This document shows positions 1 through 64,000 of a stretch of 64,000 nt of DNA, one piece after another. Within the stretch, counting starts at the first letter, position 1; each line of letters starts with the position of its first letter. The notes beneath the pieces were generated by a model. That model made no database searches. It saw only the letters and a list, made by a program, of their open reading frames with translations, and was not told where the DNA came from. A program made the position numbers and the translations under genes. The stretch is from an uncultured Bacteroidota bacterium (lineage in GTDB: Bacteria > Bacteroidota > Bacteroidia > Flavobacteriales > Flavobacteriaceae): NCBI GenBank assembly GCA_902595825.1, contig CACJRP010000001.1:1-64000 (forward strand). The letters are read 5' to 3'.

Positions 1-1406
1 AACGATTTTTGGTACTTTATTTTTTCAATTTTCTTTGAAAGAAGTTTAAATCTAGTTTTTCCAAGGAAGAATATCCCTATCATACTTGCATAAAGAGTCA
101 TGTATCCTGTGTAGGTTAATATAGTCCCCCATTTATCATGATTGACAGAAAGGATAGTTCCTTTCTCATCTGGGTCGAATGACGATTGAAAGAATCTATA
201 TCCCTTGTGATCAAGTACATGATTCATGTAAATTCTGTAATCAAAATTATCATTATCCATAACAGTAATCTTGCTTTCAAATGAGGAGTAACTATTTTCT
301 GTACCTGGATACTTTTCAGCAATAAAATCATTTAATTTAATTTCAAAGGGGAGATTCATTTCGACAGAGCCATAAGACATGTAAAAGTCAAGTGGTCCAA
401 CTGATACTTTTTTATTGGTTTCTGAAAAACCTTTTCCTCCAAGTAAATTGACCTCCTTAAATTCACCCCCAACTCCTACCCTTACCTTGAGCATATCTTG
501 AAAATTATCTTCCTGTTGGTCAAGTTTAACCACATCAAACTTTCCACGTAAGACAGGTTCTGGAATTACAAATTGATAATTAGAAATAGTATAGAGACTT
601 CTAAATTGAAGGATTTCTTTTCTTTCTGGTACAACATTGTCGGTGTACTGATCAGCCATCCTTAAAAAACTTCCTTTGAAAGGACTAGTTAAAAAATATT
701 CACCATCAATTACCTCAATATTAATAGCACCTTTGATGGGATTGTTGAGCGTAAAAAGCACATTATGAATATTTGAGACTTCACCCTCTTTAATATAATG
801 GTTATGTCGTGTACCATCGATTGCCTCTACTATTTTTATATATTTATCTCCGTCTGGATCTAAAACAAGGTCCTCTGTCACATTTTCCATGAAATCCATG
901 TAGGTTATGTTGAATTTTATATCCTTAAAATTTTGTTCAATATCAAAGTCGTTTTGAACATGCTCGGATAATAGAAGTTCTTTTTTAATTTTCTTTCTAA
1001 AAACTTTACCTTCAATCTCACCGTCAACTAAAACCGTGAGATATGTTTTGTCTGATAGAAATTTAGAAGTAGAATCTCCTTCTCTTATAGGCATAACTCC
1101 TTCATAACCTATATATCTTGTTACAAATGCACCAACTAAAATAAGAATAAAGGATAAGTGTAAGCCAAGAATGGCAAACTTGTCACGTCTAAACAATTTA
1201 TACTTAAAAATATTTCCTACAAAATTGATAACAAAGAGAAACATTATAAGTTCAAACCACCATGCATTGTATATCCATATTTTTGCTGTATCAGTTGAAT
1301 ACCAACTTTCAATAAAAGTTCCAAGCGCCATCGAGGTTGGAAAAATTACAAACAAAATAGCTGTTAAACGATTGGAAGCTAAGTATTTCCAATAAAAGTT
1401 CCTCAT
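1..1406 (-). CDS. ccsB: CcsBA-type cytochrome c biogenesis protein, N-terminal (ResB/CcsB) part; incomplete at the window edge
   Basis: Reading the minus strand from the ATG at 1406 gives about 468 open codons that run off the left edge. The protein starts MRNFYWKYLASNRLTAILF, has two early membrane segments, a long periplasmic domain and a further membrane segment near the window edge. The stretch RFFQSSFDPDEKGTILSVNH is a typical ResB/CcsB signature. In Bacteroidota ResB is usually fused to CcsA (CcsBA), which moves heme across the membrane and attaches it to apocytochrome c; the CcsA half would lie outside the window, so the fusion is inferred. The start is supported by a good -7 motif just upstream. 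Divergent from the DUF2520 gene. Confidence 0.85.
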   Translation of the reverse strand, partial: MRNFYWKYLASNRLTAILFVIFPTSMALGTFIESWYSTDTAKIWIYNAWWFELIMFLFVINFVGNIFKYKLFRRDKFAILGLHLSFILILVGAFVTRYIGYEGVMPIREGDSTSKFLSDKTYLTVLVDGEIEGKVFRKKIKKELLLSEHVQNDFDIEQNFKDIKFNITYMDFMENVTEDLVLDPDGDKYIKIVEAIDGTRHNHYIKEGEVSNIHNVLFTLNNPIKGAINIEVIDGEYFLTSPFKGSFLRMADQYTDNVVPERKEILQFRSLYTISNYQFVIPEPVLRGKFDVVKLDQQEDNFQDMLKVRVGVGGEFKEVNLLGGKGFSETNKKVSVGPLDFYMSYGSVEMNLPFEIKLNDFIAEKYPGTENSYSSFESKITVMDNDNFDYRIYMNHVLDHKGYRFFQSSFDPDEKGTILSVNHDKWGTILTYTGYMTLYASMIGIFFLGKTRFKLLSKKIEKIKYQKS

Positions 1407-1423
1407 TGAATTAAATAAAAGTG

Positions 1424-1431
1424 CAAAGATA
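1424..1431 (-). promoter_or_regulatory. Bacteroidota -7 promoter motif for ccsB
   Basis: The plus strand shows CAAAGATA, which is TATCTTTG on the minus strand and matches TAnnTTTG. It lies about 18 bases before the ccsB ATG, giving a very short leader. No clear -33 TTTG at the usual distance was seen. Confidence 0.4.
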
Positions 1432-1505
1432 CATTGAATCAAACTATAAAGGAAAGTTATTTATAAATTTACCCAATAGGAATATAACATTAAAATATTT
1501 TTTAA

Positions 1506-2264
1506 ATGATGAAAATTTCAATTATTGGGGCCGGAAACGTAGGAATAAATATGTTTCAAACATTAAGAAAAAAAGAGGAAATTAAAATGGTATCATTGTT
1601 TAACAGGTCAATAGAAAAAATTATAAGTCACAGGAACAAAATTTTTATCACCGATAATATAAACGAAATAAAGAAATCTGATATATACATCATTTCCACA
1701 AATGACGATTCAATTGAGAAAGTCAGCAAAAAACTTAAAGGAAGAGACGGCTTAATAGTACATACCTCTGGAAGTACAGAAATGAACGTTCTCTCTATTC
1801 ACAAAAATTTTGGTGTCCTCTATCCACTTCAAACGCTGACAAAAGATAAATTATGTAATTTTAAAAAAATACCAATTTGTATAGAAGGAAATAATGATGT
1901 TAGTAAAAAAAAATTAGAAAAATTGGTTAAAATTATTGGATCAAAATACTATCACATTGATTCAAAACAAAGATTAAGTCTGCATGTCTCAGCTGTATTT
2001 GCCTGCAATTTCACTAATTATTTATTTAGCATAGCTTACGATATATGCACTGAAAATAAAATGCCTTTTGAAATTTTATTTCCTTTGATTAGAGAAACTA
2101 TAGAAAAAATAGAAAAAAACAATCCTTCTAAAATACAAACTGGTCCTGCAATAAGAAAAGATATGAACACTATTAAAAAACATTTAAATTTTATTAAATC
2201 TAAAAATTCAAAAAAAACATACTCTATATTAACTGAGGGAATAATATCAAATAATGGAAAATAA
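1506..2264 (+). CDS. Rossmann-fold DUF2520 domain protein
   Basis: A 252-residue protein with an N-terminal NAD(P)-binding fold, glycine motif IIGAGNVG at residues 6-13, followed by a helical C-terminal DUF2520-type region containing the segment HVSAVFACNFTNYLFSIAYD. Members resemble ketopantoate/F420-NADP reductases but no substrate is established. Two ATGs are adjacent at 1506 and 1509; either could be the start. It overlaps the next gene (kdsC-like) by 11 bp and heads a three-gene run with the KdsC and Maf genes, a gene order I associate with Flavobacteriia. The function is not assigned beyond a likely oxidoreductase fold. Confidence 0.8.
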   Translation: MMKISIIGAGNVGINMFQTLRKKEEIKMVSLFNRSIEKIISHRNKIFITDNINEIKKSDIYIISTNDDSIEKVSKKLKGRDGLIVHTSGSTEMNVLSIHKNFGVLYPLQTLTKDKLCNFKKIPICIEGNNDVSKKKLEKLVKIIGSKYYHIDSKQRLSLHVSAVFACNFTNYLFSIAYDICTENKMPFEILFPLIRETIEKIEKNNPSKIQTGPAIRKDMNTIKKHLNFIKSKNSKKTYSILTEGIISNNGK

Positions 2265-2763
2265 AAACTACAAAGAGTTACTTAAAGAGATCACAACCTT
2301 TATACTAGATGTAGATGGTGTTCTAACAAATGGAAAAATACTAGTTACATCAAAAGGAAAAATGTTAAGAGAAATGAACACAAAGGATGGTTTTATAATA
2401 AAATATGCTTTAGATAAAGGCTTTAAAGTTTTTATTATTTCAGGTGGGACAAACAAAGGAGTTAAGGAAAGACTGAAAGATCTAGGTATTGATGAGATTT
2501 TTTTAGGAGAGTCCACAAAAAAAGACACTTATGATAAGCTAATAAAAAAATACAACCTTAAAAAGAATGAAATTGTCTATATGGGAGACGATATACCTGA
2601 TATACCTGTAATGAAAAAAATTGGAGTCCCCTGTTGTCCAAATGATGCTGTCCCAGATGTAAAACAAATATCTATCTACATATCCAAAAAAAATGGCGGA
2701 CAGGGTTGTGTTAGAGATATTATAGAACAGACCTTAAGGGTTCAAAACAAATGGCTTACATAG
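2254..2763 (+). CDS. kdsC: KdsC-type HAD phosphatase (3-deoxy-D-manno-octulosonate 8-phosphate phosphatase)
   Basis: A 169-residue HAD hydrolase without a cap domain, the size expected of KdsC. Motif I DVDGVLTNG holds the catalytic aspartates near residues 19-21, motif II is the Ser in FIISGG, and motif IV is GDDIPDIPVM. KdsC removes phosphate from Kdo-8-phosphate to give Kdo for the LPS core. The cytidylyltransferase that would use Kdo (kdsB) also lies in this window near 38 kb. It overlaps the DUF2520 gene upstream and the Maf gene downstream by 11-13 bp, so translation is probably coupled. A related HAD specificity cannot be fully excluded. Confidence 0.85.
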   Translation: MENKNYKELLKEITTFILDVDGVLTNGKILVTSKGKMLREMNTKDGFIIKYALDKGFKVFIISGGTNKGVKERLKDLGIDEIFLGESTKKDTYDKLIKKYNLKKNEIVYMGDDIPDIPVMKKIGVPCCPNDAVPDVKQISIYISKKNGGQGCVRDIIEQTLRVQNKWLT

Positions 2764-3332
2764 AAATTAATAAAGGCAAAAAAATTATTTTAGGCTCTAA
2801 TTCTCCTAGAAGAAAAAAATTGCTCGAAGATGCTGGTGTAAAATTCAAAATAATAGCTTTTCCTATAAATGAAGATTATCCTGTCAAGCTAAAGGGGAGT
2901 GAAATAACAGAATATATAGTTGAAAAAAAAGCTCTAGAATTTAAGGAAGTAAAAGACGATGAGATTATAATTACTGCTGATACAATAGTTTGGACCCAAA
3001 ATGAACACCTCGGAAAACCAAAAGATCTAGTGGAAGCTAAAAAATTTTTAGAGAAACTTTCCAATAAGAAACATGAGGTAATTACTTCTGTTTGTTTTAG
3101 AGAAAAGGAAAAAAAAACAATAATTTCTGAATCAACATTTGTTTTTTTTAAAAAAATATCAAACAGTGAGATTAATTATTATTTAAAAAATTTTGTCTTT
3201 TTAGACAAAGCAGGAGCTTACGGAATACAAGATTGGATAGGAATTATAGGTGTAAAAAGAATCGAAGGAAGCTATACAAATGTCATTGGACTTCCAGTTA
3301 GTCAAGTCATAGATGTCCTTCAAAAATTGTAG
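2751..3332 (+). CDS. maf: Maf family nucleotide pyrophosphatase
   Basis: A 193-residue Maf/Ham1-superfamily protein. The N-terminal signature LGSNSPRRKKLLEDAGV and the central ITADTIVW segment are the conserved substrate-binding parts of Maf proteins, which hydrolyse non-canonical or excess NTPs (dTTP, UTP or modified bases, depending on subfamily) to monophosphates. The full length matches the family. Last gene of the DUF2520-kdsC-maf run, starting 13 bp inside kdsC. The subfamily and so the preferred nucleotide cannot be fixed from the sequence alone. Confidence 0.88.
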   Translation: MAYIEINKGKKIILGSNSPRRKKLLEDAGVKFKIIAFPINEDYPVKLKGSEITEYIVEKKALEFKEVKDDEIIITADTIVWTQNEHLGKPKDLVEAKKFLEKLSNKKHEVITSVCFREKEKKTIISESTFVFFKKISNSEINYYLKNFVFLDKAGAYGIQDWIGIIGVKRIEGSYTNVIGLPVSQVIDVLQKL

Positions 3333-3376
3333 ATATAAGCAATAGGTTATGGGATTAAAGACTAAATTTATAATAT

Positions 3377-5833
3377 ATGAATAAGCCTAAATATTTTATA
3401 CTATTTGTACTATTTTGTATCTCTAAATTTTATTCTCAATCAAGCAATGAAATTTATTTAAAACTTAAAAAATTAAACTTTTTAGGTTCGGTTTTGTATG
3501 TTGCTGCACATCCAGATGATGAAAACACATCTCTAATTTCATATCTTTCAAATGAATTGCATGCTCACACATCCTATCTTTCATTAACAAGAGGTGATGG
3601 CGGACAGAATTTAATTGGTACAGAATTAAATGATTTATTAGGCGTTATTAGAACAAATGAGCTTTTACAAGCAAGAGCAATAGACGGTGGTAGCCAATAT
3701 TTTACTTCGGCTATAGATTTTGGGTTCTCAAAAAATTCCAATGAAACATTGAAAATATGGCCAAAAAATATCATTCTAGAAGAAATTGTAAGATTAATTA
3801 GAGAAATTAAACCTGACATAATCATTAATAGATTTGACCACAGAAGAGATGGACAAACTCACGGTCATCACACATCTTCTGCAATTTTAAGTAAAGAAGC
3901 TTTTAACATAAGTGGAGATCGAAATTTTTATTCATCTCAGTTGGATTCTTTACAATTGTGGAAACCTTTTAGACAATATGTAAATATTTCATGGTGGAGA
4001 TATGGTAGTAGAGAAAAGTTTAACTCAATTAACAAGGATAATTTTATAAAAATTGATATAACCAAATACAATTTTTTAACTGGTAGAACAAATAGTGAGA
4101 TTTCTGCACTTAGCAGATCACAACATAAATCTCAAGGTTTTGGAAGATCTCCAAGCTTAGAAAAAGAATCAGAATTTTTGGAATTAATTGGTGGACTTAA
4201 AAATAATTCTAATCGTATTTTCGAAGGTATAGACACTACATGGAACCGACTAGAGGGTGGAAAAAGAATAAAAATCTTAATTGACCAAATAATTGCAAAG
4301 TTTGATTTCGAAAAACCTGAAAAATCAGTTAAAAATCTTTTAGAAGTTTTCAATGAAATTAAGAGACTTGAAAGTTCTGTATGGAAAATAAGGAAATTAA
4401 AAGAAGTTAAAGAAATAATAAAGATCTGTTTGGGTATTAAAATGATTACAAATACGGATTTTGATTATGGAAATAAAGATGAAGAAATCAATTTGGATTT
4501 TAAAATTCTAAACAACAGTAGCTACCCAATAAATATTACTAAAATTAACAATCAATTAAAAAGCTCTTTAATAAGCCCATATGAACTCTATCAAGACAAT
4601 ATTAAGTTCAAATTGCCAAATGAATTTAATACACCATATTGGTTAATTAAAGGTGAAAAAAACGGAAGGTTTATAATAGATAAAAAATATACAAACCAAC
4701 CCATATCAGAAAAAGTTTCACTTCCAATTGAATTGAGGATTTTTGATACATTTCTGGACTATAAAGTCGAAGTGACACAAAGATTCAATGATCCTATCAA
4801 AGGTGAAGTTATCAATCCTTTTTACGTGGTTCCAAAAATTGCAGTAAATTTTAAAAAAAATAAATATTTATTCACAGATACAGAAAAGGAAAAAATAATA
4901 ATTGAGGTAAAAAATCTTTCAAATAGATTTAAAGGAAAAATAAAATTAAACTCACCTGCTGGTTGGGAAATAGATAAAAACCATGTTGACTTATACCTAA
5001 CTGAGAAGGGAGAGACTAAAAATATTGAGTTCCAAATCAGACCCACCGATAATTCTAAAGATGGAATTTTATCATTATCGATTTTATCCGATGATAAATT
5101 AATTGCTGATGAAAGTTTATCAATTTTTAACATTGATTATGATCATATCCCCAAGCAGTACATAGTAAAACCTTTTTTACCAAAAATTAAAAAACTGGAT
5201 CTAGTGCTTCCAAGAAAAAAGGTAGGATATATAATGGGTGCGGGAGATTTAGTTTATGAGAATTTAAAATCGATAGGTCTAAATATAGAGTTAATTGATG
5301 TTGACGAAATTGAAAATGATGATTTAGACAGGTTTGATACAATTATAATGGGTATTCGTGCCTTTAACATACATAATGATTTGAAATCTAAAAATGTATT
5401 GCTTTTTGATTATGCTAAAAGAGGGGGTAATTTATTGATACAATATAATACTACTAGAAATTTGTTAACAAGTAAACTAACACCCTTTTACTTAAATTTA
5501 TCAAGGGACAGAGTTACTGAGGAAGATTCTACCGTCAAAATACTTAATCCTCTTCATAGAGCTTTAAATTTTCCTCATAAAATAACTTCTGAAGATTTTG
5601 AAAATTGGGTTCAAGAAAGAGGATTATACTTTCCAAACAAATGGGATAAAAACTTTATCCCAATGTTATCCATGAACGATAAAAATGAAGAAGAAAAACT
5701 TGGTTCTCTTTTAATTGGAAATCATGGAGAAGGAAAAATAATTTACACTGGATTAAGCTTTTTTAGGCAGATACCATCGGGGGTTACAGGAGCTTATCGT
5801 TTACTAATCAATTTAATTTCACTCGAACAATGA
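3377..5833 (+). CDS. Secreted PIG-L (LmbE-like) family deacetylase with long C-terminal region
   Basis: An 818-residue protein with an N-terminal signal peptide (residues 1-20, ending near FYS). The PIG-L/LmbE metal-binding motif AAHPDDE lies at about residues 43-49, followed by the conserved LTRGDGGQNLIG segment. PIG-L enzymes are zinc-dependent N-acetylglucosamine-type deacetylases. The middle part looks like beta-rich domains, and the last ~200 residues contain IIMGIRAFNIHNDL and GGNLLIQYN, resembling a ThuA/glutamine-amidotransferase-like fold. Bacteroidota have such large exported versions. It overlaps by 4 bp (ATGA) with a tiny membrane protein gene that leads into a sodium:solute symporter, suggesting deacetylation and uptake of a sugar derivative; the substrate is unknown. 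Confidence 0.85.
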   Translation: MNKPKYFILFVLFCISKFYSQSSNEIYLKLKKLNFLGSVLYVAAHPDDENTSLISYLSNELHAHTSYLSLTRGDGGQNLIGTELNDLLGVIRTNELLQARAIDGGSQYFTSAIDFGFSKNSNETLKIWPKNIILEEIVRLIREIKPDIIINRFDHRRDGQTHGHHTSSAILSKEAFNISGDRNFYSSQLDSLQLWKPFRQYVNISWWRYGSREKFNSINKDNFIKIDITKYNFLTGRTNSEISALSRSQHKSQGFGRSPSLEKESEFLELIGGLKNNSNRIFEGIDTTWNRLEGGKRIKILIDQIIAKFDFEKPEKSVKNLLEVFNEIKRLESSVWKIRKLKEVKEIIKICLGIKMITNTDFDYGNKDEEINLDFKILNNSSYPINITKINNQLKSSLISPYELYQDNIKFKLPNEFNTPYWLIKGEKNGRFIIDKKYTNQPISEKVSLPIELRIFDTFLDYKVEVTQRFNDPIKGEVINPFYVVPKIAVNFKKNKYLFTDTEKEKIIIEVKNLSNRFKGKIKLNSPAGWEIDKNHVDLYLTEKGETKNIEFQIRPTDNSKDGILSLSILSDDKLIADESLSIFNIDYDHIPKQYIVKPFLPKIKKLDLVLPRKKVGYIMGAGDLVYENLKSIGLNIELIDVDEIENDDLDRFDTIIMGIRAFNIHNDLKSKNVLLFDYAKRGGNLLIQYNTTRNLLTSKLTPFYLNLSRDRVTEEDSTVKILNPLHRALNFPHKITSEDFENWVQERGLYFPNKWDKNFIPMLSMNDKNEEEKLGSLLIGNHGEGKIIYTGLSFFRQIPSGVTGAYRLLINLISLEQ

Positions 5834-5925
5834 AAATTTTTGACAAAAAAGAATATTTGTTCATAGTTGTTATCAATGTTTGTTATTGGATAGTTTTTTT
5901 TATGATCATGAAAACATTTAATTGA
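5830..5925 (+). CDS. Tiny single-pass membrane protein coupled to a symporter
   Basis: An ATG overlapping the PIG-L stop (ATGA) opens a 31-codon frame, starting MKIFDKKEYLFIVVINVC, with one hydrophobic segment over about residues 9-28 and a basic/acidic N-terminus. Its TGA shares its A with the ATG of the next gene (TGATG at 5923-5927). Perfect stop/start coupling on both sides argues that it is translated. Small helper subunits precede symporters in Bacteroidota (compare the DUF4212 gene at 51980 in this window), so an accessory role for the SSS transporter is a reasonable inference. It is not DUF4212 itself. Function unproven. Confidence 0.6.
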   Translation: MKIFDKKEYLFIVVINVCYWIVFFMIMKTFN

Positions 5926-7574
5926 TGGGGATTTTAGATTGGGTTGTTTTAATTTTTTCTATTGGTTTTATTGTTTTGTATGGAATATGGAGAAACATCA
6001 AAAACAAAGATCTTCAAGAATACTTCAAAGGAAGTAATAAGAGTAGATGGTGGACAATAGGCATATCTGTAATGGCGACACAGGCAAGTGCAATAACATT
6101 TTTGTCAACACCAGGACAAGCTTATAGTGATGGAATGGGATTTATTCAATTTTACTTTGGACTACCCTTTGCGATAATAATAATATCGATATTTTTTCTT
6201 CCTATATATCACAAATTAAAAGTTTACACAGCCTATGAGTTTTTAGAAAAGAGGTTTAATAAAAAAACTAGAAACCTAGCTTCCTTACTTTTTTTAATAC
6301 AAAGAGGACTTGCTGCTGGTATAACAATTTATGCCCCTGCAATAATTATGAGTTTAATTCTAAAGTGGCCCTTGTATCTACTAATTATTATAATTGGATC
6401 TTTGGTTACATTTTACACCCTTATTGGTGGTACCAAAGCTGTAAACGTGACTCAAAAACAACAAATGTTTGTGATTTTTATCGGTCTATTTATTACAATC
6501 TATTATATCTTTAAGGGAATACCAAAAGAATTTAATTTAAACGAAGTCTTAGAAATTGCGGGAGCTAACGGAAAACTTGACATTCTTAATTTCGATTTGG
6601 ATTTTAAAAGTAGATACACATTTTGGAGTGGGATAACAGGTGGCCTTTTTTTAGCATTATCTTACTTTGGAACTGACCAAAGCCAAGTCCAAAGATATAT
6701 ATCAGGAAAGAATTTAAGGGAGAGTCAAAAAGGACTTTTTTTTAATGCAATTTTAAAGGTTCCTATGCAATTTTTAATATTGTTTATTGGCGTTTCTGTA
6801 TTTGTTTTTTATCAATTTAATCTATCACCAATCAATTTTAATACAGCCGCTTTAGAAAAGATTAGAAATTCAAAATTTAAGACTGAATTTGAAATTCTTG
6901 AACAAAAACACAAAGAAATTCAAGAAGAGAAATTTTTTTTGATGAAAACATTTTCTAAATCAAAGGGAATTCAAGAAATAAAAAAATTGCAAGAATCAGA
7001 ATCTTTAATTAGGAATGATGCAAAAAGTCTTATTTCAAAAGTTTCTCCTTCTTTAGAGGTGAATGACAAAGATTATGTGTTTATAAATTTTATAGTAAAT
7101 AACCTTCCGAGTGGAATAATAGGTCTTCTTATTTCGGTCATATTGTGTGCGGCTATGAGCTCTACTGCTTCAGAGCTGAATGCTCTAGCAGCCTGCTCTT
7201 ATTTAGATATCTACAGAAATAATTTCAAAGTAAAAAGTAATTACAGTGATTTGCAGATGTCAAAATTTATGACTTTAATATGGGGTCTTATTGCAATTAT
7301 ATTTGCTTTAACAGCAACATTGGCGGAAAATTTAATTCAATTAGTGAACATCATAGGTTCAATATTCTATGGAACAATACTGGGAATATTTTTAGTAGGA
7401 TTTTTCTTTAAAAAAATACAAGCAAAAAACATTTTTAATTCTGCCTTATCGACTCAAATAATAATCTTTATCATTTTTTATTTGGATGTTGTAGGCTATT
7501 TGTGGTTAAATTTTATAGGATCATTTTTAACTGTTCTGTTAGCTTATATACTTGAAAAAGTAGCCAAAGAGTAA
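5925..7574 (+). CDS. Sodium:solute symporter (SSS family)
   Basis: A 549-residue, multi-pass membrane protein. The early segment YFKGSNKSRWWTIGISVMAT and the SAITFLSTPGQAY stretch fit the SSS family core, and GTDQSQVQRYISGK is the conserved loop of this family. An extended hydrophilic, coiled-coil-like insertion rich in Glu/Lys (about residues 310-385) interrupts the membrane segments. I chose the ATG at 5925 over the in-frame TTG three bases upstream because it makes a TGATG overlap with the 31-residue membrane protein. The substrate is unknown; following a PIG-L deacetylase, a sugar or amino sugar is plausible. Confidence 0.85.
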   Translation: MGILDWVVLIFSIGFIVLYGIWRNIKNKDLQEYFKGSNKSRWWTIGISVMATQASAITFLSTPGQAYSDGMGFIQFYFGLPFAIIIISIFFLPIYHKLKVYTAYEFLEKRFNKKTRNLASLLFLIQRGLAAGITIYAPAIIMSLILKWPLYLLIIIIGSLVTFYTLIGGTKAVNVTQKQQMFVIFIGLFITIYYIFKGIPKEFNLNEVLEIAGANGKLDILNFDLDFKSRYTFWSGITGGLFLALSYFGTDQSQVQRYISGKNLRESQKGLFFNAILKVPMQFLILFIGVSVFVFYQFNLSPINFNTAALEKIRNSKFKTEFEILEQKHKEIQEEKFFLMKTFSKSKGIQEIKKLQESESLIRNDAKSLISKVSPSLEVNDKDYVFINFIVNNLPSGIIGLLISVILCAAMSSTASELNALAACSYLDIYRNNFKVKSNYSDLQMSKFMTLIWGLIAIIFALTATLAENLIQLVNIIGSIFYGTILGIFLVGFFFKKIQAKNIFNSALSTQIIIFIIFYLDVVGYLWLNFIGSFLTVLLAYILEKVAKE

Positions 7575-7584
7575 AATAAAAAAA

Positions 7585-8415
7585 CTACCTCCTACTCCAC
7601 TCCTCAATAGATTTTTTATTTAAACTAATTAAGTTTTTTGTACCTCTTTTTTCTGCAAGTTTGATAGACTTATTTGCTGCTTCTATAGCCAACTTAAACT
7701 TTTTTAACCCTGCATGAATTTCAGCTTTAGTTCTAAAGTAAAAGTAGTATTCTTTTTCCTTCACAGCCTTTGTTATCCACTTTTCAGCTTTCTTTAAGTC
7801 TCTACCTGTAGTTAAATAATATGAAGCGGCACTATAATAGTCTCTGTGTCCAGGATTACCTTTCATAGTTTCTTTTATAGATGCCATGGTTTTTTCATCA
7901 GTAGATACGGTAAAAGGCATTTCAATTCTAGAATTTTCCCATGCTAAGTTTAATGAAGCTGAATCAGTTGAAATATCACCTATCCAAATTGAAAACGTTT
8001 CGATCTGATTAGCGTTTTTTACTGGTATATCTAATTTAAGAGCGATTTTTTCTGTATCCCAAGCTTTTGGTAAGGACCAGTCTTCAGTATAAAAGAACAC
8101 TTCCCACATTTTATTTCCAGGCCTAGTCAAAATGGAATAAGTGCCAGCAGGAAGAATATTTTCACCAAACATAACATCATCACTAACTGTAATTTTTGTA
8201 TTACTATTAGCACCTGTTCGCCAGATATCTCCATAATTGACCAAATTTCCCATGATTTTTCTACCACGCATTGATGGTCTAGAAAATTCAATTTTCATCT
8301 CGGTAAATCCAACTATTTGGGTTAGCTCTGATTTAGGACTAAGTGCTGGAGTCTGAACTTGTGAAAAGACAACTGAACAAATTAAAAAAGCAAATGAGAA
8401 AGTTTTTAGATTCAT
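7585..8415 (-). CDS. Exported DUF2911 domain protein
   Basis: A 276-residue protein with a cleavable signal peptide (MNLKTFSFAFLICSVVFSQ). The DUF2911 core includes IEFSRPSMRGRKI, GDIWRTGANSNTKI and LPAGTYSILTRP. The C-terminal ~100 residues look helical and repeat-like (KAEKWITKAVKE, KLAIEAANKSIKLAEKRG), consistent with TPR-like helices, the usual tail in flavobacterial members. The molecular function of DUF2911 is not known. It converges with the symporter gene, with a 10-bp gap, and is divergent from the photolyase operon. Confidence 0.85.
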   Translation of the reverse strand: MNLKTFSFAFLICSVVFSQVQTPALSPKSELTQIVGFTEMKIEFSRPSMRGRKIMGNLVNYGDIWRTGANSNTKITVSDDVMFGENILPAGTYSILTRPGNKMWEVFFYTEDWSLPKAWDTEKIALKLDIPVKNANQIETFSIWIGDISTDSASLNLAWENSRIEMPFTVSTDEKTMASIKETMKGNPGHRDYYSAASYYLTTGRDLKKAEKWITKAVKEKEYYFYFRTKAEIHAGLKKFKLAIEAANKSIKLAEKRGTKNLISLNKKSIEEWSRR

Positions 8416-8484
8416 ATTTTAAAGTTTTGGTGTTAAAGTTAATCAATTTTAGAAAAATCATTTTCTTATTTTGTTTAACTTTTT

Positions 8485-8514
8485 TTTGATTTTATTAAAC
8501 ATTTTATATTTTTG
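8485..8514 (+). promoter_or_regulatory. Promoter of the photolyase operon
   Basis: A -33 TTTG at 8485-8488 and a -7 TATTTTTG at 8507-8514 are separated by 18 bp, a near-consensus Bacteroidota promoter. The expected transcription start falls at about 8518-8522, on top of the ATG at 8521, so the message would have almost no leader. Confidence 0.6.
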
Positions 8515-8520
8515 CTCCGC

Positions 8521-8985
8521 ATGGTTTACAGACTTAAAAGAATTCAAAAATTACCAATCAGTATAAGAGAGGCATGGACTTTTTTTTCTAATCCCTCTAA
8601 TCTAAGGGAAATAACACCAAGTTATATGGGATTTAAGATTTTGGATGGTGCGGACAAAGATATGTTTGCGGGTCAGATAATTAAATATATTGTAAAACCT
8701 CTCTTTGGGATACCCCTAAGATGGGTGACTGAAATTACCCATGTTGAAAGAGAATCATATTTCGTTGACGAACAAAGATATGGACCTTATAAGCTTTGGC
8801 ATCACAAACATTTTTTTAACAAAATTAAAGATGGAGTTGAAATGATTGATATTGTAGATTACAGGCTGCCTTTTGGTATACTCGGCAGAATTGCTCATCC
8901 TCTTTTTATTAGAAAAAAATTAAATCAAATATTCGATTATAGATATAAAGTACTTGAAAATAAATTTGGAATAATAAACAAATGA
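8521..8985 (+). CDS. SRPBCC family (START-like) protein, first gene of the light-repair operon
   Basis: A 154-residue protein of the SRPBCC ligand-binding fold. The opening pattern RLKRIQKLPISIREAWTFF followed by NPSNLREITP and later RYGPYKLWHHKHFF is that of small cell-division-inhibitor/SRPBCC-like proteins often found beside photolyases. The ATG at 8521 was preferred over the in-frame TTG at 8512, because the latter sits inside the promoter -7 motif. Its stop overlaps the SDR start (ATGA). The ligand is unknown; its place in an operon with three photolyases suggests a light- or pigment-related job, but that is inference. Confidence 0.8.
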   Translation: MVYRLKRIQKLPISIREAWTFFSNPSNLREITPSYMGFKILDGADKDMFAGQIIKYIVKPLFGIPLRWVTEITHVERESYFVDEQRYGPYKLWHHKHFFNKIKDGVEMIDIVDYRLPFGILGRIAHPLFIRKKLNQIFDYRYKVLENKFGIINK

Positions 8986-9677
8986 AAAATTATTTAGTTA
9001 TTGGAGGTTCTTCGGGAATTGGCAAAGAAATCTCAGAATTATTGTCAAACGAAAACATCGTTTTTTCAACTTCTAGAAATGAAATAAATGGATCAAATGA
9101 GAATATAAGACACATAAAATATGATGTTCTCGAGGATGAACTTGACCCTGAATTATTACCTGACCAAATTGATGGTTTCGTGTACTGCCCAGGCACAATT
9201 AACCTGAGACCATTTAGAAGTTTAAAACTAGAAACTTTTAGAAGCGACTTGGAATTAAATCTTATAGGCGCTATAAAAACATTGCAAACAATTTTACCAA
9301 AGCTTCAGCAAAGTCCTTCATCAAGTATAATCTTTTATAGCACTGTCGCTGTTAAAACTGGAATGCCTTTCCATTCCTCAGTTTCATCGTCAAAATCGGC
9401 ATTAGAGGGATTAACAAAGTCGCTAGCAGCTGAATTCGCTCCAAAAATCAGGGTCAATTGCATAGCGCCATCAATAGTTAACACCCCCCTTGCAAATAAG
9501 TTTTTGAACACTGAAGATAAAATTGAAAAAGCTGCAGCTAGACACCCTTTGAATATGATTGGGACTGCAAAAGAAATCGCTCAGCTTACTCAATATCTCC
9601 TTGATGAAAAATCAAAGTGGATTACTGGGCAAATAATTAATATTGATGGTGGTATTAGTAGTGTAAAAGTTAATTAA
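8982..9677 (+). CDS. SDR family protein lacking the catalytic tyrosine
   Basis: A 231-residue short-chain dehydrogenase/reductase. The nucleotide-binding motif GGSSGIG lies at residues 8-14 and the C-terminal KWITGQIINIDGG is classic SDR. The active-site Ser region (FYSTVAV) is present, but the YxxxK motif reads VSSSK: Lys138 is kept and the position of the catalytic Tyr is Val134. That argues against a normal oxidoreductase and for a modified or binding role. It overlaps the SRPBCC gene by 4 bp, and its stop is directly followed by the photolyase ATG. Substrate unknown. Confidence 0.82.
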   Translation: MKNYLVIGGSSGIGKEISELLSNENIVFSTSRNEINGSNENIRHIKYDVLEDELDPELLPDQIDGFVYCPGTINLRPFRSLKLETFRSDLELNLIGAIKTLQTILPKLQQSPSSSIIFYSTVAVKTGMPFHSSVSSSKSALEGLTKSLAAEFAPKIRVNCIAPSIVNTPLANKFLNTEDKIEKAAARHPLNMIGTAKEIAQLTQYLLDEKSKWITGQIINIDGGISSVKVN

Positions 9678-10976
9678 ATGCAAGAAAATTTTTCAGTTTT
9701 TTGGTTTAGAAGAGATTTAAGATTAGATGATAATCTAGGTTTAAATGCTGCTCTTTCATCAGGTTTAAAGGTAATTCCAATCTTTATTTTTGACACTGAG
9801 ATAATCAATAAACTCGAAAAAAACGATTTAAGAATAAAAATGATTCATGCGGCCTTAGGTAAATTAAACGATGCCATGTTGGGGAACAGGTGTAATGTTG
9901 GAATGTATCTTGGAAATCCTAAGGCCGTTTTTGAATCACTTTTAAAAAAATTTAAAATTAAAAGTGTTTATGCAAATCATGATTACGAGCCATATGCTAC
10001 TGAAAGAGATAAATCAATAAAATCATTTTTAGAAAAAAAAAACGTTACTTATAAATCTTTCAAAGATCAAGTTATTTTTGAAAAAGATGAAGTGGTCAAG
10101 GATGATGGTAATCCATATAAAGTATATACACCTTATTCTAGAAAATGGATTGAAAAATTAAAATCAACTGGGTTTGAAACTTGTAAATCTGAAACTAAAT
10201 TAAATTCTTTAGCTAGTTTAGAATTACCCTACCTTACATTAAAAGAAATTGGTTTTGATGAAAAAGAATTTGATATTCCATTATTTAATATTAATTCCAA
10301 AACAATTGAAAAATACGAAGAAACCAGAAACTTTCCTTACTTAAACAGTACCTCTAGAATTGGTGCTCACTTGAGATTTGGATTTGTAAGTATTAGAAAA
10401 TTAGTGGAAAAAGCACTTAAAAACTCAAACAAAACATATTTAAAAGAATTGATTTGGAGGGAGTTTTTTATGCAAATACTATGGCATTTTCCATACACTC
10501 AAGAAAAGTCCTTTAAACCTAAATATGATAGTATAAAATGGCTTAATAATGATGAGGAATTTAAAAAATGGTGTGAAGGAAATACAGGCTATCCTTTAGT
10601 CGATGCCGGCATGAGAGAATTAAATCAAACAGGATTTATGCATAATAGGGTAAGAATGCTAGTTGGAAGTTTTCTTTGTAAGCATCTATTAATTGATTGG
10701 AGATGGGGAGAAAAGTATTTTGCAAAAAAATTGTTAGACTATGAAATGTCTAGTAATGTAGGTAATTGGCAATGGGTGGCAGGATGTGGAGTAGACGCTT
10801 CTCCATATTTTAGGATTTTTAATCCAAAAGAGCAAATTAAAAAATTCGATAAAGATTTTAAATATATTAAAAAATGGGTTCCCGAATTTCAAAGTAGCTT
10901 ATATCCTAATGAAATTATTGATCATAAGTTTGCTCGCAATAGATGTTTAGAAACCTTCAAAGCTGCTGTTGCTTAA
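9678..10976 (+). CDS. phr: Class I cyclobutane pyrimidine dimer photolyase (cryptochrome/photolyase family)
   Basis: A 432-residue flavoprotein: an N-terminal alpha/beta antenna domain beginning VFWFRRDLRLDDNLGL and a C-terminal FAD domain with TGYPLVDAGMRELNQTG, MHNRVRML, DWRWGEKYFAKKLLDYE and NVGNWQWVAGCGVDASPYF. The Trp residues of the electron-transfer chain (in DWRWGEKYF and GNWQW) and the Asn typical of photolyases near FAD N5 are present, so light-driven repair of cyclobutane dimers is the best call. It begins immediately after the SDR stop and ends immediately before the DUF2256 ATG. Class I CPD rather than eukaryote-type (6-4) specificity is inferred from similarity in the FAD domain. 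Confidence 0.9.
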   Translation: MQENFSVFWFRRDLRLDDNLGLNAALSSGLKVIPIFIFDTEIINKLEKNDLRIKMIHAALGKLNDAMLGNRCNVGMYLGNPKAVFESLLKKFKIKSVYANHDYEPYATERDKSIKSFLEKKNVTYKSFKDQVIFEKDEVVKDDGNPYKVYTPYSRKWIEKLKSTGFETCKSETKLNSLASLELPYLTLKEIGFDEKEFDIPLFNINSKTIEKYEETRNFPYLNSTSRIGAHLRFGFVSIRKLVEKALKNSNKTYLKELIWREFFMQILWHFPYTQEKSFKPKYDSIKWLNNDEEFKKWCEGNTGYPLVDAGMRELNQTGFMHNRVRMLVGSFLCKHLLIDWRWGEKYFAKKLLDYEMSSNVGNWQWVAGCGVDASPYFRIFNPKEQIKKFDKDFKYIKKWVPEFQSSLYPNEIIDHKFARNRCLETFKAAVA

Positions 10977-11111
10977 ATGAATGGTGTTAAAAAAGAAAAT
11001 TTACCATCTAAAATTTGTCCAGCTTGTAAAAGACCATTTAGTTGGAGAAAAAAATGGGAAAACAACTGGAATAATGTCAAATACTGTAGTAAAAGATGTC
11101 GAGCTCGTTAG
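10977..11111 (+). CDS. DUF2256 zinc-ribbon microprotein
   Basis: A 44-residue protein too short for most gene finders, starting at the base after the photolyase stop. It contains [18 protein letters not shown] and then YCSKRCRAR, giving two CxxC/CxxxC pairs that would bind one zinc, and the R-K-K-W core of the DUF2256 family. DUF2256 genes are repeatedly found next to cryptochrome/photolyase genes; their function is unknown. Its last 16 bases overlap the start of the DASH cryptochrome gene in another frame, so their translation is probably coupled. Confidence 0.88.
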
Positions 11112-12397
11112 GTGTTTCTCTAGTTTGGTATAGAAACGATCTTAGAATAAAAGACCATCAGGGACTTTCAAAAGCTATTGATAGCAATAGACAAGTTGTC
11201 GCTTACTTCAATTTTAATCCTAATTTATTTAAAGAATTAAATATGGGGTTTAAAAAAACAGGTATTTACAGAAGTAAATTTATGATTGAATCAGTAAATG
11301 ATTTGCAACTAGAGTTGGATAAATTGAATATTAGTTTAATAATTGACAATTGTCCAGATGGTCAAAATCTTATAAAAAAGATAAAAAAATTAAATGTCAA
11401 GGAAATTTTCATTCAAAGAGAATGGACTCGTGATGAAATCAATGAAGAAAAAGAAGTTTTAAATAAGATTGATAGTAATGTAAAAGTGAACTATTCTTTC
11501 GAACAATTTTTATATCACCCCAACGATTTGAAAAAAAAAATTGACGATATTCCCAATGTTTTCACATTATTTAGAAAAAAATGTGAAAAAGAGTTAAAAA
11601 TTAGGAGTTTGGTAGATAGTCCGCGTAGGTTGAAATCAAAGAATAGACTATCCGAGAAATACAAAATTCCAAGTTTAAATGATTTAGGTTTTAAAGAATA
11701 TAAACTTGACAAAAGAAGCGCATTCCCATTTAAAGGGGGGGGCAAAAGTGGTATAGAGAGAATCAATAATTATTTATGGGAAACAAAAAAGTTATCTGTT
11801 TATAAACATACTAGAAATGGATTGATTGGAATTGATTATAGTTCTAAGTTCTCTTCTTGGTTAGCAAACGGATGTGTATCTCCAAAAATGATTTATTGGG
11901 AAATAAAAAAATATGAAAATCAGGTAATCAAAAACCAATCCACATATTGGTTGGTATTTGAACTTATATGGAGAGACTACTTTAAGTACATATCAATGAA
12001 ATACAGAGACAAGATTTTTAGTATTGAAGGTATTTTGAACAGAAAATATAATTGGGATAAATCAAAAACCAAAGTATATAAATGGATTAACGGAAAAACA
12101 AAAGAGCCATTTGTGAATTCAAATATGTTGGAAATAAAAAATACTGGATGGATGAGTAATAGGGGAAGACAAAATGTTGCCAGTTATTTTGCAAAGGAAC
12201 TAAAATTGGATTGGAGAATCGGTGCTTCATATTTCGAATCAATGCTTATAGATTATGATGTACATAGTAATTATGGAAATTGGATGTATGTATCTGGTGT
12301 TGGAAATGATCCAAGGGACAGGAAATTCAACATTAAATGGCAGTCAGAAAAATACGATCCTAACATGAAATTTCAAAATTTGTGGCTAAATGAATGA
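11096..12397 (+). CDS. DASH-type cryptochrome
   Basis: A 433-residue member of the cryptochrome/photolyase family. The N-terminus [17 protein letters not shown], the FAD-domain segments [57 protein letters not shown] and especially [19 protein letters not shown] are diagnostic of cry-DASH. Known DASH proteins repair CPDs in single-stranded DNA and bind RNA or act as blue-light sensors. The ATG lies inside the DUF2256 gene (16-bp overlap), and the 3' end overlaps the next photolyase-family gene by 8 bp. Confidence 0.92.
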
Positions 12398-13886
12398 AAA
12401 TATGAACATATTATTTCCAAATCAGCTTTTTGAAAATTCTCCCTTAATGAAAAACCAAAATGAATTTATTTTGGTTGAAGAATTTCTTTTTTTCAATCAA
12501 TTTAAATTTCACAAGCAAAAAATACTTTTCCACAGGCTTACGATGAAAAATTATCAGCGTTATTTGGAGTTGCACGACAGAAAAGTAAAATATATTGAGT
12601 CAACCGAAACAGAATCTGACATAAGAAATTTACTTGAAAATCTATGTGTTAATCTCAACAAAATTGAAATAATAGATCCCGATGATTATTATATCCAAAA
12701 AAGAATTTCAAATTTTTGTAAAAAAAATAAAATCCAACTGATTGTTCATGAAAATCCAAGTTTTATAACTAAAAAATCTGAACTAAACGAGTTTTTTAAA
12801 AAAGACAAAAAAAAGTTTTTTCAAACCTCATTCTACAAATCACAAAGAAAAAAGTTTAATATTCTAATCGACAAAGAAGGAAAACCAACAGGGGGGGATT
12901 GGACATATGATGTGATGAATAGGGAAAAATATCCAAAAGACAAAAATCCGCCTAAAATAGAATTTGCAAAGGTAAATGATAAACTTTTTTCTGAATCTGT
13001 AAGTTTCATTAATACAAATTACAGTCAAAATCCTGGGTTAATCAATGTTAAATTTATTTATCCTACTGATCACAAAAGTGCAAAATTATGGTTTTTAAAG
13101 TTTCTTAAAGATAGGTTTAACGAATTTGGGCCATACGAGGATTCAATTGTTAAAGAAGAGTCTTTTTTAAATCATAGCTTACTTTCGCCACTAATTAACA
13201 GCGGATTAATCACACCTGAATTTATTGTTAAGGAGTCAATTGATTTTTATCAAAAAAATGATATAATGATTAATTCATGTGAAGGGTTTATAAGACAAAT
13301 TATTGGCTGGAGAGAGTTTATAAGGGGTATTTACTTTTGCAAAGGGGTTGAAGAAAGGACAAAAAACTTTTGGGGCTTTAAAAGAAAAATTAGTAAATCT
13401 TTTTATGATGGAAATACTGGTATAGAACCGGTTGACGACACAATAAAGAAAATTAATACTACAGCATATGCGCACCACATTGAAAGGCTTATGATAATGG
13501 GAAATTTCATGCTTTTATGTGAATTTGACCCAGACGAAGTTTATAAATGGTTTATGGAGTTATTCATTGATGCTTATGATTGGGTAATGGTTCCAAACGT
13601 TTATGGAATGAGTCAATTCGCTGATGGAGGCCTTATGTCGACAAAACCCTACATAAGCGGTAGTAACTATATACTTAAAATGAGTAATTACAAAAAAGGA
13701 AAGTGGTGTACCATTTGGGATTCACTTTTTTGGAATTTTATAGACAAAAAAAGAGAGTTTTTTGAAAAAAACCCAAGAATGAGAATTCTCGTAAGAAGCT
13801 TTGACAAAATGGATATTTTAAAAAAAACAAACTATCTAAAGTGTGCAGAAGATTACTTGTTATCAATTGATAATTCTGATAATTAA
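12390..13886 (+). CDS. Photolyase of the bacterial (6-4)/FeS-BCP (DPRP) family lacking Fe-S cluster ligands
   Basis: A 498-residue protein. Hallmarks of the deoxyribodipyrimidine photolyase-related family are ILFPNQLFENSP at the start, the AYAHHIERLMIMGNFMLL helix, DAYDWVMVPNVYGMSQFADGG, and KPYISGSNYILKMSNY near the end. Family members repair (6-4) photoproducts and hold a [4Fe-4S] cluster through four cysteines. Here the region equivalent to the DYCxxC...ACPF loop reads MSNYKKGKWCTIWDSLFW (from residue 431): the loop is shortened, the CxxC pair is missing and one Cys remains. The earlier Cys site (TDMxCV in relatives) reads NTGIEPV. So no cluster is expected. ATG at 12390 overlaps cry-DASH by 8 bp; ATG 12402 is an alternative start. 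Confidence 0.85.
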   Translation: MNENMNILFPNQLFENSPLMKNQNEFILVEEFLFFNQFKFHKQKILFHRLTMKNYQRYLELHDRKVKYIESTETESDIRNLLENLCVNLNKIEIIDPDDYYIQKRISNFCKKNKIQLIVHENPSFITKKSELNEFFKKDKKKFFQTSFYKSQRKKFNILIDKEGKPTGGDWTYDVMNREKYPKDKNPPKIEFAKVNDKLFSESVSFINTNYSQNPGLINVKFIYPTDHKSAKLWFLKFLKDRFNEFGPYEDSIVKEESFLNHSLLSPLINSGLITPEFIVKESIDFYQKNDIMINSCEGFIRQIIGWREFIRGIYFCKGVEERTKNFWGFKRKISKSFYDGNTGIEPVDDTIKKINTTAYAHHIERLMIMGNFMLLCEFDPDEVYKWFMELFIDAYDWVMVPNVYGMSQFADGGLMSTKPYISGSNYILKMSNYKKGKWCTIWDSLFWNFIDKKREFFEKNPRMRILVRSFDKMDILKKTNYLKCAEDYLLSIDNSDN

Positions 13887-13915
13887 ATTTTCATACATGC
13901 TAATTAAAATTAAAA

Positions 13916-14209
13916 ATGAAAAATAAAATCGTTTTTAGTCCCCGTGAGCTGGATAGAATCATTGAGATGGCTTGGGAAGATAGAACTTCATTTGATGTTA
14001 TTAAAAAACAATTTGGTATTCATGAGAAAGATGTAATTAAATTGATGAGAAAAGAACTGAAGGAAAAAAGTTTTAAAATGTGGAGAAAAAGAGTTCAAGG
14101 AAGGTCAACGAAGCATAGTAGTATGTCATCAGGAGACAAATTAAGATTTAAATCAAATAGTCAGAGACAAATTACTTTAAATAAAATATCAAAAAGAAAA
14201 AGAAATTAG
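13916..14209 (+). CDS. TIGR03643 family protein, partner of photolyases
   Basis: A 97-residue basic protein. The first ~60 residues (SPRELDRIIEMAWEDRTSFD, then GIHEKDVIKLMRKELK, KSFKMWRKRVQGR) fit the TIGR03643 family, and the region looks like a helix-turn-helix; the C-terminal 30 residues are Lys/Arg/Ser-rich. The family is usually encoded near cryptochromes and DUF2256 and has no known function; a DNA-binding role is plausible from the basic character and the predicted fold. It closes the seven-gene operon 29 bp after the last photolyase and converges with murA with a 1-bp gap. Confidence 0.85.
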   Translation: MKNKIVFSPRELDRIIEMAWEDRTSFDVIKKQFGIHEKDVIKLMRKELKEKSFKMWRKRVQGRSTKHSSMSSGDKLRFKSNSQRQITLNKISKRKRN

Positions 14210-14210
14210 G

Positions 14211-15524
14211 TTAGCTCTCAACCCTTTCAATTTTAGCGCCAATCTTTCTTAGTTTTTCGTCTATATTCTCGTAACCCCTATCAATTTGCTCGATGTTTTC
14301 AATTTTACTCGTTCCATCTGCCGATAAAGCGGCTATCAAAAGAGCAATTCCAGCTCTTATGTCAGGAGATGTCATAGCTGATGCTTTTAGATTTGATCTA
14401 AAGTTATGCCCGTTGACTGTTGCTCTGTGAGGGTCACAAAGTATAATTTTAGCACCCATGTCAATTAACTTGTCTACAAAGAAAAGTCTGCTCTCAAACA
14501 TTTTTTGATGAATTAAAACACTCCCATTAGCTTGAGTCGCAACTACTAAAGCTATACTTATTAAATCTGGAGAAAAACCGGGCCAGGGAGCATCAGCGAT
14601 AGTTAAAATTGAACCATCTATATAGCTTTTAATTTCATATCCATTTTTATGTTTAGGTATGAAAATGTTGTCACCTATTTTTTTTATTCTTATACCAAGT
14701 TTTTTAAAAATCATTGGTATTTGACCTAAATACTCCCAGTTTACATTCTCAATTGTAAGTTCACTTTTCGTTATCGCCGCAAGACCAATCCAACTTCCTA
14801 TCTCAATCATATCAGGCAATATTTTATGACTGGCACCATTTAATTTACTTACACCTTCAATAATTAAGAAATTTGAACCTATACCTGAGATCTTTGCTCC
14901 CATCCTATTTAATAAGTTGCATAATTGTTGAATATAAGGTTCACATGCAGCATTATAAATAGTGGTTTTTCCTTCGGCGAGAACACCTGCCATGACAATA
15001 TTTGCAGTGCCCGTAACTGAGGCTTCATCAAGTAAAATATTGGATCCTTTCAGTTTTTTTGCCTTTATATTAAAAAAACTTTCTTTTCTATCATAACTAA
15101 ATTCGGCACCTAATTTTTTAAAACTTTCAAAATGTGTATCCAATCTTCTTCTACCTATTTTATCTCCACCTGGTCTTGGTATAGACCCAAATCCGAATCT
15201 TGCTAGCAGCGGACCAACTATCATAATAGATCCCCTTATTGATTTTGCCAAATTTTTATATTTGTCTGATTTTAAAAATTCTAAGTTCAGTTCATCTGCT
15301 TTAAATGAATATTCTCCAGAATTAAGTTTACTTATTTTTACCCCAATAAACTTTAAAATTTCAACTAAACGATTTACATCAATTATATCTGGAATATTCT
15401 CAATGATGACTTCTTTAGAAGTTAAAAGTACACTGCTGATGACTTGTAATGCTTCATTTTTAGCACCTTGAGGTTTTATTTTACCTTTTAATGAATGACC
15501 TCCCTCAATAATAAATGAACTCAT
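14211..15524 (-). CDS. murA: UDP-N-acetylglucosamine 1-carboxyvinyltransferase, Asp-type active site
   Basis: A 437-residue EPSP-synthase-like enzyme making the first committed step of peptidoglycan synthesis (enolpyruvyl transfer from PEP to UDP-GlcNAc). The KPQGAKNEAL motif with the catalytic Lys is near residue 17, and the active-site loop reads PGGDKIGRRRLD. In E. coli the corresponding loop is PGGCAIGARPVD, so the Cys that fosfomycin alkylates is Asp121 here (codon at 15162-15164). The downstream AGIALLIAALSADG and ENIEQIDRGYENI fit the family. Head-to-tail with the DUF4290 gene, 6 bp apart. Confidence 0.95.
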   Translation of the reverse strand: MSSFIIEGGHSLKGKIKPQGAKNEALQVISSVLLTSKEVIIENIPDIIDVNRLVEILKFIGVKISKLNSGEYSFKADELNLEFLKSDKYKNLAKSIRGSIMIVGPLLARFGFGSIPRPGGDKIGRRRLDTHFESFKKLGAEFSYDRKESFFNIKAKKLKGSNILLDEASVTGTANIVMAGVLAEGKTTIYNAACEPYIQQLCNLLNRMGAKISGIGSNFLIIEGVSKLNGASHKILPDMIEIGSWIGLAAITKSELTIENVNWEYLGQIPMIFKKLGIRIKKIGDNIFIPKHKNGYEIKSYIDGSILTIADAPWPGFSPDLISIALVVATQANGSVLIHQKMFESRLFFVDKLIDMGAKIILCDPHRATVNGHNFRSNLKASAMTSPDIRAGIALLIAALSADGTSKIENIEQIDRGYENIDEKLRKIGAKIERVES

Positions 15525-15530
15525 TTAACT

Positions 15531-16175
15531 TTAATATCGTTTTCTATTTCGACCTTTTCTAGGTTTATTCATTAATTTACTCTTAGGCCCGTTTCCATTC
15601 TTTGATTTTAATTTCAAGAGAGTCTCTGAAGATGTAAGTGGTAAAAGTTCATCTTTAATTAACAATTTCCCTTCTGAAAGTTCTGATAAATGTTCAAAAA
15701 TAACATTATCGTCAACTGTGTCTTTATTCCAGTTTAAAAAACACTTTTTCATGTGGTTTGCAATGTTATAAATTAAGGCATCTTTCATTTCTCCGTCTTC
15801 CCAATTGATTGCGGCATCAATCATTTTTTTAAGATTACTACCATAGAATCTGTATTTAGGCGGATTGTTAGGGTAATCCATTGGTTTTGGTTTTTTAGAT
15901 AGCAATTCAGCCTCAGGTTTTTCAAAAGGACTATCAACATCTAATTTGAAATTTGACATTATAAAAAGTTGATCCCATAGTTTGTGTTGAAAATCCGAGA
16001 TATCTCGCAAATGAGGATTTAAATTTCCCATGACATCAATAATTGCTTTGGCTTTTTTATTTCTCTCATTCTTGTCTTTTATATCTATTATTTGTTTTAC
16101 CATAAGATGAATATGCCTACCATATTCAGGAATTATCAAATCAGGTCTGTCAGAGTTGTATTGAAGTGGTTCCAT
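15531..16175 (-). CDS. DUF4290 domain protein
   Basis: A 214-residue protein of the Bacteroidota-specific DUF4290 family, recognised from the N-terminal MEPLQYNSDRPDLIIPEYGR and the DVMGNLNPHLRDISDFQHKL segment. The C-terminus is Lys/Arg/Gly-rich (KLMNKPRKGRNRKRY), suggesting nucleic acid or ribosome contact, though this is speculation. No function is known. In my recollection it commonly sits directly upstream of murA in Flavobacteriia, as here (6-bp gap), so the two probably form one transcript. Confidence 0.85.
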   Translation of the reverse strand: MEPLQYNSDRPDLIIPEYGRHIHLMVKQIIDIKDKNERNKKAKAIIDVMGNLNPHLRDISDFQHKLWDQLFIMSNFKLDVDSPFEKPEAELLSKKPKPMDYPNNPPKYRFYGSNLKKMIDAAINWEDGEMKDALIYNIANHMKKCFLNWNKDTVDDNVIFEHLSELSEGKLLIKDELLPLTSSETLLKLKSKNGNGPKSKLMNKPRKGRNRKRY

Positions 16176-16207
16176 AAAAGTTTTTTAGGGTACTTAAAGA
16201 AGTAATA

Positions 16208-16215
16208 CAAAAGTA
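16208..16215 (-). promoter_or_regulatory. -7 promoter motif for DUF4290-murA
   Basis: CAAAAGTA on the plus strand is TACTTTTG on the minus strand, an exact TAnnTTTG match about 33 bases before the DUF4290 ATG. No good -33 element was seen. Confidence 0.4.
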
Positions 16216-16236
16216 ATAATTTTTATTAAAATTTAA

Positions 16237-16527
16237 TTAAAGTCTAATAAGACCTTTAAAATGACTTGTTTTTTTGTAAATTTCGATTACCTCTTCAGGA
16301 AGATCCAACTTTGTATTGATTGAGATACTCAAAAACTTCCTATTTGAAGAATATTTCCTGGAAATATTGATATCAAAATCCTCAAAAATTGAAATTAGTT
16401 CTTCGATGTAATTTGAATTGGAGGGCATTATGAATTTAAACATGTACATACCAGGCCATGAATGAGAGATTTCTAATTTTTTCAAGAATCTTTTGTAAAA
16501 ATGTTCCGAATTTTGTGAACCAGTCAT
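16237..16527 (-). CDS. DUF493 (YbeD-like) protein
   Basis: A 96-residue alpha/beta protein of the DUF493 family, showing WPGMYMFKFIMPSN, a predicted ACT/ferredoxin-like fold, and a C-terminal IEIYKKTSHFKGLI. Proteins of this type are thought to be regulatory but no target is established. Divergent from the small ATPase gene; the two starts are 33 bp apart, assuming the TTG start at 16560 for the ATPase. Confidence 0.8.
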   Translation of the reverse strand: MTGSQNSEHFYKRFLKKLEISHSWPGMYMFKFIMPSNSNYIEELISIFEDFDINISRKYSSNRKFLSISINTKLDLPEEVIEIYKKTSHFKGLIRL

Positions 16528-16559
16528 ATAAATTTATTTTTATAAAAATAATTATAAAA

Positions 16560-17102
16560 TTGATTGATACGTCTAAAATTGTAATTAGTGGTGGCCCTGG
16601 GGGCGGAAAAACAACTATTATTAATGCGTTAAAGCAATTAGGGTATTTTTGTTATGATGAAATCTCTAGAGACCTAATTGAAAAGGGCATAAAAAGCGGC
16701 AAACAAAATTTATTTGTTGAAGATCCAATTAAATTTAGCGATACTTTGTGGAAAAAAAGGGAAGAGCAATACAAAAACTCCATAATTCAGAAAAAATATG
16801 ATAAAGTATTTTTTGATAGAAGTTTAATAGATATTACGTCTTACTTAGAATTTATCGGTAAGAGAAATATAAATCTTGAAAAAAAACTTATAAATTTTAA
16901 TTATGATGTCGTTTTTTTGGTTAAACCAAATAAAAAAAATTACAGGAAAGATTCTACAAGATATGAAGATTATAATGAATCCATAAGAATTCATAATATC
17001 TTGAAAAAAAACTATCAAATCCAGTTTAAAACAATTAATGTACCATATAGAAAATTAAGTAAAAGACTTAATTTTATAATCGAAACTTGTGATAAATTAT
17101 GA
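16560..17102 (+). CDS. Small P-loop ATPase (AAA_28-like)
   Basis: About 180 residues from a TTG at 16560 (IDTSKIVISGGPGGGKTTI). The Walker A motif SGGPGGGKT begins about ten residues from this start, as is usual for the family. A longer reading frame extends to 16458 but would overlap the divergent DUF493 gene and put an odd hydrophobic leader before the P-loop, so I rejected it. A Walker-B/kinase-like segment VFFDRSLIDITSYLEF follows. The family is common in Bacteroidota between DUF493 and fmt; its substrate (nucleotide or small-molecule kinase) is unknown. It ends 7 bp before fmt. Confidence 0.75.
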   Translation: MIDTSKIVISGGPGGGKTTIINALKQLGYFCYDEISRDLIEKGIKSGKQNLFVEDPIKFSDTLWKKREEQYKNSIIQKKYDKVFFDRSLIDITSYLEFIGKRNINLEKKLINFNYDVVFLVKPNKKNYRKDSTRYEDYNESIRIHNILKKNYQIQFKTINVPYRKLSKRLNFIIETCDKL

Positions 17103-17109
17103 TAAATAA

Positions 17110-18051
17110 ATGAGTCTTAAAATAGTTTTTTTTGGAACTCCAGATTTTGCTGTTTACAGCCTAAAAGAAATTTATAACTCAAATTTTATTCTTGAATGCG
17201 TTGTTACAAATCCAGACAAAAAATATGGAAGAGGAAGGAAGATGAATAAAAGTGCTGTGAGCAATTTTTGCCTAGATAATAATATTAAAACTTTACAGCC
17301 TGAATCATTCACCGACACAGTTTTTATCTCAAAACTAAAACAAATTAAAGCAGATTTATTTGTTGTGGTGGCATTTAAAAAATTGCCAAAATTAGTATGG
17401 GAAATACCTCCACTTGGAACAATTAATTTGCACGCCTCTATTCTTCCTGATTATAGGGGGGCTGCTCCCATAAATTGGGTGATAATAAATCAGGAGAAGG
17501 AAACAGGAATTACAACCTTTTATATAAACGATAAAATTGATTCTGGTAAAATCATTTTAGTTGAAAAAATTAAAATAGATAAATCCGAAACATATGACAG
17601 TCTAAAAAATAAGATGATTTTAGTAAGCAAAACGATGATAATTTCAACTTTAAATGAAATCAATATTGGAAATGATGGTTATGAACAAGGATCCGAAAAA
17701 AATTTAAATTTAGCACCAAAACTAAATAATCAAAATACTAGAATTGATTGGTCATTACCTCTTGATAAAATTGACTCAAAAATTAGAGGTTTATCCTCAC
17801 ATCCAGGGGCGTGGACAAAATTGATAAGTAAAGAAAGGAGTATTGTTTTTAAAATTTTTGATGCTTCAATAGAATATTCTAAAAATGAATCTAATCCTAA
17901 AAATATTTTATTATTACAAGACAAACTTATAATTACACATTACGAAGGAATTTTAATATGTCAAGAGATTCAAATACCTAATAAGAAAAGGATGAAATCT
18001 AAGGAAATTTTAAATGGCAAGCATTTAAAACCTTTTTTTAGAGCTAATTGA
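17110..18051 (+). CDS. fmt: Methionyl-tRNA formyltransferase
   Basis: A 313-residue enzyme that formylates initiator Met-tRNA using 10-formyl-tetrahydrofolate. The N-terminus FFGTPDFAVYSLKEIY, the catalytic/folate-binding stretch HASILPDYRGAAPINWVI and the TGITTFYINDKIDSG region are characteristic. The C-terminal OB-like domain (about residues 205-313, including SSHPGAWTKL) is present, so the protein is full length. Probably co-transcribed with the ATPase gene. Confidence 0.95.
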   Translation: MSLKIVFFGTPDFAVYSLKEIYNSNFILECVVTNPDKKYGRGRKMNKSAVSNFCLDNNIKTLQPESFTDTVFISKLKQIKADLFVVVAFKKLPKLVWEIPPLGTINLHASILPDYRGAAPINWVIINQEKETGITTFYINDKIDSGKIILVEKIKIDKSETYDSLKNKMILVSKTMIISTLNEINIGNDGYEQGSEKNLNLAPKLNNQNTRIDWSLPLDKIDSKIRGLSSHPGAWTKLISKERSIVFKIFDASIEYSKNESNPKNILLLQDKLIITHYEGILICQEIQIPNKKRMKSKEILNGKHLKPFFRAN

Positions 18052-18112
18052 TTGTGTTTTATAAACAATAACGCTTAGTTATTAACAATTATTATCATTT
18101 CAACACTAAAAT

Positions 18113-18144
18113 TCTGTGGACTTCGCATAAACACTATATATTTG
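18113..18144 (+). promoter_or_regulatory. Promoter of the HU gene
   Basis: An exact -7 motif TATATTTG at 18137-18144, with a weaker TCTG at 18113-18116 in the -33 position (20-bp spacer). The predicted transcription start is near 18150, giving a leader of about 27 nucleotides. Confidence 0.5.
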
Positions 18145-18176
18145 TAAAACTAAAATGTTAATTTAAATTAAATATT

Positions 18177-18449
18177 ATGAACAAAACACAATTAATTGAT
18201 GCAATGGCTGCAGATGCAGATATTTCAAAAGCTGCGGCTAAAAAAGCTTTAGAATCTTTTCTAGATAACGTTGGAGGAGCCCTCAAAGGTGGAGGTAGAG
18301 TATCACTGGTAGGATTTGGATCATGGTCAGTTTCAAAAAGAGCTGCTAGAGATGGCAGAAATCCAAGAACTGGAGCTACTATAAAAATCGCTGCTAAGAA
18401 TGTTGTTAAATTTAAAGCAGGTGCTGAATTATCAGGTTCAGTGAATTAA
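18177..18449 (+). CDS. HU family DNA-binding protein
   Basis: A 90-residue HU/IHF protein: MNKTQLIDAMAADADISKAA, then GGRVSLVGFGSWSV and the DNA-contacting arm RDGRNPRTGATIKI, ending KFKAGAEL. It forms dimers that bend and compact DNA. It has its own promoter and a strong terminator, and its codon use (many GCT/GCA/GGA) looks like that of a highly expressed gene. Confidence 0.95.
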   Translation: MNKTQLIDAMAADADISKAAAKKALESFLDNVGGALKGGGRVSLVGFGSWSVSKRAARDGRNPRTGATIKIAAKNVVKFKAGAELSGSVN

Positions 18450-18465
18450 TAAAAATAAATAGTCC

Positions 18466-18494
18466 AAAAAATCTCCTTCGGGAGATTTTTTTTT
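18466..18494 (+). terminator. Rho-independent terminator after HU
   Basis: An A-run, then stem ATCTCC (18471-18476), loop TTCG, stem GGAGAT (18481-18486) and a T-run to 18494. This is a textbook intrinsic terminator with a stable UUCG tetraloop; the flanking A- and T-runs extend the stem. Confidence 0.9.
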
Positions 18495-18508
18495 GATGGG
18501 TTTTAGTT

Positions 18509-19057
18509 TTGATCTCTAAGGGTTACCTTCTAATTTCTAATTTATCATTAGCTGAAGATTACGTGTTCAGAAGATCCGTGATTTTAATTTGTGATATAGA
18601 AAATAACAAGAATCCAATGGGATTCATTCTAAATAAGCCATTAGAAATTAATCTTACAAATATTCTTTTTAATGTGAATAAAAAGTTTAAGATATTTTAT
18701 GGAGGGCCTGTATCTACGGATACTCTCTTTTGTGTTCACAAATCTGAGCTGAACTTAAAATCTAGCAAAGAAATAACAAAAAATTTAAGCTACGGTTTTG
18801 ACCTTGACGAGATTATTTTGAAAACCGAAAGCGGTGAATTGGATGAAAAAAATATAATGTTTTTCTTGGGTTACTCGGGGTGGAGTTATAAACAACTTCT
18901 AAATGAGATCAAAGAAAATTTTTGGAAAATAAATAAAGGCTATTCAAAAAATATTTTTGAAAAAACCCAAGAAAATTTATGGAATACACTCATCAAAAAA
19001 ATGGAAGGCGATTCTTATATTTGGTCCAATGCACCCGAAAATATACAATACAATTAA
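18509..19057 (+). CDS. YqgE/AlgH family protein
   Basis: A 182-residue protein of the YqgE/AlgH family (DUF179), with SKGYLLISNLSLAEDYVF, the RRSVILICD segment, GFILNKPLE, FYGGPVSTDTLFC and FLGYSGWSYKQLLNEI, all conserved positions. No ATG is in frame upstream of the domain, so the TTG at 18509 is taken as the start; the N-terminus is then slightly shorter than in relatives. The start lies 14 bp after the HU terminator. The family's role is not settled; proposals include transcription regulation. Confidence 0.85.
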   Translation: MISKGYLLISNLSLAEDYVFRRSVILICDIENNKNPMGFILNKPLEINLTNILFNVNKKFKIFYGGPVSTDTLFCVHKSELNLKSSKEITKNLSYGFDLDEIILKTESGELDEKNIMFFLGYSGWSYKQLLNEIKENFWKINKGYSKNIFEKTQENLWNTLIKKMEGDSYIWSNAPENIQYN

Positions 19058-19075
19058 ATTTTTAAAGTTAAATAA

Positions 19076-19468
19076 CTAAACAGCTCCAAGTACCTGTTTT
19101 AAATCACCAACTAGGTTAGTCCACAACATTTTAGATTCTTCTAACTCGTCATCATGAGAAAAGTCGGTAACAGTAAGTGAAACGTCTTTTGTGATTTCAT
19201 CAACAGTTATTAAAAATTCAAAAAAATATTTTTGATAATCTTCTTCATCATTTATCCACATGAATTTAACTAATTCATTATTTTTTTTTGATAAAAGTTT
19301 AGCATATTCCTCACTATCTTCCCAAATAAAGGTAAAATCTTCACCCCTCGAATTTACATCGTCCGCAAACCATTCAGACAAACCTGATGGTGTTGATAAG
19401 TACTGAAATAATAATTGTGGCGAACAACGAAAATTGAACTCTAGGCTGAATAATTTTTTGTTGGTCAT
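19076..19468 (-). CDS. START-like domain protein (SRPBCC superfamily)
   Basis: A 130-residue protein. The ATG at 19468 gives MTNKKLFSLEFNFRCSPQLL; an upstream TTG at 19489 is possible but less likely. STPSGLSEWFADDVNSRGE, FTFIWEDSEEYAKL and the acidic C-terminal part (DDELEESKMLWTNLVGDLK) match a small START-like family widespread in Flavobacteriia, related to AHSA1 folds. The ligand is unknown. It converges with the YqgE gene, with an 18-bp gap. Confidence 0.8.
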   Translation of the reverse strand: MTNKKLFSLEFNFRCSPQLLFQYLSTPSGLSEWFADDVNSRGEDFTFIWEDSEEYAKLLSKKNNELVKFMWINDEEDYQKYFFEFLITVDEITKDVSLTVTDFSHDDELEESKMLWTNLVGDLKQVLGAV

Positions 19469-19580
19469 TATAAGTGATTTCACAAGCAATATATCGAAAA
19501 AATGTTTACATGATGGATTTTAAATTGATTTTTTTAATGCTTTTTTGTGGATCATTTTTATATCTTGCACTCGATTCGTT

Positions 19581-19654
19581 GGCGAGGTAGCTCAGGCGGT
19601 CAGAGCGTCGGATTCATAACCCGGAGGTCGGGAGTTCAAGTCTCCCCCTCGCTA
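19581..19654 (+). tRNA. tRNA-Met (CAT anticodon)
   Basis: A 74-nt cloverleaf: acceptor GGCGAGG pairs with CCTCGCT, D-loop AGCTCAGGCGGTCAGAGC, anticodon loop TTCATAA (CAT) and T-arm GTTCAAG. The first acceptor pair is a G-T wobble rather than the C-A mismatch of an initiator tRNA, so an elongator tRNA-Met is likely; a lysidine-modified tRNA-Ile with the same anticodon cannot be fully excluded. CCA is not encoded. Confidence 0.9.
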
Positions 19655-19724
19655 CTATCTGTCCCAATATAATGTTAAATTTCAGGTTTCGATGTAAGTT
19701 TTAAATTTTAGAAAAACTCAACTT

Positions 19725-21157
19725 ATGAAAAATAGACTAATTATATTGATATCTCTAATTATATTTTGTTGCAATAAAGACAGCGAGGAAAATGAAATTG
19801 AAGAAAATTTTGAATCAGTTGAAGAAATTAAACAATATTAAGTTTCTATAATTTCAGCAAATGGAGGTTCTGTAAATGTTGCGTCAGGGACTTACAATGC
19901 AGGTACAATTTTAATTTTAACCGCTACTCCAAATGAAGGATTTAAATTCAGTGGTTGGACCGGTTATGAAGGTAATGAGAGTACAATTACTTTAACTATT
20001 AATTCAAATATACCTTTAACAGCGAACTTTGAAAAAATTCCTGAGAATAATTCCAATAACAAAGTTATTTTTAATAAAAATATTCACAACAGTCTCCCTG
20101 AAATATGGATTAATGAATTCAATAATATAATGGATAGTCTAAATATTATAATCCCGGTAATAGCAACAAATTATTCAGAATTAGATATCTATGCTTGGAA
20201 TAGTAATGCAAATAAACCATATTTTTCAATTATAGGAGATCAAGGGGGAGCTTGTATTTGCGGAAATGATAAAGAAAGATATATGGTTTTAGAAATCCCA
20301 GAAAGTGAGTTTACTTTTGAATCAATGCATAGATTTTCTGTTATACCTCACGAAATGTTTCATGCTTATCAAATGAGTATATCAAAAACTTTTTATGACG
20401 GTGATTTTCGGATAAAGTGTTTGTCAGAAGGAACTGCAGCCTCTTTCGAATCAATTTATGTTAAACAACATTATTCATACAATTATTTCAAATTTGACCA
20501 AAATATGGTTGATCTTGAAGTTTTAACTTCGCCTAGAATTTTCGAGAATTATGACAGTATAGGTGATGTTAACTACTCTACTTCAGTCTTTATGATACTA
20601 GTTTTAGTAAAAGAATTACGGAAAAAAAATATCTCAGAGCAAAAGGCTTTTGAACTAGTTTTTAGGAGTTTTTTTAAAAAAAATCCTAGTAATGTGAATT
20701 GGAAAAATATATTTGAAGAAGTTTTTTCTATTTCAGTAGATAATTTTTATTCATCAATTTCGAATTATTCAAATGATATCGAGACAGTTTTACCAAGCGG
20801 AGATTTAAACTTACTCGATATCTTTCAATTATCAAGTGAAAACTACGTAATTAATGTTACGTCCCCTGATTCAGATGATTACATTTTAAATGACATTGAT
20901 ACAAACGGGGTTGTTGAGGGAAGAGATTCAAAAATAACAGTTAAGTTAGGTGACAAACTTACTTTTGAAGTTGATGCGTTTGGTCATCCATTTTATTTGA
21001 AAAACAAACAGGGACTTGGGACAAACGATTTGGTCGCTGGTGCAGACAACAACGGAATTGAAAGCGGAACAGTTACCTGGGTACCCCAATCAAAGGGAAC
21101 TTTTTTTACCAATGTTCCTTACATAATGGTATGTACGGTGAAATTTTTGTTGAATAA
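19725..21157 (+). pseudogene. Broken lipoprotein metalloprotease with cupredoxin-like C-terminus (stop and frameshift)
   Basis: The frame from ATG 19725 encodes a lipoprotein-like leader (MKNRLIILISLIIFCCNKDS), then meets TAA at 19839-19841 after 38 codons. The same frame continues with a bacterial repeat (SANGGSVNV ... FKFSGWTGYEGN), a protease-like region with HEMFHAYQ (HExxH; His codons at 20349 and 20361) followed by a downstream LSEGTAASFESIY, and a cupredoxin-like tail. At the T7 run (21101-21107) the frame is lost: the minus-one frame reads YQCSLHNGMYGEIFVE and ends at 21157, supplying the Cys-His-Met copper ligands that pair with GHPFYLK upstream. So one substitution (probably TCA to TAA) and one missing T break a secreted zinc peptidase/copper protein. 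A sequencing error is an alternative. The intact downstream frame from ATG 20130 to 21194 is a fragment. Confidence 0.7.
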
Positions 21158-21164
21158 AAACATA

Positions 21165-21190
21165 AAATCCCAATCTAATGGGATTTCATT
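21165..21190 (+). terminator. Hairpin terminator after the broken metalloprotease gene
   Basis: The inverted repeat AAATCCCA (21165-21172) / TGGGATTT (21179-21186), with a 6-base loop and a short T-rich tail, comes just after the ancestral stop codon at 21155-21157. Its position supports the frameshift reading of the gene end. Confidence 0.6.
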
Positions 21191-21197
21191 TTAAATG

Positions 21198-21281
21198 CGG
21201 AGAGACCGAGACTCGAACTCGGGGAACACTTACGCGTTCACAGATTAGCAATCTGCTGCATTACCACTCTGCCACCTCTCC
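21198..21281 (-). tRNA. tRNA-Ser (GCT anticodon)
   Basis: On the minus strand, acceptor GGAGAGG (21281-21275) pairs with TCTCTCC, the anticodon loop holds GCT within ATTGCTAAT, and there is a long variable arm (GTGAACGCGTAAGTGTTC region) typical of tRNA-Ser. The T-arm is GAGTTCGAGTCTC. CCA is not encoded. Confidence 0.93.
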
Positions 21282-21340
21282 TTAATGGATAGCGCAAGTT
21301 AAAAAATTAGAAATATCAAATCAAAAAATGAGAAAAAAAT

Positions 21341-23362
21341 TTAACTAGGATACTCAATTCTTAACTGATATATATTAACCAATTTTTTTATAAGAACTTT
21401 TTTAACTGCTTCGATTTCTGAAAAAGTAATGTTTGAATTAATAAATTGACCTTCATCCATTTGTTGATTAATAATTTTGTGAACAAATTTCTCCAATATT
21501 TCAAAAGAAGGTTCTTTTAGACTTTTTGAAGCTGCCTCAATCGAATCTGCCATCATAACTATTGATGTTTCTTTAGAAAAAGGTTTGGGTCCAGGATAAA
21601 TAAAATTTTTTATATCCGCAGTAGAATCTAATTCGATTTGCTTTTTGTAAAAGAAATATACCTTTGAGGTGCCGTGATGTGTTCTAATAAAATCAACTAC
21701 TCTATCTGGAAGTTTATTTTTTTTCCCTAAAGCTATTCCGTCAATTACATGATCAATAATAATTTTTGCACTTTCGCTTGGACTTAATTCATCATGAGGA
21801 GAAATACTCCCTTTTTGATTTTCAGAAAAAAAATTGGGTTTTTTAATTTTACCAACATCATGATAAAGAGCACCTACCCTAGTTAGCAAAGAATTTGCGT
21901 TAATTTCATTAGCGCACGCTTCAGATAAATTTGCAACTTGCAGGGAATGATGAAAGGTACCAGGTGCTTTATCTGATAATTCCTTTAGAAGGGGTGAATT
22001 AGTGTCAGATAGTTCTAAAAGGGATACATCGGAGACGAGAAAAAAAATCTTTTCATATAAATAAATTAGTGGAAGAACGAAAAGTGTAAGCATACCATTT
22101 GCGAGAAAAAAACCAAATTGAAGCAAATCAATTTTATCAATATCCCCAGAACTCAAAAGGTGAAAAATGATATATCCTGAAAAATACATAAATGTAATTT
22201 GTGCAACAGAAATAAAAAGATTTGCTCTTTTATAAATTTTAGAAGTACTTAGAATTGATATAATTCCAGCTAAGATTTGAAGAAAAATATACTCAAATCC
22301 GTTGAAAACACTAAAACTTATTATGATTACCGAAACAATATGGATGAAAAAAGCCAGTCTAGAGTCGAAAAATGTCTTTGTTAATAAAGGAAAAATACAA
22401 ATTGGCGCAACATAAATAAACCTTGGGTTTAAATCTGCCAAAATCAATGACATAATCACTGAAAGACAAATATTAAAAAATATGAAAGTCATCTTATTAT
22501 CGTCTTCAAAGACGTTATATCTAAATTTGTAGATGTAAATCAATGAAAGAAAAAGTAGAGACGAGACTAACAAAAAATATCCTATTAGAATTGATCGATT
22601 AATTTCTTTATTGTCGCTCTTAGAGGAAAACTGATAATTTAAAGACTTTAGCTTATTTAATTTTTCTCCTTCTACTATTTGATTTGTTTCAATTATTACT
22701 TCCCCTTTTATAACTAAATCTCGGGTTAAGGATATAGACGAATTTAATTCATTTATATATTCCTCAGTCAAAATCTTATTGAAGGATAGGTTCGGTTGTA
22801 AAATTTCAAAGAACAAATTATAAAATTTTCTTTCGTTGGGCTTATAATCAATATTTATGTTTTTCTTAAGTTCATTTGATAGATTTTCTAATTTCAACAA
22901 TGAATCTGCGTCCGTGAAACGCTCTATGTTTTTAGAAATTAATGCAATCCTATTTGGACTTGTAGTATTAAAACCTAAAGGAAGTATTCCTCTTTTAAGA
23001 AAAGACTTTAAAATAAGTAAACCACTTTTATAATTAACAGAGTCATTTTCATTTTGAAAAAATTTATCGAATTTATTATAATAATCATTTAAAATTAATT
23101 TAGATACATCTTCTTTTACATTGAAATATAAAATTGACTTTGATTCGATTGACTTTTTTTCGAGTGATAATTCTTCAATTGATTTTATTATTGGAAAATC
23201 AAAGGGAGCATATAAAGTGCTCCCCGTCCATCTTTTTCCCTCAGAAAACTGAATGGAATATTGTGTATTTAAAGGTAAAAAATAAACAATAATAAAACCT
23301 GATGTTATTAAAATGAACGTTTTATATAGGAAAGGACTGATCTCCAATAACTTTTTTAACAT
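21341..23362 (-). CDS. 7TM-HD (PgpH-type) phosphodiesterase, likely for cyclic di-AMP
   Basis: A 673-residue membrane protein. One N-terminal membrane segment precedes an extracellular domain of about 230 residues, then about seven membrane segments (roughly residues 250-445) and a C-terminal HD domain with TFHHSLQVANLSEACA, LTRVGALYHDVGKIKKP and FIRTHHGTSKVYFF. This is the architecture of PgpH/YqfF proteins, which degrade c-di-AMP in Gram-positives and Bacteroidota. The ATG at 23362 was chosen over a TTG two codons upstream. Last gene of a gyrA-TPR-HD run on the minus strand. The substrate is inferred from the family. Confidence 0.88.
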   Translation of the reverse strand: MLKKLLEISPFLYKTFILITSGFIIVYFLPLNTQYSIQFSEGKRWTGSTLYAPFDFPIIKSIEELSLEKKSIESKSILYFNVKEDVSKLILNDYYNKFDKFFQNENDSVNYKSGLLILKSFLKRGILPLGFNTTSPNRIALISKNIERFTDADSLLKLENLSNELKKNINIDYKPNERKFYNLFFEILQPNLSFNKILTEEYINELNSSISLTRDLVIKGEVIIETNQIVEGEKLNKLKSLNYQFSSKSDNKEINRSILIGYFLLVSSLLFLSLIYIYKFRYNVFEDDNKMTFIFFNICLSVIMSLILADLNPRFIYVAPICIFPLLTKTFFDSRLAFFIHIVSVIIISFSVFNGFEYIFLQILAGIISILSTSKIYKRANLFISVAQITFMYFSGYIIFHLLSSGDIDKIDLLQFGFFLANGMLTLFVLPLIYLYEKIFFLVSDVSLLELSDTNSPLLKELSDKAPGTFHHSLQVANLSEACANEINANSLLTRVGALYHDVGKIKKPNFFSENQKGSISPHDELSPSESAKIIIDHVIDGIALGKKNKLPDRVVDFIRTHHGTSKVYFFYKKQIELDSTADIKNFIYPGPKPFSKETSIVMMADSIEAASKSLKEPSFEILEKFVHKIINQQMDEGQFINSNITFSEIEAVKKVLIKKLVNIYQLRIEYPS

Positions 23363-23436
23363 TTTCAAATAATTTTAATAATCTGTAAACTTTAAATCAA
23401 GTTTTAGATGAAGATATAGAAGTAAAAGAAATATAT

Positions 23437-24678
23437 CTATTTAGACTCTATTTCCTCTAAAAGTAATTTCATTTTTGAAAAACCTTCGGTATCACCAACA
23501 GTTGCATAAATATTTTTTAGAGTCTGGATAGCTTCTATGTTACTTTTAGAATCAATTTCAATAAGCTTTTGTAAAATGGGTACGCATTCCATGTAGATTT
23601 CTTCACGCTTTAATTTGAGTTCATCATATTTCTTATTTTCAGCTCTTGATGTTCCTAAAGAATTCATTTCCTCTACAATCGCAGATTCTTGTTCTAGGAT
23701 TAAAGACACCAAATTCAAGTATGCATTTTGCATTTTTGGGTCAAGTTTAATGGCCTTATTGTAATAATTTCGGGCATCTTCCTTTTCTCCCAATTCCGAA
23801 CTAACAACACCTAAATTGTAGTATAATGTGGCATTACTCGGATCTTGTTTTAAAGCTTCTGCAACCAATTCAGAATACCTTTGGTTATTTCCTAAACGAA
23901 AGTTTATATTTGCTTCAGTTAATATTAGATCAACGTCAGAAGGATTTTCCCTCCTTGCTTCCTCCACTGCCTGGATTGCTTTGTCCTGCATACCAAGATT
24001 GTCATATAGCAAGGCAATAGATTTTATAATATTAGGGTATACGGATTTGGTATCCTCTTCTCTAACATTTTCATAATCTTTAGATTTTTCAAACAAAGAA
24101 TATTCAACTTCAGAAATTTCCTTTTCAATACCAGTTTCTATAGGAGTTGCATAATATTTAGTAACAATACCAGTATACTTTAAATTTTTTAATTTTTCAT
24201 AATAATTTAACGCATTCTTATAATCATTCCCATTAATTGAACTAACTGCAGCATAATACAAAAGATCAGTTTTTTCAGGTGACATTTTAAAAGCCAAATT
24301 GTAATTTGAGGCAGCCTCTTTGAAATTACCAGAATTATAAACTTCATTCGCATAAGTTTGAATTTCATATAAAAGAAATTCAAGTTCAGATTTTAATACA
24401 TCTTTAATTGCATTATTGCCTTCTGCTAATTTGAAATTATCAAATGCTTTTGAAAATTCCTTTTCACTTTTTGCAATTTGACCTACTAATAGATGATATT
24501 GTGAAATTAATTTTGAATCTTTTGAGTTAAGTATTAAATCACCATTAGAAAGAAGGGTTTCTTTAGATTCAGATACTTTTTCTTGCCTATATAATTTTTG
24601 GGCTAGTTTAAGTTCTTTTTTTTGAGAGTACAAAAAAGAGAAGCAAAATAGAAATGTTAATGTATATAATTTGTTCAT
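23437..24678 (-). CDS. Exported tetratricopeptide-repeat protein
   Basis: A 413-residue protein with a signal peptide (MNKLYTLTFLFCFSFLYSQ) and many TPR-type repeats; clear ones include AASNYNLAFKMSPEKTDLLY, KDALNYYEKL-like and ATLYYNLGVVSSELGEKEDA followed by YNKAIKLDPKMQNAYLN. TPRs mediate protein contacts; the partner is unknown. It lies 33 bp after gyrA and is likely co-transcribed with it, an arrangement I associate with Flavobacteriia. Expected location is the periplasm or outer surface. Confidence 0.85.
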   Translation of the reverse strand: MNKLYTLTFLFCFSFLYSQKKELKLAQKLYRQEKVSESKETLLSNGDLILNSKDSKLISQYHLLVGQIAKSEKEFSKAFDNFKLAEGNNAIKDVLKSELEFLLYEIQTYANEVYNSGNFKEAASNYNLAFKMSPEKTDLLYYAAVSSINGNDYKNALNYYEKLKNLKYTGIVTKYYATPIETGIEKEISEVEYSLFEKSKDYENVREEDTKSVYPNIIKSIALLYDNLGMQDKAIQAVEEARRENPSDVDLILTEANINFRLGNNQRYSELVAEALKQDPSNATLYYNLGVVSSELGEKEDARNYYNKAIKLDPKMQNAYLNLVSLILEQESAIVEEMNSLGTSRAENKKYDELKLKREEIYMECVPILQKLIEIDSKSNIEAIQTLKNIYATVGDTEGFSKMKLLLEEIESK

Positions 24679-24710
24679 TTTTTTAAATTAGAAGGGCTAA
24701 TTTAAGTAAT

Positions 24711-27365
24711 TTATATGCTCAAATCCTCATTTTCTAGCAAGTTTTCATGAGAATCGTCATTGGTTTCTTCTTCCTTAATAACTTTAGCCACAGCGGCTAT
24801 GGTGTCATCACCTTTTAAATTAATTAATTTAACACCTTGAGTAGCTCTTCCCATAACTCTAAGCTTTTCAACACTCATTCTTATAGCAATTCCTGATTTG
24901 TTAATAATCATTAAATCATTTTCATCACTAACATTTTTTATAGCTACTAAAGAACCGGTCTTATCTGTAATTGATATTGTTTTTACTCCTTTACCCCCTC
25001 TATTGGTTATTCTATAATCCTCCAAACTAGATCTTTTACCGTATCCATTTTTTGAAACTACAAGAATATCAGTTGAAACGTCGTTAACCGAAACCATTCC
25101 AATTACTTTATCATTATCATCTTTTAATTTAATTCCTCTGACACCAGACGCACTCCTACCCATAGGTCTTGTTTTACTCTCTTCAAATCTGATAGCCTTA
25201 CCTGACTTAACTGCCATTAAGATTTCACTATTACCGTTGGTTAGTTTAGCCTCTAATAGTTCATCATTTTCTTTGATTGTAATGGCATTTATTCCATTGA
25301 TTCTTGGTCGAGAATATTTTTCTAAAGAAGTTTTCTTTATTTGTCCCTTTTTGGTGGCCATTACAACATAATGACTGTTTACATATTCAGTGTCTTTTAA
25401 ATCTTGTGTATTGATAAATGCTTTTACTTTGTCATCTTGTTCAATATTTATTAGGTTTTGAATTGCTCTTCCTTTAGAGGTTTTTGAACCTTCAGGTATT
25501 TCAAAAATTCTCATCCAAAAGCATCTTCCTTTTTGTGTAAAAAACAACATGTATTGGTGATTTGTGCCTACAAACATATGTTCTAAAAAATCTTCATTTC
25601 TTGTTGTAGAACCTTTTTGACCTACACCGCCCCTATTTTGTATTTTATATTCTACCAATGGTGTTCTTTTAATATACCCAGCATGAGATATGGTTACAAC
25701 AACTTTATCATCTGGTATCATATCTTCTTCACTGAAATTACCACCAGCATATTGAATTTCAGACCGTCTTTCGTCGCCATATTTTTCTTTTATATCTAAC
25801 AGCTCTGTTTTAATAATTTCCATTCTACGGTCCTTATTACCTAAAATATCGTTTAAATCTAAAATTGCCTTTTTGAGTTCACCAAACTCCTCTCTTAACT
25901 TGCTTTGCTCAAGACCGGTAAGTTGTCTAAGTCTCATCTCTACAATAGCTTTAGACTGAATTTCAGTAAGTTCATATTTTAAAGACATATTTGCTCTTGC
26001 TTCGTCAGGAGTTTTAGATTTTCTAATTATGCTAATAACCTCATCGATATTGTCCGATGCAATTATCAATCCCTCTAGTATATGAGCTCTATCTTCAGCC
26101 TTTTTTAATTCGAATTCTGTTCTTTTAACTACTACATCATGCCTGTGTTCAACAAAATAGTGTATTAATTCTTTTAAGTTTAATAGTCTTGGTCTACCAT
26201 TAACTAATGCTATATTGTTTACGCTAAACGAAGATTGTAGTGGTGTAAATTTATATAGCTTGTTCAAAACTATGTTTGGTATGGCATCTCTTTTTAGGAT
26301 GTAAACAATCCTTAAACCCTTTCTGTCAGATTCATCTCTTATATTAGATATACCTTCAATTCTCTTTTCATTTACCAATTCAGCAGTTTTTTTTATCATC
26401 TCAGCTTTATTGACCTGGTATGGAATCTCTGTTACAACAATACATTCTCTGGAATCAATTTCTTCAATTGTGGCTTTACCTCTAATTACAACTCTTCCTC
26501 TTCCAGAGTGAAAAGCTTCTCTAACCCCTTCATAACCATAAATCACACCTCCAGTTGGAAAATCCGGAGCTTTAACATGTTTAATTAATTCATCGATGTC
26601 GTTTCTTAATTGCTTTTCAACGATTAATTCTTCTTTTCTATTAGTTATTTCTAAATCTTTAAGATTCAAATTTTCCCCGACTTCTTGATATTCATTTTTT
26701 AAAATCCCAATTACTTCTTCATCTGTGATTGAAACTTTTTCTGATAAACCAATTTTTTTAATAAAAATATTATCAATAAACTTTACAATCCCGTCTACCA
26801 CCTCCATAAGGTTGTGAGGGGGCATATTGGTTGCCATACCAACAGCGATTCCAGATCCTCCATTTATCAAAAGATTGGGGATTTTAGTTGGTAAAACTAC
26901 TGGTTCCTCTAAAGTATCATCAAAATTAAGTTGTTTATCAACAGTATTTTTATCGATATCAGCTAACAAATCTTCAGAAATTTTTTGCATTCTGGCTTCT
27001 GTATACCTCATAGCAGCTGGGCTATCACCGTCAATTGATCCGTAATTACCCTGACCATCAACAAGCATGTATCTTAGACTCCACTCCTGAGCCATTCTAA
27101 CCATTGTGTCATAGACCGAAGAATCTCCGTGTGGGTGATATTTGCCTAGAACTTCTCCAACTATTCGAGCAGATTTTCTATATGATGAGGACGCTCTTAT
27201 ACCCATTTCATGCATGCCATACAAAACTCTTCTGTGTACCGGTTTTAGACCATCGCGCACATCTGGCAAAGCACGTGACACAATGACAGACATAGAGTAA
27301 TCGATGTATGAAGACTCCATTTCCTTGACAATATTGATTGGTATAAGTTTTTCTCCTTCAGTCAT
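24711..27365 (-). CDS. gyrA: DNA gyrase subunit A
   Basis: An 884-residue GyrA. The catalytic Tyr lies in [10 protein letters not shown], and the quinolone-resistance-determining region reads [20 protein letters not shown], with Ser and Asp at the two positions most often altered in resistant strains, i.e. the susceptible form. The C-terminal beta-pinwheel is present, with a GyrA-box-like [11 protein letters not shown] (Q-R-G-G-x-G-x-K-G). An acidic tail ends the protein. The start [17 protein letters not shown] is canonical. Divergent from clpC. Confidence 0.97.
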
Positions 27366-27384
27366 TTTAAAGAATTTATTAATA

Positions 27385-27392
27385 CAAATTTA
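27385..27392 (-). promoter_or_regulatory. -7 promoter motif for gyrA
   Basis: CAAATTTA on the plus strand reads TAAATTTG on the minus strand, a TAnnTTTG match 20 bases before the gyrA ATG. No matching -33 element. The rest of the 212-bp gyrA/clpC intergenic region shows only AT-rich sequence; an imperfect AATCTTTG at 27545-27552 might serve clpC. Confidence 0.35.
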
Positions 27393-27577
27393 TCTATTTA
27401 TGTAGTGTTTGTTGGGATTGGGGAAATTATTTCTTATCTATTTATTAACATTTTTCATTTGAAAAATCATCTTCTAAATGAGTTGTTTCTACTTTGATTT
27501 TAATTTTTTTTTTTGTCTATTAGCCAAATAATTAACTATGGTACAATCTTTGGAATTAGTTTTTAAAATATTTATTT

Positions 27578-30106
27578 ATGGATGATAATTTTTCTCCAAG
27601 AGTAAAAGACGTTATTTCTTTCAGCAAGGAAGAGGCCCTAAGACTAGGTCATGACCACATTGGTACTGAACATTTAGTACTCGGAATCCTACGCGATGGA
27701 GGTGGAAAAGCAATTACTATTCTAAATGCTATAGACATAGATTTAGACAATCTTAGAAAAAAAGTAGAAATTTTAAACCCAGCCTTATTGAATAACGAAA
27801 GGGTTGAAAACACAAAAAAAAACCTACATTTAACAAGACAAGCTGAAAGAGCACTTAAAACAACTTTCTTAGAAGCTAAGTTGTTTCAAAGTAATTTAAT
27901 TGATACAGCCCACCTTCTACTATGTATCTTGAGAAATGAGAATGATCCAACCACAAAGCTCTTGAGTAAATTTAACATCAACTATGATTTGGTAAAAGAG
28001 CAATTCAAAATATTACTAACAAATGATTCTGAGTACCTGGAGATTTCTGATTCTTCTTTTCCAGAGGAAAAAGATGATTCTGAAAGCGGCGAAAAGCAGA
28101 ACCCATTTGTTCCAACATCTGAATCCAGCAAATCAAGAAAATCTAAAACCCCAGTCCTTGATAATTTTGGAAAAGATATAACTGGACTTGCAGAAATGGA
28201 TAAATTAGATCCAGTTGTTGGTCGAGAAAAAGAAATTGAAAGGGTTTCTCAGATTTTAAGCAGGAGAAAGAAAAATAATCCTTTATTAATTGGTGAGCCA
28301 GGAGTCGGAAAATCTGCCATCGCTGAAGGGTTAGCCTTAAGGATAATTCAAAAAAGGGTATCAAGGGTTCTTTATGGAAAAAGAATTATAACACTTGATT
28401 TGGCAAGCCTTGTAGCTGGTACTAAATATAGAGGGCAATTTGAGGAGAGAATGAAGGCAGTTGTTAATGAATTAGAAAAAAATGATGATATTATTCTTTT
28501 TATAGACGAAATTCATACAATTGTGGGTGCTGGAGGAGCAACAGGCAGTTTAGATGCCTCAAACATGTTCAAACCTGCTCTAGCGAGAGGGGAGATACAG
28601 TGTATTGGTGCAACAACTTTGGATGAGTACAGGCAAAATATTGAAAAAGACGGAGCCTTAGAAAGAAGATTTCAAAAGGTTCTTATTGAACAAACATCTG
28701 AAAAAGAAACAATAGAGATTTTAAATAACGTAAAGGAGAAATATGAAAATCATCATAATGTAACTTACACAAAATCCGCAATTGATGCATGTGTAGAATT
28801 AACAAGTAGATATGTTACTGATCGATATTTACCGGATAAGGCAATAGATGCACTTGATGAAGCAGGTTCCAGAGTACATATTAAGAATATGAATGTTCCA
28901 AAAGAAGTAATTGATTTAGAAGAACAACTTGAAACTGTAAGAAATAACAAAAACAGCGTTGTTAAGAAACAAAAATATGAAGAAGCTGCAAAACTTCGTG
29001 ATGATGAAAAAAGAGTTGAAAGAAATTTAATTTTAGCTCAAGAAAAGTGGGAAGAGGAGTCAAGATTAAATAGAATTGAAGTAACTGATGAACATATATC
29101 AGAGGTTGTTTCAATGATGACAGGAATTCCAGTTAGCAAAATACTTTCTACTGAAAAGAGTAAACTTTCCGGGATGTGCGATAAAATAAATTCAAGTTTA
29201 ATTGGCCAAGAACAAGCAGTAGAAAAGGTTGTTAAAGCAATTCAAAGAAATAGAGCTGGTCTAAAAGACCCACAAAAACCCATAGGCTCATTCATTTTTT
29301 TGGGTCAAACTGGAGTTGGAAAGACTCAACTAGCTAAAATTTTAGCAACAGAAATATTTGATTCAGAAGAAAATTTAGTAAGAATCGATATGAGTGAATA
29401 TATGGAAAAATTTGCTATATCGAGGCTAATTGGTGCTCCTCCAGGTTACGTTGGTTACGAAGAGGGCGGACAGCTTAGTGAAAAAGTTAGACTAAAACCT
29501 TATTCTGTAATTTTACTTGATGAAGTGGAAAAAGCTCACCCAGATGTTTTTAATATGCTGCTTCAAGTTTTGGATGACGGGTTTTTAACAGACAGTTTAG
29601 GAAGAAAAGTGAATTTTCAAAATACAATTATAATTATGACTTCCAACATTGGAGCAAGACAAATTAAGGATTTTGGAAATGGTGTAGGTTTTGAAACTTC
29701 ATCTCAAAAAGCACAATCGGAGGAATATGAAAAAAGTGTAATTAAAAATTCTCTTAAAAAAACTTTTTCACCCGAATTTTTAAATCGTATAGACGACATT
29801 GTTATTTTTAATGGCTTGGACAAAAAGCATATGTTGAAAATCATTGACATTGAGCTTAAAAAAGTTATTAATAGAATTAAAAAGCTAGGTTTTGAAATTA
29901 AAATTTCAAGAAAAGCAAAAGAATTTCTTGTTGATAAGGGATATGATAGAAAGTATGGAGCCAGACCCTTGAAAAGAGCTATTCAAAAATATCTAGAGGA
30001 TTTAATTGCACAAGAAATTGTAACAGACTCCATTAAAGAAAATGACATAATCAAGGTTGACCTCGATAATAAGAATCCTAAATTATTCCTTAACATAGGT
30101 CGCTAA
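27578..30106 (+). CDS. clpC: Clp protease ATPase subunit ClpC
   Basis: An 842-residue AAA+ unfoldase. Clp_N repeats at the start (FSPRVKDVISFSKEEALRLG and GTEHLVLGILRDGGG), first ATPase Walker A LLIGEPGVGKSAIAEGLALR, a UVR motif (KKQKYEEAAKLRDDEKRVE) between the two ATPase modules that separates ClpC from ClpA/ClpB, and second Walker A FLGQTGVGKTQLAKILA. It unfolds substrates for ClpP in protein quality control. It stands alone, divergent from gyrA. Confidence 0.95.
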   Translation: MDDNFSPRVKDVISFSKEEALRLGHDHIGTEHLVLGILRDGGGKAITILNAIDIDLDNLRKKVEILNPALLNNERVENTKKNLHLTRQAERALKTTFLEAKLFQSNLIDTAHLLLCILRNENDPTTKLLSKFNINYDLVKEQFKILLTNDSEYLEISDSSFPEEKDDSESGEKQNPFVPTSESSKSRKSKTPVLDNFGKDITGLAEMDKLDPVVGREKEIERVSQILSRRKKNNPLLIGEPGVGKSAIAEGLALRIIQKRVSRVLYGKRIITLDLASLVAGTKYRGQFEERMKAVVNELEKNDDIILFIDEIHTIVGAGGATGSLDASNMFKPALARGEIQCIGATTLDEYRQNIEKDGALERRFQKVLIEQTSEKETIEILNNVKEKYENHHNVTYTKSAIDACVELTSRYVTDRYLPDKAIDALDEAGSRVHIKNMNVPKEVIDLEEQLETVRNNKNSVVKKQKYEEAAKLRDDEKRVERNLILAQEKWEEESRLNRIEVTDEHISEVVSMMTGIPVSKILSTEKSKLSGMCDKINSSLIGQEQAVEKVVKAIQRNRAGLKDPQKPIGSFIFLGQTGVGKTQLAKILATEIFDSEENLVRIDMSEYMEKFAISRLIGAPPGYVGYEEGGQLSEKVRLKPYSVILLDEVEKAHPDVFNMLLQVLDDGFLTDSLGRKVNFQNTIIIMTSNIGARQIKDFGNGVGFETSSQKAQSEEYEKSVIKNSLKKTFSPEFLNRIDDIVIFNGLDKKHMLKIIDIELKKVINRIKKLGFEIKISRKAKEFLVDKGYDRKYGARPLKRAIQKYLEDLIAQEIVTDSIKENDIIKVDLDNKNPKLFLNIGR

Positions 30107-30138
30107 TTCATTTTTTTTTTAAAACAAAACAATTAAAT

Positions 30139-30146
30139 TACTTTTG
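30139..30146 (+). promoter_or_regulatory. -7 promoter motif for the thrABC operon
   Basis: TACTTTTG is an exact TAnnTTTG match about 100 bases before thrA. The leader between 30150 and 30247 is AT-rich; I see no convincing attenuator or leader peptide rich in Thr/Ile codons. The -33 region is only a poly-T run. Confidence 0.35.
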
Positions 30147-30247
30147 CAGTCTAGTATTTAATTAATACAAATCTTTTTTAACATATTATGGATATTATGT
30201 TATGTATTTAATTACATCTATAGAATAAATTTTAATAAACCTAATTA

Positions 30248-32689
30248 ATGAAAATATTAAAATTTGGTGGAACCTCAATTGCAAATCAACTTTGTATTAA
30301 CAACATAATTGATATTGTTAAAAATGAAACCAAATGTGTGGTTGTGGTTTCTGCAATCTCTGGTGTTACAAACTTACTTAACAATTGCATGAACAAGGCA
30401 AAAGAAGGTGACTTAAAATTTAAACTAGAAATTGATGAAATTTTTATAAAACACCTCGATATTATTAATCTATTTATACCAAAAAAAAGGAAAGAAGAAA
30501 TAATTACTTTCACACGAAATGAACTAAGTAAATCAGAAAAACTTCTTAGAGGGATATCCCTAGTCAAGGAGATTACTCCAAATATTTACTCGAAAATAAT
30601 TGTTACTGGGGAAAAACTTTCTAGTAAACTAATAAACGAAATTTTTAATAACAACAAATTAAATTCAAGATTAGTTGAAGGAGAAGATTTAATTTATATA
30701 AACGGTAATAACCAAAACTATTTAGTAGACTGGAAAAAAACAAGGAAAAAGGTCAAACAACTTTTTAATCGAAACCCCTTTCGTGTAAACGTAATACCTG
30801 GTTTTATATGTAAGAATGAAAATGGTGATTTATCTACTTTAGGAAGAGGTGGATCTGATTTTTCAGCATCAATAATAGCAAATTTATTAGATGCGAAATC
30901 ACTAGAAATCTGGACGGATGTGAGTGGTGTTTATACAGCAAACCCTAAAATTGTTTCTCAGGCTAAACCCATTAAAAAAATTTCGTATCATGAGGCAATG
31001 GAATTATCGCATTTCGGAGCAAAAGTAATTTATCCCCCAACTGTTCAACCACTCATTGATAAAAAAATAGAATTAAAAATAAAAAATACCTTTTACCCAG
31101 AAAATAAAGGGACTTTAATCAGCAACTCTATTAAAAAAAGTAATGGTCAAATAGTTAAGGGCATAACTTTTATAGATAAAGTTTCAATCTTGTGCATTGA
31201 AGGAAGCGGTATGATTGGTATTCCAGGTTATTCAAAAAGATTTTTTGAGGTAATTTCTAATAATAATATTAATATTATTATGATTACTCAAGCCTCCTCT
31301 GAGCATTCTATATGTATTGCATTAAGGAAAGAGGACGCTAAAAAAGGAAAAAAATTAATTGAAAAAGAATTTTTATCTGAAATACAATTAAAAAAGATTG
31401 ATCCAATTAAACTCGAAAAGAACTTGGTAAATATTGCAATTGTTGGTGATAAAATGAAAGATCACCAAGGAATAAGTGGGAGGATGTTCAGTTCCCTAGG
31501 ATTAAATAATGTAAATATTCGTGCAATAGCCCAGGGCTCATCGGAAAGAAATATTTCAATAATAATTAATGAAAATGATACAAAAAAGGCTTTGAATACT
31601 CTTCATGAGGCTTTTTTTGAAAAATACATTAAAACACTAAACCTATTTATTGTTGGGATTGGAAACGTTGGTTCAAAACTTATTGAACAAATACGAAAGC
31701 AAAAAAAATATTTGGAAAGTTATCTAAGATTGAGAATAAAAGTTATAGCTATAGCAAACTCAAAAAAAACTCTGGTTAATCCAAATAGTATTGATACAAA
31801 AAATTGGAGAAAAGAACTTGATAATGCTGAAAAAACAGACCTTGATAATTTATTTAATGAAGTTAAACGGCTGAACCTTAGAAACAGTATTTTTATTGAC
31901 AATACAGCAGATGATAAAGTTTCACAAGAATATAAAAGATATTTGGAAAACAATATTGGAGTTGTTACCTGTAATAAAATTGCTTGTGCAGACAGTTTTG
32001 TGAACTATAAAACACTTAAGACTGTATCTCGAAAATTTAATAGTCCTTTCCTTTTTGAAACAAATGTTGGAGCTGGTTTACCTGTTATTGATACACTTTC
32101 AAACTTAATTGCCTCAGGTGACCAAATAATAAAAATTGAAGCAATTTTATCTGGTAGTTTAAATTATATCTTCAACAATTTTAAGACTGACGATTCATTT
32201 CACAAAATCGTAGAAGATGCAATGAAAAAAGGTTTAACTGAACCCGATCCAAGAATTGATTTAAGTGGAATAGATGTGGCAAGGAAAATTTTAATCCTTG
32301 CTAGAGAAAGTGGACTTGAGATTGAACTTGATGATGTTAAAATAAATCCATTTCTTCCCGAAGAAGTTTGTGATATAGATGACACCAATTTGTTTTTAAA
32401 ATCTCTTAAAAAATATAAATCACATTTTAATTCATATTTAAAAAACGCAAGATTCAATCGATCTTCTTTAAAATATGTAGCAAGACTCAATGAAGGTAAG
32501 GCTGAGGTTGGTTTAAAAGAAATTACACCAGGACATGATTTTTTTAACATAGAGGGAAGCGACAATATTATTCTTTTCTATACTGCTAGATATAAAGATA
32601 ATCCCTTGATTGTAAAAGGAGCTGGCGCTGGAGCTGCAGTAACTGCTTCAGGAATTTTTGGTGATATAATTAGAATTGGTAAAAGATGA
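30248..32689 (+). CDS. thrA: Bifunctional aspartate kinase / homoserine dehydrogenase I
   Basis: An 813-residue fusion catalysing the first and third steps from aspartate to threonine and methionine. The kinase domain starts MKILKFGGTSIA and has the LGRGGSDFSASIIANLL segment; two ACT domains follow (about residues 310-455), then the homoserine dehydrogenase half beginning LFIVGIGNVGSKLIEQI (NAD(P)-binding GxGxxG) and containing GAGLPVIDTLSNLIASGD. The ACT domains imply feedback inhibition by threonine. It overlaps thrB by 4 bp (ATGA). Confidence 0.96.
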   Translation: MKILKFGGTSIANQLCINNIIDIVKNETKCVVVVSAISGVTNLLNNCMNKAKEGDLKFKLEIDEIFIKHLDIINLFIPKKRKEEIITFTRNELSKSEKLLRGISLVKEITPNIYSKIIVTGEKLSSKLINEIFNNNKLNSRLVEGEDLIYINGNNQNYLVDWKKTRKKVKQLFNRNPFRVNVIPGFICKNENGDLSTLGRGGSDFSASIIANLLDAKSLEIWTDVSGVYTANPKIVSQAKPIKKISYHEAMELSHFGAKVIYPPTVQPLIDKKIELKIKNTFYPENKGTLISNSIKKSNGQIVKGITFIDKVSILCIEGSGMIGIPGYSKRFFEVISNNNINIIMITQASSEHSICIALRKEDAKKGKKLIEKEFLSEIQLKKIDPIKLEKNLVNIAIVGDKMKDHQGISGRMFSSLGLNNVNIRAIAQGSSERNISIIINENDTKKALNTLHEAFFEKYIKTLNLFIVGIGNVGSKLIEQIRKQKKYLESYLRLRIKVIAIANSKKTLVNPNSIDTKNWRKELDNAEKTDLDNLFNEVKRLNLRNSIFIDNTADDKVSQEYKRYLENNIGVVTCNKIACADSFVNYKTLKTVSRKFNSPFLFETNVGAGLPVIDTLSNLIASGDQIIKIEAILSGSLNYIFNNFKTDDSFHKIVEDAMKKGLTEPDPRIDLSGIDVARKILILARESGLEIELDDVKINPFLPEEVCDIDDTNLFLKSLKKYKSHFNSYLKNARFNRSSLKYVARLNEGKAEVGLKEITPGHDFFNIEGSDNIILFYTARYKDNPLIVKGAGAGAAVTASGIFGDIIRIGKR

Positions 32690-33606
32690 AAAAAATAACT
32701 ATAAGTGTACCTTCGTCTGTTGCTAATGTCTCATGTGGATTTGATGTTTTAGGTTTCTGTTTAGATAAGCCGTGTGATGAAATGACAGTTGAAATAAAAA
32801 AGACAAAGGGTTTAGAGATTAAAATTATAAATGAAAAATCAATTACAACGGATCCAAAAAATAATGTCTGTGGGCCAGTTGCATTTGCAATGATTAAAAA
32901 ATTGAACTTGAACCATGGATTTCATATAACAATAATTAAAAAAATAAAACCAGGAAGTGGAATCGGAAGTAGTGCAGCTAGTGCGGCTGGAATGGCTTTT
33001 GCAATAAATTATTTAACAGGAAATACATTTTCAAAGTTAGAGCTTGTTAAGTTTGCGATGCTAGGTGAGGAAATTGCCAGTGGAGCAAAACATGCAGACA
33101 ATTTATCACCAGTAATTTTTGGTGGTTTTACACTAGTTCGTTCATTAAATCCTTTAAATATAATTTCCCTGCCAACAATTGAAGAATTATATGTAATAAT
33201 AACTCACCCACTAATTGAATTAAAAACAAAAGACTCGAGACAAATTATCAACAAACAAATAAGTTTAGAAAAAGCTATTCAACAGTGGGGTAATCTAGGT
33301 GGGTTTGTAGCATCATTGTATACCAAAGATTATGAATTATTATCTAAATCAATTGATGATGTAATTATAGAACCTCAAAGGTTAAAGCTTATACCCAACT
33401 TTAAGGAGATAGTAGATGCTGCTTCAAAATATTCACTTGGTTCAGGAATTTCTGGTGCGGGTCCTTCAATCTTTTCAATTTGTAAAGGAGAAAAAAATGC
33501 GGAATTAGCTATGGACACAATAAGAAAAATTACGGATAAAAAAAAATTAGAATATAATTTAATCTTGTCTGGTGTTAACAAGGATGGAATTAAAATAATC
33601 AATTAA
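32686..33606 (+). CDS. thrB: Homoserine kinase
   Basis: A 306-residue GHMP kinase that phosphorylates homoserine. Motif 1 reads PSSVANVSCGFDVLGFCL, the ATP-binding loop is PGSGIGSSAASAAGMAFA (about residues 89-106), and motif 3 is GSGISGAGPSIF near the C-terminus. It overlaps thrA by 4 bp and is followed after 2 bp by thrC, so the operon order is thrA-thrB-thrC. Confidence 0.96.
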   Translation: MKKITISVPSSVANVSCGFDVLGFCLDKPCDEMTVEIKKTKGLEIKIINEKSITTDPKNNVCGPVAFAMIKKLNLNHGFHITIIKKIKPGSGIGSSAASAAGMAFAINYLTGNTFSKLELVKFAMLGEEIASGAKHADNLSPVIFGGFTLVRSLNPLNIISLPTIEELYVIITHPLIELKTKDSRQIINKQISLEKAIQQWGNLGGFVASLYTKDYELLSKSIDDVIIEPQRLKLIPNFKEIVDAASKYSLGSGISGAGPSIFSICKGEKNAELAMDTIRKITDKKKLEYNLILSGVNKDGIKIIN

Positions 33607-33608
33607 TA

Positions 33609-34904
33609 ATGTACTTAAGCTTAGGAAATAAAAAAGAATCAGTAAGTTTTAAAGAGGCATTATTCAAGGGATTGGCTTCTGACAAAAGCCTCTATTATCC
33701 AGTTGAAGTAAAAAAATTAGATGACGATTTTTGGAAAAACTTTAAAAAAATGGATACTTTTTCGTTGGCTTATAATGTTCTAAAAGGTTACATAAATAGT
33801 GAAATACCGAAGGAAAATTTATTCGACATAATTAAGAAGACTTTAGATTTTAAATTTCCCACAGTTTTAGTTGATAAAAATATATATAGTTTAGAATTAT
33901 TTCATGGCCCAACTATGGCATTCAAGGATGTAGGGGCAAAATTTATGTCGGCATGTATGGATTATTTCATAAAAAATCAAAATTTAAATCAGAAAATAAC
34001 TGTTGTTGTAGCAACATCTGGAGATACTGGAGGAGCTGTTGCGAATGGCTTTTTAGACATTGAAGGAGTGGATGTTGTAATCCTTTATCCTAAGGGAAAA
34101 GTAAGTGAAATTCAAGAATTACAACTAACAACACTTGGAAATAATATTTCAGCACTTGAAGTAGACGGATATTTTGATAAATGCCAACAAATGGTTAAAA
34201 AAACTTTTGTTGACAGAGATTTGAATCAAAAGTTATTGACATCAGCAAATTCAATTAATGTCGCAAGATGGATACCTCAAATCCTTTATTATTTTATAGC
34301 ATACAGAAACTTAAATAAGAAGAATTCAAATTTAGTTGTATCCGTTCCAAGTGGAAATTTTGGAAATCTGTGTGCAGGAATGCTTGCAAAAAAAATGGGT
34401 CTTCCCATTAACCACTTTATTGCTTCAACAAATGAAAATGATACAGTTCCAAAATTCATGAAAACCGGAGAATATAAAAAACAGGAAACTATATCCACTC
34501 TAACTAATGCAATGGACGTTGGTGATCCGAGTAATTTTATTAGAATACTTAATTTGTACAATGATGATTTTAAAAAACTTAAAAAAGAATTGACAGCATA
34601 TAAATTTTCCGACAAAGAAACGATTTTGGGAATAAAAAGACTTTATGAGAAATCCAAATATGTATTAGATCCACACGGTGCTACAGCTTATTTAGGTCTG
34701 AAGAAATATAAAGCAACTAATCCCAAAAGTATAGGTGTTTTTTTAGAAACGGCTCATCCAATAAAATTTTTGGACACTGTCGAGAATGCTTTAAATATGA
34801 AAATAAGTATTCCTGAAAATATATTAGAACTTAAAAAAAAGAGGAAAAGTAAGATTGGTATTAAGAATTACGAGCAGTTAAAAAATTTTTTATTATCAAG
34901 GTAA
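33609..34904 (+). CDS. thrC: Threonine synthase
   Basis: A 431-residue PLP enzyme converting O-phosphohomoserine to threonine. The N-terminus MYLSLGNKKESVSFKEALFK is typical; the Schiff-base Lys lies in LFHGPTMAFKDVGAKF (near residue 108), followed by VVVATSGDTGGAVANGF, which holds the phosphate-binding loop, and VVSVPSGNFGNLCAG. Third gene of the threonine operon. Confidence 0.96.
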   Translation: MYLSLGNKKESVSFKEALFKGLASDKSLYYPVEVKKLDDDFWKNFKKMDTFSLAYNVLKGYINSEIPKENLFDIIKKTLDFKFPTVLVDKNIYSLELFHGPTMAFKDVGAKFMSACMDYFIKNQNLNQKITVVVATSGDTGGAVANGFLDIEGVDVVILYPKGKVSEIQELQLTTLGNNISALEVDGYFDKCQQMVKKTFVDRDLNQKLLTSANSINVARWIPQILYYFIAYRNLNKKNSNLVVSVPSGNFGNLCAGMLAKKMGLPINHFIASTNENDTVPKFMKTGEYKKQETISTLTNAMDVGDPSNFIRILNLYNDDFKKLKKELTAYKFSDKETILGIKRLYEKSKYVLDPHGATAYLGLKKYKATNPKSIGVFLETAHPIKFLDTVENALNMKISIPENILELKKKRKSKIGIKNYEQLKNFLLSR

Positions 34905-34932
34905 TTAAGGTTTTGAATAAACAAACCTAATT
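34903..34932 (+). other. Imperfect hairpin between thrC and gcvT
   Basis: AGGTTT (34908-34913) can pair with AAACCT (34923-34928), extended by AATT/AATT after a one-base bulge. It starts at the thrC stop codon. No proper T-run follows, so it may be a weak terminator, a processing site or chance in AT-rich DNA. Confidence 0.25.
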
Positions 34933-34952
34933 AAAATCTGAAAAAAATATAT

Positions 34953-36038
34953 ATGAAGAAAACCAAGCTTTATGAAAATCATAAATTTTTAGGTGGTAAT
35001 ATGACAAATTTTGCTGGATACGAAATGCCAATTTCCTATGGAAGCATAATGAATGAGCATGAGTGTGTAAGAAATAGTGTAGGAGTTTTTGATGTTTCAC
35101 ATATGGGTGAGTTTTTAGTTGAAGGTGAGAATGCTAAGAATTTTTTGCAATATTGTTGTAGTAATGATATTAACAAATTATTCACAGGCAAGGCACAATA
35201 TAATTACTTTCCAAACTTAAATGGAGGAATTATTGATGATTTAATAGTATACAAATTAGAAGAAAATAAGTATTTATTGGTTGTAAACGCGTCTAATATT
35301 CAAAAAGACTGGGAACATCTAAACTTATTAAATAAAAAATTTAATACCGAACTAATTAATATTTCAGACAATATTTCTCTTTTATCAATTCAAGGTCCAA
35401 ATTCGACTAAACTTTTAAATAAAGTTTCTGATTTTAATTTTGGAACTTTAAAAAATTACATGAACTGTGTAACTAACATAGCAGGAATTAAAAAAGTAAT
35501 TGTTGCCTCTACTGGCTATACTGGTGCTGGAGGATACGAAATTTATTGTAATAATAAAAATGTTAAACTGATATGGGATGCACTGTTCAATGAAGGAAAT
35601 GAATTTAATATTTTGCCGATTGGTCTTGCAGCTAGAGATTCATTAAGAATAGAAATGGGTTATTGCTTGTATGGAAATGAAATTAATGAAGATACATCTC
35701 CTGTTGAGGCTGGTTTAAGTTGGATTACTAAAACTGAGACAAATTTTTATGGAAGCAATCGTATCAAAAAAGACATGGAAAATGGAGGTAAGTATAGAAT
35801 TATTGGAATTAAATCTGAAGATCGAATAATTCCCCGAAAGGGAAATTTTATTCTTGATTCCAATAAAAATGAAATAGGAGTAGTTACATCAGGAACTTAT
35901 TCCCCAACTCTAAAAACACCAATTGGAATAGGTTATATTTTAAAGGATTATTTAAATTATGATAAAGAAATTTTTGTCGACAACAACAGAAAAATATTTA
36001 AAGCAAAAATTTCTTCTTTACCTTTTATTAAATCTTAA
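34953..36038 (+). CDS. gcvT: Glycine cleavage system T protein (aminomethyltransferase)
   Basis: A 361-residue folate enzyme that transfers the methylene group from the H-protein-bound aminomethyl to tetrahydrofolate. The signature GVFDVSHMGEFLVEG, SIQGPNS, STGYTGAGGYEIY and GLAARDSLRIEMGYCLYGNE, ending with the C-terminal barrel (RIIPRKGN ... GVVTSGTYSPTLKTPIGIGY), is clear. It follows the threonine operon by 48 bp; co-transcription is possible. The other gcv genes are not in the window. No glycine riboswitch was seen upstream. Confidence 0.95.
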   Translation: MKKTKLYENHKFLGGNMTNFAGYEMPISYGSIMNEHECVRNSVGVFDVSHMGEFLVEGENAKNFLQYCCSNDINKLFTGKAQYNYFPNLNGGIIDDLIVYKLEENKYLLVVNASNIQKDWEHLNLLNKKFNTELINISDNISLLSIQGPNSTKLLNKVSDFNFGTLKNYMNCVTNIAGIKKVIVASTGYTGAGGYEIYCNNKNVKLIWDALFNEGNEFNILPIGLAARDSLRIEMGYCLYGNEINEDTSPVEAGLSWITKTETNFYGSNRIKKDMENGGKYRIIGIKSEDRIIPRKGNFILDSNKNEIGVVTSGTYSPTLKTPIGIGYILKDYLNYDKEIFVDNNRKIFKAKISSLPFIKS

Positions 36039-36875
36039 GTGAAAAATATTTTAATTCTTGGTGGAAGTGGATTTATAGGATACTCTTTATATAAGGAGTT
36101 AAGTCCCTATTTTAAAACATTTGGAACTTTTCATTCAAATATAAATTTCAAAAAAAACAAGCATTTTTTCAAATATGATATTAAAAAAAACACCATAGAA
36201 AAACTTTTAAAAAAATTAAACCCAAGTATCGTAATTTCCTCACTGAGAGGACCTTTTGAAAATCAAATAATTTTACATAGTTATTTAATCAAATGTTCAA
36301 AAAAATTCAATTTTAAAATAATCTTTTTATCATCATCAAATGTCTTTGATTCGTTTCACAATTATCCCTCTTACGAATATGATAAGACACTATCAGAAAG
36401 CAAATACGGTATCTTCAAAATTAAAATTGAAAATGCAATCTTGAGAATGGAAACTAAAAATTTTGTTATTGCTAGACTTCCAATGATATTTGGCGTAAAC
36501 TGCCCAAGGATTAATGAGATGAAGCATAAAATGCTGGACAACAAACCATTTGAAGTTTTTCCAAATTCAATAATTAATGTAAATAGTATTTTAAAATTAT
36601 GTCAACAAATTCATTATATCATTAATCAAGGATTAAATGGAATTTTTCATTTAGGAAGCACAGATTTGATTAGCCATTATGAGTTTTTTAAAAAATTAGC
36701 AACCCACAGGAACTTTAATAAAATAGTGTTTAAACAAGTATTTACGATAAACGACTTACACTATATTGCAGTTTTACCTAGAGAAAACAAATTACCAAGT
36801 CATTTAACTATTACATGTGATGAGGTTTTATCTGATTCACATACTGATAAGCAGAAAAATGGGAAGAGCATTTGA
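36039..36875 (+). CDS. NAD-dependent epimerase/RmlD-like sugar nucleotide-binding protein
   Basis: A 278-residue extended-SDR protein with the N-terminal NILILGGSGFIGYSLYKEL (NAD-binding GxxGxxG). The GTG start at 36039 immediately follows the gcvT stop. The middle shows FLSSSNVFDSFHNYPSYEYD and SKYGIFKIKIENAIL; this resembles dTDP-4-dehydrorhamnose reductase (RmlD) more than classic epimerases, but the catalytic YxxxK is not clean (KYGIFKIK offers YGIFK). The substrate is unknown. Its end overlaps the YebC gene by 17 bp. Confidence 0.75.
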   Translation: MKNILILGGSGFIGYSLYKELSPYFKTFGTFHSNINFKKNKHFFKYDIKKNTIEKLLKKLNPSIVISSLRGPFENQIILHSYLIKCSKKFNFKIIFLSSSNVFDSFHNYPSYEYDKTLSESKYGIFKIKIENAILRMETKNFVIARLPMIFGVNCPRINEMKHKMLDNKPFEVFPNSIINVNSILKLCQQIHYIINQGLNGIFHLGSTDLISHYEFFKKLATHRNFNKIVFKQVFTINDLHYIAVLPRENKLPSHLTITCDEVLSDSHTDKQKNGKSI

Positions 36876-37566
36876 ATTTAGAAAAAGTAGAAAAATTAAA
36901 AGGTGGTCTTCAATGGCAAAGACCTTTACAAAGATTGTTAAAGAGATTACGATTTGTGCTAAAGAAGGAGGAGTTGACCCTAAAATAAATTCAAAACTAA
37001 GAGCGCTAATACAAAACGCGAAGAGTGCTAATATGCCAAAAGAAAACATTAAAAGAGCACTTAAAAAAGCAAATGATTCTAATACAATTGGCTACAAAAA
37101 ACTCCTTTTTGAAGGATATGCACCTCATGGAATAGCAATATTAATTGAAACCGCCACCGATAACAATAATAGAACAGTTGCCAATTTAAGGAGTTATTTC
37201 AACAAATATGGGGGCTCACTGGGTGTTTCAGGTTCAGTGGAATTTATGTTTGAACATAAATGTAACTTTAAATTAAATCCAAACGGTTTAGATTTGGAAA
37301 AACTCGAATTGGAATTAATTGACTATGGTATAGACGAACTTTTTATTGTTGATGAAGAAGTATATATATACGCACCTTTTGATAATTTTGGTTCAATCCA
37401 AAAAAAATTAGAAAATAAATCTGTTAATATTTTGTCATCTGAATTTGAAAGAATTCCGATAAATACTATAGAGTTAAATGAATTAAACAAAGAGAAGGTA
37501 AACAAACTAATTAATTTAATTGAAGAGGATAGTGATGTTCTAAATGTATTTAGTAACCTATTATAA
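36859..37566 (+). CDS. YebC/PmpR family protein (TACO1 type)
   Basis: A 235-residue YebC-family protein. The ATG at 36859 gives MGRAFEFRKSRKIKRWSSMA, close to the expected N-terminus; a longer frame upstream only overlaps the previous gene. Then KEITICAKEGGVDPKINSKL, NMPKENIKRALKKA, EGYAPHGIAILIETATDNNN, and NKYGGSLGVSGSVEFMF follow the family consensus. Members act as DNA-binding regulators or, as shown more recently for the family, help ribosomes stalled at proline-rich stretches. Which applies here is unknown. Confidence 0.92.
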   Translation: MGRAFEFRKSRKIKRWSSMAKTFTKIVKEITICAKEGGVDPKINSKLRALIQNAKSANMPKENIKRALKKANDSNTIGYKKLLFEGYAPHGIAILIETATDNNNRTVANLRSYFNKYGGSLGVSGSVEFMFEHKCNFKLNPNGLDLEKLELELIDYGIDELFIVDEEVYIYAPFDNFGSIQKKLENKSVNILSSEFERIPINTIELNELNKEKVNKLINLIEEDSDVLNVFSNLL

Positions 37567-37569
37567 ATT

Positions 37570-38115
37570 CTAAAGCTTACTATTTTCTGGGATTTTACCT
37601 TCAACCCCTTTGAACAATGATTTAAGAAATTTTAAGTCATTATCGAAACTACTAGTTGCTGAAAAAACTTTAAATATTCTAACCTCACGTTTTTTCCAAT
37701 CAAAGGCAACCGGTACGATCTTGCAGTTAGTCTTCAAAGCTATGTGATAAAAACCTGTTTTCCAATGATCTACGAGTTTTCTAGTTCCCTCTGGGGCTAT
37801 AGCAATTCGAAACACTTCGTTATTTTCGAACATTTCTGAAATTACTTCAACAGAATTCATTTTGCCACTTCTATCAATTGGTTTCCCACCAAGACTATTA
37901 AAAAAATTAGTAGTTAAAAAATTGTAGTATTCTTTTTTAATTACAAAATTGATTTCTTCTCGAAGTAATGTTCTTACACCAACAGCAATAATAAAATCCC
38001 AATTACTAGTATGTGGAAAAACCAATACAACAAGTTTTTTAATGTTTGGGAAATTACCCTTCACATTGAATCTGAATATTTTAAAAGTAAGAAGCTTGCA
38101 TACGTAGCTAAACAT
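37570..38115 (-). CDS. Lysophospholipid acyltransferase-like protein (PlsC fold)
   Basis: A 181-residue protein with the acyltransferase motifs HTSNWD (HX4D, about residues 35-40), GGKPIDRSG and APEGTR (motif III). It is shorter than typical PlsC and lacks obvious N-terminal transmembrane helices beyond one hydrophobic stretch. It sits directly after kdsB (1 bp between them), so a role in lipid A or membrane lipid acylation is plausible. The acceptor is unknown. Confidence 0.82.
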   Translation of the reverse strand: MFSYVCKLLTFKIFRFNVKGNFPNIKKLVVLVFPHTSNWDFIIAVGVRTLLREEINFVIKKEYYNFLTTNFFNSLGGKPIDRSGKMNSVEVISEMFENNEVFRIAIAPEGTRKLVDHWKTGFYHIALKTNCKIVPVAFDWKKREVRIFKVFSATSSFDNDLKFLKSLFKGVEGKIPENSKL

Positions 38116-38116
38116 T

Positions 38117-38851
38117 TTAAATTGATTCTAAATATTTTTTTGCTTTTATTAAATCATCAGGAGTATCAATTCCTATTGTCGGATTATCAATAAGAATCAT
38201 TTTCATTTTATGTCCATTTTCGATAAATCTGATACACTCGAGCATTTCTATCTTTTCAAGTTTACTCGGTTTTAAATTTGAAAATTGAGTTATAGATTTA
38301 CTTAAAAATCCATAGACTCCAACATGAATGTAGAAACTAAAATTTTTATCAATATTTCTTAAAAAGGGAATTTTACTTCTCGAAAAATACATCGCGAAAT
38401 CATTTTTATCTGTAACAACTTTTACGAAATTTTCATCGTTAATTTTTTGAGGATTATTCGTTTGGTATATAAGAGAAACTACAGGAATATTTTTATTTTG
38501 TTTATCTCTGAAAAAATTAATTATTTTTTTTATATCTATTGATTTTACAAATGGTTCATCACCTTGAACATTAATTACAATATCTGATTTGTAATTACCA
38601 GAAGCCTCAGACACCCTGTCACTTCCAGAAAAATGCTCTTTTTTACTTATAAAAACCTCGCCTCCATTTTTTTTTATGAGATTTGAAATTTCCAAGCTAT
38701 CGGTCGCAACAATGATTTTATCAAAAATATTCATAGAAGATAAATTTTGATAAGTCATCAAAATCAAGGGTATGCCATTAATTTTTTCCAATAATTTTCT
38801 AGGAAAGCGTTTCGAGTTTAATCTCGCAGGAATTATAGCAACCATTCTCAT
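38117..38851 (-). CDS. kdsB: 3-deoxy-manno-octulosonate cytidylyltransferase
   Basis: A 244-residue nucleotidyltransferase making CMP-Kdo for LPS. The N-terminus IIPARLNSKRFPRKLLEKI, the INVQGDEPFV metal/nucleotide site, YFSRSKIPFLR and YIHVGVYGF are typical. Together with kdsC at 2254 it shows that the cell makes Kdo-containing LPS. It is followed by the acyltransferase gene with a 1-bp gap. Confidence 0.95.
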   Translation of the reverse strand: MRMVAIIPARLNSKRFPRKLLEKINGIPLILMTYQNLSSMNIFDKIIVATDSLEISNLIKKNGGEVFISKKEHFSGSDRVSEASGNYKSDIVINVQGDEPFVKSIDIKKIINFFRDKQNKNIPVVSLIYQTNNPQKINDENFVKVVTDKNDFAMYFSRSKIPFLRNIDKNFSFYIHVGVYGFLSKSITQFSNLKPSKLEKIEMLECIRFIENGHKMKMILIDNPTIGIDTPDDLIKAKKYLESI

Positions 38852-38893
38852 TTAATCAAATATAGCCTATTTTAAATTTGTAATTAAACAAAC

Positions 38894-38923
38894 ATTGAAG
38901 AATAAAAAAAAATTGTAGATTTG
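38894..38923 (+). promoter_or_regulatory. Promoter of the hypothetical-DUF3822-rsmD operon
   Basis: -33 ATTG (38894-38897) and -7 TAGATTTG (38916-38923, exact TAnnTTTG) with an 18-bp spacer. The leader to the ATG at 38945 would be about 15 nucleotides. An in-frame TTG at 38921 lies inside the -7 box, so it is not the start. Confidence 0.5.
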
Positions 38924-38944
38924 TCCAAAAGGTCAAAATTCAAG

Positions 38945-39592
38945 ATGAAAAAAGGTATTCTAGCTTTCCTTTGGATATTAATAATTTTTTTTAGTTATAA
39001 AATCTATGACTCAATTAATGGACCGATAGAATTTAATGAAACTAAAAATAAAAGATATGCTGATGTTATAAGGAGGTTAAAGATAATTAGGAAAGCTCAA
39101 ATTGCCCATAAAGACGTAAGAGGAGTTTTCTCAAATAATTTTGATAGTCTAGTTAAGTTTATTGATGAAGGTATTTTTACTTTAGTTGAAAAAAGAGATT
39201 CATCATATTTAGAATATGACCGTGTATATAGAATTGATATGTTGAGGGAAATAATTGTCATTGACACCTTGGGAACTGTAAATGTAAAAGATTCTTTATT
39301 TAAAGAAAATGAGGAATATAAAAGAATGGCTTTTATTCCAGTAAAAGGTGTTGAGGATAGCGTTTTTAAAATCAAATCAACAATAATTGACAAAAACGGA
39401 TATAAAGTTCCTGTTTTTGAGGTTAAGGTTGCAAAAAATATAGTCTTGTTTGATCAAAACAAGGATCTTTTAAAACAAGAAAACGAAACAATCTCTGTTG
39501 ACGGTGTTAATGGGCCAGATTTAATTTTGGGATCCCTTTCCAATGTTAGTACAAATGGAAATTGGCCAACAATTTTTGATGCTACAAATTGA
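38945..39592 (+). CDS. Conserved hypothetical membrane-anchored protein
   Basis: A 215-residue protein starting MKKGILAFLWILIIFFSYKI, one N-terminal membrane segment, then an extracytoplasmic region with RYADVIRRLKIIRKAQIAHKD, VRGVFSNNFDSLVKFIDEG and later PVFEVKVAKNIVLFDQNKD. The pattern resembles pseudopilin-like proteins with a single N-terminal helix, but I do not recognise the family. It is the first gene of an operon with DUF3822 and rsmD. The function is not assigned. Confidence 0.75.
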   Translation: MKKGILAFLWILIIFFSYKIYDSINGPIEFNETKNKRYADVIRRLKIIRKAQIAHKDVRGVFSNNFDSLVKFIDEGIFTLVEKRDSSYLEYDRVYRIDMLREIIVIDTLGTVNVKDSLFKENEEYKRMAFIPVKGVEDSVFKIKSTIIDKNGYKVPVFEVKVAKNIVLFDQNKDLLKQENETISVDGVNGPDLILGSLSNVSTNGNWPTIFDATN

Positions 39593-40358
39593 TAAAAAAA
39601 TAACTTCCGATGATCTATCTATTTTAGTTTTTAAGGATAGAATTGCATTTTGTACTTTAGACCAAACGCATTATTTCGATTTAGATAAAAAAAATATTAA
39701 TAGTGAAAATCTAGGTACTTGGATTAATTACCATAACATTAAGAAGACGAACAATAGGTGTATTTTATTTGAAAACAATGGAGTGCTTGTTCCAGAAAAA
39801 CTTTTTGATAAAACGAAAAAAAAAATATATTTGTCTCTCACTGACGATGATTTAAAAAATAAAAAAATTGAAATAAAACAAATTAAATCAAGTCAACAAG
39901 TATTTGTTTTTTCTCAAAACAAGGATTGGGAAATGCTATTTAAAAATTTGGTTGTCAATCTAGAATTAACACATTTTGCAGCAGAATTAATTCCCTTTTT
40001 ACCAAAATTATCTAACGATAATTTAAAAATGAATGTCTTCATCCACCTTAGAAAAGACTTTTTCGATTTGTTCATTTATCAAGGGTCGCAATTATTGCTA
40101 TTCAATTCCTTCCCACATCAAGATGAAGAGGAATTTTTGTACTATTTGTTTTTTGTTTTAGAACAGTTTCATCTTAAAGCAAATCAGTTCAACGCAATTT
40201 TTTTAGGTAAATTTCTTAAATATCAAAAGTATTACAATATTTTTAAAAAATTTCACTCACAAACAAATTTCACGTATCCAAAAAATTCTGAAATAGACGC
40301 TAATCACCCAGCTCCTTTTTTCAATTATTTTTATTATCATGAGAGTAATATCGGGTAA
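39579..40358 (+). CDS. DUF3822 family protein
   Basis: About 259 residues. The start at ATG 39579 gives MLQIDKKITSDDLSILVF, overlapping the upstream gene's stop by 14 bp; an earlier in-frame ATG at 39543 seems too far inside that gene. The DUF3822 family is Bacteroidota-specific, has an actin-like/ASKHA appearance and lies next to rsmD in many genomes. Conserved parts include FLPKLSNDNLKMNVFIHLRK and YYLFFVLEQFHLKANQ. The function is unknown. It overlaps rsmD by 20 bp. Confidence 0.8.
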   Translation: MLQIDKKITSDDLSILVFKDRIAFCTLDQTHYFDLDKKNINSENLGTWINYHNIKKTNNRCILFENNGVLVPEKLFDKTKKKIYLSLTDDDLKNKKIEIKQIKSSQQVFVFSQNKDWEMLFKNLVVNLELTHFAAELIPFLPKLSNDNLKMNVFIHLRKDFFDLFIYQGSQLLLFNSFPHQDEEEFLYYLFFVLEQFHLKANQFNAIFLGKFLKYQKYYNIFKKFHSQTNFTYPKNSEIDANHPAPFFNYFYYHESNIG

Positions 40359-40872
40359 ATTTAAAGGAAGAAAGATATTATACAATAATCTACAAAATGT
40401 TAGACCCACAACGGATAGAACTAAAGAGTCTCTATTCAATATTTTGAACCAGTATTTTGTGTTTGAAGAAATCAGTGCTCTTGATTTATTTTCTGGTAGC
40501 GGTAATATTAGCTATGAATTAGCTTCAAGGGGAGTAAAAGAAATAACCTCCGTTGAAAAAAATATAAAATGTGTAAGGTTTATAAATAATTTTTCAAAGA
40601 CACTTAATATAAAATTAAGTGTAGTCAATTCTTCTACGCTCAAATTTTTAAATGATACAAAATTAAAGTTTGACCTTATTATAGCTGATCCTCCCTACTC
40701 ATATACGATAGGTGAGATACAAACTTTAATTGACTTAGTCTTTACAAAACAAATTTTAAAGAATAACGGAATACTAATTATCGAACATCATAAAAAAAAA
40801 TCAATTAGAGATAATGAATTTTTGTTTGATACTAGAACATATGGAACAAGTTCATTGAGTTTTTTTAAATAA
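40339..40872 (+). CDS. rsmD: 16S rRNA (guanine966-N2)-methyltransferase
   Basis: A 177-residue SAM-dependent methyltransferase. MRVISGKFKGRKILY, VRPTTDRTKESLFNIL, the SAM-binding ALDLFSGSGNISYELASRG and the catalytic ADPPYSY (DPPY) motif identify RsmD. Its start overlaps the DUF3822 gene by 20 bp. Its stop at 40870-40872 lies inside the T-run that ends the RNase P RNA transcript on the other strand. Confidence 0.95.
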   Translation: MRVISGKFKGRKILYNNLQNVRPTTDRTKESLFNILNQYFVFEEISALDLFSGSGNISYELASRGVKEITSVEKNIKCVRFINNFSKTLNIKLSVVNSSTLKFLNDTKLKFDLIIADPPYSYTIGEIQTLIDLVFTKQILKNNGILIIEHHKKKSIRDNEFLFDTRTYGTSSLSFFK

Positions 40873-40876
40873 AAAA

Positions 40877-41165
40877 AGCAGGTCATAAGCCGGATTCTGT
40901 CTAGTCTTATCATTTATCTAGGTTTTTAATTACTCAAAAACTCAAACCGCCTACCCCTCTGCAAAGAACGAGCAACTCTTAAATGCAGATATATTTAGCG
41001 TTGCACCGTATAGAGTTTACATGATTTCACTACAGCTTTACTGTACATTCTTTCTGTTGCACTAGTCCTAATTATCATATTGATAATCGACGGGTGTTAC
41101 CCGCTATACTGCTCTACGGTGTCCGGACTTTCCTCTCTAAAATTAGAGCGATAAGAAGACCTGCT
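40877..41165 (-). ncRNA. rnpB: RNase P RNA (bacterial type A)
   Basis: On the minus strand the 5' end AGCAGGTC (41165-41158) pairs with the 3' end GACCTGCT (40884-40877) as helix P1. Within it, GAGAGGAAAGTCCGGAC near 41137-41121, GGGGTAGGCGGTTTGAG in the 3' half and ACAGAATCCGGCTTATGACC at the 3' end are the conserved core segments. About 289 nt, compact for the class. It is followed by TTTTTTT over 40877-40871, which can end transcription. Confidence 0.93.
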
Positions 41166-41240
41166 GTGCAAATTTATAATTATTGTTAACAAATTTTATT
41201 GAATTTTAAATTTTGATAAAAAAATTAAATAAGCTTTTTA

Positions 41241-41248
41241 TATTTTTG
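41241..41248 (+). promoter_or_regulatory. -7 promoter motif for dnaX
   Basis: TATTTTTG (exact TAnnTTTG) ends 5 bases before the dnaX ATG at 41254, which would make an almost leaderless message. A TTTG at 41212-41215 is present but at a 25-bp spacer, longer than usual. Confidence 0.4.
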
Positions 41249-41253
41249 GACTA

Positions 41254-42954
41254 ATGGGCGAATATAAGATCTCTGCAATAAAATATAGACCTAAAAAGTT
41301 TGAGGAAGTTGTTGGACAAAATGATGTTACTAGCACCCTTGAAAATGCTATAAATAAAGGAAAGCTCGGGCAAGCTTTATTATTTTCTGGTCCAAGGGGG
41401 GTTGGAAAAACTACTTGTGCTCGTATTTTGGCAAAGAAAGTCAATTTACACGAAGATAAAAATAATGATTACTCATTCAATATTTTCGAGTTAGATGCAG
41501 CATCAAATAATGGGGTTGATCATATTAGAGAGTTAAACGAAAAAGTGAGAGTTCCTCCAAGAATAGGAAATTACAAAGTATATATAATTGATGAAGTACA
41601 TATGCTGTCAATTGGTGCATTTAATGCATTCTTAAAAACATTAGAAGAGCCCCCTAGCCACGCTATTTTTATTTTAGCAACTACCGAAAAGTCAAAAATT
41701 TTACCAACAGTGTTATCAAGATGTCAAATTTTTGACTTCAAGAGAATAAGTGTTTTAGATATAAAGAAAAAACTAGAAAGTATTCTAATAGAGCAAAAAA
41801 TATCATATGATGATGAGGCGTTGTTTTTAATTTCAGAATCATCCGAAGGTTCATTGAGAGACGCTTTGCAAATTTTAGATAGGATGATAAATTTTTGTGA
41901 AAATGAAATTACTATAAATGAAGTCTCAAAAAATTTAAATATCGTAGGAAGTAAACTGTATTTGGATATTTGTGACGAAATAATTGAAAAAAATATACCC
42001 AAAGTGTTATTAATGCTTGATGAAATAATTTTAAATGGTTTCAGTGAAGTAAATTTTATAATTGGTTTATCAAATCATTTTAGAAATCTTTTTTTCTGCA
42101 AGAACAACAATACATTTAAGTTAATTGAATCCAGTGAAAAATTAAAAGAATTTTACCTTGAGCAATCTAATAAGGTTGACATAACTTGGATTAGAAAAGG
42201 GTTAAAAATCATTAATACATTTGAAATAAATTTTAAAAACATTAATAATAAAAGAATTCACGCTGAATTATGTTTAATGCAGATTTCATCTATCAAAAAA
42301 GAAGGAAAAAATATTTCTAAAAAAAAAGATAACTTTAAAAACGATAATAAGCTATTAGACACTGAAAAAAACAAGAGTGATGTTAACACAAAAAATACAG
42401 AAAACTTAGTTCCAAAGAACAATTACAAAGCCAAAGAAAATACCAAAAGTGAATTAGAAAAAAAATCCACTGAGTCAGATAAAAGTATTAATGAAGTATC
42501 TTCTTATTCATTAGCAAGCGTAGAAAAAAAAAAGATATTCAATAATAGAAAGATTAATACTGATTTTTCAAAATCAAAACCTACAAGCCAAAAAAATAAT
42601 TTTACACAAGAAGATTTAGAAAATTACTGGGATAAATATCATAATCACAAACAACAAAATAAAGAGTTTAATATTGCCTCTTTGCTAAAAATAAGTAAAC
42701 CAAAAAAGAATGGTAATATTATTGAATATTCTGTCACCTCAGATATTAATAAAAAAGAATTGGAGGATGAGTTACCAGAATTGTTGAGTTATATTAAAAC
42801 TTCACTTAAAAATAATCTAATTGAGATAAAATTTAACACAGACAATTCAATTAAAAAAAATATTTTATACACGCCATCAGAGAAGTTTGAAAAATTAGTT
42901 GAATTAAATCCATCACTAGAAATATTAAGAAAAAAACTTGATTTAGACTATTAA
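41254..42954 (+). CDS. dnaX: DNA polymerase III subunit gamma/tau
   Basis: A 566-residue clamp-loader ATPase. KYRPKKFEEVVGQ, Walker A SGPRGVGKTTCARIL, YIIDEVHMLS (Walker B), LATTEKSKILPTVLSRC (SRC motif) and SEGSLRDALQILDRM (sensor 2) are all present. The zinc module with four Cys found in most DnaX proteins is replaced by a short Cys-free loop (about residues 60-75), which I recall as normal for flavobacterial DnaX. After residue ~345 comes a Lys/Asn/Ser-rich linker, then a C-terminal domain. The linker holds an A9 run (42319-42327) and an A10 run (42524-42533), both possible slippage sites giving a gamma-like short form. Confidence 0.94.
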   Translation: MGEYKISAIKYRPKKFEEVVGQNDVTSTLENAINKGKLGQALLFSGPRGVGKTTCARILAKKVNLHEDKNNDYSFNIFELDAASNNGVDHIRELNEKVRVPPRIGNYKVYIIDEVHMLSIGAFNAFLKTLEEPPSHAIFILATTEKSKILPTVLSRCQIFDFKRISVLDIKKKLESILIEQKISYDDEALFLISESSEGSLRDALQILDRMINFCENEITINEVSKNLNIVGSKLYLDICDEIIEKNIPKVLLMLDEIILNGFSEVNFIIGLSNHFRNLFFCKNNNTFKLIESSEKLKEFYLEQSNKVDITWIRKGLKIINTFEINFKNINNKRIHAELCLMQISSIKKEGKNISKKKDNFKNDNKLLDTEKNKSDVNTKNTENLVPKNNYKAKENTKSELEKKSTESDKSINEVSSYSLASVEKKKIFNNRKINTDFSKSKPTSQKNNFTQEDLENYWDKYHNHKQQNKEFNIASLLKISKPKKNGNIIEYSVTSDINKKELEDELPELLSYIKTSLKNNLIEIKFNTDNSIKKNILYTPSEKFEKLVELNPSLEILRKKLDLDY

Positions 42955-42980
42955 AATCATTGAAGTCAATTAATAAAAGA

Positions 42981-43877
42981 CTATCGATCACCACTATCTT
43001 TTTTATATAATAACCTAATCATCCCATCTGCAAGACCTACTTTTGGAACATAAATTTCAGAAGAACCCGACCATTCAAGGGTCTTTAAAAATATTTCAGC
43101 CGCTGGAATTATTACATCGGATCTGTCTGGGTTTAAATCGAAATTAATTATTCTTTCTTCATTACTCATTTTAATCAAACTTTTATATATAGAATTAAGC
43201 TTTATTAAGGTTAATGGTCTAGAATCCAAAACTCCAGCAATTTTGAATATTTTATTTATATTTCCACCTGAGCCAATTAGGGCAATTTTGCCTTGTTGAC
43301 GGATGTTAGATTCAATCCAAATACGTATTTGATGCCAAACATCTTGGCTGGTTATTTTATTTATCATTCTTATCGTCCCAATCTTAAAGGATTTTGAACT
43401 TTTTCTTTTTCCATTAACTATAATTGAGAATTCTGTGCTTCCTCCACCAACATCAACATATATAAATGTTCTATTTTTATTTAAAAATTCAAATAAATTG
43501 TTGAGGGAAATAATTTTAGCCTCTTTTCTACCATCAATAATTTCAATTTTTAAATTTGTTTTCTTTTTTACTTCCTGAATTATTACTTTGGAATTATTTG
43601 CTTCTCTTAGTGCAGATGTCGCAAATGCAAGCGAGCTTTTAACTTCATTTACTTTAATAATAAATTTAAATGCCTTTATAGTTTTAATTATTTTTTTGAT
43701 ATTTTCTGAAGATATTTCACCAATCGTAAATGATTCTTGACCAAGTCTAATAGGAACTCGCACAATTGAGCTTTTAATAAATTTGATAGGGAACCCCTTT
43801 TTAATTACTACGTTTGATATAAGGAGTCTTATTGCATTTGAACCTATATCAATCGCAGCATATTTTTCGATTTTCAT
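42981..43877 (-). CDS. ppx: Ppx/GppA family exopolyphosphatase
   Basis: A 298-residue protein of the actin-like Ppx/GppA family, shorter than the two-lobe E. coli Ppx and without the HD extension. YAAIDIGSNAIRLLISNVV, TSALREANNS, FIYVDVGGGSTEFSIIV and LIGSGGNINKI are the conserved phosphate-binding motifs. It degrades polyphosphate or pppGpp. It overlaps ppk1 by 4 bp, so synthesis and breakdown genes are translationally coupled. Confidence 0.92.
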   Translation of the reverse strand: MKIEKYAAIDIGSNAIRLLISNVVIKKGFPIKFIKSSIVRVPIRLGQESFTIGEISSENIKKIIKTIKAFKFIIKVNEVKSSLAFATSALREANNSKVIIQEVKKKTNLKIEIIDGRKEAKIISLNNLFEFLNKNRTFIYVDVGGGSTEFSIIVNGKRKSSKSFKIGTIRMINKITSQDVWHQIRIWIESNIRQQGKIALIGSGGNINKIFKIAGVLDSRPLTLIKLNSIYKSLIKMSNEERIINFDLNPDRSDVIIPAAEIFLKTLEWSGSSEIYVPKVGLADGMIRLLYKKDSGDR

Positions 43878-45961
43878 TTCGGAGATAGATTTTTAAAATA
43901 TTTGTAAGTCTCAAATTGGGATCTCGTATTTACAATATTCTTTTTTATTACAACCTTTTCTTCCGATTGATTTATTAGTCGGCTTTTAACATCGTCTTTC
44001 CAGCTAATATTGAAGGTATCTAAAATTTGATTTTGAAGTTCAATGTCATATATAGGGCAAGAAACCTCTATCCTATTTTCAAAATTTCTAGTCATCCAAT
44101 CAGCAGACGATATGTAAACTTTCGGCTTACCGGCATTTTCGAAAATGTAAATTCTAGGATGTTCTAGGTATTTGTCCACTACACCGATCACTTTTATATT
44201 CTCGCTCATATCCTTTACCCCAGGAATTAGGCAACAAACTCCTCTCACAATCATTTGAATTTTAACACCCGCATTGCTGGCTTCATATAATTTTGATATT
44301 ATTTTATAATTTGTGATGCTATTCAGTTTTAGTTTGATTTTTGATTTTTTTCCAAGATGTTTGTTTCGGATTTCGTTGTCAATCAATTCAACCAATTTTT
44401 GATAAGTATAATGTGGAGATACAATTAAATGTTTATAACTTTTAAATTCATAATTAACTTCTAAAAAATTAAAAACTTTAGAAACGTCTTTTAAAAGTTT
44501 TTGGTTTGAAGTAAATAAAGTATAATCAGTGTATATTTTTGCAGTATGCTCATTAAAATTTCCTGTACTTACAAAACCATATTTTTTAATCTTATTTTTT
44601 TCCTCTCTTAAAACTAAACAAATCTTTGAATGAACTTTCAATCCTCTCACACCCATGATTATTTGTACTCCTGATTTTTCAAGTCTATCTGCGATATTTA
44701 TATTATTTTCTTCATCAAATCTTGCTTGTAGCTCGACATAAACAACAACTTTTTTCCCATTCTTTACGGCATTAATTAAGGAACTTACTACTTTGGAGTA
44801 TTTAGCCAGCCTGTAAAGGGTTATTTTGATTGTTTTAACATTTGGGTCAAGTGCAGCTTCCCTCAAAAACTTTATTAAATATGAGAAACTGTGATAAGGT
44901 GTATAAATTAAGTAATCTTTTTTGGAAACAGCTTGAATTATGTTTTGTTCCAATCCCAGATCTTTAACAGACAAAGGATTAATATTTTGATACATCAAAT
45001 CACTTCTATTTAAGCTTGGGAATTTCATATAATCAGCACGTCTGTGGTAGCGACCCCCAGGGATTAAGCTTTTTTTTGATTTGACCCCAAGCTTATCCAT
45101 AACTTTTTCTAGAGTTATTGGGTCAATATCTTTATCATGAACGAGCCTGACTGGATCTGCAAAAATCCTATCCCTTACACTATTCATTATTTTTTCAGCA
45201 TAACTTTTTCCGAAATTTTCTTCTATATCTAATTCCCCATCTCTTGTTATTTTAAACATATGAGCATCAATTTTCTTATAATCAAACATGCTAAAAATTA
45301 AATGAAAATGTAATCTTATCAGATCATCTAGCATCATTATAAATTGCATGCCATTTTTTTCAATTGGTAGAACAATAAAACGATCTAATTTTTTTGGGAG
45401 TTCTATAAATGCATAAATTTTATTTTCAGTTAGACTATTGTTTTTATCTGAATCCAATTCCATTTTAATAGCAAAAAAGGTTTTGTTATCTGTAAAGTCC
45501 TGAAATTCCTCTTTTAAAATAACAGTTACTAAAGATGGATATACTTTCTCTAAAAAATAATCAGTTAAATATTGAATATGGTAATTTTTAACCTGTTTCT
45601 CATTAATAAAAACAATTTTTTCTTTCTTCAATTCATTTTCAATATCATTTAAAATCATATTACTCTTCTGTTGAAGTTTTATTACTTTATTGGTAATAGA
45701 TTTCAGTAAATCTTTAGCCTTGATCCCTCCTAAAACTCTTTTACCAGATTTGCCTGACTGGGCAATTCTTTTGACAGATGCGAACCTTACTTGAAAAAAT
45801 TCATCTAAATTGTTTGAAAAAATACCTAAAAACCGAAGTCGCTCAATTAATGGAACAGTTTTATCTGATGCTTCTTCCAAAACTCTTTCATTAAAATTAA
45901 GCCAACTCATTTCCCTGTTGACGAAATTAAATCTTTTATTTTCAGTTTTTTTTTGATTCAT
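43874..45961 (-). CDS. ppk1: Polyphosphate kinase 1
   Basis: A 695-residue PPK1 that polymerises the gamma phosphate of ATP into polyphosphate. The N-domain starts FVNREMSWLNFNERVLEEA; the catalytic His region reads GVRGLKVHSKICLVL, and STGNFNEHTAKIYTDYTLFT and SADWMTRNFENRIEV complete the active site. The ATG at 45961 was chosen because it fits the usual N-terminus, although an in-frame ATG at 45997 also exists; either way it overlaps the sixA gene. Confidence 0.93.
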   Translation of the reverse strand: MNQKKTENKRFNFVNREMSWLNFNERVLEEASDKTVPLIERLRFLGIFSNNLDEFFQVRFASVKRIAQSGKSGKRVLGGIKAKDLLKSITNKVIKLQQKSNMILNDIENELKKEKIVFINEKQVKNYHIQYLTDYFLEKVYPSLVTVILKEEFQDFTDNKTFFAIKMELDSDKNNSLTENKIYAFIELPKKLDRFIVLPIEKNGMQFIMMLDDLIRLHFHLIFSMFDYKKIDAHMFKITRDGELDIEENFGKSYAEKIMNSVRDRIFADPVRLVHDKDIDPITLEKVMDKLGVKSKKSLIPGGRYHRRADYMKFPSLNRSDLMYQNINPLSVKDLGLEQNIIQAVSKKDYLIYTPYHSFSYLIKFLREAALDPNVKTIKITLYRLAKYSKVVSSLINAVKNGKKVVVYVELQARFDEENNINIADRLEKSGVQIIMGVRGLKVHSKICLVLREEKNKIKKYGFVSTGNFNEHTAKIYTDYTLFTSNQKLLKDVSKVFNFLEVNYEFKSYKHLIVSPHYTYQKLVELIDNEIRNKHLGKKSKIKLKLNSITNYKIISKLYEASNAGVKIQMIVRGVCCLIPGVKDMSENIKVIGVVDKYLEHPRIYIFENAGKPKVYISSADWMTRNFENRIEVSCPIYDIELQNQILDTFNISWKDDVKSRLINQSEEKVVIKKNIVNTRSQFETYKYFKNLSPK

Positions 45962-46418
45962 AAGTAAAAATTCCTTCACTAACCTTTGACCAGTCATTTT
46001 GTTTAAATTCTAACATTATCCAGTCTGATGTCTTTAGTTCTGGTGGTTTTTTTTTTGAAAAATATTCTGCAGCAAGTGAAAATGCAGGGTTATGTCCAAC
46101 TAAAACAACATTTGAAAATGAATTATTCAACTTGTAAACGTAATCAATAATATTTTTGTAATTAAACGAATACAGTTCATCAACTACCCTTAATCTTTCG
46201 TAGTTGACAAAAATATTTCGACTTAATATAGTTGATGTATGAAAAGCCCTGTTTGCTGGACTTGTTAAAACAATCTGAAATTTCTTAAAAAAATTAATAT
46301 TCTTTAGAGATACATCATTAATATCATTTATTCCTTTTTGAGATAAAGGTCTGTCGTAATCTTCAACAGAGTATTCCCAAGAAGACTTAGCATGACGTAA
46401 AAGAAGCAATTTTTTCAT
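45942..46418 (-). CDS. sixA: SixA-type phosphohistidine phosphatase
   Basis: A 158-residue histidine phosphatase family protein. LLLRHAKSSWE holds the catalytic RH(G/A) motif, and VVLVGHNPAFSLAAEYF the second His. SixA removes phosphate from His phosphotransfer domains. Overlap with ppk1 by 20 bp suggests a phosphate-related operon: sixA-ppk1-ppx. pdxH is located just upstream (2-bp gap). Confidence 0.9.
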   Translation of the reverse strand: MKKLLLLRHAKSSWEYSVEDYDRPLSQKGINDINDVSLKNINFFKKFQIVLTSPANRAFHTSTILSRNIFVNYERLRVVDELYSFNYKNIIDYVYKLNNSFSNVVLVGHNPAFSLAAEYFSKKKPPELKTSDWIMLEFKQNDWSKVSEGIFTYESKKN

Positions 46419-46420
46419 AA

Positions 46421-47074
46421 TTAAGGTGACAATCTATTAGAATTCCAAGTATTTCCATCATAAATGAATTCCAGACGATCATGTAATCTGTTTTTTCTTC
46501 CTTGCCAAAACTCAAATAATAATGGTTTTACTAGATAACCACCCCAATTTCTTGGTCTTTGAGGATTGATTTTAGTGTATAAATCACTTACTTCTCTAAA
46601 CTTTGCCTCTAGAAACTCTCTACTCTCAATAACTTCACTTTGGTTAGAAACAATAGCTCCAATTTTACTTCCTAAGGGCCTAGATTTGAAATATTCTTCC
46701 GATTTTTTTTTAGGTATTTTACTAGCAGTTCCTTTTATAATAATTTGTTTTTCTAGAGTTGGCCAATAAAAATTAAGACAAACTTTACTGTTATTTGAAA
46801 TCGATTTACCCTTATTACTTTCATAATTAGTAAAAAAAGTAAAGCCGTTCGAACTAAATTTTTTAAGTAAGACAATTCTAGATTTTGGAAAATAATCTAA
46901 ACCAACAGTTGACAACGTCATCGCATTTGGTTCTAATATATCTTTATCTTGTTTTGCTTCCTCAAACCAGTTCGAAAAAATAAAAAATGGGTTAAATTTT
47001 TTAAAATCGTCTGAAATTAATCCTTTTTCATATGATTTTCTAAAATTACTTAAGTCTTCTTCCTTATAATTCAT
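46421..47074 (-). CDS. pdxH: Pyridoxamine 5'-phosphate oxidase
   Basis: A 217-residue FMN enzyme of vitamin B6 salvage. NFRKSYEKGLISDD, PNAMTLSTVGLDYFPKSRIV, FTFFTNYESNKGKSI, GSKIGAIVSNQSEVI and EFWQGRKNRLHDRLEF match PdxH throughout. First gene of a minus-strand run leading into sixA-ppk1-ppx. Confidence 0.96.
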   Translation of the reverse strand: MNYKEEDLSNFRKSYEKGLISDDFKKFNPFFIFSNWFEEAKQDKDILEPNAMTLSTVGLDYFPKSRIVLLKKFSSNGFTFFTNYESNKGKSISNNSKVCLNFYWPTLEKQIIIKGTASKIPKKKSEEYFKSRPLGSKIGAIVSNQSEVIESREFLEAKFREVSDLYTKINPQRPRNWGGYLVKPLLFEFWQGRKNRLHDRLEFIYDGNTWNSNRLSP

Positions 47075-47119
47075 AATTATTGATAAAATTACTAATAATC
47101 ATATAATTCTCTTCAAATG

Positions 47120-48025
47120 CTAAATATCAAATTCAGTTCCTTCAATTGCTAGCTCAACATTTTTAAAATGAATTTTAGCTTCATCAAGGAATTTTTCTAA
47201 ATTTTTGTATCTGTTTGAAAAATGTCCCAAAATTAATTTCTCAACATTAGCAGCTCTAGCTATTTTTGCAGCTTCAGCAGCAGTACTGTGTTTGGTTTTT
47301 TTTGCTAAATCACAATGCGAATCAAGAAATGTTGATTCATGATAGAGACAATTAACTGATGAAATTAATTCAACTATATCTGGATAGTAAGCGGTGTCAC
47401 TGCAAAATGCATATCTTTTGGACTCCTTTGGATTTTTAAGAAAAAAAGAATTTTTAAGTTTTTTACCGTTCTCAAGAGTTATGTCACAACCATCTTTTAT
47501 CTTTTTTATATCATCTATATTTAACTTGTATTCTTTTATTTTAGATTTTATAAGATTCCTTTCATAAAACTTTTCTTCAAATAAAAATCCATTTGTATAT
47601 ATCCTGTGGTTTAAAGGGATTGTTTTAACATTAAAATCCCGATTCTTAAAAATCATTTTTTGATTTTTACCAGTTAGGGCATGAAAGTAAATTTTATAGT
47701 TTAACCATGAACAAGATAATTTTAACTGCAAGTTTATTATTTCTTGTAAACCTTCTGGTGCATAAATGTTCAAATCGGAAACTCTTCCTAAAAGACGAAA
47801 AGTTGAAATTAGACCAATTAATCCAAAGTAATGATCTCCATGTAAATGTGAAATAAAAACATGACTGATTTTATTAAAATTAACTTTTAGTTTTCTTAGT
47901 TGCATTTGAATTCCTTCTCCACAATCGATTAAAATGAAATGATTTTTAATTTTTAAAAGTTGAGAGGTTGTATAATTATTTATTTTAGGAGTAGAAGCAC
48001 TTGAACCTAGAATAGTTAATTTCAT
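47120..48025 (-). CDS. rnz: Ribonuclease Z
   Basis: A 301-residue metallo-beta-lactamase-fold endonuclease that processes tRNA 3' ends. LTILGSSASTPKINNYT at the N-terminus, the metal site SHLHGDHYFGL, and the later FCSDTAYYP and LYHESTF motifs are typical. tRNAs in this window lack encoded CCA, consistent with a need for RNase Z. It lies 45 bp after pyrB on the same strand. Confidence 0.95.
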   Translation of the reverse strand: MKLTILGSSASTPKINNYTTSQLLKIKNHFILIDCGEGIQMQLRKLKVNFNKISHVFISHLHGDHYFGLIGLISTFRLLGRVSDLNIYAPEGLQEIINLQLKLSCSWLNYKIYFHALTGKNQKMIFKNRDFNVKTIPLNHRIYTNGFLFEEKFYERNLIKSKIKEYKLNIDDIKKIKDGCDITLENGKKLKNSFFLKNPKESKRYAFCSDTAYYPDIVELISSVNCLYHESTFLDSHCDLAKKTKHSTAAEAAKIARAANVEKLILGHFSNRYKNLEKFLDEAKIHFKNVELAIEGTEFDI

Positions 48026-48070
48026 TATAATGTTTTTTTTAAAATTAAAATGTAAGCTATAATTTGATTT

Positions 48071-49015
48071 CTAGTTAGAGTTACTAAGTCCGTTCGTCTT
48101 TGAGGCTAGAAGATATAAAACTGCCATTCTTACTGCAACTCCATTTTCAACTTGATCAAGGACGATTGTCTTTTTATTATCCAAAACCTCAGATGTAATT
48201 TCGACTCCTCTATTAATAGGGCCAGGGTGCAGTATTAAAATTTCTTTTCTCAAATTTTTTATTGAAGATGACTTAATTCCATATAAATTGTGATATTCTC
48301 TTAAAGAGGGAAAATAAGTTTCGTGCATTCTTTCATTTTGAACTCTTAAAATATTCACTGCATCACACCAGGAAAGCCCTTTCTCTAGGTCAGATTCATA
48401 TTTAACATCAAAATTTTGAATGAATTTGGGAATTAAGCTTTTGGGTCCACAAACTTTTATTTTGGCACCTAGAAGTTTGAGAGCAAAAATATTTGATAAT
48501 GCAACCCTAGAATGCAAAATATCACCTAAAATAAGTACTCTTTTATTATCTACAGACCCCAATTTTTCATTTATAGAATATGTATCAAGTAAGCCTTGAG
48601 TAGGATGTTCGTGGGTTCCATCTCCTGCGTTAATAACACACGATTTTGTATTCCTTGTCAAAAATTCGGCCGCACCAGGACTAGGATGTCTAATAATTAT
48701 CATATCTACTTTCATAGCCAAGATGTTATTTACAGTGTCAATAAGCGTCTCCCCTTTTGAAATTGAAGAACCTATTTTTGAGAAATTAATTATATCTGCG
48801 CTTAATCTTTTCTCAGCTAACTCAAAAGATAATTTTGTCCTAGTCGAATTTTCAAAGAATAAGTTAGCAATAGTAACGCCTTTAAGAGTAGGAACTTTTT
48901 TTATTTTTCTTTTTAAAATTTCTTTAAAGCTATCGGCCGTCTCGAAAATTAAATTAATGTCATCTTTGGAAAGGTATTTTATACCTAAAAGGTTGTTAAC
49001 TGAAATTTGTTTCAT
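48071..49015 (-). CDS. pyrB: Aspartate carbamoyltransferase catalytic subunit
   Basis: A 314-residue enzyme of pyrimidine synthesis. The carbamoyl-phosphate motif FFENSTRTKLSFELAEKRL, INAGDGTHEHPTQGLLDTY and ILHPGPINRGVEI are all present. No pyrI (regulatory chain) is next to it. Its start overlaps pyrR by 20 bp. Confidence 0.96.
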   Translation of the reverse strand: MKQISVNNLLGIKYLSKDDINLIFETADSFKEILKRKIKKVPTLKGVTIANLFFENSTRTKLSFELAEKRLSADIINFSKIGSSISKGETLIDTVNNILAMKVDMIIIRHPSPGAAEFLTRNTKSCVINAGDGTHEHPTQGLLDTYSINEKLGSVDNKRVLILGDILHSRVALSNIFALKLLGAKIKVCGPKSLIPKFIQNFDVKYESDLEKGLSWCDAVNILRVQNERMHETYFPSLREYHNLYGIKSSSIKNLRKEILILHPGPINRGVEITSEVLDNKKTIVLDQVENGVAVRMAVLYLLASKTNGLSNSN

Positions 49016-49556
49016 TATTATCTTTTAATATATAAACAGCATCCTCAATGTTGGATTCTTGCAAATTAACACTCACTCTGTCATTTTGAAGCGTATCTAC
49101 ATTTAGACCTACATAATCGGGTTGAATTGGAAGATGTCTTGTAAACCTCCTATTGATCAATGTTAATAATTCAATTTTTATAGGTCTTCCATACGACTCA
49201 ATAGCAATTAATGCCGCTCTTATACTCCTCCCAGTATATAAAACATCGTCTACTAATACTACACGCTTGTCTTCAATATCAAAATTTATATTAGAAAAAC
49301 TAGCTTTAGGTTGAATCTTTTTATTTCTAAAATCATCACGGAAAAAGGTAGTATCTAACTTACCGTATTTTAAATTTGGTATTAGATATTTTTCTTTTAG
49401 TTTTTTTATCAACTTATTGAGAACAAAAATCCCTCTTGGTTGTAATCCAATTAATACTGAATTTGTAAAATCAAAATGGTTCTCAATTAACTCACAACTT
49501 AATCTACTTATTAGTATATCTAAGGTAAGTTTATCGAGAAGTTTTTTTTGTGTCAC
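48996..49556 (-). CDS. pyrR: Bifunctional pyr operon regulator / uracil phosphoribosyltransferase
   Basis: A 186-residue phosphoribosyltransferase-fold protein. The PRPP-binding loop VVLVDDVLYTGRSIRAAL and RGIFVLNKL match PyrR, which in other phyla binds pyr mRNA with UMP and causes attenuation. Upstream 53 bp to rpsA show no clear attenuator, so RNA-based control is not evident here. It overlaps pyrB. Confidence 0.92.
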   Translation of the reverse strand: MTQKKLLDKLTLDILISRLSCELIENHFDFTNSVLIGLQPRGIFVLNKLIKKLKEKYLIPNLKYGKLDTTFFRDDFRNKKIQPKASFSNINFDIEDKRVVLVDDVLYTGRSIRAALIAIESYGRPIKIELLTLINRRFTRHLPIQPDYVGLNVDTLQNDRVSVNLQESNIEDAVYILKDNNETNFS

Positions 49557-49609
49557 GAATATATATTAAATATAATTTCGATATGTAAAATTTAAAGTTA
49601 TTTAAATTA

Positions 49610-51736
49610 TTACTTTTTATCCATTTTTTCTTTAAGATCTGCTAGAGCATCTAAATCACCAAGTGTTGCTTTTTCATTAGTATCAGAACTATTTTGAATT
49701 TTATTTTTAATTATAGTTTTTCTTTCATCATTTTTAAAAGTTGATGTATGAGACGCAACTACCCTTTTAAAATCCTTGTTAAACTCAATAATTTTAAATT
49801 TAACTTTTTCATTAAGACCTAATCTGCTACCATCTTCTTTTTCCATATGCCTTGACGGAACAAATGCAGTTATATTTTCATTAAAACTTATTATAGCTCC
49901 TTTGTCAACGATTTCGGTCAATTGAACATTATGTATGGTTCCCTCAGAAAACTCCTTTGCGTACTTATCCCAAGGATTTTCTTGAGTTTGTTTATGTCCT
50001 AGACTCAACTTTCTTCCTTCAACATCTAATTCCATCACAATTACGTCTATAGTGTCACCAACCGTCAAAATTTCAGAAGGGTGTTTGACTTTTTTGGTCC
50101 AAGATAAATCAGATATATAAACCAAACCGTCAATTCCTTCTTCAAGCTCGATAAATACGCCGAAGTTTGTGAAATTTCTAACTATACCCTTATGTTTCGA
50201 ACCAACAGGATATTTGGCGGTTATATCAGTCCAAGGGTCCTGAGTTAATTGCTTAATTCCAAGTGACATTTTTCTTGATTCTCTGTCCATTGTTAGTATT
50301 TGGGCTTCTACCTCGTCCCCAACATTTACAAAATCTTGTGCAGATCTAAGATGGGTCGACCATGACATTTCTGAGACATGAACAAGTCCCTCAACTCCAT
50401 CTTCAATTTCTACAAAAGCTCCGTAATCTGCAATTACAACAACTTTTCCCTTTACATTTGACCCTTCTTTTATATCTTCTCCTAATTTATCCCAAGGATG
50501 ATCACTGAGTTGTTTTAAACCAAGTTGAATCCTAGATTTATTATCATCAAAATCTAGTATAACAACATTTAGTTTTTGATCCAGTTCTAAAATTTCACTT
50601 GGATGAATAATCCTGCTCCAAGAAAGATCAGTTATATGGATTAAGCCGTCAACTCCACCGAGATCAATGAAAACCCCATAAGAAGTTATATTCTTTACAG
50701 TTCCTTCAAGTACTTGACCTTTCTCTAATTGACCAATAATTTCCTTTTTTTGCTCTTCGATGTCAGCTTCAATAAGTGCTTTGTGAGAAACGACAACATT
50801 TTTAAATTCGTGATTAATTTTAACAACTTTAAATTCCATTGTTTTGTCCACAAATTGGTCATAATCCCTTATAGGTTTTACATCAATCTGAGAACCCGGT
50901 AGAAAAGCTTCTATCCCGAAAACATCTACAATCATTCCACCTTTAGTTCTGCATTTTACATGACCATTTACTATTTCTCCACTATCATGTGCATTATTTA
51001 CCCTTTCCCATGCTTTTATAGTTCTAGCTTTTCTATGAGATAAAATTAGTTGCCCTGTTTTGTCTTCCCTCAAGTCCACTATCACTTCTACTTTGTCACC
51101 AATTTTTAGATTGGGATTGTATCTGAATTCGTTTAAGGAGATGACTCCCTCGGATTTAGCATTTATATCAATTATAGCCTCTCTATCAGTCATGTGTACA
51201 ACAGATCCTTCGATTACATCTTCATCTGTTGTATCTACAAAATTTTTCGAAACTAGTTTTTCAAATTCCTGGATTTTTTCATTGTCGATTTCGTCTAAAC
51301 CCTCTTCATAAAGGTGCCAATCGAAAGATGCTAGATCTTGATCAATTTTTTCTTTTGTTTTATTTCGTTTTTTTGATGATGGTATAATCTTTTCTGTTTT
51401 TTCTTCTTTATCACTTTTAATTTTTGTAGATCTTTTTTCTAGTTTTGGTTTAGATTCAGTCTTTTTAGAAGACTTTCCTTTGGATGACTTGGATTCTTCT
51501 ACTTTTATTGATTTTGACGCTTGGGACTTGGTTTTGGCTGATTCTTTTATTTCTGAAACTGATTTAGTGTTCTTAGATTTAGTTTCTTTTTTTGGTGCTT
51601 TCCCAACCTCTTTAGTTGAAGGAGATTTTTGTGAAGTTTTTTGGGTAGTTAATTTTTTTGTATTTGATGCAACTTTTTTTTTAATCTCATCCTTTTTAGG
51701 TTTTTGTTTCTTTTCTTTTTGTTCTTTAGCCATCAT
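49610..51736 (-). CDS. rpsA: 30S ribosomal protein S1 with a long lysine-rich N-terminal tail
   Basis: A 708-residue S1 protein. About the first 133 residues are low-complexity, with 44 lysines in residues 1-130 plus many Ser/Thr/Glu, and no S1 fold. After DLASFDWHLYEEGLDEID come six S1/OB-fold repeats, the clearest being GVFIDLGGVDGLIHITDLSW, GAFVEIEDGVEGLVHVSEMS and GVFIELEEGIDGLVYISDLS. S1 helps messages without a Shine-Dalgarno sequence bind the ribosome, which matters in Bacteroidota. Flavobacterial S1 tails are in my recollection shorter and more acidic, so the basic tail is unusual. It has its own promoter. Confidence 0.95.
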   Translation of the reverse strand: MMAKEQKEKKQKPKKDEIKKKVASNTKKLTTQKTSQKSPSTKEVGKAPKKETKSKNTKSVSEIKESAKTKSQASKSIKVEESKSSKGKSSKKTESKPKLEKRSTKIKSDKEEKTEKIIPSSKKRNKTKEKIDQDLASFDWHLYEEGLDEIDNEKIQEFEKLVSKNFVDTTDEDVIEGSVVHMTDREAIIDINAKSEGVISLNEFRYNPNLKIGDKVEVIVDLREDKTGQLILSHRKARTIKAWERVNNAHDSGEIVNGHVKCRTKGGMIVDVFGIEAFLPGSQIDVKPIRDYDQFVDKTMEFKVVKINHEFKNVVVSHKALIEADIEEQKKEIIGQLEKGQVLEGTVKNITSYGVFIDLGGVDGLIHITDLSWSRIIHPSEILELDQKLNVVILDFDDNKSRIQLGLKQLSDHPWDKLGEDIKEGSNVKGKVVVIADYGAFVEIEDGVEGLVHVSEMSWSTHLRSAQDFVNVGDEVEAQILTMDRESRKMSLGIKQLTQDPWTDITAKYPVGSKHKGIVRNFTNFGVFIELEEGIDGLVYISDLSWTKKVKHPSEILTVGDTIDVIVMELDVEGRKLSLGHKQTQENPWDKYAKEFSEGTIHNVQLTEIVDKGAIISFNENITAFVPSRHMEKEDGSRLGLNEKVKFKIIEFNKDFKRVVASHTSTFKNDERKTIIKNKIQNSSDTNEKATLGDLDALADLKEKMDKK

Positions 51737-51830
51737 TTTAAAATTTGTATCCTGCTAATAATTTATGAAGCTTTAATTGAAATTAACAGAAGGATTATTA
51801 TAACTCCGCTTCACTTAATCAAAGAGTGTG

Positions 51831-51861
51831 CAAATATATGCTTTAATCGTTTATTAACAAC
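51831..51861 (-). promoter_or_regulatory. Promoter of rpsA
   Basis: On the minus strand, GTTG (51861-51858) as -33 and TATATTTG (51838-51831) as -7, with a 19-bp spacer. The expected start at about 51827 gives a leader of ~90 nucleotides. The 243-bp gap to the DUF4212 gene holds nothing else that I can support. Confidence 0.55.
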
Positions 51862-51979
51862 GATAATTTGAGAATAATTCGATCGAATATTCTTAAAAAT
51901 TTGATCATTGAAATTAAAAAAGTGAACTTCTCTTCCACTCTAAATTGTTTTTTGTACATTAAAAAAATTTTAAAAAAAA

Positions 51980-52231
51980 TTGAAAAAAAATAATTTCAAC
52001 AATAAAGAATATTGGAAATCTAACTTAAAATTCGTTTTAATTCTCCTTGCAGTCTGGTTTACTGTTTCTTTTGGGTTTGGCATACTCCTCGTTGAATATT
52101 TAAATCAATTCCAAATTGGAGGTTTCCCCCTTGGGTTTTGGTTTTCACAACAAGGCTCTATTTATATTTTTGTGATTTTAATTTTTATATACATCTATCT
52201 AATGAATAAACTGGATAAAAAATTCAAATAA
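51980..52231 (+). CDS. DUF4212 small symporter subunit
   Basis: An 83-residue membrane protein with two hydrophobic helices: KSNLKFVLILLAVWFTVSF and the segment around YIFVILIFIYIYLMN, joined by GGFPLGFWFSQQGS, the DUF4212 core. It is predicted to partner the adjacent VC_2705-like symporter, whose ATG starts right after its stop. No in-frame ATG exists upstream, so the TTG at 51980 is the start. Confidence 0.9.
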   Translation: MKKNNFNNKEYWKSNLKFVLILLAVWFTVSFGFGILLVEYLNQFQIGGFPLGFWFSQQGSIYIFVILIFIYIYLMNKLDKKFK

Positions 52232-53893
52232 ATGGAACTTCAAATATGGATTTGGCTTTTAGTGGGATTATCATTTGCATTGTACATAGGGATTGCAATA
52301 TGGTCTAGGGCTGGAAACACGAAAGAATTTTATATTGCCGGAAGAGGTGTTCCTCCAATAGCAAATGGAATGGCGACTGCTGCTGATTGGATGTCTGCTG
52401 CTTCTTTTATTTCTATGGCAGGAATTATATCATTTATAGGCTATGATGGGTCAGTTTATCTTATGGGGTGGACTGGTGGATATGTTTTATTAGCATTGCT
52501 TTTGGCTCCATATTTAAGAAAATTTGGAAAGTTTACTGTACCTGACTTTATCGGAGAAAGATACTATTCATCAACTGCAAGATTGGTCGCTGTTTTTTGT
52601 GCTTTAATAGTATCTTTTACCTACGTAGCTGGTCAAATGAGAGGGGTGGGTGTGGTTTTTTCGAGATATCTTGAAGTCGACATTAACACCGGTGTGTTTA
52701 TTGGTATGGCTATAGTTTTATTTTACGCAGTATTAGGTGGAATGAAAGGAATTACATATACCCAAGTCGCTCAATATTGTGTTTTAATTTTCGCTTTTTT
52801 GATTCCAGCAATTTTCATATCATTTCTAAGTACAGGTTGGGTTATCCCACAAGTTGGATTTGGATCTTCAGATCAAAATGGCATTTATCTTCTTGATAAA
52901 TTAAATTCGTTACACAAAGAGTTAGGTTTTAGTAATTATACGAGTGGAACTAAGTCAATGTTGGATATGCTTCTGATTACACTTGCCCTAATGGTAGGGA
53001 CCGCTGGTTTACCTCACGTTATTGTTCGTTTCTTTACAGTAAAAAAGGTAAGTGATGCTAGAAAATCTGCTGGTTGGGCACTTTTATTTATAGCTATATT
53101 GTACACTACTGCACCAGCTATTGCAGTTTTTGCAAGAATAAATCTTATTGAAACAACAAATAATAAGATATATTCAAATATGCCTACTTGGTTTAAAAAA
53201 TGGGAGGAAACAGGTCTTATCGAGTTTACAGATAAAAACAATGACCAAATAATTCAGTACAGTGCTGATAATACTAAAAATGAATTAATTATTGACAGAG
53301 ATATTATGGTTCTTGCAAATCCTGAAATCGCTCAATTACCAAACTGGGTAATTGCCCTACTTGCTGCGGGTGCACTTGCGGCTGCCTTGTCAACTGCTGC
53401 TGGCCTTCTGCTTGTTATTTCTTCGTCAATTTCTCATGATTTAATTAAAGGAATTATATACCCTAAAGTAAATGAAAAACAAGAATTAGTCGCAGCTCGA
53501 ATTTCTTCTTTTGTGGCTGTAATGCTAGCTGGATATTTTGGTATTAATCCACCGGGATTTGTAGCAGCTACAGTTGCACTTGCATTTGGACTTGCCGCTG
53601 CATCTTTTTTCCCTGCGATTGTAATGGGAATATTTAGTTTAAAAATGAACAAAGAAGGTGCTGTTTGTGGAATGATAGCTGGAATGTCTTTGATGCTTAT
53701 TTATATGCTAAAATTCAAATTCGGGTGGTTTGGAGGAGGGGATTCATCTCAATGGTGGTTTGGAATCTCACCCGAAGGCTTTGGTAGTATAGCTATGCTA
53801 TTTAACTTTTTAATTTCAATAACTGTTTCAAAATTCACAAAAAAAATTCCAGAAAGAGTCCAAAAACTAGTCCTAGAAATAAGAAAACCTTAA
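52232..53893 (+). CDS. VC_2705-like sodium:solute symporter
   Basis: A 553-residue SSS transporter. FYIAGRGVPPIANGMATAAD, DWMSAASFISMAG, VPDFIGERYYSSTARL and GLPHVIVRFFTV are typical for the acetate-like symporters paired with DUF4212. About 13 membrane segments are expected, with a hydrophilic insertion around residues 305-365. The gene order DUF4212-symporter-SulP suggests import of small anions or organic acids in a sodium-rich, marine setting; the exact substrate is unknown. Confidence 0.9.
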   Translation: MELQIWIWLLVGLSFALYIGIAIWSRAGNTKEFYIAGRGVPPIANGMATAADWMSAASFISMAGIISFIGYDGSVYLMGWTGGYVLLALLLAPYLRKFGKFTVPDFIGERYYSSTARLVAVFCALIVSFTYVAGQMRGVGVVFSRYLEVDINTGVFIGMAIVLFYAVLGGMKGITYTQVAQYCVLIFAFLIPAIFISFLSTGWVIPQVGFGSSDQNGIYLLDKLNSLHKELGFSNYTSGTKSMLDMLLITLALMVGTAGLPHVIVRFFTVKKVSDARKSAGWALLFIAILYTTAPAIAVFARINLIETTNNKIYSNMPTWFKKWEETGLIEFTDKNNDQIIQYSADNTKNELIIDRDIMVLANPEIAQLPNWVIALLAAGALAAALSTAAGLLLVISSSISHDLIKGIIYPKVNEKQELVAARISSFVAVMLAGYFGINPPGFVAATVALAFGLAAASFFPAIVMGIFSLKMNKEGAVCGMIAGMSLMLIYMLKFKFGWFGGGDSSQWWFGISPEGFGSIAMLFNFLISITVSKFTKKIPERVQKLVLEIRKP

Positions 53894-53959
53894 TAAACAA
53901 TAAGCATTTTGTATTTAAGAGAAGTTATTAATTAAAAATTATTTCTATTTTTGCTGCTT

Positions 53960-55780
53960 ATGTTTAAAGAGGTTTTAAAATTTGACTTTTCAAATTTAAG
54001 AGGTGATTTTTTTGGAGGAATAACTGCTGGTATAGTTGCTCTCCCACTTGCACTAGCGTTTGGGTTAAGTTCTGGGTTAGGTCCTAGTGCCGGTTTATAT
54101 GGTGCTATTTTTATCAGTTTTTTCGCAGCTTTTTTCGGAGGTACTCCGACCCAGATATCAGGTCCTACTGCTCCTATGACGGCTGTAAGCATGGTCTTTA
54201 TTGCGGATATTCTATCCAATTTTGATGGATCTATAAGTAAGGCATTACCCATTATTCTTGCAGTATTTATGCTATCTGGTCTTTTACAAATTGTATTGGG
54301 CTTTATTGGAGTTGGAAAATATATAAGATATATTCCTTATCCTGTTGTTTCTGGTTTTATGACAGCTATAGGTGTTATTATTCTAGTCACCCAAATCGCA
54401 CCAACGGTGGGTTATTATGTAAAAGAAGATAATGAATTTGTTGAAAATTTTAAAGAAAGGGCAGAAAGTAATCTTCTTCAAAAATCTCTTAATGATGAAA
54501 TAAGTAATGAGATGTTAGTTTTAGACGATTTTGAGTCTGCAATAAAAAATTCTAACGAAATAACTCAGAGTGATATAATGACAGAAGCTAAAACTTTGGC
54601 TAGCAAGGAAGCTTCTGGAGTATTAGGAACTTTCAATGTTTTGCCAAGAATCATAAAAAACATTGATATAACCGAACTTTTATTAGCTCTTTTTACAATA
54701 GCTATTATTTATGGATTTAAAAAAATAACTACCGCTGTCCCTAGTACTCTTGTTGCCTTATTCGCAGTGTCTGGAGTAGCGTACGGATTTGGAATTAATT
54801 ATAGACCAATATCAGCAATACCGTCAGGACTTCCAGAAATACAATATGGTGTATTTAAGGTTCTTGACATCGCACTAGTTGCAAAATATATTTTTACTGC
54901 AATTACTCTCGCACTTTTAGGGGCAATTGATTCACTTCTTACCTCTATTGTAGCTGATAATATGACTAAAACAATTCATGAACCCAACAAAGAGCTTATT
55001 GGTCAAGGAATTGGTAATTCAATTGGAGCTCTTTTCGGAGGTATTCCTGGTGCAGGAGCTACCATTAGGACAGTAGTAAATATAAATTCAGGGGGTAAAA
55101 CAAGACTATCTGGAATGATCGCCGGACTTTTACTTCTTTTTATTCTATTGGCAGTAGGTCCTGTTGCTTCGAAAATTCCTGCTGCGGTGCTTGCAGGTAT
55201 TTTAATAACAGTAGGAATAGGCGTTATGGATTATAAAGGGCTAAAGGCCATTCCTTATATGCCAAGGCCTGAAGTTTTTATACTAATAATTGTGTTGGTC
55301 CTCTCCTCAATTTGGAACTTGGTATACGCTGTTGGTATTGGTTTAGTTATTGCTTCGCTTATTTTCATGAAAAAAGTTGGTGATTTAACAAGTGAAAGTT
55401 TTAACTTTTTTCCATTAAAAAAAGGGGAATTTAAACTTCCTTCAAATCTTAAAGAAGAGATTTTTATAAAAGATATTGAAGGGCCTCTTTTCTTTGGAAG
55501 TAGTTCTAATTTTAATCAAACGGCTAAACAAATTCCGTTAACAGTATCAATCTTGATTATTAGACTCAAAAAAGTGCCTTATATTGATCAATCTGGGTTG
55601 TATGCACTAGAAACTGTAATTAATGATTTAATTTCAAAAGATACAAAAGTATTTCTCGTTGGGCTTAATGACCAACCAAAGAACTTGATGGAAAAAGCAA
55701 ACATAATACCTAATTTAATTCCAAGAGAACAAATTTTTAATGATTTTGAATCATCTATACTTTCAATAAAAAGTTCTTAA
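53960..55780 (+). CDS. SulP family inorganic anion transporter with STAS domain
   Basis: A 606-residue transporter starting MFKEVLKFDFSNLRGDFFGG (ATG at 53960; an upstream TTG was rejected). GITAGIVALPLALAFGLSSG, GTPTQISGPTAPMT and GAIDSLLTSIVADNMT are conserved SulP membrane signatures; the C-terminal ~130 residues form a STAS domain (YIDQSGLYALETVINDL). A hydrophilic insertion of about 75 residues after the first ~150 interrupts the membrane region. SulP proteins carry sulfate or bicarbonate; for a marine bacterium bicarbonate is possible, but this is inference. Confidence 0.92.
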   Translation: MFKEVLKFDFSNLRGDFFGGITAGIVALPLALAFGLSSGLGPSAGLYGAIFISFFAAFFGGTPTQISGPTAPMTAVSMVFIADILSNFDGSISKALPIILAVFMLSGLLQIVLGFIGVGKYIRYIPYPVVSGFMTAIGVIILVTQIAPTVGYYVKEDNEFVENFKERAESNLLQKSLNDEISNEMLVLDDFESAIKNSNEITQSDIMTEAKTLASKEASGVLGTFNVLPRIIKNIDITELLLALFTIAIIYGFKKITTAVPSTLVALFAVSGVAYGFGINYRPISAIPSGLPEIQYGVFKVLDIALVAKYIFTAITLALLGAIDSLLTSIVADNMTKTIHEPNKELIGQGIGNSIGALFGGIPGAGATIRTVVNINSGGKTRLSGMIAGLLLLFILLAVGPVASKIPAAVLAGILITVGIGVMDYKGLKAIPYMPRPEVFILIIVLVLSSIWNLVYAVGIGLVIASLIFMKKVGDLTSESFNFFPLKKGEFKLPSNLKEEIFIKDIEGPLFFGSSSNFNQTAKQIPLTVSILIIRLKKVPYIDQSGLYALETVINDLISKDTKVFLVGLNDQPKNLMEKANIIPNLIPREQIFNDFESSILSIKSS

Positions 55781-55790
55781 AATATAAATT

Positions 55791-56477
55791 TCAAGTTTCA
55801 AAATTTGAATCTATAAATTTTCTAGCAATATTAAATACTTCAAGTTGTGATTTTTTTGAAGTATCAATTTCAAATGCATTTTTAGCTTTCTTAAGAGGTG
55901 CTATTTTTCTCTCAGAATCAGTTCTATCCCTCTTAATTAAATTATCTTCTATTTTTTTTTTATCAAATGAGATATTATTTTCCTCTATTTGTTTGTTTCT
56001 CCTTGTGGTTCTTATATCTAAATCTGCAATTAAAAAAAATTTAACCTTAGCATCAGGAAATACAACAGTCCCTATATCTCTTCCTTCAACAACAATCGAT
56101 TTTTCAATTGCTAGATTTTTTTGTTGCGTAAATAAAAATTTTCTTACGGACTCTAATTTTGCTACAGAGCTAACAACATCTGATATCTCAAAACTATACA
56201 TTTCTTCACCAAAAATTTTCCCATCAAATGATAAGGACCTATTACCTTTATTATCAATCATCCAGTCAAAATTTAAATTATCAAGTTTGTTTATTAATTG
56301 AGATTCTTTGATTTTATCTTTTATTATACAACCATTATTTAATGCAAAATAGCTAATGATTCTATACATTAATCCAGAGTTTAAATAATAGAAATTGTAG
56401 TGTTTAGCAAGTTTACTTGCGAGTGTGCTTTTACCTGTTGATGAAAATCCATCAACCGCAATTATATTTCCAGGCAT
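55791..56477 (-). CDS. cmk: Cytidylate kinase
   Basis: A 228-residue (d)CMP kinase. The P-loop AVDGFSSTGKSTLASKLAKHY, YLNSGLMYRI, VVEGRDIGTVVFPDA and DLDIRTTRRNKQ are typical. It is downstream of lon on the same strand and converges with sulP (10-bp gap). Confidence 0.95.
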   Translation of the reverse strand: MPGNIIAVDGFSSTGKSTLASKLAKHYNFYYLNSGLMYRIISYFALNNGCIIKDKIKESQLINKLDNLNFDWMIDNKGNRSLSFDGKIFGEEMYSFEISDVVSSVAKLESVRKFLFTQQKNLAIEKSIVVEGRDIGTVVFPDAKVKFFLIADLDIRTTRRNKQIEENNISFDKKKIEDNLIKRDRTDSERKIAPLKKAKNAFEIDTSKKSQLEVFNIARKFIDSNFET

Positions 56478-56543
56478 AGAAAATAAAGTCTTTTCATTCT
56501 AAATTTAAATTATAAAATAAAAAATTACAATAAATCAAAGAAG

Positions 56544-58994
56544 TTAAATTTTTTTTGGGTTCGATACAGTTTCGTCTGTAACAGATAATTTGATTACATC
56601 TCTCATTTCGCTAACGTAGTGAAAATGTAAATTTTGTAGATAATTCTTTGGGATTAGTTCAACATCCTTTTTATTTTCTTCACTAAGTATAATCTCTTTG
56701 ATCTTTGATCTTTTAGCAGCAAGAATTTTTTCCTTTATCCCACCAACAGGAAGGACCTTACCTCTCAACGTAATCTCACCTGTCATAGATAAGTACTTTT
56801 TTACTTTTTTTTGGCTAAAAAGAGAAACAAGTGAAGTTAACATTGTTATACCTGCGCTTGGTCCATCTTTTGGTGTTGCACCCTCAGGAATGTGGATATG
56901 AACATTGTATTTGTCAAATTCTATTTTACTTAAATCAAATAAATCTGCATTTGACTTTATATACTCAAGAGCAATGGTTGCTGATTCTTTCATTATCTTT
57001 CCAAGGTTGCCTGTGATTGAAAGTTGACCTTTACCGATGGATAAAGCCGATTCAATAAATAGGATTTCTCCACCTGCAGAAGTCCAAGCAAGTCCAACAA
57101 CAACTCCTGCTTTATTATTATTTTTGAAAACTTCTCTGTTAATTAACTGAGGGCCAAGGACCGTTTTAATTTCTGCTTTGGATGGATTTAATGAATATTT
57201 TTCATCCATTGCAACTGATTTAGCAGCATATCTTACTGACTTAGCAATTTGCTTTTCTAAACCTCTTACACCTGATTCTCTAGTATATTTATCAATTATA
57301 ACTTCTAAGATTGATTTAGAAAGGGTGAAATCTTTTTTATTTAAACCATGTTCTTTTAATTGCTTAGGAACTAAATATTTTTTTGCAATTATTGCTTTTT
57401 CCTCAAGAGTGTAACCACTTATATTAATAAATTCCATTCTATCTCTAAGTGCAGGATTTATAGATGATATATTATTGGCAGTTGCAATGAACATAACCTT
57501 TGATAAGTCATAACCCAACTCAAGGAAATTATCATAAAAATCACTGTTTTGCTCTGGATCTAAGACTTCAAGAAGTGCAGAAGAGGGATCTCCTTGAGAA
57601 CCAAAACCAATTTTATCAATTTCATCTAAAACAAAAACAGGGTTTGAAGTTCCAGTTTTTTTTATATTTTGAATGATTCTACCAGGCATAGCTCCTATGT
57701 ATGTTTTACGATGACCTCTAATCTCAGATTCATCTTTAAGACCCCCAAGTGAAACCCTTACATATTCTCTTCCAATTGCTTCTGCAATAGATTTACCTAA
57801 CGATGTTTTACCTACTCCAGGTGGACCATGGAGACAAATAATAGGTGATTTCATGTCATTTCTTAACTTTAGAACTGCTAGGTATTCTAGGATTCTTTTT
57901 TTTACCTCACCTAATCCAAAATGATCTCTATTTAAAATTTTTTCTGATCTTTTAAGATCAAAGTTGTCGTTCGAAAAGTGATTCCATGGAAGGTCAAGAA
58001 GTAAATCAATGTAGTTCCTTTGAACGGAAAATTCAGCAACTTGGGGGTTCATTCTTTGAAGTTTAGAAATTTCTTTATCAAATGTGTTTTGAACTTTATC
58101 ACTCCACAGCTTTTTAGAAGCTCTTTTTCTTAAATCTTCAAGTTCCTCTTCTTGTGTATGTCCTCCTAGTTCCTCTTGTATGGTTTTCATCTGCTGGTGG
58201 AGATAGTATTCCCTTTGCTGTTGGTCTAAATCATTCCTTACTCTAGACTGTATATCATTTTTTAATTCTAGTTTTTGGTATTCTAAATTGATGTATTTCA
58301 AACACAGTAGAGCTCTTTCACTAATATTTTTTGAACTTAGAATTTTTTGTTTATCATTTACAGAAAGATTCATATTTGAAGAAACGAAATTTATCAAAAA
58401 TGAATCACTCTGAATATTTTTTATAGCGAATGACGCTTCACTTGGAATATTTTGATTTTCATTAATTATCTTAACGGCTGTTTCTTTTATTGATTCAACA
58501 GTTAAATTAAACTCAGACTTTTTCTTTTCTTTATTGTCCTCAATTATAGAACTTATCTTTACCTTTAAATATGGGAGATCTGAAATCAAATTATCAATCT
58601 TAAATCTTTTTTTGCCCTGAATTATAATTGTAGTACTTCCATCTGGCATTTTTAGTACTCTTAGAATTTGTGCTACGGTTCCCATTTCGTACAGATCGTT
58701 AATTGACGGATCTTCAACTTTCTTATCTTTTTGAGCCACAACACCAATTGGATTTTTAGATTTATTTGCCTCCTTGATTAGTTGTATAGATTTGTCTCTT
58801 CCAACTGTTATGGGAATAACTACACCAGGAAATAAAACAGTATTCTTAATTGGAAGTAAAGGAACTACTTCTGGTAATTTTTCTTTTTCAAGGGCCTCTT
58901 CATCTTCAGATGTCATAAGAGGTATTAGTTCTGCTTCAGAACCTACACTGTCAAAAGAAAAATCGTCAATAGCTGAAAAAAAAGTTTTTGTCAT
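56544..58994 (-). CDS. lon: ATP-dependent Lon protease
   Basis: An 816-residue LonA. The N-terminal substrate domain (LPEVVPLLPIKNTVLFPGVV), coiled region around QREYYLHQQMKTIQEELGG, Walker A LHGPPGVGKTSLGKSIA, Walker B VFVLDEIDKIG and the proteolytic Ser in PKDGPSAGITM (Ser/Lys dyad) are in order. The ATG at 58994 was taken; a GTG four codons upstream is less likely. Confidence 0.95.
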   Translation of the reverse strand: MTKTFFSAIDDFSFDSVGSEAELIPLMTSEDEEALEKEKLPEVVPLLPIKNTVLFPGVVIPITVGRDKSIQLIKEANKSKNPIGVVAQKDKKVEDPSINDLYEMGTVAQILRVLKMPDGSTTIIIQGKKRFKIDNLISDLPYLKVKISSIIEDNKEKKKSEFNLTVESIKETAVKIINENQNIPSEASFAIKNIQSDSFLINFVSSNMNLSVNDKQKILSSKNISERALLCLKYINLEYQKLELKNDIQSRVRNDLDQQQREYYLHQQMKTIQEELGGHTQEEELEDLRKRASKKLWSDKVQNTFDKEISKLQRMNPQVAEFSVQRNYIDLLLDLPWNHFSNDNFDLKRSEKILNRDHFGLGEVKKRILEYLAVLKLRNDMKSPIICLHGPPGVGKTSLGKSIAEAIGREYVRVSLGGLKDESEIRGHRKTYIGAMPGRIIQNIKKTGTSNPVFVLDEIDKIGFGSQGDPSSALLEVLDPEQNSDFYDNFLELGYDLSKVMFIATANNISSINPALRDRMEFINISGYTLEEKAIIAKKYLVPKQLKEHGLNKKDFTLSKSILEVIIDKYTRESGVRGLEKQIAKSVRYAAKSVAMDEKYSLNPSKAEIKTVLGPQLINREVFKNNNKAGVVVGLAWTSAGGEILFIESALSIGKGQLSITGNLGKIMKESATIALEYIKSNADLFDLSKIEFDKYNVHIHIPEGATPKDGPSAGITMLTSLVSLFSQKKVKKYLSMTGEITLRGKVLPVGGIKEKILAAKRSKIKEIILSEENKKDVELIPKNYLQNLHFHYVSEMRDVIKLSVTDETVSNPKKI

Positions 58995-59089
58995 AATAGA
59001 TGACACAATGTCATTTTAAAATAGGTTTTAGTAATGATTATATACATTTAAAAAGGATCATTAACATCAAAATATTATAAGTTCAATAT

Positions 59090-60436
59090 TTATGCCAGTT
59101 GTTTTTTATTTTTCAATTTTCTCTTTTGACTGTCAATACTTAAAATTAAAAAGCCACCAATTAAAAAAAATAACATAAAAAATATAACTGATAACCTCAT
59201 ACTCCCAGTTATTTGATCCACCATTCCGAAAAGTGTCATACCAAAAACAACAGCTATTTTTTCAGTGACTCCATAAAAACTAAAGTAAGAGGCCGTATCT
59301 TTTGTGTTTGGTAGATATTTGGAATATGCAGCTCTCGAAGTTGATTGCAATCCTCCCATAACCATTCCAACTAGTCCAGCAACCAAATAAAATTCAAATG
59401 GTGTATATATATAATAAGCGTAAATACAAATAAGTCCCCAAAGGATATTAGCAACAAATAAAGTAGGTATATTGCCAAATTTTATTGATGCCCTTGCTGC
59501 AATTACTGCACCAAAAATAGCTATTAACTGTATAAGTAATATACTAACAATAAGTCCTATAGTTTTTTCTTGATCTGAAGACCAAATTATTTCCTCCTCT
59601 CCAAAATAAGCAGCAACAAGCATAATTGTTTGAAGTGCTAGAGAATAAACAAAAAAGGCTAACAAAAAACGTTTTAAAGAAAAATCCATTTTTATTAAAT
59701 CGTATACACTTTTAAGTTCTCTATAACCATGAAAAATAATATTTTTATTCTCTACAGCTTTCTTTTCTCCTTTTGGTAAGAAATAAAATGAAATTTGACT
59801 AAATATTAACCACCACATACCAACACATACAAATGATATTTTCATTGCATAGAATCTTGCTTCCTCAGGATTTCCTGAAATACCGTAAAAATCAGGTTGC
59901 ATAATCATTGATAAATTGAACAAAAGCAGAATTACACTTCCAATATAGCCTAATGAGTAACCTTTAGCGCTTGCTTTATCTTGTTGTTCTGGATAAGCTA
60001 CATCAGGGAGGTAGGAGTTATAGAAAATTAGACTAGCCCAAAATCCAATTAAAGCTAAAAAATAAAGAAAAAGTCCAGTATAAATATTATCAAGATTAAA
60101 CCAAAATAACCCAATACAAGAAAAAGAGCCTATATAAACAAAAAATTGCATAAAGCGTTTTTTATTTCCTAAAAAATCAGCAATACCGGCTAAAATTGGC
60201 GACATAACTGAAATTACTACAAATGCAAAGGCTGTCAAAAAACTTATCATAGCAGTATTTTTAACTTGGTAACCCATAAAAAAAATTATGTTATTTTCCG
60301 CAAATAGAGCCGCATAATAAAGAGGAAAAATAGCAGTAGTTATCACCAAAGAATAGACAGAATTCGCCCAATCATAAAAAGCCCAAGCGTTAATAAGTTT
60401 TTTACTTCCTTTTTTAAGTTTTTCTTTTGATATCAT
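59090..60436 (-). CDS. MFS transporter of the UMF1/Atg22 type
   Basis: A 448-residue protein with about 12 membrane segments. INAWAFYDWANSVYSLVITT at the start is the hallmark of the UMF1/Atg22-like MFS family, along with MVMGGLQSTSRAAYSKYLP in the second half. Bacterial members are predicted drug or amino-acid permeases with no known substrate. It is 83 bp from lon, same strand. Confidence 0.88.
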   Translation of the reverse strand: MISKEKLKKGSKKLINAWAFYDWANSVYSLVITTAIFPLYYAALFAENNIIFFMGYQVKNTAMISFLTAFAFVVISVMSPILAGIADFLGNKKRFMQFFVYIGSFSCIGLFWFNLDNIYTGLFLYFLALIGFWASLIFYNSYLPDVAYPEQQDKASAKGYSLGYIGSVILLLFNLSMIMQPDFYGISGNPEEARFYAMKISFVCVGMWWLIFSQISFYFLPKGEKKAVENKNIIFHGYRELKSVYDLIKMDFSLKRFLLAFFVYSLALQTIMLVAAYFGEEEIIWSSDQEKTIGLIVSILLIQLIAIFGAVIAARASIKFGNIPTLFVANILWGLICIYAYYIYTPFEFYLVAGLVGMVMGGLQSTSRAAYSKYLPNTKDTASYFSFYGVTEKIAVVFGMTLFGMVDQITGSMRLSVIFFMLFFLIGGFLILSIDSQKRKLKNKKQLA

Positions 60437-60544
60437 ATCTTTAAAAGTACGAAGTTTTTTTTATGATAACTTTAAATTATAATATGCAAATATCTTTCAA
60501 TATTTTAAATATTTATTTTAAATAACATTAAAGTAAATTTGGAT

Positions 60545-61009
60545 ATGAAATCCTTATTCTTGTTTGTATTAGTTGTTCCTTTCTTTTTGTCCTGCCAGGA
60601 CACAATAGAAACTAAGAAATATAATGTTTCTATGCCAGATTCTGAGTGGAAAAATATTTTGCCTAGTCTATCTTACAATGTTTTAAGAAAATCTTACACT
60701 GAGCCCCCCTTCTCAAGTAGCCTTAACTTTAACAAAAAATCAGGTTATTATGCCTGCAGAGGATGTAAAAAACCTCTTTATAGTTCAGAAAACAAATATG
60801 ACTCTGGCTCTGGATGGCCTTCTTTTGACAGAGAAATTATAAATACCATTGAATACGACACAGATTATAAAATTGGATATCCAAGAACCGAGCTAAAATG
60901 CTCAAATTGTGGTGGTCATTTAGGTCACATGTTTAATGATGGTCCAAGAGAAACCACTGGAAAAAGGCATTGCATTAATGGAGCAGCGTTAATTTTTATA
61001 GAAAAATAA
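60545..61009 (+). CDS. msrB: Lipoprotein methionine (R)-sulfoxide reductase MsrB
   Basis: A 154-residue MsrB starting MKSLFLFVLVVPFFLSCQD, with a lipobox (FLSC) that would anchor it in the periplasm. An upstream in-frame TTG was rejected. Two CxxC zinc pairs (CRGC, CSNC) and the catalytic Cys in GKRHCINGAAL are present. The position of the usual resolving Cys (SGCGWPSF in the next gene) is Ser here (SGSGWPSF), so recycling may need another thiol. Directly adjacent to a second msrB. Confidence 0.92.
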   Translation: MKSLFLFVLVVPFFLSCQDTIETKKYNVSMPDSEWKNILPSLSYNVLRKSYTEPPFSSSLNFNKKSGYYACRGCKKPLYSSENKYDSGSGWPSFDREIINTIEYDTDYKIGYPRTELKCSNCGGHLGHMFNDGPRETTGKRHCINGAALIFIEK

Positions 61010-61408
61010 TTGAATTTTAGAAAAGAAAATAGAACTGAAGAATATTGGGAAAGCAAACTCTCAAAAAAAGAATATGATATCTTAAGAAAGGGGGCTACTG
61101 AACTTCCTTACACAGGAAAATATAATGATCATTTTGAAGATGGGGTTTATGTTTGCAAAGGTTGTGGTCAACCCTTGTATAAGTCAAAGTCTAAATTTGA
61201 TAGTGGTTGTGGATGGCCCTCATTTGATGAGAGTATCGAAGATTCAATTGAATACAAAAAAGACTACAAAATTGGAGTGTTGAGAATTGAAATTTTGTGC
61301 TCGAACTGTGGAGGACATCAAGGACACGTCTTTAACGACGGTCCTACTAAAACAAACCAAAGATATTGTGTAAACTCTGCTAGTATAGATTTTGTTCCAA
61401 AAAAATAA
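61010..61408 (+). CDS. msrB: Cytoplasmic methionine (R)-sulfoxide reductase MsrB
   Basis: A 132-residue MsrB without a signal peptide. It has zinc pairs CKGC and CSNC, a resolving Cys in SGCGWPSF and the catalytic Cys in NQRYCVNSAS. The TTG at 61010, the base right after the previous stop, is taken as the start. With the lipoprotein copy it makes a tandem pair serving two compartments, probably one transcript. Confidence 0.9.
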   Translation: MNFRKENRTEEYWESKLSKKEYDILRKGATELPYTGKYNDHFEDGVYVCKGCGQPLYKSKSKFDSGCGWPSFDESIEDSIEYKKDYKIGVLRIEILCSNCGGHQGHVFNDGPTKTNQRYCVNSASIDFVPKK

Positions 61409-61421
61409 ATAAACGATTTTG

Positions 61422-61429
61422 TAAATTTG
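61422..61429 (+). promoter_or_regulatory. -7 promoter motif for lpd
   Basis: TAAATTTG is an exact TAnnTTTG match ending 13 bases before the lpd ATG. A TTTG lies too far upstream (27 bp) to be a good -33. Confidence 0.35.
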
Positions 61430-61442
61430 AAAAAAAAACACA

Positions 61443-62831
61443 ATGGAATCTTATGATGTAATTATAATTGGAAGTGGTCCAGGCGGTTATGTTTCTGCTA
61501 TCAGGGCATCACAACTTGGATTGAAAACAGCAATCATTGAGAAGGAGAGTCTGGGAGGGATATGCTTAAACTGGGGATGTATACCAACAAAAGCCCTTTT
61601 GAAATCGGCTCAAGTATTTGAGTACATAAAAAATGCAAAAGATTATGGCATAAATGTTAAAAACTATGAAAAGGATTTTGATGCTGTTATTAATAGAAGT
61701 CGAAATGTTGCTCAAAATATGAACAAAGGAGTAGATTTTCTTATGAAAAAAAATAAAATTGATGTTTACATAGGGGAAGGAATAATTGGAAAAAGTAAGA
61801 AAGTGAAAATTATAAACAGTAGCGATGAGAAAGAAATCGAGGGCAAACATATAATAATTGCTACTGGTGCTCGATCTAGAGAAATAAAATCAGTCCCGAT
61901 AGATGGAAAAAAAATAATAGGGTATCGTGAGGCTATGACATTAAAAACTCAACCTAAAAAATTATCTATAGTAGGTTCTGGTGCAATAGGAATTGAATTT
62001 GCATACTTTTACAATTCAATGGGAACAGATGTTACTCTGATTGAATTTCAAGACAGAATAGCTCCATTGGAAGACGAAGATATATCTTCTCAGCTAGAAA
62101 AATCATTCAAAAAAATGGGAATTAATATAATGAGCAATTCAGAGGTAATTGGAATAGATAACTTAGGTAAAAATCCAATATTGAATATAAAAAATGGAGA
62201 AAAGGAAGTTCAATTAGAATCAGAAATGGTATTATCAGCAATTGGTGTTAAAAGTAATATTGAAAATTTAGGTTTGGAAGAAGTGGGAATAGCTATCGAT
62301 AATGATAAAATTTTGGTAAATGACTTTTATGAAACAAATATTCCTGGTTATTATGCAATTGGAGACATAACAAAAGGTCAAGCCCTAGCTCATGTTGCCT
62401 CTGCGGAGGGAATTCTCTGCGTTGAGAAAATTTCTGGCATTCAGGTTGAACCTATCAATTACAATAATATTCCTGGGTGTACCTACTGTCATCCTGAAGT
62501 TGCTTCAGTTGGATATACAGAAAAACAAGCAACTGAAAAAGGGTTTACCATTAAAGTTGGGAAATTTCCCTTTTCTGCTTCTGGTAAGGCAAAAGCAAGC
62601 GGTACGTCTGATGGATTTGTAAAAGTAATATTCGATGCAAAATATGGTGAATGGCTCGGTTGCCACATGATTGGCAGCGGGGTAACAGAGATGATAGCAG
62701 AAGCTGTTATAGGAAGAAAATTAGAAACTACAGGGCAAGAAATTCTTAAAACGGTTCACCCGCACCCCACAATGAGCGAAGCGATAATGGAAGCTGTTGC
62801 AAATGCCTATGATGAAACAATTCATTTATAA
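61443..62831 (+). CDS. lpdA: Dihydrolipoyl dehydrogenase
   Basis: A 462-residue FAD/NAD enzyme (E3 of 2-oxoacid dehydrogenases and the glycine cleavage system). FAD-binding IIIGSGPGGYVSAIRASQLG, redox pair GGICLNWGCIPTKAL, NAD-binding SIVGSGAIGIEFAYFY, YAIGDITKGQALAHVAS and the C-terminal HPHPTMSEA with the catalytic His-Glu are present. Its stop overlaps the convergent aroQ by 6 bp. It may also serve the GcvT pathway encoded at 35 kb. Confidence 0.97.
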   Translation: MESYDVIIIGSGPGGYVSAIRASQLGLKTAIIEKESLGGICLNWGCIPTKALLKSAQVFEYIKNAKDYGINVKNYEKDFDAVINRSRNVAQNMNKGVDFLMKKNKIDVYIGEGIIGKSKKVKIINSSDEKEIEGKHIIIATGARSREIKSVPIDGKKIIGYREAMTLKTQPKKLSIVGSGAIGIEFAYFYNSMGTDVTLIEFQDRIAPLEDEDISSQLEKSFKKMGINIMSNSEVIGIDNLGKNPILNIKNGEKEVQLESEMVLSAIGVKSNIENLGLEEVGIAIDNDKILVNDFYETNIPGYYAIGDITKGQALAHVASAEGILCVEKISGIQVEPINYNNIPGCTYCHPEVASVGYTEKQATEKGFTIKVGKFPFSASGKAKASGTSDGFVKVIFDAKYGEWLGCHMIGSGVTEMIAEAVIGRKLETTGQEILKTVHPHPTMSEAIMEAVANAYDETIHL

Positions 62832-63251
62832 TTTTTCAAGAACAAAACTATTTACAGCTAAATAATAAGAATCTAGTCCAAAACCAGATATAAGACCTTT
62901 TGCGTTAGGCGTTATAAAAGAGTTATGTCTAAAATTTTCTCTAGAGAAGGTATTTGAAATATGTACTTCAATAACTTTTGTTTTTATAGCTTTAACTGCA
63001 TCACCTATTCCGACAGATGTATGTGTGTATGCAGCCGCATTTAAAATAATACCGTCTGATTTAAAACCTACATGGTGCAACCTGTCTATTATTTCACCTT
63101 CAATATTAGATTGAAAATAGTCAAAATTAATTTTAGGAAATTTATCTTTTAAAGTTTTTAAATAATCATCAAACTTAGAAAAACCGTAAATATTTGTTTC
63201 TCGAACGCCTAACAAATTTAAATTTGGTCCATTTATTATACTAATATTCAT
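62826..63251 (-). CDS. aroQ: Type II 3-dehydroquinate dehydratase
   Basis: A 141-residue shikimate-pathway enzyme. IINGPNLNLLGVRETNIYG with the catalytic Tyr and Arg, the QSNIEGEIIDRLH loop, LNAAAYTHTSVGIGDAV and EVHISNTFSRENFRHNSF are all typical. It converges with lpd, overlapping by 6 bp. Confidence 0.96.
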   Translation of the reverse strand: MNISIINGPNLNLLGVRETNIYGFSKFDDYLKTLKDKFPKINFDYFQSNIEGEIIDRLHHVGFKSDGIILNAAAYTHTSVGIGDAVKAIKTKVIEVHISNTFSRENFRHNSFITPNAKGLISGFGLDSYYLAVNSFVLEKL

Positions 63252-63255
63252 GAAA

Positions 63256-63263
63256 CAAAATTA
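63256..63263 (-). promoter_or_regulatory. -7 promoter motif for aroQ
   Basis: CAAAATTA on the plus strand reads TAATTTTG on the minus strand and ends 4 bases before the aroQ ATG, another case where the message would start at or near the start codon. No clear -33. Confidence 0.35.
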
Positions 63264-63313
63264 CCTAAAATGATTCATAAATTATATTTTTAATAACTAA
63301 ATACCTTTATTAA

Positions 63314-64000
63314 ATGTTCGCTAAAAAAGTTCTATTCATATTTTTTTTGTTTACATGGCACAAAATACAATCTCAAAATAGCTCATCAACTTTAGTAATT
63401 TTGGGTATTGCTCAGGATGGGGGATCACCACAAATAGGATGTGATAAATCTTGCTGCAAAATTCTGTGGGAAAAAAAGATCTTTGAAAGTGTAACTTCAG
63501 TTGGATTAATTGATAACGTTGAAAATAGATTTTTTCTGATTGATGCTTCTCCTGACATAACCAAGCAATATCAAATGCTAAAGTCCTTATCTTTAAATGG
63601 GAGCTTGGGAGGAATTGTTCTTACTCATGCTCATATTGGACATTACTCTGGTCTTTTATTTTTTGGAAAGGAATCTTTAGGAGCAAGAAAAATTAATGTT
63701 TACAGTATGCCAAAAATGTCTTTTTTTTTAAAAAATAATGGACCTTGGTCGCAATTGATTCAAGATAAAAATATCATAATAAATCAATTGAAAAATAACA
63801 CTATTCAGACTTTAAGTAAATACATCTCCATAAAACCAATAATGGTACCTCATAGAGACGAGTTTTCAGAAACAGTGGGGTATTTAATTAAAGGTGACCT
63901 CAAATCGGCTTTATTTCTGCCAGATATTGATAAATGGGAAAAATGGGATAAAAAAATAGAAGATTTCATAAAGAACGTAGATTATGCATTTATTGATGGA
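63314..64000 (+). CDS. PqqB-like metallo-beta-lactamase-fold hydrolase, secreted; incomplete at the window edge
   Basis: At least 229 residues from ATG 63314 running off the right edge. A signal peptide (MFAKKVLFIFFLFTWHKIQS) is followed by LGIAQDGGSPQIGC and a Cys pair (SCCK), as in PqqB-like proteins, then the metal-binding THAHIGHYSGL motif (HxHxxH) and VPHRDEFSETVGYLI. The remaining C-terminus is outside the window. It is probably a periplasmic metallohydrolase of unknown substrate; without other pqq genes here, a role in PQQ synthesis is not implied. Confidence 0.85.
   Translation, partial: MFAKKVLFIFFLFTWHKIQSQNSSSTLVILGIAQDGGSPQIGCDKSCCKILWEKKIFESVTSVGLIDNVENRFFLIDASPDITKQYQMLKSLSLNGSLGGIVLTHAHIGHYSGLLFFGKESLGARKINVYSMPKMSFFLKNNGPWSQLIQDKNIIINQLKNNTIQTLSKYISIKPIMVPHRDEFSETVGYLIKGDLKSALFLPDIDKWEKWDKKIEDFIKNVDYAFIDG

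Follow-up and report, generated by a model that had tools for sequence, protein, structure and literature searches.

The dnaX gene and its two A-runs

The window analysed here (a 64,000-nt stretch of DNA from an uncultured member of the Flavobacteriaceae, whose genome assembly, 1.34 Mb in size, is partial at 67% completeness) carries on its forward strand a dnaX gene (41254-42954) for the gamma/tau subunit of DNA polymerase III, with a frame-0 product (tau) of 566 aa. The open reading frame (ORF) matched the TIGR02397 dnaX_nterm profile with E=4.9e-107 and the NF011531 profile with E=1.3e-160, the latter under that profile's curated cut-off; among the matches listed, the best named one came from an uncultured Flavobacteriaceae bacterium at 46% identity. 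Between rsmD and dnaX, on the strand opposite to dnaX, sits the RNase P RNA gene rnpB (40871-41167, minus strand; RF00010, 198.1 bits), and the downstream neighbour is a ppx-like gene (42981-43877, minus strand; ORF and profile match). Another profile match placed near dnaX a gene encoding DUF3822, a Bacteroidota family; both this gene and the named match assign the DNA to Bacteroidota.

The predicted model of the window's DnaX (mean pLDDT 76.2, pTM 0.54) is ordered through residue 351, with the last core helix at residues 333-345, and mostly ordered again at residues 446-566. It thereby divides the protein into a clamp-loader core common to gamma and tau (residues 1-351; 41254-42306, plus strand), which we take to be equivalent to domains I-III of E. 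coli, a Lys/Asn-rich linker in which nearly all residues have pLDDT below 50 (residues 352-445; 42307-42588, plus strand), and a C-terminal domain found only in tau (residues 446-566; 42589-42951, plus strand). In E. coli, the DnaX tail binds both the polymerase and the helicase. The E. coli gamma/tau chain 8val_C aligned with the core (Z 34.7, rmsd 3.1, 354 residues aligned), in a structure search that barely covered residues beyond 352.

Tau is encoded in one uninterrupted ORF which has a run of at least nine A's between the core and the tau tail. Two such runs, located to the exact nucleotide by the preliminary description of this DNA, lie on the plus strand in the linker: an A9 at 42319-42327 (site 1; codons 356-358, read AAA AAA AAA GAT in frame) and an A10 at 42524-42533 (site 2; codons 424-427, read GAA AAA AAA AAG), the latter inside an SLASVEKKK motif. 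Both had been said to lie just after the clamp-loader domains, which is accurate for the A9, given that the core ends at residue 351, but not for the A10, found ~70 codons further on and near the end of the linker. Translation of the shifted frames reproduced the products that had been proposed: one A added to the A9 (equivalent to a -1 ribosomal shift) leads to AGA TAA, with the stop at 42330-42332 (plus strand) and a 359-aa product, and one A added to the A10 leads to AAA GAT ATT CAA TAA (i.e., KDIQ-stop), with the stop at 42543-42545 (plus strand) and a 430-aa product. Stops follow in both slipped frames, at 1 and 10 codons for the A9 and at 4 and 29 codons for the A10; the later stop of each pair belongs to a third frame which had gone unmentioned and which, at site 1, is entered with two inserted A's or one lost A and ends at the TAG at 42356-42358 (plus strand). 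Because core order ends at residue 351 and the linker is predicted to be disordered, a stop at residue 359 is predicted to keep the complete core and to remove the tau tail, a domain absent from either short product.

The junction run and the tau frame in relatives

Long A-runs are common in AT-rich DNA, and the caution voiced on this point in the preliminary description was borne out: the window's ORFs (53 ORFs, 58,197 nt) contain 18 sense runs of at least nine A's against 16.0 ± 2.9 expected from synonymous resampling, and the dnaX protein sequence by itself gives at least two such runs with probability 0.83 under the same procedure. As the window taken alone shows no excess of A-runs, the case rests on conservation in relatives.

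We therefore turned to related dnaX loci. Briefly, all 99 genomes searched (window genome included) gave a match, which in several of them (e.g., G002, G003, G054, G057, G062, G082 and G093) was weak or partial, probably to another clamp-loader gene, so that no dnaX was taken; further loci came from named genomes, as the best 80 of a longer match list. The resulting set (L001-L171) was reduced to 166 by removal of L002 (a weak other match), L006 (the same gene as L032), L033 (10 bases) and L042 and L048 (tail pieces), and to 161 by removal of two duplicates and three loci with too short a junction. A junction run of at least nine A's was present in 150 of these 161 loci and absent from 11, compared with none in the 161 990-nt cores; its length was A10 in 116 loci, A11 in 17, A9 in 13, A12 in two and A13 in two. 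Contiguous dnaX genes had the run in 106 of 113 cases against 45.9 expected from synonymous resampling (18 of 22 against 3.4 at a GC content of at least 0.45), while elsewhere in the same genes (1053 windows) we counted 7 runs of this length against 15.3 expected. The run was also kept in loci of 45-62% GC and in those using AAA for a minority of their Lys codons; across loci with GC of 0.45-0.70 it was found in 20 out of 26, and in genome G072 (96% complete, 2.8 Mb) both strands together contain a single A10, the one at the dnaX junction (C1:2551195). Conservation of the A-run against synonymous codons, which had been put forward as a check, hence lies far above synonymous expectation for site 1, and these comparisons of observed with resampled genes show codon-level selection on the junction run in relatives.

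A second sample of the phylum gave the run in 27 of 28 genomes of the same class (Bacteroidia; the first set already included two of them, G063 and G076) and in 20 of 38 genomes of other classes, these 38 being hand-picked from 89. We found it in none of three very small genomes (0/3). The loci L239 (G074, 0.3 Mb), L240 and L241 (0.6 Mb) are AT-rich and without a junction run, yet have 8-9 A's elsewhere; frame 0 of dnaX in L239 ends at residue 340, leaving the core alone. On this distribution, the A9 at 42319-42327 is best read as the window's copy of an old slippage site, which most of the Bacteroidia sampled have kept, as have about half of the genomes sampled from other classes. As a separate observation on the core, the zinc module of DnaX (a Cys cluster at residues ~62-76) is missing in the window protein and, judged by a simple pattern, in 107 of the 161 loci, window included, and present in 54; 100 of the 107 loci without the module have a junction run before codon 360. 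The absence of the module looks like a clade-wide loss.

The tau tail itself provides a second line of evidence. In 46 of the 161 loci dnaX is interrupted directly after the core, and a profile of tau tails placed the tail in another frame in 44 of them (-1 in 38, +1 in 6); the remaining two have an in-frame stop (L148) or no tail match (L102). The window gene, being contiguous, differs from these 44 split relatives in that its tail is not out of frame. At the junction, 42 of the 46 interrupted genes carry at least nine A's (the four without are L038, L085, L148 and L171), as do five of the six genes with a +1 tail. One of the exceptions, L038 (G026), has its tail in the -1 frame at a border without an A-run (GAA AAG TAA). 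Of the 106 contiguous genes with the run, 105 reach a stop in both slipped frames within 15 codons and 97 do so within 10 codons, as opposed to proportions of 0.506 and 0.327, respectively, at random core positions. Where the run is followed by IIP (34 genes), the first Ile is encoded by ATA in 32 cases compared with 717 of 3050 core Ile codons, and an ATA at this place hides a TAA in a slipped frame. A tree of the core (FastTree, 156 of the 161 loci labelled, no support values or shuffled labels) requires at least 25 changes between contiguous and split forms. Both forms occur within Aquimarina (contiguous in Aquimarina mytili, L099; split in Aquimarina sp. RZ0, L120), and split genes are present in named isolate genomes such as those of Flavobacterium, Chryseobacterium, Halpernia, Flavicella and Aquimarina.

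Site 2 and run lengths in the window's genus

The two sites fared differently in these comparisons. The idea that slippage makes gamma gained ground at the A9, through conservation beyond codon bias and the out-of-frame tails of 44 relatives, and lost it at the A10, whose 430-aa product had been likened to the 431-residue gamma of E. coli: split relatives have frame-0 products of 354-387 aa. The A10 is a second run at the level of the genus. A pattern search detected the conserved protein motif around it (GLSLxSIxxKK-like) in 78 of 157 genes; at least nine A's were present there in only 4 of these 78, all of them from this genus, and on these numbers we discarded site 2 as the principal source of gamma. 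The A10 probably arose as a side effect of encoding a Lys-rich motif in AT-rich DNA, and may add a second, 430-aa DnaX product. In one member of the genus (G001; L032, codon 417) site 2 is an A11, which puts the tail out of frame in an assembly that contains Ns. The closely similar G006 has A10 at this place.

Alignment of five genus members placed the site 1 run at codon 349, 354 or 356, so that the run is kept and the codon is not; the window has the shortest run among them, and that of G004 reaches A13. These junction runs alone prove little, since, given their proteins, a run is expected with probability 0.48-0.72 in each of four genus members. As a control, we followed runs of at least nine A's in the window's ORFs into stretches of the four other members (15 of the 16 runs outside dnaX were comparable). 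The two dnaX sites were kept in 8 of 8 ortholog comparisons and the other runs in 5 of 41 (Fisher 2.9e-6; 8.5e-4 for site 1 alone; the comparisons share ancestry).

Run-length avoidance differs between the genus and other relatives. In sampled stretches, ORFs of the genus do not avoid runs of at least nine A's (83 against 87.0 expected), and four other relatives do (3 against 25.1) yet have such a run in dnaX. Longer runs in the genus ORFs are somewhat low at A10 or more (21 against 30.4) and low at A11 or more (2 against 10.7, in N-free ORFs). When ORFs with Ns are included, runs of at least 11 A's number three, namely those in dnaX of G004, in dnaX of G001 and at codon 16 of another G001 ORF, the last of which speaks against runs of this length being exclusive to dnaX. 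The true start of that other ORF is perhaps an ATG past the run. The length from which runs are avoided in ORFs thus seems to be ~10-11 in the genus (L242-L261 and the window) and at most 9 in the four other relatives, which suggests a change in slippage by the RNA or the DNA polymerase. Baranov et al. 2005 (PMC1088944) offer a criterion by which genomes that do not avoid A9 may suppress slippage on nine A's, and slippage on the window's A9 may accordingly be weaker than in relatives, because runs of this length are not avoided in the genus. A run of another kind, a T11 at 27504-27514, has 12-nt flanks identical in the window, G001 and G004 (L242 13058; L251 8147); in the window it lies between a minus-strand ORF ending at 27365 and a plus-strand ORF starting at 27578, and is perhaps a promoter element.

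Proposed slippage by RNA polymerase and competing explanations

Several features can be read off directly: an A-run that is conserved in position, selection on it at the codon level in relatives, the stops in both slipped frames and the out-of-frame tails of relatives. From these we infer that slippage occurs in the window species, at what rate, and that RNA polymerase is its agent. Specifically, we propose that RNA polymerase at times adds or drops A's at 42319-42327, that tau (566 aa) would come from mRNA whose run is unchanged or altered by a multiple of three, and that other mRNAs would reach an early stop and give a gamma of ~359 aa comprising the whole clamp-loader core without the tail. 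We assign a probability of roughly 0.7 to such slippage supplying a ~359-aa gamma beside tau.

The slipping enzyme could instead be the ribosome, shifting by -1 at the runs as in E. coli. Some local features would suit it: A_AAA_AAG is in frame at 42528-42534 (at site 2 only), A_AAA_AAA within the A9 is also in the right phase, and an AAGG returned by the motif search at 42302-42305 (plus strand), 14-17 nt before site 1, is a possible Shine-Dalgarno-like stimulator. This AAGG is not conserved in relatives, where a Shine-Dalgarno-like motif precedes the run in 8 of 149 loci compared with 5 of 149 for the control; the window and G005, which has a GAGGGAG stretch in a similar place, are among the eight, and in these two the motif may stimulate a ribosomal shift. 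At site 2, the tetramers of this kind that were searched for are absent from the 30 nt upstream. The 60 nt downstream of the run are not more folded than shuffled sequences (mean z -0.29, z below -2 in 10 of 149; 149 of the 150 run-bearing loci were folded), and a downstream stem-loop is absent from the window, with fold z of 0.01 and -0.97 at the two sites. Moreover, any of the three codon phases can hold the start of a run in relatives, run length is at least A9 and not A7, the next base is T, G or C, and the six relatives with +1 tails (five of them with a run) need the direction opposite to a -1 shift. Mixed shift directions among orthologs are given as a mark of transcriptional realignment by Antonov et al. 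(PMC3711429). With tails in both directions, runs in all codon phases and no conserved stem-loop or Shine-Dalgarno-like motif, we prefer RNA polymerase as the slipping enzyme and, the window's AAGG notwithstanding, reject ribosomal frameshifting as the main mechanism; that the ribosome makes the shift appears quite improbable.

Other readings accept the A9 and doubt its use. The ancestral site may have been functional while the RNA polymerase of this AT-rich genus now slips little, which would make the A9 a relic of codon bias in a gene giving mostly tau. The lack of A9 avoidance in the genus, set against its avoidance in the four other relatives, fits this, as does the agreement of the window's runs with codon usage. 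The retention of the dnaX sites in 8/8 comparisons versus 5/41 for other runs speaks against it, together with the location in dnaX of two of the three longest runs found in genus ORFs and the persistence of the site 1 run as it moves codon position; we judge the relic unlikely. A further rival is chance: AT-rich DNA coding for a Lys-rich linker would produce such runs with no function. Chance alone fits the window counts, which equal synonymous expectation, and is contradicted for site 1 by the conserved run in relatives (which persists at GC 45-62% and where AAA is the minority Lys codon) and by the out-of-frame tails of 44 of them, leaving it very little credit as a whole, though it may hold for site 2. 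Finally, the split genes could stem from replication slippage in DNA, i.e., a phase switch in mixed populations, or from assembly errors. The repeated changes between contiguous and split forms and the A11 of G001 next to the A10 of G006, in an assembly with Ns, are what one might see in that case. Against this, named isolate genomes include split genes, which break at the same border and keep a conserved tail, and a core replication gene would be unlikely to be phase variable, so that we regard this origin as extremely improbable.

Slippage by RNA polymerase at the A9, our preferred reading, can be joined with several of these points. In Bacteroidota the run would make dnaX nearly indifferent to frame, as most run lengths would yield some tau and some gamma, and flips between contiguous and split forms would cost little. 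In the genus the length needed for slippage would have drifted upward (runs of nine or more are not avoided, those of 11 or more are rare) and dnaX would have responded by lengthening its run (to A13 in G004) and gaining another, such that the window species would use two weak sites in series to make 359- and 430-aa DnaX. As a whole, this extended reading is speculative and rather doubtful.

Slippage in dnaX is itself known, from Thermus and from two-ORF genes (PMC3711429), and the window gene would be a further case. Thermus thermophilus dnaX undergoes transcriptional slippage on an A9 (Larsen 2000, via PMC1088944 and PMC5009743). The window gene resembles it in having tau in one ORF, a sense A9 and near stops in both other frames, and differs in that its core is followed directly by the run, at codon 356 of 566, and that slippage is here a prediction. 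Two-ORF dnaX has been described for 17 genes in 12 genera, nine of them with A10 (Antonov et al. 2013, PMC3711429); our split relatives are of the same type, in which slippage would make tau, but that paper reports -1 cases only, whereas 6 of our 44 are +1, and the window gene is contiguous. E. coli makes gamma and tau from one gene by a programmed -1 ribosomal frameshift (PMC5009743, PMC3711429). The window shares with it A_AAA_AAG in its A10 and has AAGG before its A9, and is unlike it in having no stem-loop at either site, an AAGG that is not conserved and a shorter gamma. In the symbiont Blochmannia, frameshifted poly(A) genes include dnaX, with the indel presumed to be bridged by slippage (PMC3017870); that symbiont gene has its frameshift inside the part specific to tau, the window gene a conserved site at the core border. 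One nucleotide can swap which dnaX product needs the slip (Atkins et al. 2016, PMC5009743), and the at least 25 contiguous/split changes offer a natural test of this statement. In the partial literature available, we found no report of dnaX slippage across Bacteroidetes, with possible overlap in the genera of PMC3711429, nor any published account of how widely the run occurs in Bacteroidota, of shifts in both directions, of counts compared with codon bias or of the genus-level control.

The case for a purposeful gamma outside E. coli-like bacteria and Thermus had rested on few examples. Retention of the run in most sampled Bacteroidia, even where the genome has no other A10, suggests that retaining a short DnaX pays off in them; many cultured species are candidates for testing it. 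In many Bacteroidota, dnaX probably appears truncated in automatic annotations. As to the tails of the 44 split genes, 37 lack an ATG in the interval that opens 10 codons ahead of the frame-0 stop and closes 36 codons past it; a tail-frame ATG, GTG or TTG lies within 20 codons past that stop in 16 genes and within 10 codons before it in three, so that separate translation of the tail by reinitiation may occur in some of these genes.
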